This document shows positions 1-64,000 of a stretch of DNA of 64,000 nucleotides, one piece after another. The DNA is from Heterostelium album PN500 (lineage: Eukaryota > Evosea > Eumycetozoa > Acytosteliales > Acytosteliaceae), in contig NW_008805065.1 in assembly GCF_000004825.1 (NCBI RefSeq), forward strand, positions 1,426,001-1,490,000. Direction: 5' to 3'. A program made the position numbers and the translations under genes. The notes under the pieces were generated by a model. The model was not told the DNA's origin. It did no database searches and worked only from the letters and a program-made list of their open reading frames with translations. The first letter of the stretch is position 1; each line of letters begins with the position of its first letter.

Positions 1-3000
1 GCTAGCATCACTAAAATAGTGATGCCTATCCAATATAATTTCCAAAACCTATTTTGGATTGCCATTTTTTTTTAGTTTATTTTCTTTACAAAAAAAAAAA
101 AATAAGAATCAATCCTATTAGGAAGTGAGAGGGTGTTGTGGTTGATGTTGGTTGGTTGGTCTGGTTGATCGTATAATTTAATATTCGATCAAATTAATTT
201 AGTTCAACCAGTAAAACCTAGGAAATATTAAAATTAGAAAAAAAAAAGAAAAAGAAAAAGGAAATGTTAATTATATTATTAGATTAATATATTCAAATGA
301 TATTACTTTTTTGATTGGATTTTCTTGAATTTACAAAAAAATTGGAAATATTAGAAAAATCGGAATAAAGAATAATAATCAACAAAAAAATATTATAAAT
401 TATTTATGTTAGCTTAGATTTGTATAATATGTTATCTAAATATTTTATTTGTTGATGAAACTATAGTTGTTGTTGTTATTTGATTTTGGTTGTTTGATTA
501 ATATTCTTATTGTTGGTTGGTAACAAAACAAAAAAATATATTTTAATTAAAAATGAATTTTAATTAATTTAATTAGTTGTTGTTGTCAGTGGAACCATTG
601 AATAGTACTTGAATTTCAACCAATAGAGGATCACTCACTCTGAAGTGTTATGATCATATGATAACCAAACAAACATTTTCAACATGTAATTTTGTGTGGA
701 CAATATAATCTTAACTATGAACTTTTTACTATACTAACAATAGCAAACTAAATCAAACCAAACCAAACCAAAACAAACCCAAACAGAAAATAATTAAAAA
801 CAATTAGGAGGTAAACATATTTTGGTATCCACAGATAGTAAGGTTCACAAACAAAAAAAATGATGATGATTTGGTATAATCAAACTTCGTAGTAACAACT
901 ATAAAAATTAAATTAGGCTCTCTCAATTGTTGTTTTTTTAATATGAATACTGATTATTCATATGAAATCATTGGGTGAATTGATCAATTTCATATGAATA
1001 CTGATTATTCATATGAAATCATTGTGTGAATATGAATACTGATTATTCATATGAAATCATTGGGTGAATTGATCAATTTCATTTGAACAAACATATAAAC
1101 AAACCATTTCATTCAAACAACAACACAAAATTAAATGTAGCTCCACTACCCACATCTTCTTCATTTAAATACATCAAGCAACACACACGCACACACACAT
1201 TCCAACAAACATCAAATATCGTATGATTGCTATCACATAAAGCTTTGAAATTATAAGAGAGAGATAAGTTTGAGTTTGTGGGTGTGTAAGCGATGTTGTT
1301 AGTTTCTCTACCCCCACACATTTTATATAAAGACACACTTATATATATTTACACACACTTATTGCAATGCAACGGGGTTTCCAATTACATATTTTATTTT
1401 GTATATGGTTTAAAATATTGTAGTGGATCAATATTATGTATAAATCTTCATCAACTCTCTTTGTGCCCCGTAACAAATAAATAAAATAAAATACAAAAAC
1501 AAAAATAAAACTTAACTTTACAAACCTTAAAAGATTTTCATTCATATGCTTACAATTTTATTTCTTTTTATCATTACATTGAATTCTTCTTGCATTTATG
1601 ATTTCACTTAACTTCACTTTCATTACATTCACTATTATTATTGCTTCATTTCACACAACACCACAAACCATCACCCACCACATTCATTTTTGAACATGAA
1701 CTTATGAGTAATGTAATGAATGCGTATGACTTATGAATTGAAATGAACAAGAATGAATATTCATTCATTCATTCATTCATTTTGCTCTTATCATAAATGG
1801 TTTACATTGATTGTTTGTTTTGAATAACAATAATAATATGATTCCAAAGGAAAATAGATAAATAGATAAATAATTATAAAAATGTTAATTCGATGTTTGT
1901 AAAATTCTGAAAGTTTATAACCTTTGATAATCCTACAAAATTGGGGTGCTTGTGGTGTTTTTGCAAAAAATAAATTGGTGCGTATTGTGAGGTGAGAATG
2001 TTCTAGCAATGGAATGATTGAGGTGTGTTTAATTTCTTAATAAAATGTGATTTGTTGCTATTTTTTTTTTATATCTTTATTTTAATACATACTTTCGAAT
2101 TTTTAGTATAGATATATAATCAATTTTACAACAATCAACAAGATTGAGTGCACTGAGTGAGAGTTCCTACCAATAACCAAAAATAAGAGCAAAAAAGCAC
2201 CACTTACAATATCCTCATTGATCAAGTATAATATAGTATAGTATATTATGTATTCTTTCCGAAATTAAAATAAATAAAAAATGAGGTATGTTAAACAAAA
2301 GATAAGATAAGATAAGATATTAAACAATAGCTGCTACCTACTACTAATACTACTATTACTTTGTGTTGTTTAAAACTTAACCATCAATTGATGCATCATC
2401 ATCATCATCAATAATGACAATAACCACAGTATTCATTGTTAACAAACTATCAATGATTCTTTAACAATCAGAAAGCTAGCTTGCGGTGTGCTTATCTGAT
2501 TCTATAGAATCGATAGATTTAGTCATCATTATTGTGTTTACAAAAGTATTAAAAGTAGTAGTAGTAGCGGGTATTAATAATAATAATAGAGTAGATTTGA
2601 TCTTTGCTTATTTTACTAATGATTTACTCTTGTCTATAATAAATTTAAAAGCGGGAATGATTATAAACAACATGTTGAACTCTCAAGGCTTAACTACTTG
2701 TCAGATGATAACAGCGGTATGTAATTTTCATCTATTACTTTTTTTTTTTTTTTTCAATAGAATCTGAATATTTTAAATCAAATCAAAAACAAACAATCAA
2801 CCAAACAACCATACACCATTACATACTAATATTATTGTAAATTATAATAATTTATTACTTAATACAATAATTCCATTGTATTTTAAGAAACCCTCTTTTC
2901 ACAAAAACCGACTGTTTAGTTGGTGCACCTTACACATGTGGGGAGCAAGTTCAACCTTATATATTTGATTACAAAAAATATACAACATAAAATGATGTGG

Positions 3001-3209
3001 TGTTCGTTTTTTCTTTTTTTTTCTTTTTTTTCTTTTTTTTTTTTTGGACATATTAAATTTTTAATATATTGATTGTTGGAATTGTTTTTAGTCGCTCACA
3101 CACACACGTTCATTTGGATTCAATATTATTATTATTATTATCTTTATCATTTTATTGGTGAGATTGTTAAATTAATAATATTTATATTTATTATTATTAT
3201 GTTACAGAT
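1..3209. other. Non-coding 5' region
   Basis: No supportable gene is seen. The stretch is AT-rich with A and T homopolymers, a short CA microsatellite near 1185-1200, an ATTC/ATTG repeat near 1755-1780 and a three-copy hairpin repeat at 941-1088 (listed separately). An open frame at 2486-2767 lacks an ATG start and shows no recognisable protein. It ends beside an intron-like GTATGT...CAATAG segment at about 2720-2760, which could belong to an untranslated leader of the downstream gene. Confidence 0.6.
941..1088. repeat. Three-copy hairpin-forming repeat
   Basis: A core with perfect 9-bp inverted arms, ATATGAATA and TATTCATAT, around a 5-nt loop occurs three times, starting near 941, 992 and 1030. 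Each core is followed by GAAATCATTG and a GTGAAT block. The first and third copies also carry a TGATCAATTTCAT segment, giving unequal spacing of about 51 and 38 bp. It looks like a local tandem duplication; no function is visible. Confidence 0.7.
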
Positions 3210-6200
3210 ATGATGGATTGGAATGAACATAATGGTGGTAGTGGTGCTAATACCACTACTACTACTACCAATCTTGGAAACAGTAATAATAATAATAATA
3301 ATAACAATAACAATGGTAGAAGAAAGAAAAAGAATAAAAAGATTAGAAACAATGCGATTATCACTGATAATGATGTGGATAGTTATGATGACGATGACGA
3401 TGATAGTTATGAATATGATAATGATAACAAGAGTGGTGGTAACGATAGTAGTAATAATAGTAGTACCAACAGTAGTATTGATCTAAATAATAACAACAGT
3501 AATGTAAATTTAAGAAAATCATCAGCAAACAATAGCAATAATATACATCCAACTAGATATCAAAAATTGGGTGAAGTAGATTCTTCATTGTTGTACGATA
3601 GTGATAATGAAGATGATTACAGTCGTGGACGTAATAGCAGTAGTGGTAGAACCAATAATCCGTTTAGACAACAGACAAAGCGACAGTCGTCCAAGTACAA
3701 CAGTAACGGCTATGGCGTCAGTCACAACTTGGAAACGATCAGTGGATTCTTTATCTATATCTATCACACTCTCAGATACACAATAGTCGCAGATTTACAA
3801 GTGGCAATCAGATATGTTCATAAAAACTCAAAGAAGAACCTAAAGAGTATATTAATGGGTTTATTAACTGTATTCCTTGTAGTAATGTTTATAAGGTAAA
3901 AAAAGAAGAAGAAGAAGAAGAAGATAACAACAATAACAAAACAAACATACACTAAATTATTCTAATTTTATTTTATTTTATTTATTATTTATTATTTTCT
4001 AGTTTTTTACAAAATTTAATTCAAGCATCACCTATTGTATTTTTAAAGTTATCAGAGGATCAAGCAGGTGAATGGGATCTGTTGATTACGGGTGATCCTT
4101 CACTTGGTTCAGCGGTGGCCAATAACAACACTCTGAGTGGTACAGCAGCCGATGGTGTGCATACCACCTCTTCGAAAAGATCAGCATCATTTAATATAGC
4201 TGCCGATTCTTCATCGTTTGATTCCGATTCTTCTTCGTCTAAAATACCACATCCCAATTTGGATCATATAATTGAATCTCCTCTACTGATACATCATTTA
4301 AACAACAACAACAACAATAATAATAATTTACAAGCAAACTCAAGTGGAGTCAATCCTTTGAGTATGCTTAGTGGTGTTTCCGGTTTATTCTTAAACTCTA
4401 CGGTTCTGACGAAAAAGTTGGCCACTGCCAGTATGGTACATGGAGTTGCGCCACGTTGGTTGTCTTTGGCATCGGTGATGACAAAATCCACCAATATATC
4501 GGCGTCACTTATTATGCTGGTGATGAATTCGACACTGGAGAAGGATATGGGACTGGGTCGTGGATGGGATCACCCACCTCTCAAAGACAACCAGGCACAC
4601 ATCTCAAGCTCCTATCTACGTAGAATCGGGGTGGAACCAAACAAGAATCAATCGGTTAATCTACACGTTGATTTTGTCGATGTTTTGCAGCGACTTGGCT
4701 CCGACTCGATTCCTTCGCTCGACCAAGTGATGGCAATGGTTTCCAACTATCTGGGAATTCCCATTCCCGGACGACTCGATATCACTTTTGAAATGATTTT
4801 GCTCAAGATGCGATACCCCAATATCGTTCAGGAATTGAAAGATGTTCTAGGCGATGGAATCAGCTCCGATGGTAACTTCCTCTATCCACCACTGATCATC
4901 CAAAACTTTTACAATGATTTCCGACAGGAACTGGTCATCGATCAGACACTGGTTGTGATGGACGGTATCGATTCACCAGGTGGTAAATATCCATCTAGTT
5001 TAGGAAATGTCGCTGTACTAGAGAGTTCCTATATTGACAAAGTTGTAAAGTCGAAACTTCAATCGATGAACTCGAAATTCTTTGGTAACATTTCCACCAT
5101 CGAAACACTACTCAAAGCAATCATCCCGCTATACAATCCTAAACTGAATGTAACCGATATACTTACTCAAATCGATAGTTTCCGTTATACATTTGGTAAT
5201 TTTACAAATAATTTTAATTTAAATGTAAGTTGAACCAATATCTATTTTTTTTTTTGAATCCTTCCATCTTTATTAATTATAAATTATTTCTTAAAGGAAT
5301 ATTCAATGGCATCGATTGTAATGTTGGAAAATAGAGTTAAAATCTATACTTCTGAAGATCCAAAGAACTCATTGATTGCTTTTACCAATCAAGTAGCTAT
5401 GCATATTGGATATAGTTATCCTGCTTTGTTCACTACACCTTTGGCTGCAGCACTTGGTGTTTTCCAATATACGAGATTGTCTTTGGATCAGGTATTCAAT
5501 TGTGTTGCTGCGGTGCTGTTGGTTCTAGGTGCACTTATGATCTACAGTTTGCTGCTGAGTGACGTCGAGGGTAAAACCTTTGAGTATGGTATGCTTCGTG
5601 CACAGGGAATGCGTCACTACGCTCTGATCATCCTGCTGTTGACACAGGCACTCTACTTTAGTGTACCGGGCATTGCTTTTGGTTTGTTCTTTGGTTGGGT
5701 ATGCTTTGCTATTGTTGCACACTTTGTCTATCAGTTTGTTATGCTCCCAGTGGATCTGACATTCTACACAATCGCCATTCTCTCGGGTGGACTCATGGGT
5801 TTGTGTCTGCCGATACTCGCCAATATCGCACCGATTCAGCGTGCTCTCAGTCGTACGCTGCGTGACGCTCTCGACGTCTACCACCAAGTAAAGAATGAGA
5901 CAATGGTGAAGATCATGAAGTTGGAGGAGATTGGATTCGATCCACTCCAGACAGCACTCTCAATCTTGGCAGTGGTCGTTGGTTTCACAGTGTACTACTT
6001 GATTCCACTGTCGTTCACATTCATGAACTACTCGCTGTTCTTTGCCATCCTAACCGGTATTCTTTTGGGTATGTTGTTTGGATTGGCAATGTTGGCACAG
6101 GCTGTCCAATCGCATTTGGAAAAGCTAATCTGTTTCCTAATGATTTGGGGACCGGACCGTCGTACACTCTACAATCTCGTGCGAAAGAACCTTGCCTCTC

Positions 6201-7645
6201 ACTCGGGAAGAAACGCAAAGACCGCCACAATGTTCACCATTTGTTTGACTTTTATCATTTTCACTGGCTGTGTATTCCGTCTCCAAGGTTACAATATTCA
6301 GGAACTTGTAAAGCTTGGCGTCGGTTCCGACATTGATGTGGTAACGACCAACACCAAATTCCCATTGCCCGAAACAGATCTACGTGGTTTCCTAGACAAT
6401 GAAATTTTCAACAACTCGGCAACCACCGCCGTTGAATCGTATTCATTCGTAACACTTCCACTGGATCATGTCATGAATATACGTTCAACCTACATGAACA
6501 CGCTCGCCGGTTATCCATGGACCTATGTTAAAGTCTATGGAATCGATGAAAACTATCTGGCGTCGACCTATATAAACTTTTTAGACGTAACCCAAACCAA
6601 TCAAAGACTATCGTTCTCAACTGTACCCGGAAGTAAGAAGCTGGATGTCGTTAAAAGTCTCTATACAAATCAACATAAAGATGTTATCGACGACGACAAG
6701 AATGGCAAGATAATTGCACCACCCAATGCAGTGTCATACGATCCCAATACTATTGTATTTAATCGACCGACCAATATGTACATCTACGAGAACTACACAG
6801 ACATGATTCTGTCCGATGCTTTCAAATTGGCAGTTGGTGCGACACCCAACACCCCATTCAATCTAAAAGTATACTTCAAACCTGGTTCTACCGGTCCACA
6901 GGAATCACTGAATCTCCTAGCCAAGCCACAATCGATGGTTTCGATGTTCCCCTCCTTCCTCTTCTCGTCGTACTCTGCGACATCTTCGCGTTCGCCAGTG
7001 TTGATCAACATGAATCAATTCATGGAGACGATGAACTTGATCTACGGAATGACCAGTGATCCCACTGTCCTACTCCCAGAGGTCCCTCCCAAGTCAAAGC
7101 TACTGATCCGTCTGAAATCAGGCACCTCTCAGAGCGCCAGAGAATACGTAGTAAACAGCTGCAAGAACTTTATTAAATCCGATTCTATCAATGTCATCGA
7201 TACTGCCTTCCTGTTGGACTCGACCGACACTGCCATCACACTGTTGAACATCTTTTTCTACACTGTCTCGGCTACATCGATCATTCTTTGTTTCTTTATG
7301 TTGTGGGTGTCATTCGCTTCGAACATCCACGAAAACTCTTGGGAGTTTGGTGTGTTGCGTGCCATTGGACTCACCACCAATCAAGTGATTCGTATCTACA
7401 TCTACGAAGCACTGGTACTCATCTTTTCATCGGTTATTCTCGGACTGATCATCGGTCTCGGAGTAGCAGTCACCCTAACGCTTCAACTCAATCTCTTTAC
7501 TCAACTGCCTTTCTCATTCCAATTCCCATTCGGTTTATTCTTTGGTGTTTTCGGTGCATCCATTGTCATGGCAGTTCTCGTATCAAGACAAGCATCAAAA
7601 GAATATTCATCAAAACAAATTGCATCAGTATTAAAAGGCAAATAA
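3210..7645 (+). CDS. Large FtsX/ABC-permease-like membrane protein
   Basis: Three exons join in frame: 3210-3895, 4003-5224 and 5297-7645, giving about 1418 residues. The first 200 residues are low-complexity (Asn, Ser and Asp runs, Lys-rich patch). A membrane segment spans the first intron (about 212-235), followed by a large, presumably extracytosolic region. Exon 3 holds two clusters of hydrophobic segments. Each carries an FtsX-family signature: EYGMLRAQG near residue 730 and EFGVLRAIG near 1319. This is the layout of MacB/LolCDE-type ABC permeases, with two FtsX-like halves. No ATPase domain is encoded, so any energy-coupling partner would lie elsewhere. Family assignment is from motifs and topology; the substrate is unknown. 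Antisense and alternate frames inside it are shadows. Confidence 0.85.
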
Positions 7646-8243
7646 ATTAAATCAAAAAAACAATAAATTATTATTATCATCATATTTAAATCATTTAAAT
7701 CTTAATTAATTAACATTAATAACGGTGAAGCTTATCACAAAAATAATTTTACCTTTTTGGATTTTTTTGTTTTTTTTTTTAAAAAAAATATCAAAAATAT
7801 TATTTTTTTTAATAATAATCAAAAATTTACCTTTTTAAAAAAAAATTGAATTAGTTTGAAAAGATAGAAAGATAGATAAAATATTAAATATATATTAATA
7901 ATTAAACATCAATAGAAATAATATATAATTGGATATAATTAAAAAATAGTAGATTTTAGATCAAAAATAATTGATTTATTTATAGCTTTATAATTTTAAA
8001 TAGTTAAATCAATCAATCAATAAATAAATATACAACAGATATATAGAAAGATAGATAGATAAAGAGAATACAAAAGAGAATAAAACAAGTAGAAACAAGA
8101 AAAAAAAAGAAAGGAAAAGTAAAGTAAAGTTTGCTTTGAAAAAAAACTTTATCTTTTTTTTTAAAAGTGTAGTATAGTGTAGTGGGGTTGGAGTTGAATA
8201 GACTATAGATTAGACTATAGTGAATAGAGTAAAAGATAACAAG
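7646..8243. other. Intergenic, AT-rich
   Basis: About 600 bp of A/T-rich DNA between two plus-strand genes, with T and A runs and GATA-rich tracts near 7860-8060. An in-frame GTG lies at 8220, but the first ATG of the next gene is at 8244. No other feature is seen. Confidence 0.6.
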
Positions 8244-9504
8244 ATGAGTGGTATTAATGGAAATGGAAATATAGGTGACGATAAATCAAATAATAACAAT
8301 GCAGTCAATAATCTGGTTATTGGTTTGAATAAATCGTTTCAAACACTAAATATAGAAAATGTCAATAATAATAGCAATGGTCTTTCATTGTCACCACATA
8401 GAAACAACAATACGACTGCAGCGTTAGACCCATCGATAGGTGCACCACAAATAGCAACGACAGCCAGCTCGACAACCTCTTCCTTCAAAATGGTTGTACC
8501 CAATAAATCACAAAGACCTAGAGCACTCTCTCCATTAAGTAAAGAGAAACAGGTTTGTAACAAAACATAATTATAATTATAGTTATTACATTTCAAGTAA
8601 TATGAATGTCAATCAAAAACTGACACACAAACCACCACTTTTTTTTTTTTTTTCATTTTGATCTTAAATCTTAAAAGAGAGTATCTTTTTCACCTTTGGT
8701 TGTAGAAATCAATGAAAATAACCATGTAAATAATAGTAATAATAATGAACAAAATGATAATATAGATACCGATAATAATAATAATAGTAATAATAATAAT
8801 AATAATAGTATAGAAAATAATTTTAATAATAATAATAATAATAATCAACTCAATTCACAAAACATAAATATTTTCATTAATAGTTTGAATCACCATGTTT
8901 CTTCCAATGATAGTAAAATGACGTTTAATAAGCTAAGTGGAAGTTCATCTGGTATGATATTATTTATTATTTTTAAATGAAAAAGTAGATTATTATAAGC
9001 AATTAATTAACGATCGATTGATATTTTAGAAATATTTCAATTCGATGAAGAATATGAAGAAGATATGGAGAGTAAAAATTTGCCTGTAATTACAGAGGTG
9101 GAGATGGCTGATGACGACGACGACGAACAACCTCCCAACTATATGTCAGTGGAAGGTGGAAACAGATCGAGAAGCAATGGTATAATGCAGGAACTCAAAC
9201 TTGGTACATCACTACCAATGGAAATCCCATCGAAACTTGCACAGAGTCTACAAAAGAATTCTGTGGCAATGGATTTCTCATATAACGATAATGAAAAGAA
9301 GGTAAGAGTGAATCTAACAATCAATCATAACCATTTATCATTTCGAATTTGTTGTGACTAACAAATTTTTATAAATTGTAATCTCTCTAGAAATATGTTA
9401 CACCAAGACAAAGTTGGGTTGATACACTCAATAGTAAAGATGAAGTTTCCATGTCATTTGCAGTGCCTTTATCATTGAGTAGGAAATCAAAGTCATTTAT
9501 TTAG
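8244..9504 (+). CDS. Unknown protein with RVSF motif (possible PP1 regulator)
   Basis: Four exons join in frame: 8244-8552, 8678-8951, 9030-9301 and 9391-9504, giving about 322 residues. Most of the protein is low-complexity, with Asn runs at about 120-160. Three short conserved-looking blocks stand out: [15 protein letters not shown] across the first intron, an acidic block [14 protein letters not shown] near 195-208, and a C-terminal block [16 protein letters not shown] fits the [RK]VxF docking motif of protein phosphatase 1 partners and lies next to SP sites. A PP1 regulatory or kinase-substrate role is inference only. The ATG at 8244 is chosen because the upstream in-frame codon is GTG. 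I do not recognise a family. Confidence 0.75.
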
Positions 9505-10206
9505 AGACATAACAACACAACTATTAGTGATTTTACAAAATGAATAGGAGAGATTCTAAAATTTGATTTACATGAAGGAATTCAATGGACTGGAATGTAT
9601 ACTTTTATTTTTTATTTCTATAGAAAACAAAAAAACAAAAACAATCAACCACCAACAACAACAACAACAACAAAACGATCAAATAATTCATAAATTATTT
9701 CTATTTAAATAAGTTTTTTTTCATATATATATATTTTGTAATTACAAAAAAAAAAAACTAAAAAAAAAACTAAAAAAAAACTAAAATAAATATTATTATT
9801 ATTATAACAAAACTAAATGTTTTTTTTTTTTGATGATCAGATATAAGTTGTAACCAAAAGTTAATTTATAACAATTGGATTGAATTTTATAACTAGTAAA
9901 AAAAACAAAAAAATTGAACAACAAAATAATTTTAATTCAAAATATTTAAAAAAAATTTTTCTCTTGGGGTTGTTTTTTTATTTATTAATTGATTAGTATT
10001 GTAACAAATTTAAATAAAGATATTGCCTTGTTCCAATCTAATTTAATCATTCATATGAATCAATAAATTATTTAAAAAAATTGAAGTTTTTGTTTTTTAT
10101 TTTTATTTTTATTTTTCTAAATTGCACATCAAAAGTTCAAAACTAAATAAAAACATCAAACAATCATATTACACACTCACACACTCATCCTATCATATAT
10201 TATATA
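9505..10206. other. Intergenic, AT-rich
   Basis: About 700 bp between two plus-strand genes, almost entirely A/T with homopolymer runs and CAA repeats near 9650-9670. It probably holds the 3' untranslated region of the upstream gene and the promoter of the MED24-like gene. No coding or RNA signal was found. Confidence 0.6.
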
Positions 10207-13200
10207 ATGGTAATTGATTCAATGTTATCTACAACCACAAATAATAGTAGTAGTAGTAGTAGTAACAACAGTAATAATAGTAGTAGCAATGAAAATGGTA
10301 ATAGTTATATAAATCATATACATTCGGTAACTGTAGAATCATGGAGAACACGTGAATCACCTGTTAAATGGTCAAAGAAACTATTGGACTTTTTTAAAGT
10401 TAGCAATAATAATAATAATAATATAGGTAGTGGTGGTGGTCGTGGTGGTGGTGATCAGTCGATGAGTTATGGTAGAATTATATGTGGTATGTATATCATT
10501 ATAGTTGTAGCTTGTACAAGCGAATGAATAGCTTGCTTTTTTTTTTTGTACGAATTAACATGTTAATCTTTCATTGTTTTTTTAAAGATCTTCTTTTGAA
10601 ACAGATGATGGTTGGACCTTCACCAAGTCCACTGTTAGTGTCCTATCTGAGGTATGCTTTGGCGATGCAGATGATCAATTACACCGATTTCTTCAACTCG
10701 ATGACTGAGCTATCCACCAACACTCTGATATCGAAGAAGCCAAAGCAGTTCAATACTATACTATCGGTACTGGTCGATGTAGTCAAGATTCTCGAACTTA
10801 AAGCTACTTCCGAACGGTATATACATTTGGAGAAAACACACAGTCAATCTTCCCACATCGTGCAAGAGTCCATTGGTCAACATCTAGGTGTTAATGGTAC
10901 AGCAACAACAACAACAACAACAACAACAGGCGAGAAGAAATCGACAAAGAAGAAGGATTTGGTTGCCAATGGTGTTGTTATGCTTAATGGTAAGCATGGT
11001 CATCAGAATGGCAAATCGATTGCCTCTTACGATATGTTATTGGATGGTAGCTCCAAGAGAAAGAGAAACAACAATAATAATATTAGCGGTGATAACGATA
11101 GTAATAATGATATTGACGAAGATAATGATATCATCACCAACAATAATGATGATGATGAAGATGATAACAATAATAATGATAATGATATCAAGATGGATGG
11201 CGACCAGTTAACAACAACAACAACAACAACAACAAGTTCATCACCTACAATGATGGATGAAGACCTACAATATCTAAAGAAGAGAAAGAATCAATTGAAT
11301 ACTTTTCAAACTATATATGATACTAATAGTAGTGATAGTACAGAGGCAGCGACAACAACAACAACTACAACTACAACCACAACAACCAGTAAACCAAAAT
11401 CAACAACATCAGGAGCAGCAGCAACAACAACAACAACATTAGATACCAATAGAGATATAGTTTCGAAATCATCTTATATTATGCAATTGACATCGATTGT
11501 AAAGCTAGTTGTATTACTTTTGCAATCGGTTGTCTCTGCTTTAGATGAAGAGATGAAAGAGGGTGGAGAACAGCAACAGCAACAACAACAAACACAGAAA
11601 TCCAAACAGTTAAATGATAATGCATTAGAGTGTATGGAGATACTTTCTAATATGATCGGTAACAATAAGTTGGCTTCTTTCCTGTTGGACTCGAAACAAG
11701 AGGTTCCCGTTGTATTTAGCGAGCTTACAACTTGGCTAGAGAATTTAAAGAATAAACTAGGTGCACCAATAGATGAAAATGCAATGGTAGTTGACGACAA
11801 CAACAACAACAATAACAACAACACTTCACTAAAGAGATTAATTCAACAACGATATTCAATGTTATTGACAACTTTACACGACACACTATTCATACCATTC
11901 CTACCGATAAACGAGTCACAAGCACTAATACAACCTAATAACAATAACAACAATAATAACAATAATAACAATAATAATAATCAGAATGAACAGAATAATA
12001 ATAATAACGGTATTAATTATAATATTAATCAGTTGTCAACGACAGTCGGTGAAATCGATATTAATCAATCGCTATCGTTACAACTACTGTTTGAGGAGGA
12101 GATCACAGGATGTGTATTGAATAACTCTGTTCTCGACAATCTCTTCAAATTCGATTGGATTAGATCGGTGCGATCCATTCATGCTACCAACTACCTCTTT
12201 GAACTACTCCGTATTGCATTCCAACGACTTACAACCTGCGATCCAATGACCAACGAATATAGAAAAGTAAAGATGTTCATACTCGTTAAAATACCTTTAT
12301 TCTATAGTAAATTACTATCTTTAAATAACAGCAGCAATAATAATAATCAAAATAGTAATAATATCAGTATAGAAGATGCACTACTTCAAATTACACAAAT
12401 AACTTCACTCTATGATATGCTATCATATAATGAGAATATTCCACTTTGTCTATTGCAGACTCTTATCAAACAAAATCTAGTTAGCATCACTGTTTCCAAA
12501 GAGAAACTACCGATATTCAATAGCAACGGCGAATTGGATCAATTGGAACTTGAACTACAACAAGCCAACGCTCAAAAAACAGTTGATGATATTAGTATGG
12601 ATTTTCATATTCAATCTTTATCTGTAAGTGTTTATATATATATATAGATATGTTTATTTATTATTCATTTTATAACTTATTTATTAATATTAATAATCAA
12701 TTTAGGATATTGGATTGGTAAGAGAATCTTTGTTTTCATTGAATGAAAACTCTGAGATTTATGACATTCAAACGCTCATGTCGGTGTTGCGTACACACTT
12801 GATTGCACCATTCGATTTCCAAGAGAATCTGATGGCTTTGCTATTTGAGAGAATGGATACTCTGGCCGATCCGTTGGAGAACAAAAAGGTACTGTCTCAT
12901 CTATTCTCGATACTCTCTGACCCCCTGATTCTCGAAACCATCGATGTTCATGGTTATTCACTAAAGCTAATGATTCATCTCATACGATATTGCGATGCCA
13001 TCGGTACTATCACCAACAACGAACACGGTGGTATATTCATTCACTCTTATTTTGCACTACCATTTAGTATTCTATCAACTTTGATTATACTTTATAATGT
13101 AAATTATCAAAAACAACAACTTTTTTATTCATATAATGAAGAAACTAACCTTTTTTTTTTTATTTAATAACTTTTTTAGTTAAAAGGAAATAAATATAAT

Positions 13201-14863
13201 TTAGATCAACTATATAATCAAATGAAACAGAAAGACAATCAAGATCTATCCTATCAGAATCCTTTTATTAGATGGATATTCGATAGTTTCAAAGATACCG
13301 AAATCAACTTTGGTAACAACTATAAAGAGGGTACCAACTCTGAGGATTACCAAATACTAAAGACATTGGTAGAGATGAATAGAGAGACTTTTTCTTTTCA
13401 GATTTTAAAGTAATAACCCGATTTATATTTCAATCTTCTTTAACTTTGTTGTTTACTAATTAACTTTTATTTGTTTATTTTATTTTAGTGAATATTCACC
13501 ATGGAAATTATCACATCTGCTACCACAACTACTCTTCTTGTTGTTCAATTGTCTAGAGAAGAATCTTATATCATCCGATGCTATAGTAGAGATTATCTCG
13601 ATGGTCATTGATATCGTACCGTATGCATCGATCATCATACTCCAATACCTCGCAAAGAATCCAAATACCATTCCTATAGAATTGATTCTAGGTTGTTTCA
13701 TGAATGCCGATGGATCCGATAGAGAGAACGCTCATATAATTAATCTTTCAATTGATAATACTAATATTCAAATCTATCATTATGTATGTAGTATATTAAA
13801 AAAAAAAAAAAAAAATGACAATTTTTAACTAACCATTTTTTTTTATTTATTTTATTTAGATATTAGAAACACTTAATCTTATTCTATTCCCAATATTATA
13901 TAAATTCCCATTTCAATCAAATCCAAATCATTCGATTCTCTTTAATCAAGTTATAAATGCACACCAAAATACACCAATTCATTCACAACTGTCATCACCA
14001 CAATCAATCATCAATGAACTGTTCGAGGGATTCAAAACCAAGTTCTCAGAGATACCAAAGGATCTCCTTATCAACATTATAAGTAAGACCGATATTATTC
14101 AATTCATTCAATTCACTTCAAAGAAAGTACTCTCTGCAATCTCTACTACCAATGATCTCGATCAAAATTCAATCATCCATACAATTAGAGCTAGTAAGTT
14201 TATATATCATTGAACTATTATATATAAATAACTAATTCTTTTATTACTATTATATAGTTGAACTTGGAGGATTTATCATTGGTAATCTAGTTGGAATTGA
14301 GGCAATACCTATATTGTTCAATTCATTTGTACCATCATTCTTTAACTCACTTATAAACACTCCATACAAAGCACAATACCTTGCCTACTTTTGTCAGAAT
14401 GTATTTATTCACTCAAATTGTCAATTTTATATACAAATGTAAGTTGTAGTAGTAGTAGTATAGTAATCATTTATTATGTAACTAGTTAACTAACATATCT
14501 TAATCTCATAGTAATGATCAATTTATTAAAAAAGCTATGACTAGTTTCTTCCAACTTTTGAGTGACAGTGCAAAGAGATTACTTCCAGACAATGATCCAC
14601 AACATGCATTCGTATTATCAATGATTTCACAATTTATACATATGAACAAATCACTTAATCTCATTTCAGTTGGCAATAATAACAACAACAACAACAAAGA
14701 TAAACAACAAAAAATTTCAGTATTCTCCATTTTATCAATGGATAAAATCGATCAACTATCAAAATCCATAACTTATATTTCCAACTATTTTATGGCTGCA
14801 TCCATTTATGAATATAGAGATGATCATCATCTCTGTAACAACATAATATCAAATAAAAAATAG
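10207..14863 (+). CDS. med24: Mediator complex subunit 24 (MED24) homologue
   Basis: Eight exons join in frame: 10207-10486, 10588-12623, 12706-13098, 13180-13409, 13489-13783, 13860-14193, 14258-14438 and 14512-14863, about 1366 residues. Recognition rests on the N-terminal block LLLKQMMVGPSPSPLLVSYL, which closely matches animal MED24 (ALLEQAMIGPSPNPLILSYL) just after a W...K segment. The subunit is part of the Mediator tail, linking transcription activators to RNA polymerase II. The protein is longer than the roughly 990-residue human subunit because of Asn, Thr, Asp and Gln runs, chiefly at residues 200-400 and near 550. C-terminal exons are less repetitive and helix-rich. A long antisense open frame over the polyGln stretch is not a gene. 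Confidence 0.85.
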
Positions 14864-15399
14864 ATAATAATAATATTAATAATAACTAAAAAAAAATTTC
14901 TTTTTCTTTTGTACATGCAGGATATTTTAATAAAACTAGAATGATTGGTTTTTTGGTTGAACAATCTCGTAGAGTAAAAGTTCGACACTCTTGGATTTGG
15001 AAAAAAAAATCCCAAATTGTTCCAACATTACAAAATTTCAGATCGTTGGATCATTATTGGGTAAAAATTCAATCAAAATTGATCAAACATACCTGTTTTG
15101 TGGGTGTTGTTTTCAAACAAGTTACCAACATCGTTTTTATCTTGTTCGAGATTAACCAACTTGGGATTTGTTAAAGTTATTTGTTTGCATTTTTTAAATA
15201 AATCTCATTTTCATTGTACAGTTCATTGTACAAATTACAACTTTTATTAATAATATTTTTATTACAAACTGTACAAACTTGTCTAATTTTTTAAAAATTA
15301 ACTATAAATAATCAAAAACAATGTTTAATTGATTTCAAATCAAAACAACTCTTCTTTTAATAGTTTTATATTTGTAATAAATAATTAATTAATATAATC
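14864..15399. other. Intergenic, contains discoidin upstream region
   Basis: A 536-bp AT-rich stretch. A small open frame at 14941-15174 has no splice partners or recognisable domain and is not called. The right half contains repeated TTGTACA elements (see the regulatory candidate) and a 5' leader rich in A/T before the discoidin ATG. Confidence 0.55.
15210..15279 (+). promoter_or_regulatory. Repeated TTGTACA elements upstream of discoidin
   Basis: TTCATTGTACA occurs twice in tandem (15210-15220 and 15222-15232). An inverted relative, AAACTGTACAAA, lies about 35 bp further on. The cluster sits roughly 120-190 bp before the discoidin start codon. A binding-site cluster is inferred from position and symmetry only. 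Confidence 0.35.
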
Positions 15400-16152
15400 A
15401 TGTCAACCGCTTTAATCCCAGGAAATGCCTATGGTACTTTGAATGTCCGTTCATCATCCAACTGGTCACCAGACTGCTCTGTTGTTTACTCACAAATCAA
15501 CTACAAGAAGGGTAATATCTCCTCTGCCAATGCTTCATCCTCGTGGCACGCTCTCACCGCTGATGACAAACAATGGGTCACATTGAGTTCACCAGTACCA
15601 GTTGAATTCCATCAAATCCAAACCCAAGGTAGAGGAGATGACGATTTGTCTCAATGGGTTACTAGTTACAAAATTCGTTACACTGAGGACGGTGTCAACT
15701 GGGTCGATGGACAAACATTCCAAGCCAACACTGACCGTCATACCGTTGTTACCAACACTTTGTGTCCACCGATTGTCGCTCGTTCCATTGCCATTCACCC
15801 ACTCACCTGGCAAGGATTTGTTACCATGAGATTCGATGCTCTCTACCGTCCAATCAAGCACACCATCACCAAGACTGGTCTCGTTATCGATGAAACTCAA
15901 AAGTTCAACTCTGGTTGTCCAATTGGTGATAAATACTCTGAGCACGTTATCAAGTTTGACAAACCATTCCCAAGAATCCCAGAGGTTATCTGTGCCTTGA
16001 CTCAAATCGATTGTGCTCAAGACAAGAACTTGCGTATCCGTGTCTTTGCCAAGGATATCACCAAGGAAGGTTTCACCTTTGTCTTTATGACCTGGTTCGA
16101 TACCAAGTTATACGGATTGAGAGGATCATACGTTGCTACATTGGATCAATAA
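15400..16152 (+). CDS. Discoidin (discoidin I/II-type lectin)
   Basis: An intronless 250-residue gene. The N-terminal half is an F5/8-type C (discoidin) domain with blocks such as SSSWHALTADDKQWV and YKIRYTEDGVNWVDG. The C-terminal half (about 165-250) is an H-type lectin domain, with KHTITKTGLVI and a final GLRGSYVATLDQ block. An RGD tripeptide lies at residues 78-80, as in D. discoideum discoidin I. Family members are galactose/GalNAc-binding lectins made at the onset of starvation and secreted without a classical signal peptide; none is visible here. Codons are strongly C-ending, as expected for an abundant protein. Its 3' end is 59 bp from the convergent ubiquitin-conjugating enzyme gene. 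Confidence 0.95.
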   Translation: MSTALIPGNAYGTLNVRSSSNWSPDCSVVYSQINYKKGNISSANASSSWHALTADDKQWVTLSSPVPVEFHQIQTQGRGDDDLSQWVTSYKIRYTEDGVNWVDGQTFQANTDRHTVVTNTLCPPIVARSIAIHPLTWQGFVTMRFDALYRPIKHTITKTGLVIDETQKFNSGCPIGDKYSEHVIKFDKPFPRIPEVICALTQIDCAQDKNLRIRVFAKDITKEGFTFVFMTWFDTKLYGLRGSYVATLDQ

Positions 16153-16211
16153 ATAAATAAATTATCGCAATTGATATCAATTGATAACAAGTATTATAAT
16201 GTTCTTTTTTT

Positions 16212-16845
<634 letters not shown>

Positions 16846-17453
16846 TTTATATATATTTTATGCGCTTTATCTTTTTTATTAAAACTCTTTTATTCTTTTC
16901 TATTGCTTAGTTATATAAATAATAAAATTGTTTCGTTTCTTATTATTTTTTCTCATTTTTTCGCCAATATTTTGATGACTGGTGGTGAGTGTGCAAAAAA
17001 AACTGTGTGTAACTGTGTGTGTGGTTTATTAATTTTTAGAAGTTTTAGCAACTAGATTTAAATTGTAATAAATAATATTGGGAATCAATTTCCAACAATT
17101 GTTTTTGTGATCATTCTTGGTGCAACATACTACTACAGTTAATTATAAATAGCTAAAGTACCATGGTACCTTTATTTTGGTTTTATATACCATGTAAAAA
17201 GAATAATACTTGTAATAATCAAACAATAATTATTTAAAATATTAATAAAATAAAATAAAATATTTTAAATACTATTTATTAAATATTTCTTTGAGATTCT
17301 TTGTTAACAAAGAAATACTTGTAACAGAATTCTTCAGTCTCAAAATAAATTGGAATCATATGTTCACATCTTTCGGATTTATCTTTGAAAATGGCATTGA
17401 GATTTTAATACTGTAACAGTAACTCCATCCACATATGAACATTTACTTGAACA
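16846..17453. other. Intergenic, AT-rich
   Basis: About 600 bp between two minus-strand features. It includes the short promoter of the E2 gene, a palindrome-like GTACCATGGTAC at about 17158-17169 and an A/T run near 17250. No gene is supported. Confidence 0.5.
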
Positions 17454-18023
17454 CTAGCATTTCTGATTCTTACCAAACTCTGCATTCTTCTTCAAGTACT
17501 TAACTTCTTTATCATAAACATGGCGGCGATAGTGTTTTGTCTGTTTGGGAGCATATGATTTGGCTGGCATAGGTGCGTTGCACTCCTGGAGTATAGTACC
17601 AGAGTTTATTTTACTATAATCCTTGTTGACATCAAATGGTTCAACAGAATGTAGTAGTTGAATGTTACAATGAAAAGTGGCTAATAACTCAAAGATAAGC
17701 AATGTTACTTTTGTTTTTGTTGCATACCAAGAAACTATATCTCTATGTTTTTGATTCAAAGTTGTCTTTGCCTGGGCTTTGATTGTTTTAAAGTGGCACT
17801 CTTCAACCAAAACTTTGATGCCTCTAGTAGTCTATTATTATTCTTCTAAAATAGTTGTCTGGTGGTCCCAATGTTCTCTGATGTCAACTATCATTTGAAC
17901 CAAAAAATCAGAGAAATTAGATCTGAGTGACTCTAGATAATCGGCTGGTGGAATTAAACCAACAAGCATACAATTCAGAGCATCTGCGAATTTCATAATG
18001 GTTGGTAGTTCTGTGAATGTCAT
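17454..18023 (-). pseudogene. Interrupted unknown ORF (two in-frame halves)
   Basis: On the minus strand an ATG in A-rich context at 18023 opens a 61-codon frame (18023-17838). After three consecutive stop codons the same frame stays open to 17454 for about 120 more codons. Neither half resembles a family I know. The first contains ADALNCMLVGLIPPADYLES; the second is Lys- and His-rich near its C-terminus (PKQTKHYRRHVYD). No GT-AG intron spans the stops. It may be a decayed gene, a short 61-residue gene with unrelated downstream sequence, or a copy carrying a small insertion. Codon composition looks coding in both halves. Confidence 0.4.
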
Positions 18024-18143
18024 TAATTATATCTATATTTTAAACTTTTTGGAATTAACATTGTAACCCGAGTTTATTTATATGTTTTTAAATTATGTGC
18101 ACTATATTATAAAGATTTATTGTAATTCTAGAGTAATCTTTTT

Positions 18144-19871
18144 TTAAAACTTGAGGACCTTTGGAGTCTCCCAGGTGAAATCTGGATCATTACGACCAAA
18201 GTGACCACCAGAGGCTGTCTTGTGGTAAACTGGTCTCAATAATTGCAAATCACGGGTCAAAACACCTGGTCTCAAATCAAAGTTGTTGAGTACGATTTGG
18301 AGGATTTCAGTGTCTGACTTCTTTCCAGTACCGTAGGTATCGACGTGGACAGAGAGTGGCTTGGCGACACCAATGGCGTATGAGACTTGGACCAAACAAC
18401 GGTCGGCGAGACCAGCGCTGATCAAAGACTTGGCGATCCAACGGGCAGCGTATGCACCAGAACGATCGACCTTGGATGGGTCCTTACCTGAAAAAGCACC
18501 TCCTCCATGTGCACCCCAACCTCCGTAAGAGTCAATGATGATCTTACGACCAGTGAGACCGGCATCACCCATTGGACCACCAATGACGAAACGTCCAGAT
18601 GGATTCAAATGGTAGATGGTGGCGTCGTCCAAGTACTTGGCTGGGATGACAGCGTTGATGACCTTCTCCTTCAAGTCAGCACGGATTTGCTCATTGGTGA
18701 CGTTCTCGTCGTGTTGGGTAGAGATAACGATGGTGTGGACACGTTGTGGGATCATACGACCACCGTCCTTCAAGTACTCGACGGTGACTTGAGTCTTGGC
18801 GTCTGGACGAGCCCATGGAAGAGTTCCGTTCTTACGGAGCTCAGTGAGCTTGGTAACCAACTCTGAGGCCAAATAGTGAGTCAATGGCATCAACTCTGGG
18901 GTTTCGTTGGTGGCATAACCAAACATGTGACCTTGATCACCAGCACCAATGTCCTCTGGGTTCTTGTCGACGTGGACACCTTGAGCAATATCTGGTGATT
19001 GTTGTTCAATTGCAACCAAAACATTGCAAGTCTTGTAATCGAATCCCTTTGAAGAGTCATCGAAACCGATCTTCTTGATGGTCTCACGAACGACCTTTTG
19101 GTAGTCAATGACTGCCTTGGTGGTAATCTCACCAAAGACCATAATTAAACCAGTCTTGGCACAGGTTTCTAAAAATTATTAATAATAAAAATAATATCTT
19201 TGTGTTAGCATAATTACCAAGATAAAAATTATAATTTTTAAATATATTTTTAAGATCAAAATGAATTTCCTAAAATTTTTTATAATTCGAATTCGTTTTT
19301 TTTTCACATGCGACCAAAAAAAAAAAAAATCTTTGACTTTTTTTGTCGATCAAAAGTTTCTTTCGTGTTTTGCAAAAATATTATGTGGTGTAATGTTCCA
19401 TCTAAAGTCCACCTTGAAATTTGGTCATATAATCGTTCTTTGTTCCAACTTTGATTATAAATTATGCTTTACTCTAATATCTTCTTTGTGTTGGATTATC
19501 ATTATTATTATTAATAGTTGGATTGACTAGTTTGTTGATTATATTATTATTATTTTAATCCTTTTTTGATCCAAAATATATTTATAATTTTCATTTTAAA
19601 TTTGATTTATATTTGATTCACCTACCACAAGCAACCTTTGAGGCTGGATCTTGAGCGAGACAAGCGTCGAGGACGGCATCAGAGACTTGATCACAGATCT
19701 TGTCTATAATAGTAAAAGTAAAAGTAAAAGTAATATATATATATATATATAAAGTTATAATGTTAGGATATTTGTATAAAAATAGTTTCCGATTTTTAAA
19801 TGTTTTGAATAATTACCTGGGTGACCTTCAGTGACAGACTCTGAAGTGAATAAAACGGTATTGGAAGACAT
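18144..19871 (-). CDS. metK: S-adenosylmethionine synthetase
   Basis: Three exons join in frame: 19817-19871, 19626-19703 and 18144-19168, giving 385 residues, the usual length. It makes S-adenosylmethionine from methionine and ATP in the cytosol. Visible signatures are the substrate-binding [10 protein letters not shown] (the HPD/K codons are split by intron 1), the [12 protein letters not shown] loop and the glycine-rich GGGAFSGKD segment, plus DPDFTWE near the C-terminus. Introns 1 and 2 (113 bp and 457 bp) lie in the first 45 codons; intron 2 is unusually long for this window. Codons are strongly C/G-ending, implying high expression. It is divergently arranged with the GATA factor 3.7 kb away. 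Confidence 0.96.
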
Positions 19872-22800
19872 TATCACTGACTACTAATTACACAGTAAGA
19901 AGAAGAACTTGATGTGTATGTTAAGAGTTGGAGCAATAGAATGAAAAATGATTTGGTAAAAAAAAAGTTTTTGAACTAGACGTCGTGCAACGTGCAAGAA
20001 AGAACAAGAAAAAAAAATTGTTGTAAAAAAAAAAAAAATATTAAAAAAAAATTGAATGATTTGAAAAATCTCAATTTTGACTTAATATTTATACATTTTT
20101 TCTATTTATTTTTTTTTTTTTTTGGAACAGTTTATTCAAAAGTTTGAGTTTTTTTTTTGCTTTTAAAGTGGGCAAACCAATAGTGTGTGGTGGAGCACCA
20201 CTAAAAGTTATAGTCTGCAAACAAAAAAAATTGAAATATATATTTGTTGTGGTAGTGGTATTTTGATGGTCAAGTGGGATTACTGTTTGTTCTTTATTAC
20301 AACACCCCTTCCCCCCTTTTTGGTGAGCTTTATATTCTTTTATTTTGGAACAACCATTATTAATTATTACCGTAAAAATCCACACAACACGAGATATATT
20401 AATTTGTTATAACTAATGAAAATGAATATTCATTTTAAAAAAAATAAAAATAGAGAGACAATTAGATTTATTATTTGTTATCGTTTTAAAATTAAAATTC
20501 ATTAGTAAACTTGAATCTTTAGTAGTTGGCAAAAAAGTGTTTTAATTTTTCAAGTTTAAAAGATAATAGTTTTTTTTAAATAAAAATAAAAAAAAAGAGA
20601 ATCTATTTTATTTATTAAAAAAAATCATCATTATTTGTTTGTTTTTAGATAACTTTACTTTTTTCAAACGAAATGTATTTGATTGAAAAGGTAACAAAAA
20701 AGGTAATAAATGTTGTTAATCAGAACTTTTACAAAAAAAACCATATTTGCAATCAAATCTTATCAATATGATCGTTCGGACCTTAAACAGAGGGGTTTTC
20801 TAAGAGATCAAAAAGTTGATGACTCATTGAGAACAATTGGGATTTTCGATATGTTTTTATTTGCAAATTTAATTAATTGATTTGACGGTTTTTTTGAAAA
20901 AAAAGAAAAACAAAAAAAAAAAAAAAGAAAAAAAGAATGTTTTTGTTTTCATTCGGTATAACAAATATGTTTAAAAGAGAATAGAATAAGCAATTATAAT
21001 CTTCCAGAATTTAGTTAGTTAGATTATCCTATCAGTTAAATTATAAAAAAGATTATGTTTTTTTTAGTTTATTAGACTATTCTAAATCTTTTGAGAAATC
21101 ATTCGAAAGATCTTAACCCAATGTAAAAATAAAAATTTTTTTTTGGGAACTCTTTGTGAATCGATACCAACCAGTGTCATTTATAAAGTTTATCATTAAT
21201 CTCTTTTTATAGAAAGTGTTCGATTCAATATTTTATCTTTATTTCACCAATAAAAGTGGTCCACTATCACCTTTATTTAAACAACAACAAAAGATTATAA
21301 TAGATTCAATCTATTCTTTATAGAATAGATAAAAAATTAGAATTGTTTGATAATTATAAACCAATAAAAAGATGATGTGTTTAGTTTGGTTTTGTTAAAA
21401 AAAAAAAAAAAGGTTGGTCTAACAAGTACTTGTTTAACACCACTTTAAAAACAAACAATATATTGTTTATATCATTTTTAAACACCTACCTCTAGTAAAA
21501 CATAGGAGTGTTTTGTTTTTCTTTCTAGATTTTTATTTTTTTATTTAAAATTTTTTAATTTAATCTCTTTGTAACCTTTTTTTTTTTTATATCATAAGTT
21601 TGGCAACTGTTCATTTAGGTTTGTTTTATATTAATGTTGGTGATTTTTTGATATTTTAGTTGTTTTTTTTATTTTATTTAGTTGTTTTAAATTGACCAAT
21701 AAAATAACAACAATCAACAACAATAGCAACATTTTAATAGTATTAAGAATAGGGATAAAAGTATTTATTCAATCCAAAACCATAAGCAAATCAAAAGAAA
21801 ATTAAAATTCTTTCATGGAGTCATTAGACATCATTATATACAGTTGAATAATATAGTAGTATTATTATTAGGAAGCATTAGTGTAGAGTAATATTTATAT
21901 GTTTTAATACTCAATAGACAAACTTAAACAGCTTCCTCAAAGTGAATTTTTAATTAAACACAAACTTTGCTTTTCCTTGACAAGCAGCAACAGCATCACA
22001 CAATAACATCAAACATAACACACTCACACCACCACCACCACCACCACCTCACCAAAACACACCACCACACATTGTCCAACCAAACCAAATTTCATGATAT
22101 CATTTACTTACTACTCAAGTGGAGTAGTAGTAGTAGTGGTAGTACAGTTTGAATAAACAACAACAATTACATATATAACACATTACCACAAGAGGTCTCA
22201 ATGTCAATCTCATCAATTGATAATTTTAGTATTATAGATTTAATATAATATCAGTAATATATTAGTTTGATCAGAAATATCTGTGTTTCCACCCGATCAT
22301 GCTAGTGACTTTAGGTTTTAATAATAGTATTAGTAGTAGTTGTTGTTGTTATTGTGTTGAATGAATGAATCAATCAATAATAAATTAAAATGTACTTTTA
22401 AAAAATATCATCATCATCATCATCAAGCAACAACAAACAAACTAGAAAGAACCCATCATTAAATTAAACAGTGTTTTTCAAGATTTTTTTAATCTTGCTT
22501 CACATTAATCATTCCAACCAACTTGTATTTACTTTTCTTTCTAGTTTGTCAATGTTGTCTCTCCATTAATAATTTAATTTTTATTTAATATCTTTTAGTT
22601 TTGCAGGATCAACTCTTGTAATGATGTCGGTCACCACTCTTTGACATATAATAATAACTTGGACCTTCTTTCACTCACTTTACTCCTCCACTCTCCTCTA
22701 TCTCTCTTTTTTATTTCTCTCTCTTTATTTATTGTTGTTGCGTCACATTTTGCTAACGGCTTTTCTGCTGGCTGGCTGCTGGCTGACGATTTTTATTTGA

Positions 22801-23581
22801 CGCGGAAACACCAAATGGTTCAACACTTCATTGTTCAAATTAAGCTTATTTGTTAAAGTCATTCTAATATCCGGTTTTAATATTTGTTTTTGTTTCGAAT
22901 GATTGATACTAGAATCAATCTAATGATAGACCTCACTCTCACTGTCACGAAAAAACCAACCAACCAAATAAATCTGTCCATCCACCATCACCAAATCCGT
23001 CAACATCTTCACCAGTTCCAACAAAATTAACATTCAAAAACACCATAAATTATTTTTAAAAATATAATTAAGTGAATGAATTCATAAATCAGAAAATGAA
23101 AAATAATGTCCAATCATTTTTTTGTTATTTTATTTCCAATTGTTAGTTTTCCCTCTTACATTACTCTTTTAATTTTAACTTTTTTTTTTTTTTTTTTTTT
23201 CATAGTATTAGCTTCATAAACTAACCTACAATTATCTTTATTCTTTCTCTTTCTCTTTTTTTTTTTCAAACAGTTTGAACTACCAATCACAAATATTCGC
23301 CAACTACCACATTACAATCTGAATTGAATTTCAATTTTTAAATTATAAAATTTGTACAGTAATAAATAACACCTAACCAATTCACTTCAACAAAAAAATC
23401 AACATCTAAAATAATATATAACACAACAAAAATAATAATAATAACATAATAATTAATTACTAGTTGAAGATAATCTTTTTTTTTTTTTTTTTTTACTTAC
23501 CAAATATAACAAAAGTAAAAAAAAAAAAAAACAATAGAAAAAATAGTAATAATAATATTATTATTATATATAAGATAGATA
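19872..23581. other. Long divergent intergenic region
   Basis: This 3.7-kb stretch separates the minus-strand SAM synthetase from the plus-strand GATA factor and should hold both promoters. It is AT-rich with long A/T runs, a CAC repeat near 22025-22060, a TAG/GTA repeat near 22115-22140, and TCT-rich tracts at 22670-22740. Open frames inside it (for example 20089-20385 and 22641-22856) are short, lack splice support and show no family. Confidence 0.5.
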
Positions 23582-24853
23582 ATGGCATCACCTTTATCTC
23601 CACCAAAAATCCAAACAGTCGCGACACCAAACATAATGTCGTATGATCATTATGTTAAAACACCTCATATTCAATTAAGTTATCAGAAATGGGGTGAAAT
23701 TAAAAGATATTCACAGATAATACACGAGTTTGCAACAGATGCACCAAATCATCCACTATCAAATGCTTTATTTTCAGATCTGTATAATATATCAAGAGTA
23801 TTAGTGGAAGTTATCGATAATTTATATATAGAATCTCATACAAGAGAAAGTTTAGAGGTATGATAATTAAAGATTATCAATTGGAATAATAATAATAATA
23901 ATATGTTTTTTTTATAGTTTAATAATTTTAGTCATCAATTGGCAAATGGACAAATGGTATACAAGAATCAAACAGTTCCAACGGATGCAATGATGATCGA
24001 TACAAAAAAACCTCAACATATTATACCACAAACAGGTTATTATCCATACGAATATATGGGATATTATTTACAACAACAACAACAACAACAAGCTACAATG
24101 CCACAAACAGCCAACTCTATAGCTTCACCACAAATCATTCCACTGGCTGGCCAAATTCCTCAACTTTCATCTTCAGGCTCGTCTATTGTGACTGTTCAAC
24201 AACAGTTACCAAGACAAGCCAATGGAACTCCATCACAACCACTGACGCCACCCCAAAAAGTAATGAATGCCTCATCTAATGGCGTAATTGCAACGAATAT
24301 GCCATCAGTGGCAGCAGCAGCACAGAAATCAGGCTCAAACTCACCACCCACCAACACCACCATACCCAAAACTAAATCTGGCAACAAACAAAACGTTTCA
24401 ACAGTGTCCACAACAGCAGCGGCATCGACAACAACAACATCATCATCAGCAACACCAACCAACTCCACCAACACATCAAAGAACTTTACTGGCGAGGTAT
24501 TCTTTGATGACATTTTGCATGACAAACCAAGAAGAAGAAGAAGAACTGTTTACTCTGCCAAGAGGAATCTGCGATGTCATTTCTGTCATGTCACAGAGAC
24601 ACCAGAGTGGCGAAGAGGTCCAGACGGTGACCACACTCTATGTAATGCATGTGGTCTGCACTATGCCAAGACACTGAAAAAGAAAAACAAAGACGATCAA
24701 GAAGAAAAAGAAAGAAAAGAGAGAGAAGAAAAGGAAGAGAAAGAACGAAAAGAAAGAGAAGAAAAAGATCGAAAGGAAAAAGAGGAAAAAGAAAAACAAA
24801 CTGAAAAAGATACAAGAAAACATAGTATTGATTTTGTAATTGAAGCAACATAA
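23582..24853 (+). CDS. GATA-type zinc finger transcription factor
   Basis: Two exons, 23582-23857 and 23918-24853, join in frame for 403 residues. A single C-x2-C-x18-C-x2-C finger (LRCHFCHVTETPEWRRGPDG then CNACGLHYAK) lies at about 295-335, preceded by a basic RRRRR patch. TPEWRRGP and LCNACGL are canonical GATA-finger residues contacting DNA. The middle is low-complexity (polyGln, Ser/Thr/Ala/Pro). The C-terminus is a Glu/Lys/Arg helix of about 50 residues with heptad-like charge, likely a coiled coil. Exon 1 encodes a non-repetitive helical region of unknown role. Dictyostelids have many GATA factors controlling development; I cannot assign the orthologue. Confidence 0.92.
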
Positions 24854-25222
24854 AACAAGTTAATTAAATTAATAATATATATATATATAAATAATTTAAA
24901 ATATATTATATTTTTGGTTTTTTTTTTATTATTTAAATTAAATAATTCATTAACATCTTTTTTTTTTTAAATTTTTATTTTTCAATGGGAAATCAATCAG
25001 TCGATCGATCTATTTTAAAAAAAACAAACAAAAACTATAATTGGTTTTTAGTTTTTATTTTATTTTTATTCATATTGTTGTATTATATTTTTATTATATT
25101 TTCAAGTGTATTATTATTATATTTTTAATATTATTATTAATATTTATATATTTAGTGTAGTTTTTAAAGTTTAAATTTAGAAAAAAAAAGAGAGGTGATT
25201 AAATTGATCAATCATTCAAATC
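24854..25222. other. Intergenic, AT-rich
   Basis: A 369-bp gap between two plus-strand genes, nearly pure A/T with several T runs. It is consistent with a 3' untranslated region plus a short promoter; nothing else is seen. Confidence 0.55.
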
Positions 25223-27143
25223 ATGGTTAGATTATTTGGAAACTCAAAATGTAGGATAGGATAATCATTGTTATTAGATTATTATGTAACTGATTATTTT
25301 TTATTTAAAATCAATTTAAATTATAATTATTATTATAGCGAATGATATAGATATCAGTCGACCAAATCAAATGACACATAAACTTCATTTGGATGGTGAT
25401 CTAAATTGGAAGTCACCTGAATCATTCAAGTTTGAAGAGATGTTGGGTGAAGGTTCATTTGGAACTGTCTATAAAGCGGTGCAGAAAGACACAGGATCAA
25501 CTCTAGCAATAAAAGTGTTCACCTCGAAAGAAGAGACGACAATGATCAAGCGAGAGATTGAGATTCTAAAGAAATGCAAGAATAGACACATCGTTAGCTA
25601 CTTTGGAAGTTGTAGTCCACGCCCCGATGAACTGTGGATTCTCATGGATTTCTGCGGACTCGGCTCGGTCTCTGACATTATGAAATCACTCAATAGAACA
25701 CTGAAAGAACGTGAGATTGCACTGATTTGCAAACAAGCTCTCGATGGATTGATCTATCTACACAACAATCATATCATTCATCGTGATGTGAAGGGTGCAA
25801 ACATCTTACTGGCTGAGGATGGCACCGTTAGAATCGGTGACTTTGGTGTATCGTCACAGATTATCTCCACCTTTTGTAAAGGATCGATTGCAGGTACTCC
25901 CTACTGGATGGCTCCGGAAATATTGAAACAAGATGCCTACTCTAGTAAAGTTGATATTTGGTCACTTGGAATAACAGCTATCGAATTGGCTGAAGGTGAA
26001 CCACCGTATGTATAAATATAATAATAATAATAATAATCATATAAGTGGTGGTGATATCTAATTATATATATCTATCTATTATTATTTAAACTTAGTTTAT
26101 ATGATGTTAATCCAATGAAAGCAATGTTTATGGTACAAAGAAGAGCACCACCAACATTAAATGACCCAAAGAAGTGGAGTAAGGAGTTTGTATCATTTCT
26201 TGAATGTTGTTTGGTTAAGGAGATCGATAAGAGAGCTTCACCAGAAACTTTAATGGAACATCCATTCATTCAATCTGCAAAACCAGATGCTCTCAAAGAT
26301 CTAGTTGCAACAGCGATTAAAAATAGAAAAAGAGTAAGTGTGAATAAACATTATATTATAATATTAAAAGAGATATTTATACTCATTATTTGTTTGTTTA
26401 TTTGTTTATTTATTTCTATAGAAATCAAAAAATCAAAAACCAATAACAGAGGAAGAGATCGATATGTTGTCTGGACCAATAACATCATCTGCCACTGTAA
26501 TTCTAGATGATGATGATGATAGCAGTGTAACAAAGCCAAAGAATAATGAAAGTGGATCGATAATATATAATAATGAATCATCTAGATTTAAACCAAGTAT
26601 GATTAGCAATAACAATGGCAATGGCAATGGTAAAGATAGTAATGAGAGTGGATCGATTATATATCACGATCCAACCGATACATCGAATGGTAGATCACAA
26701 TTCACAATGGGAACAATGAAAAGAAAACAACAAACAATGGCATCAGACGATACTAGAAATGCCAGCAACACTGTGATAATCAACAAAACCATTAGACAAT
26801 CAGTGCTGTTTGAAAAAGGAACACTGTTGGCTGAAACACTCAAAGAATATACGCACACATTAAACGAAAAGACAAACACACAAATAGATAAAGTCCCAGT
26901 AGTAAAGAATTTGAATAACATTCAAAGACAGTAAGTTGATCAACATTAAACTAAATTAATTAACAATTACTAATTATTCGTTCGTTTCATCAAACACAAT
27001 TTCTATTAATTAGGATAATGATATTTAGTATTGTATTTTTAATATTGTTTGTAATTATAACAGTTATCAGGAAATTGATCACACCTACTCCACCAAAACC
27101 AATAAACACACCAAAAGATGTAAGTATAAACAATTTATTTTAA
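25223..27143 (+). CDS. MST/STE20-family Ser/Thr kinase with C-terminal membrane anchor
   Basis: Five exons join in frame: 25223-25250, 25339-26005, 26096-26333, 26422-26930 and 27014-27143, 523 residues. The kinase domain runs from about 39 to 300: glycine loop GEGSFGTVYK, catalytic Lys68 in LAIKVF, HRDVKGANILL, DFGVSS, and the STE20 activation segment GSIAGTPYWMAPEILK. Domain order and EPPLYDVNPMKAMF place it near MST/Krs (Hippo-type) and severin kinases. The C-terminal third is Asn/Ser-rich. The last exon encodes a hydrophobic helix (IMIFSIVFLILFVIITVIRK, about 482-501) followed by 22 residues, predicting a tail-anchored protein. No SARAH domain was recognised. The 3' end is 56 bp from the convergent UCH gene. 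Confidence 0.9.
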
Positions 27144-27199
27144 CAAAAAGTTAATTACTATATAATAATAATAATAATAATAATCGAATTATTAACTTT

Positions 27200-28252
27200 T
27201 TACTTCTTTTCTTCATTTTCCTTTTGTTCTTCTTTTTTCTCTTCCTCTTCTTCTTCTTCTTCTTCTTCTTCACTCTGACTCTTTACCAAACCCATTAAAT
27301 TGAATCTAATTTCCTCAGGATTTTCTTCAATCATTTTTTGAAGGACTTTAGATACGTCCTCCAAGAATGTAGCTTCGGTAGTGGTCGAATGATTGATTGG
27401 GAATGGTTTTCTGCCATCCAATTCATATAAATGTCCATCAACCTATTAATTTTAGGATTGAAATCAATTTAGATTTGGAAATATAATAAAATAAAAAGAG
27501 AATTTAATTAAATTAATAAATAAAAATAAAAAAAAAACAAAATATATATAAATAGATTAATCTTTTGTCTTGTCTTACATTTACAAATGAAACAAAATGT
27601 AAAATTACAGGCTCATCTTCATCTGGAACACTACTTTGACCTTGGAGAGCAGAGATTTCATGTGATTTCTCAATCTCTGTGTTGAGTGCCAGTGCTGTGG
27701 CACGTTGCTCTACATTGAGATTGGTGGTGGTATTCAAAAAGTTCTTAAAGAATCCATCTTTGAATTTGATGACATTTGCATTGTTGAGAACCGAATGAAC
27801 TACACCGATCGTTCCACAGGCATTTCCGATGTATTGTTTCATAAAATATACTTTATCACTAACTATTTGTCCTTTACTTTTGATGTCATCTTCCAATTTA
27901 TATCTTTGTTGTTCGTACTATTATTAATAGTAAGAGATAAAGTAAGTAAATCAAATTAAAATCAAAAAGAAAAAGTTGATAATCTATAACATACGCTGTT
28001 GGTGATTGGGAATAACAACAATACAGCAATACAAGGCTTTGGAACCATATCTAATAGCTCTGAATCAATACCATAGATGTCACAGAACTCCCATTCCTCT
28101 GGTACACCAAGATTCTGCATGAATGAAGTCAATACCTCTGGATTAGCTTCCAAAGGTACCCAATTCTTTTGAGTCTCGTAGAGTTCTTTATTTTCATGTG
28201 GTTGATGATCTGATGAGGTTTGTTGTTGTGATGATGTTGTTGAATCTGACAT
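27200..28252 (-). CDS. Ubiquitin carboxyl-terminal hydrolase, UCH (C12) family
   Basis: Three exons join in frame: 27995-28252, 27579-27917 and 27200-27442, 279 residues. It cleaves short C-terminal adducts from ubiquitin. Signatures: [20 protein letters not shown] near residue 30, the active-site cysteine in [20 protein letters not shown], and the catalytic His and Asp in [10 protein letters not shown] at the start of the last exon. This matches the UCHL3 type rather than the longer UCH37. An N-terminal Gln/Ser extension (about 25 residues) and a highly acidic Glu/Lys tail of about 25 residues after the catalytic core are extras. All key catalytic residues are present. Confidence 0.93.
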
Positions 28253-28460
28253 TTTGTTTTAATCTAATTATACCTAATTATTACTATTACCTTATTTATA
28301 CTTATATATATTCTATCTATCTATTATAATATTTATTGATAAAGATTGTATTTATTTTGGTTACAAAAATAAAATAAATTAAAAAAATATCACAATTTCA
28401 ATCAAATTGTTGTGAATTTAATTAAAAAAATAAAATTTGAGAAATTTGTTGGTTATTTTT

Positions 28461-29569
28461 TTATTGATGTTCAAAAGTTGTATGTAAAATATTATAGTTG
28501 ACTCCCATGCCAGGTATTGGTTTTAAACTGATGCTGTTGATACCATTTAATTCTACTTCCTCTCTACTCTGATTCACCCAAACCGGTTTGTAATTACTAT
28601 TGTTTCCACTGTTTCTATTATTATTATTATTACCTGGTGGATGCAGAGGATCTATATTCAATTGATCTGCATTGTCAGATACAAGTGAATCTTTTACATT
28701 CGATAGTTGATAAATATTTATTTGAAACTTATTATCTAGAATTAAAAATGTAATAAAATAAAAAGTTATTGTCAAATTTTGTTTAATATTATTAAAAGAG
28801 TTAGTTTTTATCTAAATGTAAACATACTGTTACCAATAACTTTAGGTAAAAATGCTTCAGATGTCAACAATCGATTTAAATAAGATCTAAACGAATCTTC
28901 AATATCAACTATATTTGGTCTACTTATCTGTTGTTGTTGCTGTTGTTGTTGTTGTTGTTGTTGCTTTGCTGGTTGCTTATTTATTGTAGGTGGTTGTTGT
29001 TGTTGTTGTTTATCAATGTTTGCTATTAAATTAAAATAATAATCTTTTGGATCATTGTTATTGTCAATTTGACTATTATCATCTATTACCATAAAGTTAT
29101 TAAATGTAATATTGCTGTTGTTATTATTAATATTATTATTGTTATTGTTATTGCTATTATTATTATTATCTTGTTGTTTATTTAGTTGGAATACAAATCT
29201 CTCTATAGGTCTATCAAACTCATTCAGAATGGATAAAACAACTTTCTCTATAGTACCTTTGATAAGATGAGGTTTTAGACTATCTAATGTTACACCTATA
29301 TAGTTTTTTAACTGTAAAGATCGACAAGAAGGTACTGCAATTCCATATCTTAATGCTCTTTCAAACAGAGCTATATAATCATTTAATTAATATCACATCT
29401 CCATAAGATATAAACAAACAAATTAATAAAAAAAAAAACAAAAAAAAAAAACAAAAAAGTATTTACAAGTATCATAAACCTTTCTTATATAAAGAATTGT
29501 GTGAAAAGATATCTCTAGAAACTCCAATAATAAATCTATATAATCTATATTGTAATTATTATTATTCAT
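28461..29569 (-). CDS. REV7/MAD2L2-like HORMA-domain protein
   Basis: Three exons join in frame: 29467-29569, 28828-29370 and 28461-28735, 306 residues. The start, LLLEFLEISFHTILYIRKVY, matches the opening helix of MAD2L2 (LCEFLEVAVHLILYVREVY), followed by VPSCRSLQLKNYI, LKPHLIKGTIEKVVLSIL and RPIERFVFQL. The last exon carries the C-terminal safety-belt region ending SLKPIPGMGVNYNILHTTFE. REV7 joins DNA polymerase zeta (with REV3) in translesion synthesis and shieldin in vertebrates. About 85 low-complexity residues (Asn and Gln runs) are inserted between the strand FVFQL and the helix DSFRSYLNRLL. The alternative is another HORMA protein such as MAD2, but the opening helix favours REV7. Confidence 0.82.
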
Positions 29570-32365
29570 ATCAATTGACAAGATAAATAAATTTCTATTT
29601 AAATAATAATAAAGAAAATCGTAAAAAAACCTTTGAAGTTTTTTTTTTTTAGTTTTTGATGTTTTTTTTTTAAGAAACAAATTTCTTTCTATCTGCAAAG
29701 GTAATACATATTTCTTGTGATCATATTCAAAACCCCATTAATAGGTTAAGATTATAATCTTGTAAACATTAAAATTTTCAATTCAGATGAATCAAGAGTT
29801 GACCGAACTGTCATCTGATGTTGTCATTTATTTGAAAAAATCTTTTACTTCATCGTCATCAATATAATATTCAAACAAAACATATGTGATGAAAAGTGAT
29901 CAAAGTGCAGTTCATAAGTGATTTGCGATTCAAGAAACAAAAAAACGTGACTGAAATTTTCCACGGTTCAAAAAAGGGTTTCCTTCACTTAAAAACCGTG
30001 AACTCAATCAAAATCCTCTAAATTGAGAAAAAAAAAACCGTGGCATGAGTTTAAAGTGTTGAAAAAATATGAAAACATGTTGTCACATTGAAAATTTTGT
30101 TAAGAATCTTTCTCCAACCATCCACATTTTGTTGATTTTTTACAATTCACAAATAAACAATAAATTCTACACAAACAACAACAACAAGTGGGAATCAGAT
30201 TTATTTTATTTTTATATAAATTTTGTTATGCCCCATCCCTACTCGTCTGTGATGGCGGTGTAATAAACCACTCTTATCACCATCTCTCATTGTATGTTAA
30301 TGTTCATATTGATAATATCAATAATTCTTTCTTAAAACCACGTCCACATTATTTATTTTCCTAACAATTGGAATCAAATCATATTATGCGAAGTGTCGTA
30401 TTGTTGTTGGAAGTTGGGCACTCTTATTTGCCCAAACCATCCAAATACTTGACTTGTGAATGGTTGAGGTAAATCAACTTGGGGTGATCTTTTATGGATG
30501 GTTTTTATTTAAAACCTCATTGCGCAATCCAATGAAATTTTATAATTAACTAATAACAATATTAATAATTTATAAGTAATCATATTTTTGTGGTTCGTTT
30601 CGAGCCTATCACCCAGTGTTCATTGTCAATATTATGACTACAAAAACTTAGAAAAATAATTTTCGAAAAATTTTAAAAAAAACAAAAAAAAAAAAAAAAG
30701 AAAACCGCTAAAAATTGTTTTATTTTTTTTTCCTTTTATGTTTATGGTGTAACTTATGTCTTACTACCCCCTTTTTTTTTTTTTTTTTTTTAAATCAAAA
30801 AAAAAATTAAACACACACAAACAAATTCATTCCAACGTCTTTACGCCACTTTTTCCAAAATTAGTCATAGTCGAGGCTTGATCTGTCAATTGAGAGCCTA
30901 TTTTTAGAGTAACCACCACTATTTCAGTGCAGATGATGGTAAAAATCGAGATAGAAATTTCTATATTCTGTTGTAGAGTGGCGGTTTTAAAAACACGAGA
31001 AGTGTGTTTATGTGGTGTTGCCTAGATTGAGGGGGTGTTTATATGGTTCTCAGGGTATTTGAATTTCTCCTAGATCTTTTTATTCCAAAAACAAAAAAAA
31101 AAAAAAGTTTAGTTTGTCTACCAATATCAATAACAATTTTTTTTTATTTTTTTGATAATTAATTATCCTCACCACAATGTGTTGCGCTTGGTTGTTTTTT
31201 AAACAACATAACACTACAATTGTAGAAATAGTAGTGGTGGTTAGTATTAGCTAAAAACGCTATTGCGCAAATTGACAAGCTTTCGACCAGCATCAGCAGC
31301 CTATTAGCTAGTTATCGTCGAAATAATTATTGTTTCTCAAAAAACAAATTAACAACTGTAGAGTAGTAGGGCGTGGTCTATTGGTCAAAAAAAACCATTG
31401 CATTGTCTTATTAGTCGTTTTAAAGATCCTTTTACTCAACACCAGACCACTAGTTGTCTTTATTTGTTATACTACTACAATTACAATAAATACACTATAC
31501 ACATATCATATCATTATTTATATATCTGTAGATATTTCATAGACCGGCAGTACCAGGCAGACATTTCCTCCTACTCCTAAAATCAATCTATAAAGCGCAA
31601 CCACCATCACAACCACGCCCATCTCTACCAATACCACCAACACAACTTTCGACCACCACACATCCCAAAACAAACTAGTTTCTTAGGCAACAATAACAAC
31701 AACTAAAAAAAAAAACAAAACAATATTTTTTTTTAAACACAATCAAATTCACATCCTAAACCACTACCGCACCTTGTCGACCATCTTGTTACTATTATTA
31801 TTTTATTGTTGTCTTTTAGAAAAGCACCGAATCATAGACATCGTCATCAAACTCATTTGTACACTACAACACAACTGCCTCTCCAAATATAAAACAACCA
31901 GAATCTTTAAAAAATAAAAATTAAATCAATTCACAATTAATCAAACCATCGACCAACACTCTCACCATTCCCAAACCCAATTCCAACCTGTATTCATTCA
32001 AATCAAACCAACACAATACCCAGATCTCGAAATCATAGAAAAACACAACAAACACACGGATATATAACTTTTACATATTTATATAAATAATAATAATAAT
32101 AATATAATTTTATCAACAAAACAACACAGTACATTGTTTCACCAAAGTCACCAACAAACATCACCGACACTCAACAACAACAACAACAAATCAAACAACA
32201 AATCAACAACTCAACTAAACCGAACCACACCAAAACCATTCACTAAAATCGTTTAAACTAGAATTATAATTAAAACCCAATCAATCATATAATCTTTAAA
32301 TGATACAATAGCTCATATTATATTTTGTAAACTATTTATTTATTTAAACAACACGAAATTTCACA
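29570..32365. other. Long divergent intergenic region
   Basis: A 2.8-kb stretch between the minus-strand REV7-like gene and the plus-strand NAC-like gene. It has A/T runs, a GC-richer patch with inverted CCACGGTT/AACCGTGG motifs near 29961-30042, and, from about 31560 to 32360, a C- and A-rich plus strand typical of long dictyostelid leaders. Small open frames at 30069-30263 and 31330-31580 have no support. Confidence 0.5.
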
Positions 32366-34330
32366 ATGTATCCGCATCGACTCCACAACACCAACTATCT
32401 CTCCTATTTAATTAGAAAATACAATGGCGAACATGTAACAATTCTACATGTAGAGATTCCGGAACGTGCAGAAATGGATTCAATTTCATCATTTGAGAGT
32501 AAGTTGATCAACTACTACAAATATATTTATATATAATTTGAAATAAAAATAAATATTAATAATATTTATTTAATATTAGATGGAGAATTTCATTTTGTAA
32601 GAAGAAAAACAGATAATAATAAAAACAATAAAATAAGAAAAAATATTCAAGGAAACTCTTGGAAGCAGAATGGATCAGAAACTAAAATCAAAGCACCCGG
32701 TACCGAAAAGGTTATCGGTATCAAGCGAACCCTCACTCTCCAAGACAAAAAGCGAGATTTCAAATTGTGGGAATTCACACTGGCCGACTCCAACGGAGAA
32801 GAGATCAAGAGTCTGATGTTGCGCCAATTCCTGAGGGATACCAAAGAGAACGACCAAAAGAAAACCTACCCAGATCCCGACAACAATATGATATATTCAA
32901 CACCCGAAGACTATCATAACAACAATAACAATAAGAAGGTCGCTGGCAATGCTTTTGGGAATACTCAGCAACTCACATCAAGTGGCCGAGCCGAAAGTGC
33001 CTCACTACCAAACATAATGCATCTCAACACCCACAATTTCTCAAATACACACACGATGAGTAATCCTTCTCATCATCATCAGCTTTTCTATCACCAGATT
33101 TCGTCTTCTGCGCCATCGTCATCTTCATCCTCTCCGGTACCACCACCTCATCATGGTCATCATCAACATCACTCTCTGCCACACATAGATTATGCCAACT
33201 ATAGTAACAATAGCAATTTTCATCCACTTGGAAACATTCACTATCAGAATCGCAATGATTCTGGATTACCCAATCCACCTGTAAATCCCAATTCCGTCGT
33301 TCCTACAAACTATACATTTGGGAATAACTCCAACTACTCTGCCAACAGAGCTCAACCCACTGGTTTTCATAGTTTAATCTCCGAACCATTGAGTCAATAT
33401 CCTCACATTCAACATCACTTCTCACCACCTCAACATCCTCAAAGTGGTTATGAAAACAATCCATCATTCCAAGCACAATCAGCTTACCAAAATCAAATTC
33501 ATAACAAATCAATGTATCATCCTCAATTCATGTTACAACAATCTCGCGAAGATCAACAACAACAACACCAACAGCAACAACAACAACAACAACAATATAG
33601 AAATGTACATATTCAACAACATCACAACAATAGTAATTCCTCACTCAACCAATTCAATTATCCATATCAACAAGGTACATTATCACCCCCTGCAACATCA
33701 TCTTCATCGTCCGTATCATCGTCATCTTCTTCTTCTTCTTCCAACTCTTCAATTGGACATCCATCAAGTATTCCAATTGGAAATCTAACCTCTTCATCGA
33801 ATAGTGGCTATGGAATATCCAATAGCAACAACAACAACGATTTATCTCTACCGAGAATCTTTAATGGTGCATCTGTTCCTCACAACACAGGTAACCATCA
33901 ACCAACTATGTTCCCACCACTTCCAACCGGTTCGCAATCAAAACACACTCCCAAGAAGCATCGTTCTGATTCCGAACAATATTCGAGCTCGTCATCATCA
34001 TCCTCTGCATCATCTTTTGACAATAGCACATCATCTGCTCCGTCAAACTTTCATCTCGCTCCGCCATTCCAATCTGGATCGGCATCAATCATTCATAACA
34101 TGTTAGGTTCATCCTCAAACACTCCATCACCATCTTCGCCAATCATCACCTACAAGAAGCCGCCTTCACCACCATCACCACCATTCAACAAACAATCTAT
34201 GCACAATCATCACAGTCCCATCACCACCACCACTACAACCACCACAACCACAACCACCGGTGCATCTTCACCCGCTGGCAACAAACAAATCAAAAGAAAA
34301 GAAAATTTCGACAAGTTAGACTTTGCCTAA
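32366..34330 (+). CDS. Putative transcription factor with NAC-like N-terminal domain
   Basis: Two exons, 32366-32498 and 32580-34330, join in frame for 627 residues. Residues about 10-130 are non-repetitive. They carry, in order, LSYLIRKYNGE, a VEIPE strand, EFHFVRRK, a basic loop, NSWKQNGSETKI, VIGIKRTLTL, KLWEFTLAD and SLMLRQFLRD. The order and spacing parallel plant NAC subdomains: EWYFF..R, GYWKATG..I, VGIKK.LVF, W.MHEYRL and W.LCR. The remaining 490 residues are Asn-, Ser-, His-, Gln- and Thr-rich, typical of dictyostelid nuclear regulators. DNA binding is inference from this resemblance; no structure-level check was possible. The long C/A-rich upstream region would suit a developmentally controlled gene. 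Confidence 0.6.
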
Positions 34331-34634
34331 ATTTATAACTTGACGCGCTAAATCTTTCTTTTCCTAAAAATATTTATTAACCATATATTAATTAATAAAT
34401 ATCAATCATTCAGTACACAACTTTATTCAATAGATATATTCGACACAATAACAACCAACCAACCAACCAACAAATTATATATTATTTCACAGAATCCACA
34501 GAATCAACCAATCAACCAAAAAAAATTATAAATAAAATTGTATTATATTATTTATATTAAAAAAATAGCTATTAATTTACAAATTGCTTTATTTATTGAG
34601 TCGTTTAATTAAGTGATTGAATTATTTAAATTAC
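34331..34634. other. Convergent intergenic gap
   Basis: A 304-bp A/T-rich stretch between convergent genes. It includes AACC repeats at 34450-34470 and probable polyadenylation regions for both. No gene is seen. Confidence 0.5.
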
Positions 34635-35327
34635 TTATTCAATGTTATCTTTGATAACTGGTTTCTCACTGATGCAACCACATTTCTTGCAGGTTCTGAG
34701 TGGTTCTTCTTCGTAGAATCTCAAGATGATTGGTTTCAATTCTTTACCTAGGTCCAATCCTTTTACGTTGAATGACTCTTCAAAGAGCTTCTCTTTGCAG
34801 CCTTGACAGAACCAACAGAGACGATCAATAGATTGAGCATTACGTTTTTGTTCAATTACCAAACCAACTGTATCCTTGAAACGTTGTGGTGAATGTGGTG
34901 TATTACCTGGTAACAAGAAACATTCACCTTCACGAATTCTTACATCTTTAAACTGACCATCACTCTTATCGACAATCTTTAATATCATATCACCTTTGAA
35001 TTGATAAAAGAATTCCTAAACAACAATATATAATATTAAAATTTATACGATGATAGGCAATTGTAAGATATATATTATAATATAGATTTACTTACATCAG
35101 TTTGATTGATATGATAATCTGTTCTTTGGTTTGGACCACCAACAATCATAATGACAAAAGTAGAATCAGGGTCATCATATATTAACTTTGCATTTACGGG
35201 TGGTTCTAAAAGATGTTTGTGCTCTTCAACCCACTATTTGTTGAATTAGTAAACTTTTATCAACAACTATACTATTACTAATAACAATATTAATATTTAC
35301 CTTGTTAATATTTAAAGGAGGTAACAT
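34635..35327 (-). CDS. haao: 3-hydroxyanthranilate 3,4-dioxygenase
   Basis: Three exons join in frame: 35301-35327 (nine codons), 35096-35233 and 34635-35015, 181 residues. It opens the ring of 3-hydroxyanthranilate in the kynurenine route to quinolinate and NAD. Cupin-fold signatures include [14 protein letters not shown] with the first iron His, [10 protein letters not shown] with the iron Glu, and [16 protein letters not shown] with the second His. The C-terminus keeps two Cys pairs (CWFCQGC and CKKCGC) that form the rubredoxin-like metal site found in bacterial and yeast enzymes but lost in animals. Length fits the family (about 175-190 for this type). Confidence 0.95.
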
Positions 35328-35618
35328 TTTTCTTTTTGATTTAATATAAATAATGAAATTTCATTCAACACAAAAATTTTAATGTTTAAAACAATTAAAA
35401 TTTTATGTAAAAATTTAAAAAAATTAAAAACAAAATGACAGTATACTGTGAAGTTATATGAAGTTTAGTATCGGAAAAGGAATTCTATTGATATCTAATA
35501 ATATTTTTACTAAGTACCATTTAAAGAAATATTTTTAAAAGTGATAATAGAAAAGATATTATATATAATTTATTTATTTGATAATAAATTATTCATTTGT
35601 TTTTTTTTTTGAATATTT

Positions 35619-37574
35619 TCAGGATGAATCAAATTTTGTCATATAATCAAGAAGAACATTAAAATTTGGTACACCCAAACCTGTCACTGGATCCCATCCG
35701 TCAGATGATTTAAATCCTTTACAACAATGAAATTCATTCGATCCAGTTTTAATATCTAAATTGTAAAATTGGTTAGTTTAGATAGTTCTTTTTATTTTTT
35801 TGGAGTTAATATTAATATTTACCATAAAATGATTCTGGATTTTCTTTAGCAATTTTATATAATAATGGATTAACAAATCCAATGGTTGGTTGATCTAAAC
35901 TTAATCTTTTACCTAGGATAAAAAATTTTAACATTATGTTCTAATTTTTACAGTTTTTAATAAACCTACTGTTAATATTTGATAAAAGACCTGCAATGAT
36001 TGGAGCAGAAGCAGAAGTACCTCCAATTGACATTAAACGACCACGATGAGCTATAATTAAGCTTTCAGAGAATGATGAAACATCAGGATATGCTCTTCCA
36101 GACGAGTTAAACAATTTTTCAAAACTTTTATCTACTTTTTTTGAAAGGTAATTTGAAACAACATCTTCTTGGTATCTAGATTAGAAAATAATATTAACTA
36201 TTAATAATTGATCGTTTTTTAATTAACTTATTCATACTGTGGTCTTGGGAAATAATTTGAAAATCCACCTCCAGAGATAACATCACCATTCATGTTGGTT
36301 CCATCCCAATCTACACCCCCAACCGAGAGAACGAATCTTGATGATGCAGGCCATCCTGGAACATGTGAATCACAGGAGCTTGTACATCCTACACCAGAGT
36401 CACCAGAGGAAAATACCATAGTTCTTCCCATTGCAGCATACTTTTGGAATTCAATGTCAACTCTATCGGTATAAGCCTTTTCAATTGAACTTTCATCGTC
36501 CCCGTAGGATATACTGTGGACATACGGTAAATCTGGGTTCGATGACATATCTACCAACCAATCCAAGAATGGCTCCTGTCCTTCGTGTAATCCACCAGTC
36601 GATACTATCCAAGTGCTTACATTGGGTGCCATCGCAGTGATATACTGAATATCGAGTGCTGTCTCCATTCCAGGTTCGGTCTCTCTGTTTGGACCACGGA
36701 TAGTTGTGATTGCTTTTTGATCCAAACGATAGTGTTGCTGGAACAAATCCAAATCGGATTGGCTGAAATACTCCTCCAAGAACTGTGCAATAGCCTGTGA
36801 GTTTGCTGCATGTGCCGGAACTATCGATGCATTCATAACCTTTCTTACCAGGTACGGACTCACATAGTTTAGTTCCTTCTTTATATTCTCCATTTTATTT
36901 AGTCTCGCAACCAAAGGGAAATGATTGACTCCGCCAATGAAATCGATATGATCCTCAAGCTCCCAGGGTACAGAATATGGATCGAGAGAACGGATCAGTA
37001 TTCGACCTGACTCCTCATGGGTGAATCTCTGATACTCTACTTTCAATAGATCCTGTGCTTTCAAGACATTGACTTTTCCTTTTATAAAATCACCACTACC
37101 AGACAGTCTGAAATTATCAATTCCATTATTCTCCAACCAATTCGATACAATTCTAACACTTTCCTCCGAAGGTTCAACAATTGACTTCACTTGATTGAAA
37201 TTAAGATATTTTCCATAATTTGGATGTTTAACATCACTTACTTCCCATACTATTTTCTCTATATTAGTTTATAATTAACTATTAGAAACTATTTAAAATA
37301 ATATTTTTTTATATTTTAAAAGAATCACTTTACCCAAAGTATTTAAATTTCTTTGCTTTATACCAATAGTAAGTTCAATTTCAGTTTCTTGAATATTATC
37401 GATTCTTTTTCCAACCCATTGGCTTGGATTTATAGAGATTGGTTTGGTATGCTCGACATACTTTCTTCTTGGTAAGAGTGGTGGAGCTGGTACGAAATCT
37501 GACGAATAAACGTAATCTATTATAGAAATTGAAAACACCAAGAGCAATACTATTCTAAAACTATTTAATTGCAT
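35619..37574 (-). CDS. tpp1: Tripeptidyl-peptidase 1 (sedolisin, lysosomal)
   Basis: Five exons join in frame: 37334-37574, 36238-37258, 35970-36175, 35823-35912 and 35619-35755, 564 residues, matching human TPP1. A signal peptide (about 25 residues, VLLLVFSISIIDYVYS) is followed by a prodomain with WEVSDVKHPNYGKYL. The catalytic domain has the Glu and Asp pair in GMETALDIQYITAMAP, the oxyanion Asp in SSGDSGVGC and the catalytic Ser in GGTSASAP. The C-terminal calcium-binding region includes DIKTGSN and DPVTGLGVPNF. It removes tripeptides from protein N-termini in lysosomes; loss in humans causes CLN2 disease. All catalytic residues are intact. Confidence 0.96.
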
Positions 37575-38803
37575 ATTTCACTATAATTTAGTTTACATCT
37601 AAACACATTTAATTTATATCTTTCCAATCCAATTCATTTTCATTACTTTCATATTCAATTAAAAAAATATATATTAAAAATAATTGATAATATGAAAACA
37701 ATAAATAATCAACTGATAACATGGGTATGAGTGAAACGAATATATATAAAATCATTGAAACAAAAGTATGTTACTATTGCAAAAATCTCAATCCAACCAA
37801 CCACTCTTGTTTTTTGTTTTGAACTCACCAAATTTTATCATATCACACAAAAGGTATCTTTATCTTTGGGTATAATTAAAATTTTCATTATTACACACAT
37901 ATATTACTTATATTTATTTATTAAATATAAATGTGAAATGAAATGAATAAACCAAATTAAATTAATCAGCAATCAAACAACACAACGAATACACAGCTAA
38001 TGATTATGATGAATGAAAAAACAACACTTTACTAATCAATGTTTGCACATATTATTTTTTTAATTTCCAACGACATGTGATCAATAATCAGAAAAAACAA
38101 AAACACCAGGATCTCAGCTGTCAAGCCATTTCCAATAGTTGGCTGAGTATGATGTTTGGGGGTGTCATTAATGTTCATCAACAACACAAAATAAAATTGT
38201 AGAAGTTCGGTGATTTAAATTGTTTGGAAAGAAATGAGTTTTGAATTTTTTTTTCTTTTTGTTTTTTTTTCTTTTTCGATTTTTTTTATTTTTTTTTTTT
38301 GTATTTTATTTTTTTTGTTTTATTTTTTTTAATTTTTTTTATGCCTTGTTGCAATCAGCATTAAGAAAATCCACTCATTTCAGTTCTTCACCCTTTTACA
38401 CACTCATAATTTCAACACTCACATAGAAAGACAGTGACGACCACTCAGGGTGATTGTGATCTTCTTTTTTCTTTTTATCTCTATTATATATATTAACTAT
38501 TAGATTTTATAAATCATAAAGGTATTTATTATTATTTAATAATAAAATAAAAATCAAATCAATCAAATCAAATAAATAGATAGCAATCAAAGAGATAAAA
38601 AAAATAAAATAAAAATAAGATTTAAAAATATATTTTTAGCATTTGGATAGATCAATTAAAAGAAAAAGATAGAAAAAAAAAAAGGACAATAGATAGAAAG
38701 AATAGATAAACAGATTTTGATTGCTATTGATTTGATAAAAAAATAGATAGTAAACAATTTTATTAACTTTTCAAATTCTTATTGTTTAATCTCAATCACA
38801 GTA
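37575..38803. other. Divergent intergenic region
   Basis: About 1.2 kb between the divergent TPP1 and ATP synthase beta genes. It holds T-rich (38245-38340) and A-rich (38525-38700) tracts; the latter is the probable leader of the ATP synthase gene. No coding evidence is seen. Confidence 0.55.
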
Positions 38804-41240
<2,437 letters not shown>

Positions 41241-41852
41241 ATCGATCCTCAATCATCATCCTTTTAATTAATTAATTTATCAACAACATCACATCACCAA
41301 ATATTCACCAAATCATCACTATAAAACCTTAATAAGATCGATTAACATGATAATAATAATAATATGATATTTTAGTAAGCGATATAATTCATTTATTTCT
41401 TTACAAAAAACAACTACAACAAAAAAAAATCTAAAAAAACATTTAAATATATAAAAACATCATCATTTTTTAACAAATAAATGATTATATTAATTGTAAC
41501 TTAAGTTAAATATACAAAAAAGCAAACTATATTCTTTTTATTTTCTTTTATTTTGATAATCAATTCTTTGTTACTTCAGAATCATGTAAAAGAATAAAGA
41601 GCAAATTCTCTTTACATCGCTCTGTTACTCTTTATTGTTAGTGACTCTTTTGGGATTCGGCAAACTATTTAAAACAATGGATACAATATATATGGTCATT
41701 CATTCATTTGACCAATAACAATCATAAATCAAATAGTAATAATATTACTCTTGAGTCACTCTCTCTATAAATATCAAATAGATAATAATTATTTATTCAA
41801 AAATATCATTTTGCAGTCCATAAACTAAATTCATATATAAACTTTTAAAATC
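41241..41852. other. Intergenic, AT-rich
   Basis: About 610 bp between two plus-strand genes. It is A/T-rich with repeats of AATAAT and a slightly GC-richer island around 41575-41660. No gene or RNA signal was recognised. Confidence 0.5.
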
Positions 41853-43125
41853 ATGCAACCATTTAAATATCCTTTTGAAATGCCATTAAACTTTCAATAT
41901 CCAGGTGCATCTGCAATTCATCCTCAAGCAACAACACCTCAAAGTATCAGACAAGAGTTGATTGTAAAGCAAAAAGCAAGAACTGTTCCAACACTTTTCA
42001 AACCAATACAATTAGAAACCAAACATTGAAGAACAGAGTCGTTGCTTCACCAATGTGTCAGTACTGTAGTGTCGATGGATTCATGGGGTGATTGGCGCCT
42101 GGTACACTATGGTACTTTTGCCAAAGGTGGCGTATCGATGGTTGTATTAGAAGCTACTGCCGTTGTACCAGAAGGTAGAATCACACCACATGATTCGGGT
42201 TTATGGAAAGATGAACAGATTGAACCATTAAAAAGAATAGTTGGTTTCGTACATCAATTTAATGCTGTAAGTATTTTCATAACTACTATACTTTTATCTC
42301 TCCAAATGATCAATTATCAATATTTATCTTAATCTATTTATAGTTCAAATTGGACATGCTGGTAGAAGAGCATCTACCGTTCCTTTGTATTTGGACAATG
42401 CCAAACATTATATTGGCGAGGAACAAGGTGTTTGGAGTCAAATCGATGCTCCATCACTGTTGTATGGACCAGAGATGATTGTGCCACCCGAACTTTCAGT
42501 GTTTGAGATCGAGTCGATCGTTCAATCATTCAAAGATACTGCGATCAGAGTTGAAAAGGCTGGATTCAACGCACTTGAAATTCACGGTGCCCATGGATAT
42601 CTCATCAACTCATTCCTCTCACCACTTTCCAATCATAGAACCGATGAATACGGTGTCGATTTCGAAGGAAGAATTAAAATACTCAACGATATTGTAAAGG
42701 CAATCAGAACGGTATGGAGCAAGATTCTGATGGTGAGAATCAGTGCCGAAGAATGGATCGAAGGTGGATGGACACTGAACGACTCAATTCGACTCACCAA
42801 GATACTCAAGGAGTTGGATGTTGACATATTGGATGCATCATCCGGTGGAAACAGTGCGAATGCTAAAACACCATTCGGTCCGTTGTTCCAAGTTCCTCTG
42901 GCAGAAGCAATCAAAAGAGAAATACCAGATATAATCACCTCCACCGTTGGATCAATAAAAACAGTTGAACAAGCAATGTCCATCATTGACAATGATCGCG
43001 CCGACCTAATCATGTTGGCAAGACCACTATTGAGAGATCCATTCTGGGTATTACATTCGGCGGCAACCATCAAGTTGGATGTCGACCAAGCTCTCCAATA
43101 TAATTTAGGTAAAGATTATATTTAA
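41853..43125 (+). pseudogene. NADH:flavin oxidoreductase (YqjM/OYE-like), frame-disrupted
   Basis: Homology runs from an ATG at 41853 to the stop at 43123-43125 but not in one frame. Around 42013-42017 a base appears missing (LFKPIQL then frame change). The block LKNRVVASPMCQYCSVDGF reads in the second frame, and GGGG at 42085-42088 has one base too many, after which GDWRLVHYGTFAKGG reads on. A GT-AG intron at about 42267-42343 is off by one base in phase. From 42344 the frame is clean: QIGHAGR, VEKAGFNALEIHGAHGYL, NHRTDEYG, LMVRISAEEW and LIMLARPLLRDPFW, the FMN-barrel signatures of the family. All three defects are single-G changes at G runs, so sequencing error is as likely as a real pseudogene. 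Confidence 0.75.
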
Positions 43126-43390
43126 AAAAAAAAGCACATCTTCATTATATATAGTATAGTTATTTAAATAAAAAAAGAATGTTATTTTTAATATCAACTT
43201 TCATTTGACCAAAGTGAAATTAATTTATTATTGCAATAATAAAATGATTGATTGATGACAAAAAATGATGTTTTATAAATGTGTGTGAAATCGTAAAAAT
43301 ATTTATTAATGAAACGAAAAATCATTTTTTGATTAAAACCGATTGTTATATTTTCTGATTAACTCTCAGTAATATGTTACTGATTGAAAA

Positions 43391-44794
43391 ATGAGTGATA
43401 ATAATAAAAGTAGTAACAATGTTAATAATACAACTGTAAATAATAACTCAAACAGTAATCATAATATACATAATAGAATATCGAATGTTCAGAATAGCAA
43501 TAAGACAATAAAACCACCAAAATCAGAGAAATCAAAGAATGCACTATTACATTTCGTAGCTGGAGGGTAAATATTAGTAGATGATTCTTTCTCTTTTTCG
43601 AAAAAAATAAACTATAGACACCTAACATCTTGATCTTCCAACTATTTAATCATATACATATATATATAGATTGGGTGGAGCAGCAGGAGTTGTCTGTACT
43701 TCACCTCTCGAGGTAATCAAGACACAATTACAGGGTGCAAGATCATCATTACTTTATATTGGTAAACCTAGATTCGTACCGACCACATTTTATTCATTAT
43801 AGTATGTCATCATAAAATGTAATCATATCCGATTTCTTTAGATCTCTCATATTAATATTGGGAATTGAATCAATTCAGTAATTTAGTTTTAAGAGATGGA
43901 GCAAGAGGATTATTTAAAGGATTAGGACCACATTTGATTGGTGTCGCACCCGCTAGAGCAGTCCATTTTTCAACCTACAGTTTTACTAAATCGATATTGG
44001 AGAGGTTCGGAGTCAAGGAAGGACCTATTATGTATTGTACATCGGCTATCAGTGCCGGTTGTACTGTTGCTCTTGTTACAAGTCCCATTTGGTTGGTGAA
44101 AACAAGAATGCAATTACAGACATCATTAAAAAATTTCAATCAAGTAAGAAAGAGAAAAAAAAGAAAAAATATTGGAATCAGAACAGATCATTGACATTCA
44201 TTATTTATATATTTTCAGGGAACCTATTATCATAATGCATTTCATTGTTGTTTAGCTGTAATCAGAGAGGAAGGTGTTTTTGGATTCTATAAAGGTTTGG
44301 GTGCATCGATCATCGGTGTATCAGAGTCTGCTTTCCAATTTGTTTTATACGAAGGTTTTAAAAAGAGAATCATTGAAGAGAAGAGAAAGAAATCACATAA
44401 ATATCCAAATCCAAATGGTATGTTTAACTATTTTATATTATAGATAGGAAATTGACTTTTTTTTTTTTTTTTCTATTTGAATATAGAATTGACAACAATG
44501 GAATATTTGACGGCTGCTGGTGTAGCTAAATTGATTGCTGCAGTATCGACATATCCTCACGAGGTAGTGAGAACAAGACTGAGAGAAAACGTTGCACCTG
44601 GACATGTACCGAAATACACAAGCGTTTTACAAGCACTTTACTTAATTGGAAAGGAAGAAGGTGTGAGAGGATTGTTTGGTGGTGTCGGTGCTCACGTGCT
44701 AAGAGTAGTACCAAACTCTGCTATTATGTTTTTAACCTACGAGTTTGTTGTTGATATATGGTCATCGATGACAAGAGTATTCAGCACCAAATAA
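43391..44794 (+). CDS. Mitochondrial carrier (SLC25A33/36, RIM2-like)
   Basis: Five exons join in frame: 43391-43566, 43670-43801, 43879-44143, 44219-44417 and 44487-44794, 359 residues. After a 48-residue Asn/Ser-rich start come three carrier repeats, each with the P-x-[DE]-x-x-[KR] type signature: SPLEVIKTQ, SPIWLVKTR and YPHEVVRTR. LLYIGKPRFVPTTFYSL and GLGPHLIGVAPARAVHFSTY are close to pyrimidine nucleotide carriers of the RIM2/SLC25A33/SLC25A36 branch, which move pyrimidine (deoxy)nucleotides across the inner membrane. The acceptor of exon 3 is the AG at 43877-43878; nearer AGs give stops in every frame. Substrate is inferred from branch resemblance. Confidence 0.92.
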
Positions 44795-45033
44795 TCAACA
44801 ATCAACAAATTCTAAAAATAAAAAATAAAGATATAACTACTCAACTTATTTATATGAACAAAATTCAAACTTATCACTATTGATCTTAATAATTAATTCT
44901 CTTTCTATCTGTATGTTGGTTTGATCGTTATTATTGTTGTTCTTATAATTAATAAAAGTAGTCTGTTTTTAGATGATTGTTTTTTTTTTTTTCTAATATA
45001 AATTTATTTCTTTACACGCAAACAAACATAAAT

Positions 45034-45745
45034 TTACTTGAGTGGGATGAAACGAGAAGAGTGAGTGGCACCAATACCTGGACGACCATGGTTAACAGTT
45101 TTGTAGGTCAAAGAGAATTCACCCAAGTAGTGTCCGATCATTTCTGGCTTGATTTCAACTTGGTTGAAAACCTTACCGTTGTAGATACCGACCATGGAAC
45201 CAATCATTTCTGGGACGATCAAGATGTTACGAGCGTGGGTCTTGACCAACTTTGGCTTGTCACCAACTTGAGTAACACCAGCCTTCTGTTTAATTGAAAG
45301 AACTCTAGTTAAAATCAAACTCCTAAGTGCTATCTGTTGTGATGTGTTTAGATATACTTACAGCCTTTCTGCATTTCTTCAAGAAGGAAAGGTGCTTGAT
45401 TGGGGTCTCACGATTTAACTTTCTACGTGCACGGCAACGGAATAATTCGGCCAATTTGTCCTCCTTGAGGTCCAAAAGGGACTCCAAAGCAACACCACCG
45501 TAGGAGAACTTCTTGAAGGTTCTCTTCTTAACTTGAGCCTAGATGAATAATAGATGTGATGTTAGATTCAACTATTCATCGAACAACTTAAAGGTATTGG
45601 GTTTAGAGGTAGTATCCCACATCATTCTATTTAACCACCAATCCATCAACTATCTCTGTATCTACTACTATCTATCATCTCTACTTCTATATAACCTCAC
45701 TACCTATAAGATTTTCTAACATGTAAAACTACATACTTCAGCCAT
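45034..45745 (-). CDS. rps15: 40S ribosomal protein S15 (uS19)
   Basis: Three exons join in frame: 45737-45745 (codons MAE only), 45362-45538 and 45034-45285, 145 residues as in humans. Blocks such as [39 protein letters not shown] and the C-terminal [18 protein letters not shown] are diagnostic. It sits in the head of the small subunit near the decoding site. The 198-bp first intron follows just three codons, a layout common in ribosomal protein genes. Codons are strongly C/G-ending. Confidence 0.97.
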
Positions 45746-46129
45746 TATGTGGAACTATCGAAAAAAAGGAATGAGCAAAATCAGGAAGACAGCTATTTGA
45801 GTGGATACACACTACTCACACCACCATGCACTCCACCCACACCAAACCTGAGAAATTTTCAAAAAATTCATTAAAATCAAATTTCAAAAACTCAACGTTA
45901 CTGAACTTTCGTTCGTTTTACATTGTTCACACAAATTTAATTTATTTTAATTTATTTTTAATTTTATTTATGTTAAAAATATAAGAATTAAAGATTGAGA
46001 TAATGGGTATATAGATAATGGGTTATTATAATTATACTTATAATTTTATTAAAGTTTAAATAAAGAATATACATTTTTTTTACTTATAAATTTAACAAAA
46101 AAGTTGATCGCTCAAGGACGTAGATTGAG
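45746..46129. other. Intergenic, AT-rich
   Basis: A 384-bp stretch between two minus-strand genes. It holds the S15 promoter (CACACC-rich near 45810-45850) and A/T runs. No other feature is seen. Confidence 0.5.
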
Positions 46130-47302
46130 TTAAATATTAAATATATCATTAAGTTTGGCAATTTTGTTTGTGGTTATGTCTGGATGTTGATTATTTCTAT
46201 CAATTAATAGTGATTTAAAACCAAATTCCTAAGATTAATTATTTGTTAGATTTTTTTTTTTTTTTAAATGATATTTAATAATTAATAACATACAGCAGCA
46301 CCTTTTAAGTCTTTCTCTAAATGATCACCAATATAGAGAATCTGATCTTTTCGAATAGTACTATCAATGGCCTGTATCTTTTTGTAGCTATCTTCAAATA
46401 TCAATTTATTTGGTTTCGAATAACCACAATCGAATGATGTTGTAATAAGATTAGTATGTTCATCTTTAAAGTAATTTGAGATTCCCAAGTGTTTTAGTAT
46501 TGAATACTTGATTATTGATTAATGTTTTGTCAGTTTTCAAAGAGTATATTTATAAAACAACAATTTAGTTAAACTTACAATTCTTTCATCGAAATTTGAA
46601 ATGATTGATACAATTTTTTTATCTTTATACTTTAATTGGTCGAGAGTTTGTAAAACCTCTGGGAAGAGTTGCCAACATTCATGTGCACGACCTTCTAAAA
46701 GGGTTTGTCTGTCACCTTCGAATTTATGATAGAGATCATGATAGAATTGCACCGGTAGTTTATTGATGGCATCGATGACACTCTGTTGATCACCAGCCGA
46801 TCGTATCATGACCATCTTTACAAGTTGAGACCACCACTCTTGTCCGGTCTGATTCTCAACGGCCTCGCCTATATCCCTACCAAAAATAGGACTTTTCTTT
46901 GAAAGCTCCGAAAAACACTTTAAAAAGTTTCGATTCAATGCATCGTTGTCGATGACTATATTACCATATTTACTAAGTTCTCGATTCTGTTTACCAATCG
47001 ACAACGACAACAACAACAACAACAAAATCAATAAGTTTTTAAAACCAAGAGGAAAGAAAGATCAACTTGAATTACTACCTACATAGTGATGACCAACAGA
47101 ACCACGAACTCCAAACAATGTTCCTGTTGCATCGAAACTAACAACTCTAAATCTACTCAGAAATATTGCATTACAATACAAAATAATAATAATGCTATAA
47201 TTAAAAAAGATTGACAGTGTTATATTAATAAAGTCCAAGGTGTTTGTTTTTATCTCAAAACAACTTCAATTTTTTAAAAAAATACAACCTATTTTTTTCC
47301 AT
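46130..47302 (-). CDS. HAD-superfamily hydrolase-like protein (HDHD3/DREG-2 type)
   Basis: Five exons join in frame: 47289-47302, 47083-47194, 46579-46986, 46294-46506 and 46130-46228, about 281 residues. The first exon (five codons) is tentative; it is chosen because it supplies an ATG and the right phase. HAD motif I reads SFDATGTLFGVRG, so the nucleophile Asp is present but the second Asp of DxD is Thr. Motif II is ISNFDERI, motif III YSKPNKLIF and motif IV YIGDHLEKDLKGA. A cap helix region with EWWSQLVKMV matches HDHD3-like proteins. Substrate unknown; the altered motif I leaves phosphatase activity doubtful. Confidence 0.85.
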
Positions 47303-47428
47303 TTTTTTTTTTCATTTTTTTTGGTTAAGTCCTCTGCCTGATTTGATTGTTGATCATTGACTGATTGATTTTTTCTTCTTATTGTTTCTTTAATTTAGCA
47401 ATCATCCAATACATTATATATTTATAAA

Positions 47429-48355
47429 ATGATTTCAATTAGAAACTGTCAAGTAGGTTATTTTTATTAATACCAGGATAAAGGAAATTGAACTATGAAT
47501 GAAGAAATAAGAAAACTAATTCATAATATTGATTTGTATTATTATTATTATTATTGTTTAGATTTCAGATTTATTGGCAATGCAAAATGCCAATCTTACA
47601 TGTCTACCAGAGAATTATCAATATAAATACTACTTATACCACGTCTTGACATGGCCACAACTTTCATTCGTTGCTGAAGATGAAAGTGGAAAGCTTGTAG
47701 GTTATGTTTTATCGAAAATGTATGTAACCATTGATTGTAAAATTGAGCAATAGATTAGTCACTAACATTTAAAACAAAAAGCGATGAGAATAACCCAAAG
47801 AGAGGACATATTACTTCATTGGCTGTATTGAGATCACAAAGAAAATTGGGAATTGCAACAAAATTAATGAAACAATCACGTATGTTTATATTTTTATATA
47901 TTCTTATTTATGTTACGATATACAACAAACAATTATTAATTATTAACTATTTACTATAATTGTTATTAGAATATGCATTGATGGAAGTATTTGAAGCAGA
48001 TCACGTTTCACTTCATGTAAGAAAGAGTAACAGAGCAGCATTTACACTTTATCATGAGATTCTAAAGTTCAAGTAAGAGTTTATACATAATCAATCATTT
48101 CAAGTTTAAACTTTTTAATTAATCTTTATCAAACGTTTTTATCTAAATTTTAGGATTCAAGAGATTGAAACAGAATATTACGGTGATAAAGAAGATGCAT
48201 ACTCTATGGTTTTCAATTTTAGAGAGGAAGACAATAAGAATGAAAAGAAAGATACAAAGTCAACTGCAGCAGCTGACAATAAACCAAAAGGACAACCAGC
48301 AGCAAAACCAAAGCCAGCATCTGCAAAAAAGAAAGCTGCTGCCAAGAAGAAATAA
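47429..48355 (+). CDS. naa10: N-alpha-acetyltransferase 10, NatA catalytic subunit
   Basis: Five exons join in frame: 47429-47452, 47562-47719, 47782-47879, 47970-48072 and 48154-48355, 194 residues. It would acetylate N-termini exposed after methionine removal, together with NAA15 at the ribosome. Near-identical Naa10 blocks are visible: [54 protein letters not shown] (acetyl-CoA loop with R/QxxGxA), [17 protein letters not shown] and [13 protein letters not shown]. The C-terminus is a Lys/Ala/Pro-rich tail of about 40 residues, as in other eukaryotic Naa10 proteins. All core residues of the GNAT fold look intact. Confidence 0.95.
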
Positions 48356-48671
48356 ATCATCTCAATCATACATTAATATTCTAAAAAGGTATTTAAAACC
48401 TTTTAATGTTTCTTTGATAAAACGATCAAACCAAGTATTGACAAAGATATTTTATTTATAAGTTATTTTATTTTATTTTTAGTTGTAACATTAATTATAT
48501 TATCATTATAATAGATACATCTGTTGATGTTGATCGAAATACTAGTTGTATGGTAACTAGTAACTGATTCACCACCATCCCCTTCGATTCACCATCTACT
48601 TCTTCGCTCACAAACATTACATTCCCTACCACAAACACACGCCTTCTTCATATTTTATACCTGAAATAAAT
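48356..48671. other. Intergenic gap
   Basis: A 316-bp A/T-rich stretch after NAA10. A C-rich plus-strand segment at 48570-48650 resembles a transcribed leader for the micro-ORF that follows. Nothing else is seen. Confidence 0.45.
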
Positions 48672-48870
48672 ATGAGTAGTGATGGTAAGACAATTTTAAA
48701 AATAGTTGGTAAGTTGGAACGATAGTTAATGTTAAAGAAAAAGAAAAAAAGCAGTTATTGAATATTACGAAGTGTATCAAAAGGAGGAGCTGGCATTTGG
48801 TCGACTTCGGCCAAACACAATTACAGAGGAGAGAGACATTTTCAGTTGGAGAGAATGTGATGATTTATGA
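48672..48870 (+). CDS. Possible 42-residue micro-protein (one intron)
   Basis: An ATG in A-rich context opens a 13-base exon (48672-48684) followed by a GTAAGA donor and a GCAG acceptor. Exon 2 (48755-48870) continues in phase to a stop. The product is charged: MSSDVIEYYEVYQKEELAFG, then a TITEERDIFSWRECDDL end. A longer open frame in the same place (48758-48955) lacks an ATG and is less charged. No family is recognised. The gene could continue with further exons not identified here. Confidence 0.3.
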
Positions 48871-49101
48871 GCGTACCTTGTATTTGACGATCACAGATAT
48901 TGACCTTGTTTTTAGATGTAGACAATTTTTTTTAATGAGTTGTTTAATATTATAATAAAAAATAAAAATATTTATAAAGTAATAATATCTATCTATTCTC
49001 AATGAATTTTAACATTTATTAAAAAAGTAAATTAAAATTAACAATAAATTTTGTTCATCGGATAGAATATTATTTGGTGGATTCAATTTGATTCAAATTG
49101 T

Positions 49102-51504
49102 TTAGTAGTTGGATGGTTGATGTGAATAGGGTGGTGGATATTGATAGGGATGCATTGATGGATGATAGTAACGGTCGTACGGTGGTTGTTGTTCGTATTG
49201 TTGCTGTTGTTGTTGTTGTTGTTGATGTGCTGCTGCTTGTTGTTGTGCTTGTTGGTAAAGGTGTGGCGGTAAATGTGGTGTTGGTGGTTTTCCAGTTGGT
49301 GATAATTGTGGAGTTAATTGTTGTTGTTGCTGTTGTGCTTGTTGTTGTTGTGACTGTGCAGCTGCTTGTTCTTCTATTCTCTTTTGTAATCTTTGTTGAA
49401 CAATTACCTTACTTCCCAAATGCGGTGAAGCAGCCGATGCAGCTTCATTGATCTTTCCAACCGATGCATTCCCACTGGAACCACCACCTTTCATATTACC
49501 ACCGTTGTTGGCGTTGTTATTGTTGTTGACGGATCCGGACATCTCCTTGCTAGCAATATTATTGTTGGGGTTATTCGGTGCGCTGTTGTTGCCGCTTGCA
49601 GAGCCGGACGCACCACTCAGTGACAATGGAGGGGGATGATGTGAATTGCCTCTGGAGTCTATATAGTAGAGTGGTGGCGACGATGATTCATGTGAAGGTG
49701 GTTGTTGGTGGGGCGGCATTGGTCCGTATTTGCCCATCAGAGCCGGTGATATTGTGTAATCAGCGGAAGTTGCTGAACCTTGATGCTTGGACAGCAGATA
49801 CTTGTCCATCTCACCGATGATCAACATCATATAGTGCATTCGTTCTTCGACAGCCAAGAAGAAATTGTCGTATTTGCTCCTGAAATCTGTAATATATTTG
49901 AGAGTAGAGTCTATTCTACGAGCCTGTTCATTGTAGTTCACTTGGAACTCATTCATAAATCTACCAAGTTCGCTGGCGACACACTCATGAATATATTGGT
50001 TGATTCTCGGTGATAATGGAGGAGGTGATGGTTGCTGCATATATGGATTTCCAGGTGCGGTGGTAGGTGTTTTAGGTGTTGCCATTGTGTTTGCCGGTGT
50101 ATTACCTCTAGGTGAATTTCCGACAATTGTTGAATTGGATGGTTGTGTTTGTTGTGGTGGTGGAGGTGGAATATTGGTTGGAGCGCCAAGTGGTTGAGAG
50201 ACTAGAGTTACAGCTGAAGCCGCCAATTTGTGTCGTAGATCTTGAAGTTCTTGTTGTAGACTATGCAAATCTTTTCTGGATATGCTAATAGAGTCTCCGC
50301 CCTCGATAGGCAAAGAGATGGAAGATGAAGATGAAGTATTATTTGAATTTACATTATTTGAATTACTATTATTATTATTGTTTTGGTGTGATAATAAACT
50401 ATTTACAGGTGTTGTAGTTGGAGATGTCATTGGTGATGTTGAAGATGATTTATCATCGATTGATTTTCGCAGGTTACTTGAAATGATACTGTTTTGTTTG
50501 GTAATAAAATTCTTTGGAATATCAAATTCAGATTTCTCTTCATTAGATTTGGAAAGCAATGAAAAAAGGGAAGTTGAACTTTCTTTGGAATTGGAGTTTG
50601 AACGTGGTGAGTCATGTTGATCGTTATTCGGTTGATTCAACAAGTTATTAAGAGGGATGTTGCCGTTTGGACTTGGAATTGGGGATGAATCCTTTGAATT
50701 ATTTATCAATAAATTGTTCATATCTATTGATTTCTAAAAAGAAAATGTAAAAAGAAGAAATAAAAGTTAATTTACAATATTTTTTTGTTGTTTTTAAAGC
50801 ATTCACAATATATAAATCAAAAAAATTTGATTAATTAATATGATATTTCTAATTCAAAATTTAGATTTAGATTTATCAACTAATTTTTAATGTCGATTTA
50901 AAAAACATCTAAAATCGGGTTTATTAATTCCAAATCAACCAAAAAGGTTGTGTTTTGTGAAAACAAAAAAACAAAACTTTTGTTTTGAGATCCAACCAGG
51001 TTGTTTAATGGGTAAATTGATTTGAATTTAAAATCAAAATCCAATCAATTCCGTTAAAATAGATATTAAACTATTCAAACGGAAACTGTTTTGAATTACA
51101 ATTTTATCATCAATGTTTATTTTTGATGGTGCAATGTAGCATTTTCAAAAATATTTAAACCCATTTTCTAATCCATAACTGTTGAGTCATTTTCTTAACA
51201 GTTAAATGAACCAGATTACAAATAACTAAAAATAAAAATAACCAATTGGTTTTGTTAAAATACAACTTACTCTTTCAGAATTTGAAAATGAATCCTTAAG
51301 TTTCTTTGTTGGTTGAGGTGCGCCACTTTCCAAATTATGATAGCTTAATAATACCGGCGATGATGGTGATGAACTATTATTATTACTATTATTATGATTA
51401 TTTTCATATTCTCTTTTCTTATTGTATTGCTGAGTATTTAGTCTTGGTGACAAATTTGAATGAGATGTCTCATCCAATGTGATTCTATTATTTGTGTTTA
51501 TCAT
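49102..51504 (-). CDS. Polyglutamine/Asn-rich protein with conserved helical core
   Basis: Two exons, 51271-51504 and 49102-50733, join in frame for 621 residues across a 537-bp intron, long for this window. Most of the protein is Asn-, Ser-, Pro- or Gln-rich, with several Gln runs towards the C-terminus. One non-repetitive stretch, about residues 315-395, contains INQYIHECVASELGRFMNEF, RIDSTLKYITDFRSKYDNFF and AVEERMHYMMLIIGEMDKYL, likely a helical or coiled-coil domain. A basic TKKLK is near residue 66. I do not recognise the family; a nuclear or condensate-forming regulator is only a guess from composition. Antisense frames over the Gln tracts are shadows. Confidence 0.8.
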
Positions 51505-54137
51505 TTTTTTAATTTATGATTCCAACTATAATAATTATTTAGTTATGATTTGATTCTCTATTTTACAACAACTTTGAAACCAATACAAATAAATTGTGAA
51601 GATGTAAAAACAAAGTTGATTTACTCTAAAAAAACTACTACTGTTTATTTGTAAAAATAAATAAATTGTTAATATAAAAGTTTCCAATAATATGTTTAGT
51701 GAAGTTGCAAAAAGAATGAAGTTGCAATTAAAGTTTGATTTAGATAGAGAGTAGGAAGGTTTGTTGTTGATCAACAACAGAGCCACAAGATTGTTAACAG
51801 AAGGAGAAATTAATTAAAAATAAATTAAAAAACAACAAGAACAACAACAACAACAATTTATAAAATGGAGATAACTGATTTATCTAATTAGTTAATGATA
51901 TGCACTCACACTCTCTTGAAAATATATCATGTTAGCTGTGTGTAGTAATCTATATTGTTGGTGCAAAAAGGATGGGTTTTCAATTTATTACAAACAGATA
52001 ATAATTTGCAAGGATGTGATGTTATTGAAGTGGTCTTGTGATTGAGTTTATGACAAAATTCTATGCATAAGATTTGATTATATTAATTTGGATTGGGTGG
52101 AGAAGCCGAGACCGATAGTGGCAGTGGCAGATAGGTGACGGATCTAGATCACAGTAGGCTGGAGTTGTATGGTGAGTTTCCAAAGACAAATAGAGTGTGT
52201 GTGTGGTTAGTGTTTTTTTGTGTGAGTGCGATGGGTTGGGTTTTGGTAGTGTGTGTGTGTGTGGAGTGAAATAAAAAGACTTGGAGCTATAGATTATCTT
52301 TACCTCTGTTGGTTTTGAGATTTATAATTAAAAAAAAAAAAGAGAAGTAGAGAGATAAAAGTTTTTATTAATTGAAACCAAATCAAAAAAAATGGAGAAG
52401 AAAACAAAACAATCATAAGTAAGAACAATGTTTGCAGGTTTTTTAGTTTGCTCTTTTATTTTATTTTGGTAACATTTGTGTTAATAATCACAAAAACTAA
52501 TGTAGATTGTTTTTTTTTTTTCTTTGTTTTTTGTTAATTGAAAGAAAAAAAAAAAAAGAAAAGAAGGGTGTGTTGTGTGTGTTGAACAGGAGGCAACAAT
52601 TGATTGAATGACTTTTGAAGATAAAAAAAAAAAAGAGAAATTGGTTAGGGTATGGTTGGTAGCTGATGATCACTGATCAAATATGTTTTGGTCAACTGAT
52701 TGGTTCGTTTTAAATTATGTGGTTTTGATAGTTTTTGAAAAGAGGGGGAAGATTTTCTTAAGAGTTCAATCTGTGCTTATGACAACTGCAAAATTTTGGT
52801 AATTTTTTTTTGAAAATTGCTGTTTTTGTTCTATCTCAAGTAATCACCCTCATTTTGATCAAAAGAGTGGTTTGGGGTGGGTTGTTTTCATTTTTTTTGG
52901 TCTCATCACTCCATGAACCTTAATTGTGGGGTATTTTTGTTTCGATACAAAAGGAATCAACCTCTCGATGCACACTTTTCATACTTGGTAGTGAGATCTC
53001 ATGCGAGATTTAATTTGGTTTAAAAAACCTTTAGTATGGTATGTGGATGATCTAAAAGGTCCGATCAACCAAGGATTGACATCAGAGATCTAATAGAAAT
53101 TTATAAACATGCATCCCTTGAATTTCAGTGAATCTCTTACCTCTGTGATAGAATGTGTATCTTTTTCAATCATTTTTATTTCATTTTTTTTTTTGATTTT
53201 CTAATATATCTATTTTTTGGTCTCAATTGATTAGGCAAAATAAAACAAACATTACACGATTTCTAACAAAATCAAACTTTTTTTTTTTTTTTTGATAATC
53301 TATTCGATTTTTGAAAATAAATTAAAATAAAAGAATCGAGTCCATTCAACGAAGGGTACTACTATTTTAATAATATCTTTTGTTTGAAAGCATAAATTGA
53401 CTTTATCCAAATCAAAGAAAGATATTTATTAATATTGCTTATTGATTAATAAAGTATTGGAATAAGTTGCTATACTAAAATTATTAGGTGAATGAATGAC
53501 CAAAAAAGGTTGATGGATTTTAAAGTATCTGTGTAATGTCTTTATTGACCTGAAAGGTTTATAATTCTCAATACCTTTCTCCTCTATTTTTTTGAAGGTG
53601 CTTGAATTAGGATGTTTGGATTAATCTAATTCAGGGTTTCTAAAAGCAAAGTTATAAAAAAACTTCAAATGAATTAAAATAACGACTCTCTAAAAAAAGA
53701 AGGAACAAGACTTTAAGGATAATAAAATAATGGTAAAAGAATAAGTTTACAATTAATTATAAACGTTGCTGATTGGTAATCAATATTATCTGTTTTTGAT
53801 TAGTATTTTAATAGATAAATTTTAAAATGGATCAAACCAGATAGAGAATCTCGTTTTATTGTGAATTTTTTTGATTTTTTTATTTCAAAGATTTGGTATG
53901 AGATTGGTGGTTTTCACAAATGACCTGAATAATTTTAATTCAATCAGCAAACAATCTGAATTGGACCTAAACAAGTGGTGGTGAAAAAAAAATTGAATAA
54001 ATGAAAATTAAAAAAAAAAAAAAACAAAAAAAAACATCTGTTTTTGTTTGTGAAAATCTGATGGTCTGTGAACGTGTGATAGGATAGTGAATACAAACAA
54101 AATTCAATCAATAAGATTTACAATTATAGATAAAGTG
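51505..54137. other. Long divergent intergenic region
   Basis: About 2.6 kb between the minus-strand polyGln gene and plus-strand PSMD9. It is AT-rich with G/T-rich plus-strand segments at 52090-52270 (GTGTGTGTG tracts) that mirror the C/A-rich leaders seen elsewhere, suggesting a long leader for the minus-strand gene. No supported open frame or RNA gene is seen. Confidence 0.5.
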
Positions 54138-55197
54138 ATGGACAAACAAAGCAGTGAGAGTAGTGGAGATACCACTACCAACAACAACAACAACAACGTT
54201 GTTACATTGGAATCATTGCAAGCTCTTATGCGAGAGAGAACTGCATTGGAAGAAGAGCTTCAAGTCCACATGGACTATCTTACAAAGGGTGGTGGTAGTT
54301 TATTTGGTCTGCATGGAAGTTATCTGGATTCTGAAGGTTATCCTGTAGGTATTTTTATGATCATTCATTTAATTTCATATCAATCAACCAATCAACAGAC
54401 CCAATCAAACCAATCAAAAGAACTCGAGATTGTTTATAAACCTACCTAACTCTTTATCAATTATGATTCATCATTATTGCTATTTACATTTTTTTTTTTT
54501 CTAATCAAATAGTCGCCACATTTAGACATTATCATTGAGGTAAAGAAAGCAAGAAGTAGAATAGCATGCATACAAAATGATTATAAATCACTGATGAAGA
54601 AGATTGAAAATGATATGGCATCATTTCATTCTTCAAATAAAAATAATAAATCAACAACAACAACAAGTACAACTTCGTCATCAACTTCAAATTCATCGTC
54701 AACTTCAAAACCAACAACACCGACACCGACTACAAATATAGCTTCTACAACAACTTTGCCATCATCCGATGCTAGTAATAGCACTGACAATGTGAATAGT
54801 GCATCGAATGTTGTAGATAATAGAGTAGTTGCACCATTTGTATATATTGACTTGGTATCACCAGGTTCACCGGCAGAGAGAAGTGGATTGCTCAAGAATG
54901 ATCAGATCTATCAGTTTGGTTCAATCGGACCTTTCTTGATTGAGTTGCCTTCAGCTTCGACACAGTATCTTCAATCTATGGCAACCATAGTAAGAAGCAG
55001 TGAGAATACTGCAATTCCACTTTCCTACATCAGAGACGGCAAGAAGTTTACGACAACTCTTACACCAAGAAAATGGACTGGTCAAGGTTTAATTGGGTAT
55101 GAATATAAACATAATCAAAAAAAAAAAAAAAAAAAAAAGAAAATCAAATACTTTTATTAACAAAATTTTTCATAGTTGTTTAATGAAACCAATTTAA
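54138..55197 (+). CDS. psmD9: 26S proteasome assembly chaperone PSMD9 (p27/Nas2)
   Basis: Three exons join in frame: 54138-54344, 54513-55096 and 55176-55197, 270 residues. The last exon supplies only LMKPI and part of a Gly-Cys pair. The N-terminal helical part has ESLQALMRERTALEEELQVH and IIEVKKARSRIACIQNDYKS. A Ser/Thr/Asn linker of about 60 residues follows, then a PDZ-like domain: PFVYIDLVSPGSPAERSGL, FGSIG and TLTPRKWTGQGLIGCLMKPI. PSMD9 escorts the RPT4/RPT5 ATPases during base assembly. The ATG at 54138 is preferred over an upstream in-frame GTG. Confidence 0.94.
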
Positions 55198-55432
55198 ACG
55201 TCTGACGTTATAACATTGGTGAAATAGATATTATAGAAATAGATTACTTCTCTCACTTGTGAATCTAACAAGAAAGAATGTTAGATAATAATAATAAATC
55301 TGTATAAATCTGTATAAAGATATTGTAATTATCAAAAAAAAACAAAAATAATTTTTTAAAAAAAAAAGTAAACAAATCTTTATTTATGATTTGATTTCTC
55401 ATTGATAATATCTAGAATACAATAACAATAAC

Positions 55433-55940
55433 AGAGCTGATAGGTGTTTCTAATGTAAACATAAAGGTAGACGCTTTTCGACCTTGGGGTCGTTATTCTA
55501 CAAGTATTTATGTTGGAATTCAAGCTGTCATCATCATGTTTGATTTGTGCAATGAGACTTCATTTAATAATGTAAAGAGATGGTCTAAAGAGGTTGAGGT
55601 TTTTTTGTGGTAAAGTATCAAGGCGGTTCTGATCGTAAATAAACTAGATATTGCACAGTGGTCGTATAGCCGAGAAGCAAATCAATGAACTCATGTATAA
55701 ATTTCCATTTATGTACTCTATGAAACTCACAAGTCGAGTCCAGAGCAGCGTGTGCTCTTTGATATGCTGGTCACAGAGATCATTTGCAGTATATCTGACG
55801 AAACTATGGAAACACAAATTGAATGGATTGAAACGTCATTAAAGAGAAAACAAAGAGTACTATCATTTATCAATACGAAAATGGATACAAATCAGATGTG
55901 CAAGTTATTTTAATGTTGGATTCATATGTTTGTTTGGAGT
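55433..55940 (+). pseudogene. Decayed tandem copy of the downstream GTPase-like gene
   Basis: This segment aligns by eye with the second exon of the gene at 56088-57692. Shared blocks include the start GAGCT...GGTGT, AACATAAAGGTAGA, TTTGATTTGTGC, AATGTAAAGAGATGG, CAAATCAATGAACTCATGTA and GCAAGTTATTTTAATGTTGG. Reading frames shift several times, and about 85 bp corresponding to the region around 56886-56967 is missing. The first exon (P-loop part) is absent. It is a partial, broken duplicate, older than a simple recent tandem copy. Confidence 0.8.
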
Positions 55941-56087
55941 CAAATAAAATTAGTTGGGGGAAAGAATTTTTTGATTTTACAACAATTCAGACCTTTAAAT
56001 TTTATTTTTTTTGTCAAATGTCTAAAAATTAATGTCACAAAAAGGGTCTTTTCTTCTTTATGGATTAAATATAAAATAAATTCTATT

Positions 56088-57692
56088 ATGTCTAGGGTTA
56101 CAAAAAGTCAATACATTCATTTAAATATAAAAATCATTGGTGATAGAGGTGTTGGTAAATTGAATTACCTTCAAACATGTTTGGGTTGTCCTGATTTCAA
56201 ACCGTCGAGCAGTGATCGTGTATATCAAACTGATCTACCACATATTGCAGGTATGTGGTACAATACAATAATAATAATAATAATAGACAGATGATTTATG
56301 TTGTCTTGAAATCTTACTTTGATTATTTCTTGATAATATATAGAACTTGTGGGTGTATCCAATCTCAACATAAAGGTAGATGTTTATCAACCCGGTCGTT
56401 ACTCAAGACAGAGCTACAGAGGATTCCACGCTATCGTTATCATTTTCGATTTGTGCGATAGAATTTCATTTGATAATGTAAAGAGATGGTATAATGAAGT
56501 GGAGCGCTATTGTGCGGAAGATATCAAGGTGATTCTGGTAGGAAACAAACTCGATTTGGCAGCAGAACATGTTGCTCGAAGTGTGACGGAGCAGGAAATC
56601 AATGAACTCATGTATTTGGTACCATTTATGTATTATTATGAAACCCATCGATCGAATCCAGAGCAACGTGAACTCTTTGACATGCTGGCCACAGAGATCA
56701 TGTATCATCGAATTCAAGAGAGTATTGAAACACAATCAGAGTGGATTGAAACACTATTAAATAGAAAGCAAAGAGCATTATCAAAATATGAAGCTATTCA
56801 ACGAAAATCAAATAATCAAACTGAAATATCAACAAACAATACAACAACGAATACATCTGTCAATACAAATATGGATACAAATCTATTTAGAATGGTTTTC
56901 AGAGCTCAGTTGTTAAGGAAACAAATTTGGAATGATGTTAGATCTATTCATCGATATCTTGGTCTGAGATGTGCAAGTTATTTTAATGTTGGATTCATGT
57001 GTTTGTTTGGATATTTCAATGTATTGAGTGATCGATATCATACACTTGGTGGTGATGGAATGTCAATGGCAATGAAACTTCCAGGTTTTGTGAATCTCAT
57101 TCGATTCTGTCCATATGAAGATGTCATTAAACACTTCATATCGAGTATACCACAATCAAAAATGGCAAGAGAGACAATGACATTGATAGCAGATCAGTGC
57201 TACATCAATGGCAATATCAATGTAATCAAATGGTTATTGAAGAATTACAATGCTTTTTGTTCAACTTTTGGAATGACTGTTGCAATCATTACAGGAAACC
57301 TTCAACTTTTATCTTTCATTCTTGAACATACAGTGAGAACAACTAAACAATGTAAGAAAAAGAATAAAGAAAACGAAAAGAAAATGGAAAAGAACAAGAA
57401 AAAGAACAAGATCGATGACAATAATAATAATAAGACTGACTGTAATGGGAGCAGTAGCAATAGTAATAATAATAATCAATCTACAGGATCAGATAGTGTA
57501 ATTGAAAATATATATTCTATATATTTGGAATGTGAACCTTCAGATAGCAAACCAATCATGATAATAACAGAATTCTATCGACACCATCTGTTGTCAATGG
57601 CAAAACAATATGGACAATTGGAAATAAGAGAATACCTAAAATCTAATTTTTATCCCAAGAAATCTTTTTTTAAAAGTTTGTTTAATAAATAG
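56088..57692 (+). CDS. Ras/Rab-like degenerate GTPase fused to C-terminal repeat-like region
   Basis: Two exons, 56088-56250 and 56344-57692, join in frame for 503 residues. Residues about 8-190 have a small-GTPase layout: a P-loop-like GDRGVGKLN (Leu where Ser/Thr is expected), an atypical G3 region VDVYQPGRYS instead of WDTAGQE, IIFDLCDRISFDNVKRWYNE as in Rabs, and a good G4 motif VGNKLDL. The SAK motif is not clear. GTP hydrolysis is therefore doubtful. After a Thr/Asn linker, residues 265-420 (IWNDVRSIHRYLGLR, GNINVIKWLLKNY, GNLQLLSFILEH) resemble ankyrin-like repeats of dictyostelid multigene families. A Lys/Glu run and Asn run follow. Function unknown. Confidence 0.8.
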
Positions 57693-57848
57693 ATAAGATA
57701 CCGATTAATATGAAATAGTTGTAATATAATTTAATAAAATTGTCAAAAAGTCATTTTCCCCTCCAATTTCTTTGTTTGAATAGAACAGAACTATTACTTA
57801 TATATATCATCTTAAAAAAAACATTTATTATTATATTTACAAATCCAT

Positions 57849-59090
57849 TCACTTTTCCCTCTTTAATCCTAAAATGAAATTGTACCATTTTCGATTTGTA
57901 AATGATTGATTGGTGGATGTTATTTCATATCTATCAAAACCTACACTGAAAACAATCATTGTATTTTCATCTATGATTTTAAATATAATTATTAATACAA
58001 GTTTGAATTGAAATAAAACTAGACAATAATAATTAATTAGTTAATTAGTAACTTACTAGTGTCATAGAGATGACTGTCATTTGGATCGATTATTAGATCT
58101 CTTAAATAGATTACACTCTTTAGCGTTGCACGATAGTTGTCATGGCCATTGTTTGCATGATGCTCCTCCACTCTCATTATTAGATCTCTTAATAGAATAT
58201 GAGTGATCAGCGATTGACTTGTTAGGTTCTGCTGCTCTGTGATAATCGTTTCATTGAATGAACATTGTGCAACAAATTGTCTGTCCGGTCTAAACAGTAG
58301 ACTCTCTTTCGATAAACCAGCGGTAGTGGTTTCCAAAGTTTTCGGAATAGTGAGATTAGATACAAACGATTTGTATTGCAACTGGTCATTGATTTTCCTT
58401 ATTGTCGTATTCATATCATCGATACAAAGCACAAGGAGTGGATGATCACGATGTTTGGCATCAGTATACTTTAGCAATTCGCCTAGAATCAATATGTATC
58501 TCGGTAGTCGGCTGACAGGCAAAACCAAGTAGCTCTCAAATACCATTCCAGCAGCAAGACTCTTGCCATTTTCTATCAAACTATTGATTGTAGATTTAAA
58601 AGTATTCTTTTTCGTTAAATACAATCTTGATAATATATATAAATTCTCAGTTAGATTTATTAAAAAAAAAAAAAAGAGTAACAATTTTCAATTTCCATCA
58701 GTATACTTACGATTGTATCTTGGCAGTTGATACTGTATAGTTGGAACAATAAGTAGTGTAACATTTAAAAAAGTCTTTGAAGAGATAGAATATGTCGGCT
58801 ACATATAGCTGGTCTTGATCGATTTGGTCGATGCTATTGATGTCATTGTTTACACGTCGGTGTAGATGTGAAAGGAAATGGTTGTTGAGGTTGTAAATCA
58901 CTTTGTAGTCAGTGAATATCGTTTTGAAATCGTTCACGTCAATAAAATTCTGTTTCGGTGTTGTCGGCGATAACACCATCTTCTCAAGTGGAGTGTAGAT
59001 ATTGTCTACCAACCATTTCATGTACTCTACATATCGCTCCTCTGTACTTATTAATTCTTTGATGATTGCACATCTTTTACTATCCGTCAT
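57849..59090 (-). CDS. Small RhoGEF (DH-PH) protein
   Basis: Three exons join in frame: 58711-59090, 58057-58625 and 57849-57970, 356 residues. The DH domain fills residues about 5-215: KRCAIIKELISTEERYVEYM (conserved region 1), FFKCYTTYCSNY, and LVLPVSRLPRYILILGELLKYT with the conserved RxPRY. The rest, ending KWYNFILGLKREK, fits a short PH domain with its terminal Trp helix. Such proteins activate Rho/Rac GTPases and hence actin dynamics. The exon 2 acceptor at 58626-58627 is chosen because the nearer AG gives a stop. No targeting domain is attached, so the protein is unusually compact. Confidence 0.9.
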
Positions 59091-59397
59091 TTTGTTGAAG
59101 ATCGAAGAATTAAGAATTATATATATATAATCTTTAAAATATTATTTTAATATTATTCTTCTTTTGTAATAAATTATAATTAAACATCATTCTTTTTCCA
59201 AAACAAAGCTTTGCAATTAAATGATTCATTTGATTAGATTTCCAAAAAAATACCATTTTATCATTGAATTGATTGTGTGAATCAAACAAAAACTAAAAAA
59301 AAAATTCAAACAGATCTAACTAGTTGGATTGAAGTTGGAAAAAATTTTTTTTTCAATTATTATTCATTATTTTTTGAATCATCATATTTATATAAGT
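59091..59397. other. Divergent intergenic gap
   Basis: A 307-bp A/T-rich stretch between divergent RhoGEF and CCCH genes. An in-frame TTG extends the downstream frame to 59329, but the first ATG is at 59398. No further feature is seen. Confidence 0.5.
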
Positions 59398-60312
59398 ATG
59401 TCAGAACAATTATTGTTAGAGAAGATAAAATCACTATCTTCAATAATAAATAATCATAAACAGCAACAGCAACAGCAACAACAGAGACAACCACAACAAA
59501 ATAAACAACCTCTTCAATCTATATACAAACAACAACCTTCACAGCAGCAGCAACAACAGAGACAACCACAAAACAACTTTCAAAAGATTCAACCTATTGT
59601 AAATAAACCGAATGTAAATAAACCATCGCCACTACCATCACCACCTTATAAAGGTGTCAAGTCTACTTCAGCAACCCAGAAGCAACCTATTGTAAATAAA
59701 CCTATTAAACAGCAACAACAAACAACAATACCAAAAAAGTTTAGTAACTCTTCATATGTTCGACCATCAGCTAATGTTAGCGGTGACTCTACATCTCAAG
59801 CACCTTTGGTTTTACAACAACCAACACCTTCAATAACAACTACAACAACTTCAAATAAAACCTCATCACCTATCATTGCAAATAAACAACAACAACAACT
59901 ATTGTTAAGACAAAAGAAGATGATGCTCTATAAACAACAGAAACAACAAATGATGCTACACTATAGGAAATCTCTGATGTACGGTTTTGCTAGACCACCA
60001 TACTACTCTTATTCAAGTCCTTATTCATATTCATTCGGTAGAGGCACTGCTACTTCATCACCACCACCGTGGTTATCGAGGCAACCGACTATCACACCTA
60101 AATACCAGTATCCAGTATCATCAATAACAGCAATCAAAACAACAATGCAACCAGCAGCCAAGACACTACAACTCAAGAAAGCAACACAACTCTTAAAGAA
60201 AAAGAATGGTTCTGTCATCGATGCAATCTATATCAAGCAAGGCAATACACTCATAAGAAAGAAATTAGACAGTACATATATAACTGTAAATAATAAACTA
60301 ATAAGACAAACC

Positions 60313-60344
<32 letters not shown>

Positions 60345-61102
60345 ACCAACAACTTCAACTACAACTACAACAACTTCTACAACTACAACAATTAAAAAGA
60401 AACCACTGCCTTTAGCTTCAAAGAAGATATTTAAAGCTCCTACAAAGCCAATTGGGTATGTACATATAATTAAACTATAAATATACCAAAAAGATAACTA
60501 ACTATTATATAATCAGTGATAGAATGAAAGCAGCACTTAAAAAGATGGAGAAAAAGACTCAATATTGTTTATTTTTTAATAGATTTGGTGAGAATAATTT
60601 AGAATTTCTATTTCTATACTCTTCTACTCTAGAATATCTATTAGTTGAATGTATGAAAGATATTAGATACTAACCAATACCATTATTATTATTATTATTA
60701 TTTATTTTTGTTATATATACTTAACATTTTTAAAAAAAAACAAATAACAAAAACAAACAAAAATTAGGTAAATGTAATAATAATGATAGTTGTAAATATA
60801 TTCATGATAAAGACAGGGTTAGAGTATGTCCAAAGTATCTGTCTGGTAAGTGTGAAGACGAGAATTGCACTCTGCAACACAAAACAGTGGATATCGATCA
60901 GATGCCAGTGTGTTATCAGTTCCTCAGGGGTATGTGTACTCACGAGAACTGTCCATACCTACATGTCTACGTCTCGAGAGATGCCGAAGTGTGTCCAGAT
61001 TTCCTAAAGGGATATTGTCCAAACGGTTCAGAATGTCTACTTCGCCACACCTACAGTTACAAAAAGAAATCAAAAGACGACAATCAACATAATAAACAAT
61101 AA
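59398..61102 (+). CDS. CCCH zinc-finger protein, ZC3H3-like
   Basis: Three exons join in frame: 59398-60455, 60517-60587 and 60768-61102, 487 residues. The first 350 residues are Gln/Pro/Thr/Asn-rich. At least four CCCH fingers fill the end: YCLFFNRFGKCNNNDSCKYI-H, VCPKYLSGKCEDENCTLQH, VCYQFLRGMCTHENCPYLH and VCPDFLKGYCPNGSECLLRH. The series and the block YVSRDAEVCPDFLKGYCP are close to animal ZC3H3 (VYVSRKAEVCSDFLKGYCP), which acts in nuclear mRNA polyadenylation and export. The frame stops right after the last finger. An open acidic stretch in another frame follows (see findings), so the true C-terminus may differ. Confidence 0.88.
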
Positions 61103-61190
61103 TCAATAAATAAATAATAGCAATCAAGATAAAGACGAAGAAGACGAGGATGATGATGGAGATGATTTTGATTTTGAATATCATATATAA

Positions 61191-61753
61191 CATTAAAAAA
61201 AAAAAGGTAAGGTAATGTGAAATATATATATACAAAAAAAAAAAAAAAAGAATAAAAAAAAATAAAAAATAAATAATATAAACTGAAACACTCAGATTAT
61301 GAAATGATTTAAAAAAAATTTGATTGTAATTTATCTTTAGTTTGATTATCATGTCCCCGAAGAGATATCTCTTCTTCACCAAAGATGATTAAATAGTATG
61401 TGTATGAATTTATAAAATCAAATGGAAATTTAGAATTACTTTATTTTAAATTGCTCAACTGTTAAAAATCAACAACTGAGATTATATTTTGGAAAGTTCG
61501 CATTGATTTAATTTATTTGGACACTGATTAAATCAACAATATTTTCATGACAAAAAAGCACAAAAAAAAAAACAGATTCGAACCCACAATCACCTTTAAA
61601 AGATGAACTCACCAAATTTGATGAATTTAATTTTTTTTTAATTTTTTGTGTAATTTTTTTTTAATTTTTTTTTTTTTCATTGTCCAATATTGCAGTGGCA
61701 CCTGACAACATTGCTTATTATCTTATCCAAACAAATAATTTAATTAACAAACA
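61191..61753. other. Intergenic, AT-rich
   Basis: About 560 bp between two plus-strand genes. It holds A runs at 61196-61270 and T runs at 61630-61680. A tRNA-like box near 61577 was examined and rejected. No gene is supported. Confidence 0.5.
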
Positions 61754-63442
61754 ATGTCTATTGATATTAAGAAACTACAAGAGTTCTCAAATAATGCTTG
61801 GGACAAAGATATCCTCCCAACCTTGGAGAAATACATTGAAATCCCAAATCAATCACCATTATACGATAGGTATGAATATCATTGAAATTACAACCACAAT
61901 CAATCTAAAGTTATAATCAGTGTTGGTGCTGGGAGTTGGAAGATTTGCTTTGTGTTGTTTAGGAAGGAAATTGCTGAGGTTGGAAGAGTTGTTAGAAAAA
62001 TAATTATTTATTATTAACTCATAAAATTAAATTCATATTAATAATATTAAATATAGTGAATGGGCAACCAATGGATACACTGAGCAGGCAATTGTTTTGT
62101 TGAATGATTGGGTAAAGGCACAAAACGTTCCAGGTTTGACCACTGAAATCAAGAGAATCGAAGGTCTCACACCAATCATCTTGATCATTGTTGAAGCCAC
62201 CAAGACAAACCCAAAGAATGTTTTGTTGTATGGTCACATGGACAAGCAACCACCCTTAACCGAACAATGGGAGGAGGGTCTCCACCCATACAAGGCTGTC
62301 ACTAGAAACAAGCGTCTCTACGGTCGTGGTGGTGCCGACGATGGTTACTCAACCTTTGGTTCAGTCATGGCTGTCAAGGCTCTCAAGGAGCAAAACATCC
62401 CACACGATCGTTACGTTATCATCATCGAGGGTTCCGAGGAGAGTGGTTCCATTCACTTGCCACAATACATTGACAAGTTCGAGTCTGTCATCCAAGCACC
62501 ATCTTTGGTTGTCTGTCTCGACTCTGGTTGCGGAAACTACGAGCAACTCTGGATGACTTCATCGTTGCGTGGTGTCCTCACCGGTGACTTGACCGTCAAG
62601 GTTCTCGAGCAAGCCAGTCACTCTGGTTCCGCCTCTGGTATCGTACCATCGTCATTCCGTATCGTCCGTCAAATCCTCAACCGTATCGAAAACGAGCAAA
62701 CCGGTGAGATGTTGAAGGAACTCCAAGTGCCAATTCCAGCATACCGTATCGAAGAGACCAAGCTCTGTGCCCAAATCCTCGGTGACACCGTTCACACCGA
62801 GTTCTTCTGGGATGGAAAGACTCAACCGGTCACCAGCGATCCAACTGAGCTGTTGATCAACAAGACCTGGAAGCCAACTCTCTGTGTCACCGGTGCCGAT
62901 AACTTGCCACCAATTAGCAACGCCGGAAACGTCATGAGAACCAAGACCACCTTGAAGTTGTCCGTTCGTTTGCCACCAAGCATGAAGGGTCCAGTCGCCG
63001 CCAAGGTCCTCAAGGAAGCCCTCGAGAAGGATGCTCCATACAACGCCACCGTCTCCTTCAAGGTCGACAAGTGTGCTGAGGGTTGGGATTCACCAGCCAT
63101 CAACCCATGGCTCCAAACTGCTTTGGGTGAAGCTTCCGAAAAGATCTTTGGAAAGCCACACGTTTTCTTTGGTGAAGGTGGAACGTAAGTAAATCAATCA
63201 ATCAATCAATCTATCATCATACAGATTTAATCTAATCATAATCATTATCATTCTAAAATATTAGTATCCCATTCATGGGTATGTTGGGTGCCAAATTCCC
63301 ACAAGCTCAATTCATTATCACCGGTCTTCTTGGTCCACAATCAAATGCTCACGGACCAAACGAATTCCTTGACATTGAATACGGTAAGAAGTTGTTGAGT
63401 TGTGTAGTCTATCTCCTCGATGCCCATGCCAAGCACGCCTAA
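61754..63442 (+). CDS. Cytosolic non-specific dipeptidase (CNDP2-like, M20 family)
   Basis: Three exons join in frame: 61754-61869, 62057-63184 and 63265-63442, 473 residues, the size of animal CNDP2. Metal ligands are in place: YGHMDKQP (His), GRGGADDGYS (bridging Asp), IEGSEESGS (Glu pair), CLDSGCGNY (Asp) and NAHGPNEFL (final His). The lid domain begins around SSLRGVLTGDLTVKVLEQAS, with HSGSASGIVPSSFRI. It hydrolyses dipeptides such as Cys-Gly in the cytosol. Codons are highly C-ending, implying strong expression. Intron 1 (187 bp) is longer than average for the window. Confidence 0.95.
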
Positions 63443-64000
63443 ATGAAAAGATAACTAGCTCGAGAACCTAGTTAGTTTATAAATAAAAAAATTGTAGATT
63501 CTTTGTTTTTTACCAAATTTCTCAGGTATCTCATTAACATAAACTTTTTTGAAATAAACCACTCACACACACTCACATCATTGTAAAATCAGTGTAATGA
63601 AATTTCCGACAAAGACCAGAAATTTACTCCATATAGAAATTTATTTTGATTTTTTTTAAAAAAAAACAAAAAAAAGATCTGATTTGATTTTTGAAAAGTT
63701 TGCAAAATGGGCTATTTTCCAGGGTAACTTTGAAAAGTCGCATAAAAAAATATTTGATATTTTTGCTGTTTGAAATTAATGTGAATATTCATTATTTTCT
63801 TTTACCAATATCAAACACACAGAAAATTGTTCATTATTTCATTCACACAAAACCAAATTAGTATAAATAAATAAATAATAATAATAGTTCAATTAATAAT
63901 AAATAATATTACTATTTTAACTCATAATCTATAATAGCATTTAGATTAGTTTCAATCTTTTTTGATTAGTATTACTATTACTATATTAGTATTTCAATAT
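63443..64000. other. Non-coding 3' end of window
   Basis: A/T-rich sequence after the dipeptidase. It contains ACTCACAC repeats near 63560 and TAAATAAT runs near 63870-63910. No feature is supported within the window. Confidence 0.5.

Follow-up and report, generated by a model that had tools for sequence, protein, structure and literature searches.

The window analysed here, a 64,000-nucleotide stretch of the Heterostelium album PN500 genome, contains a two-exon gene at 32366 to 34330 on the plus strand, the product of which, read from the sequence, is 627 residues long. By eye, its ATG is preceded at a short distance by a TAA in the same frame. Exon 1 (32366 to 32498, +; 133 bases) has an open frame and supplies residues 1 to 44 and the first base of codon 45, encoding the N-terminal part of a NAC-like domain from which the LPPGFRF motif is absent. 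It is followed by an 81-base, phase-1 GT-AG intron (32499 to 32579, +; GTAAGT...TTAG) that keeps the frame yet contains one TAA; the splice sites were read directly and the splice was deduced from the DNA sequence, not from mRNA. Exon 2 (32580 to 34330, +) opens with the core of the domain (32580 to 32857, +), which extends up to residue 137, was assigned from a match to the Pfam family NAM and from alignment with plant NAC proteins, and includes the motifs EFHFV, a basic segment, SWKQNG, IGIKRTL, LWEFTL and LMLRQF. The initial annotation had placed a NAC-like region at 32366 to 32830; its motifs are indeed present there, and the interval is not a single reading frame, being broken by the intron. 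Each motif that it quoted was located in the spliced protein, namely EFHFVRRK at residues 47 to 54, NSWKQNGSETKI at 70 to 81, VIGIKRTL at 89 to 96, LWEFTL at 107 to 112 and LMLRQF at 123 to 128.

Residues 1 to 137 contain no cysteine. The remainder of the translated protein (residues 138 to 627; 32858 to 34327, +) is of low complexity and rich in glutamine, asparagine, serine, histidine, proline and threonine, with two basic clusters, KHTPKKHR and KQIKRKEN, noted by eye as possible nuclear signals. No family besides NAM was matched by the full-length 627-residue protein in Pfam at E ≤ 1.

Several neighbouring genes in the window could be assigned. Adjoining the NAC-like gene downstream, in convergent orientation, is a gene for 3-hydroxyanthranilate 3,4-dioxygenase (34635 to 34988, −, with more exons by eye to about 35330; PF06052, E 4.6e-28). 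An ATP synthase alpha/beta-type protein is encoded at 39492 to 41240 (+), with about 115 lysine/glutamate-rich residues past its last Pfam match. A GATA zinc-finger factor with a long low-complexity N-terminus lies at 23954 to 24853 (+; E 1.4e-15), and a discoidin-like lectin with an F5/8 type C and an H-type lectin domain at 15400 to 16152 (+), the latter in keeping with a dictyostelid.

Paralogues within the genome

A search of the assembly (32.9 Mb, 39 contigs) with the window-gene domain identified two further loci, L004 (C10:1620491-1620778; E 5.9e-18, 47% identity) and L005 (C14:759488-759757; E 1.3e-6, 32% identity). The same three loci were recovered among the matches listed when L004 or L005 served as the query, and within those matches the family amounts to three loci in the genome and no repeat family. 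Over the aligned domains, the window-gene domain is 40% identical to L004 and 33% to L005. L004 likewise carries a long low-complexity tail; L005 is scarcely more than the domain itself, the tail being absent. All three genes contain a phase-1 intron at one aligned site, directly before G-[EK]-[FI]-H-F (splices by eye), and their first exons measure 133 bases in the window gene, 148 in L004 and 133 in L005.

A fourth locus (C5:548973-549212; E 0.12 with the L004 query) was rejected, being asparagine-rich and devoid of both WK and WEF. An L004 match to Ubiquitin_UBP8 (E 0.0047, 17 bits, cut-off 27) and a match to Protamine_3 (E 0.065) were taken as chance. Contamination was also rejected, as the gene is situated within a 2.29-Mb contig and the contigs that carry the paralogues measure 2.26 and 1.05 Mb. 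Pattern searches for relatives elsewhere returned 58 fitting stretches in viral contigs and 50 in prokaryote genomes, none of which was confirmed. Just downstream of the L005 gene, at about 1890 to 1985 of that locus, a tRNA-like sequence with an intron was seen by eye; ARAGORN reports none there.

Similarity of the domain to plant NAC domains

When the spliced N-terminal 147 residues were searched against Pfam-A with hmmscan, NAM (PF02365) was the sole family at E ≤ 1; its E-value is 1.1e-6, and its score of 29.6 bits exceeds the cut-off of 27. The NAC-like character that the initial annotation had read by eye from the N-terminal region is thus borne out at profile level for the isolated domain, and the match is echoed in one of the two paralogues: L004 alone scores 20.5 bits against NAM (E 7.3e-4), under the cut-off, and L005 matches no Pfam family at E ≤ 10. 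The match of the window gene spans residues 41 to 104, corresponding to profile positions 49 to 110 of 122. With the full-length protein as query the score falls to 25.1 bits (E 2.7e-5), below 27, so that whole-protein annotation at that threshold would miss NAM, which may be why the gene was overlooked earlier. When all six frames of the assembly were searched with NAM, a single candidate was scored, the gene's own 32585 to 32758 (26 bits, under the cut-off), in a non-exhaustive first look that passed over the weakly matching L004. NAM is also matched by a hand-made consensus-like sequence, at 22.9 bits (E 1.3e-4) and thus under the cut-off.

Several controls were applied to this signal. Twenty composition controls, made by shuffling the 137-residue domain 19 times and reversing it once, gave no match to NAM at E ≤ 10, and the strongest hit of any control to whatever Pfam family had an E-value of 0.026; the suggestion that the original match might be fortuitous finds no support in these controls. 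A profile HMM built from three plant NACs scored the window-gene domain at 11.3 bits, a value reached by none of 5000 shuffles (top shuffle 11.1 bits). With the same HMM, L004 scored 3.8 bits, reached by 43 of 5000 shuffles, one of them at 12.4 bits, and L005 scored 0.4 bits, reached by 320 of 5000; out of 5000 shuffles each, scores were returned for 4346 with the window domain, 4188 with L004 and 4004 with L005, the remainder being lower. Profile-profile comparison with hhalign of the three amoebal and three plant sequences gave a collinear alignment of 105 columns with a score of 19.97 (E 0.018, probability 2.6%), and this score was reached by 2 of 400 column-shuffled plant alignments, aligned over 17 and 15 columns. 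In the reverse direction, a three-sequence amoebal profile searched against the PDB did not retrieve plant NACs at E ≤ 10; it returned nine matches, all to a bilin reductase and none better than E 0.18. This is a failed test, though one that weighs little, the profile being thin with just three related sequences behind it. The window-gene domain alone had no match in the PDB at E ≤ 1 (phmmer). Taken at the level of sequence, the resemblance to NAC exceeds chance.

The residues behind this resemblance were examined in an alignment of the three amoebal domains with the PDB sequences of ANAC019 (1ut4/3swm), rice NAC1 (3ulx) and ANAC092 (7xlj), to which the window domain is 18 to 22% identical. 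All six sequences agree at eight positions: L15, F50, W72, K73, G76, K93, E109 and R126 in window-protein numbering. In subdomain C, F50 and the tryptophan, lysine and glycine are kept in 3/3 amoebal and 3/3 plant sequences, W72-K73-x-x-G76 aligning with the plant WKATG strand. The lysine of the plant KKxL strand is likewise shared, as is the E-[FY]-x-[LM] strand of subdomain D, where E109-F110 aligns with the E-Y of plant MHEY and E-[FY] is retained in every amoebal domain; however, the plant WxMHEY is altered (tryptophan to phenylalanine, histidine to tryptophan) and the GKAPKG loop is absent. R126 corresponds to the arginine of the last plant strand, beyond the stretch matched by Pfam. In subdomain E, the arginine followed by x-[FY] is present in all six sequences; the tryptophan and cysteine of W-V-[LI]-C-R-[IVL]-[YF] are not retained.

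Basic residues preceding the tryptophan are also shared with plant NACs. K62 and K65 lie at −10 and −7 from the tryptophan, matching the placement of ANAC019 R85 and R88; the equivalents are arginine and lysine in L004 and leucine and histidine in L005, so that lysine or arginine occupies both positions in two of the three amoebal sequences. The residue R110 of wheat NAM-A1 is described as binding DNA, as known from ANAC019 (PMC6749658), and by derivation it would be equivalent to ANAC019 R88.

The N-terminal part of the domain aligns poorly with plant NACs. Subdomain A (LPPGFRFxPTDEEL), which holds the arginine/glutamate dimer contacts, is absent in all three amoebal sequences, the LPPGFRF motif being located in the plant dimer interface, formed from subdomains i and ii (PMC6749658). 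In plant NACs, 56 residues counted from LPPG precede the first core strand, compared with 47 to 52 residues preceding that strand in the amoebal domains. Of the NAC subdomain order claimed for the region, C, D and the last strand are collinear, the B region corresponds loosely and A has no match. Judged on these residues, the domain is a divergent NAC-like one and the protein is not a canonical NAC protein, as subdomain A is missing.

Proposed function and origin

The overall layout of the window gene resembles that of plant NAC proteins, which consist of an N-terminal domain and a disordered C-terminal region (PMC6749658), in that an N-terminal domain is followed by a low-complexity tail. It is likely that the gene encodes a transcription factor comprising a divergent NAC-type DNA-binding domain in its N-terminal 130 residues and a long low-complexity regulatory tail, and that it belongs to a small family; the three loci most likely represent such a family of NAC-type transcription factors, and the amoebal protein most likely functions like NAC. 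The fold, DNA binding, nuclear role and common descent with plant NAC are what we infer from these comparisons. NAC proteins bind DNA sequence-specifically, with a CGT[GA] core. In the amoebal protein, the domain would adopt the NAC fold, a twisted antiparallel beta sheet flanked by helices, with its W-K-x-x-G edge strand (SWKQNG) inserting into the DNA groove and the basic segment preceding it (K62, K65) gripping the DNA, while the Q/N/S/P-rich tail would recruit or block the transcription machinery in the nucleus. Lacking the LPPGFRF dimer motif of plants, the protein would act on DNA as a monomer or form dimers in another manner. As a guess, the tail-less L005 could compete for sites.

Other DNA-binding families were considered for comparison. 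Cud/SpaA is likewise an Amoebozoan transcription factor family, however the conserved segment of SpaA is described as residues 184 to 589 (PMC5923282), as opposed to the N-terminal 130 residues here, and on this description the two are set apart. Two WRKY domains, L017 and L018, are present in the same genome about 800 bases apart (C7:1193343-1194499, −), both above the Pfam cut-off. The window domain differs from them in having no cysteine, and thus is not a zinc-binding WRKY/GCM form; none of WRKY, GCM and FLYWCH is listed at E ≤ 10 for any of the three NAC-like domains, in a listing from which HMMER filters drop most matches above 0.1. GCM and FLYWCH had no match in the genome, and their controls were silent too, so that little is shown by this.

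Two explanations would deny the domain a strict relationship to NAC. The weaker of these holds that the likeness is an effect of chance or composition in a lysine/asparagine-rich region, the domain being an unrelated amoebal one, and is considered very improbable: although the reverse search fails, L005 has no Pfam match, the full-length protein is below the cut-off, the paralogue scores on the plant-only HMM are within reach of shuffles and the window domain clears its best shuffle there by 0.2 bits, such an effect is difficult to reconcile with the E-values of both the isolated domain and the full protein, the silence of all 20 controls, the failure of any of 5000 shuffles to reach the window domain, the weak NAM match of L004 and the profile-profile control. 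Improbable as well is a separate origin within the WRKY/GCM/NAC beta-sheet group, such as through zinc loss in an amoebal WRKY domain or in a transposase domain, with convergence on NAC motifs; the protein would then still bind DNA without being a strict NAC relative. Welner et al. in 2012 reportedly related the NAC and WRKY beta-sheet DNA-binding folds, and this relationship, the neighbouring pair of WRKY domains in the genome, the confinement of the Pfam signal to residues 41 to 104 and the poorly alignable N-terminal part are all compatible with convergence. However, the missing cysteine and the lack of any listed WRKY, GCM or FLYWCH match speak against it, as does a correspondence that extends to basic residues preceding the WK strand and to a last-strand arginine outside the Pfam match, and a family of three loci with no repeat family among the matches listed. 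Common descent of the amoebal domain with plant NAC is probable.

How such descent came about is a separate matter. NAC/NAM was classed as 'not in Dictyostelia' by Forbes et al. 2019, who screened 97 families by InterPro identifiers and BLAST in five dictyostelids, D. discoideum, D. purpureum, D. lacteum, P. pallidum and D. fasciculatum, the classification including P. pallidum (PMC6873476). Among the matches listed for literature on NAC outside plants, no titles or abstract openings report NAC domains in Amoebozoa. In a survey of 160 plant species, NAC was found in one of nine algae, the charophyte Klebsormidium, and an earlier study cited there reported NAC absent from algae and bacteria (PMC7147800). 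A distribution reported as land plants and one charophyte alga would favour acquisition of a NAC gene from a plant or alga by horizontal transfer into the dictyostelid lineage, followed by fast divergence and duplication, an explanation that concerns origin rather than function and is contained within the transcription factor reading preferred above. Transfer is nonetheless regarded as unlikely, as the window domain is closer to its paralogues (40% and 33%) than to plant sequences (18 to 22%), the three genes have a common intron site and no subdomain A, and a sign of recent transfer is absent; the shared intron would be compatible with transfer of genomic DNA and incompatible with an mRNA copy.

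The first intron offers a further comparison with plants. Intron 1 falls in phase 1 in the majority of maize NAC genes, two subfamilies differing, and the primary structure has a first exon of 140 to 230 bases (PMC4219692); the amoebal first exons are at or slightly below this range. Mutation coordinates for wheat NAM-A1 (PMC6749658) place an intron of about 218 bases, by derivation, between residues 45 and 110, which bracket the first-intron site without fixing its exact position, and the intron passages of PMC6678211, PMC3017804 and PMC9777940 give no position for the plant NAC first intron. The amoebal intron appears to agree with plant NAC genes in phase and rough place, a lead towards, not proof of, an ancient shared intron. 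With this in mind, it is conceivable, if doubtful, that the NAC domain predates the split of plants and Amoebozoa and was lost in most lineages, not being of streptophyte-algal origin, with the dictyostelid form preceding the gain of subdomain A and keeping its first phase-1 intron in about the same place as plants.

NAC regulators are described as confined to plants, so that the fold may be of greater age, or occur in more lineages, than has been assumed. If the relationship is true, the NAC-like domain of this social amoeba would serve as an outgroup for the NAC family, separating its core, the WKxxG strand and basic segment, from parts possibly added, such as the dimer motif, and the origin of NAC would become testable in an organism that is easily grown and knocked out.
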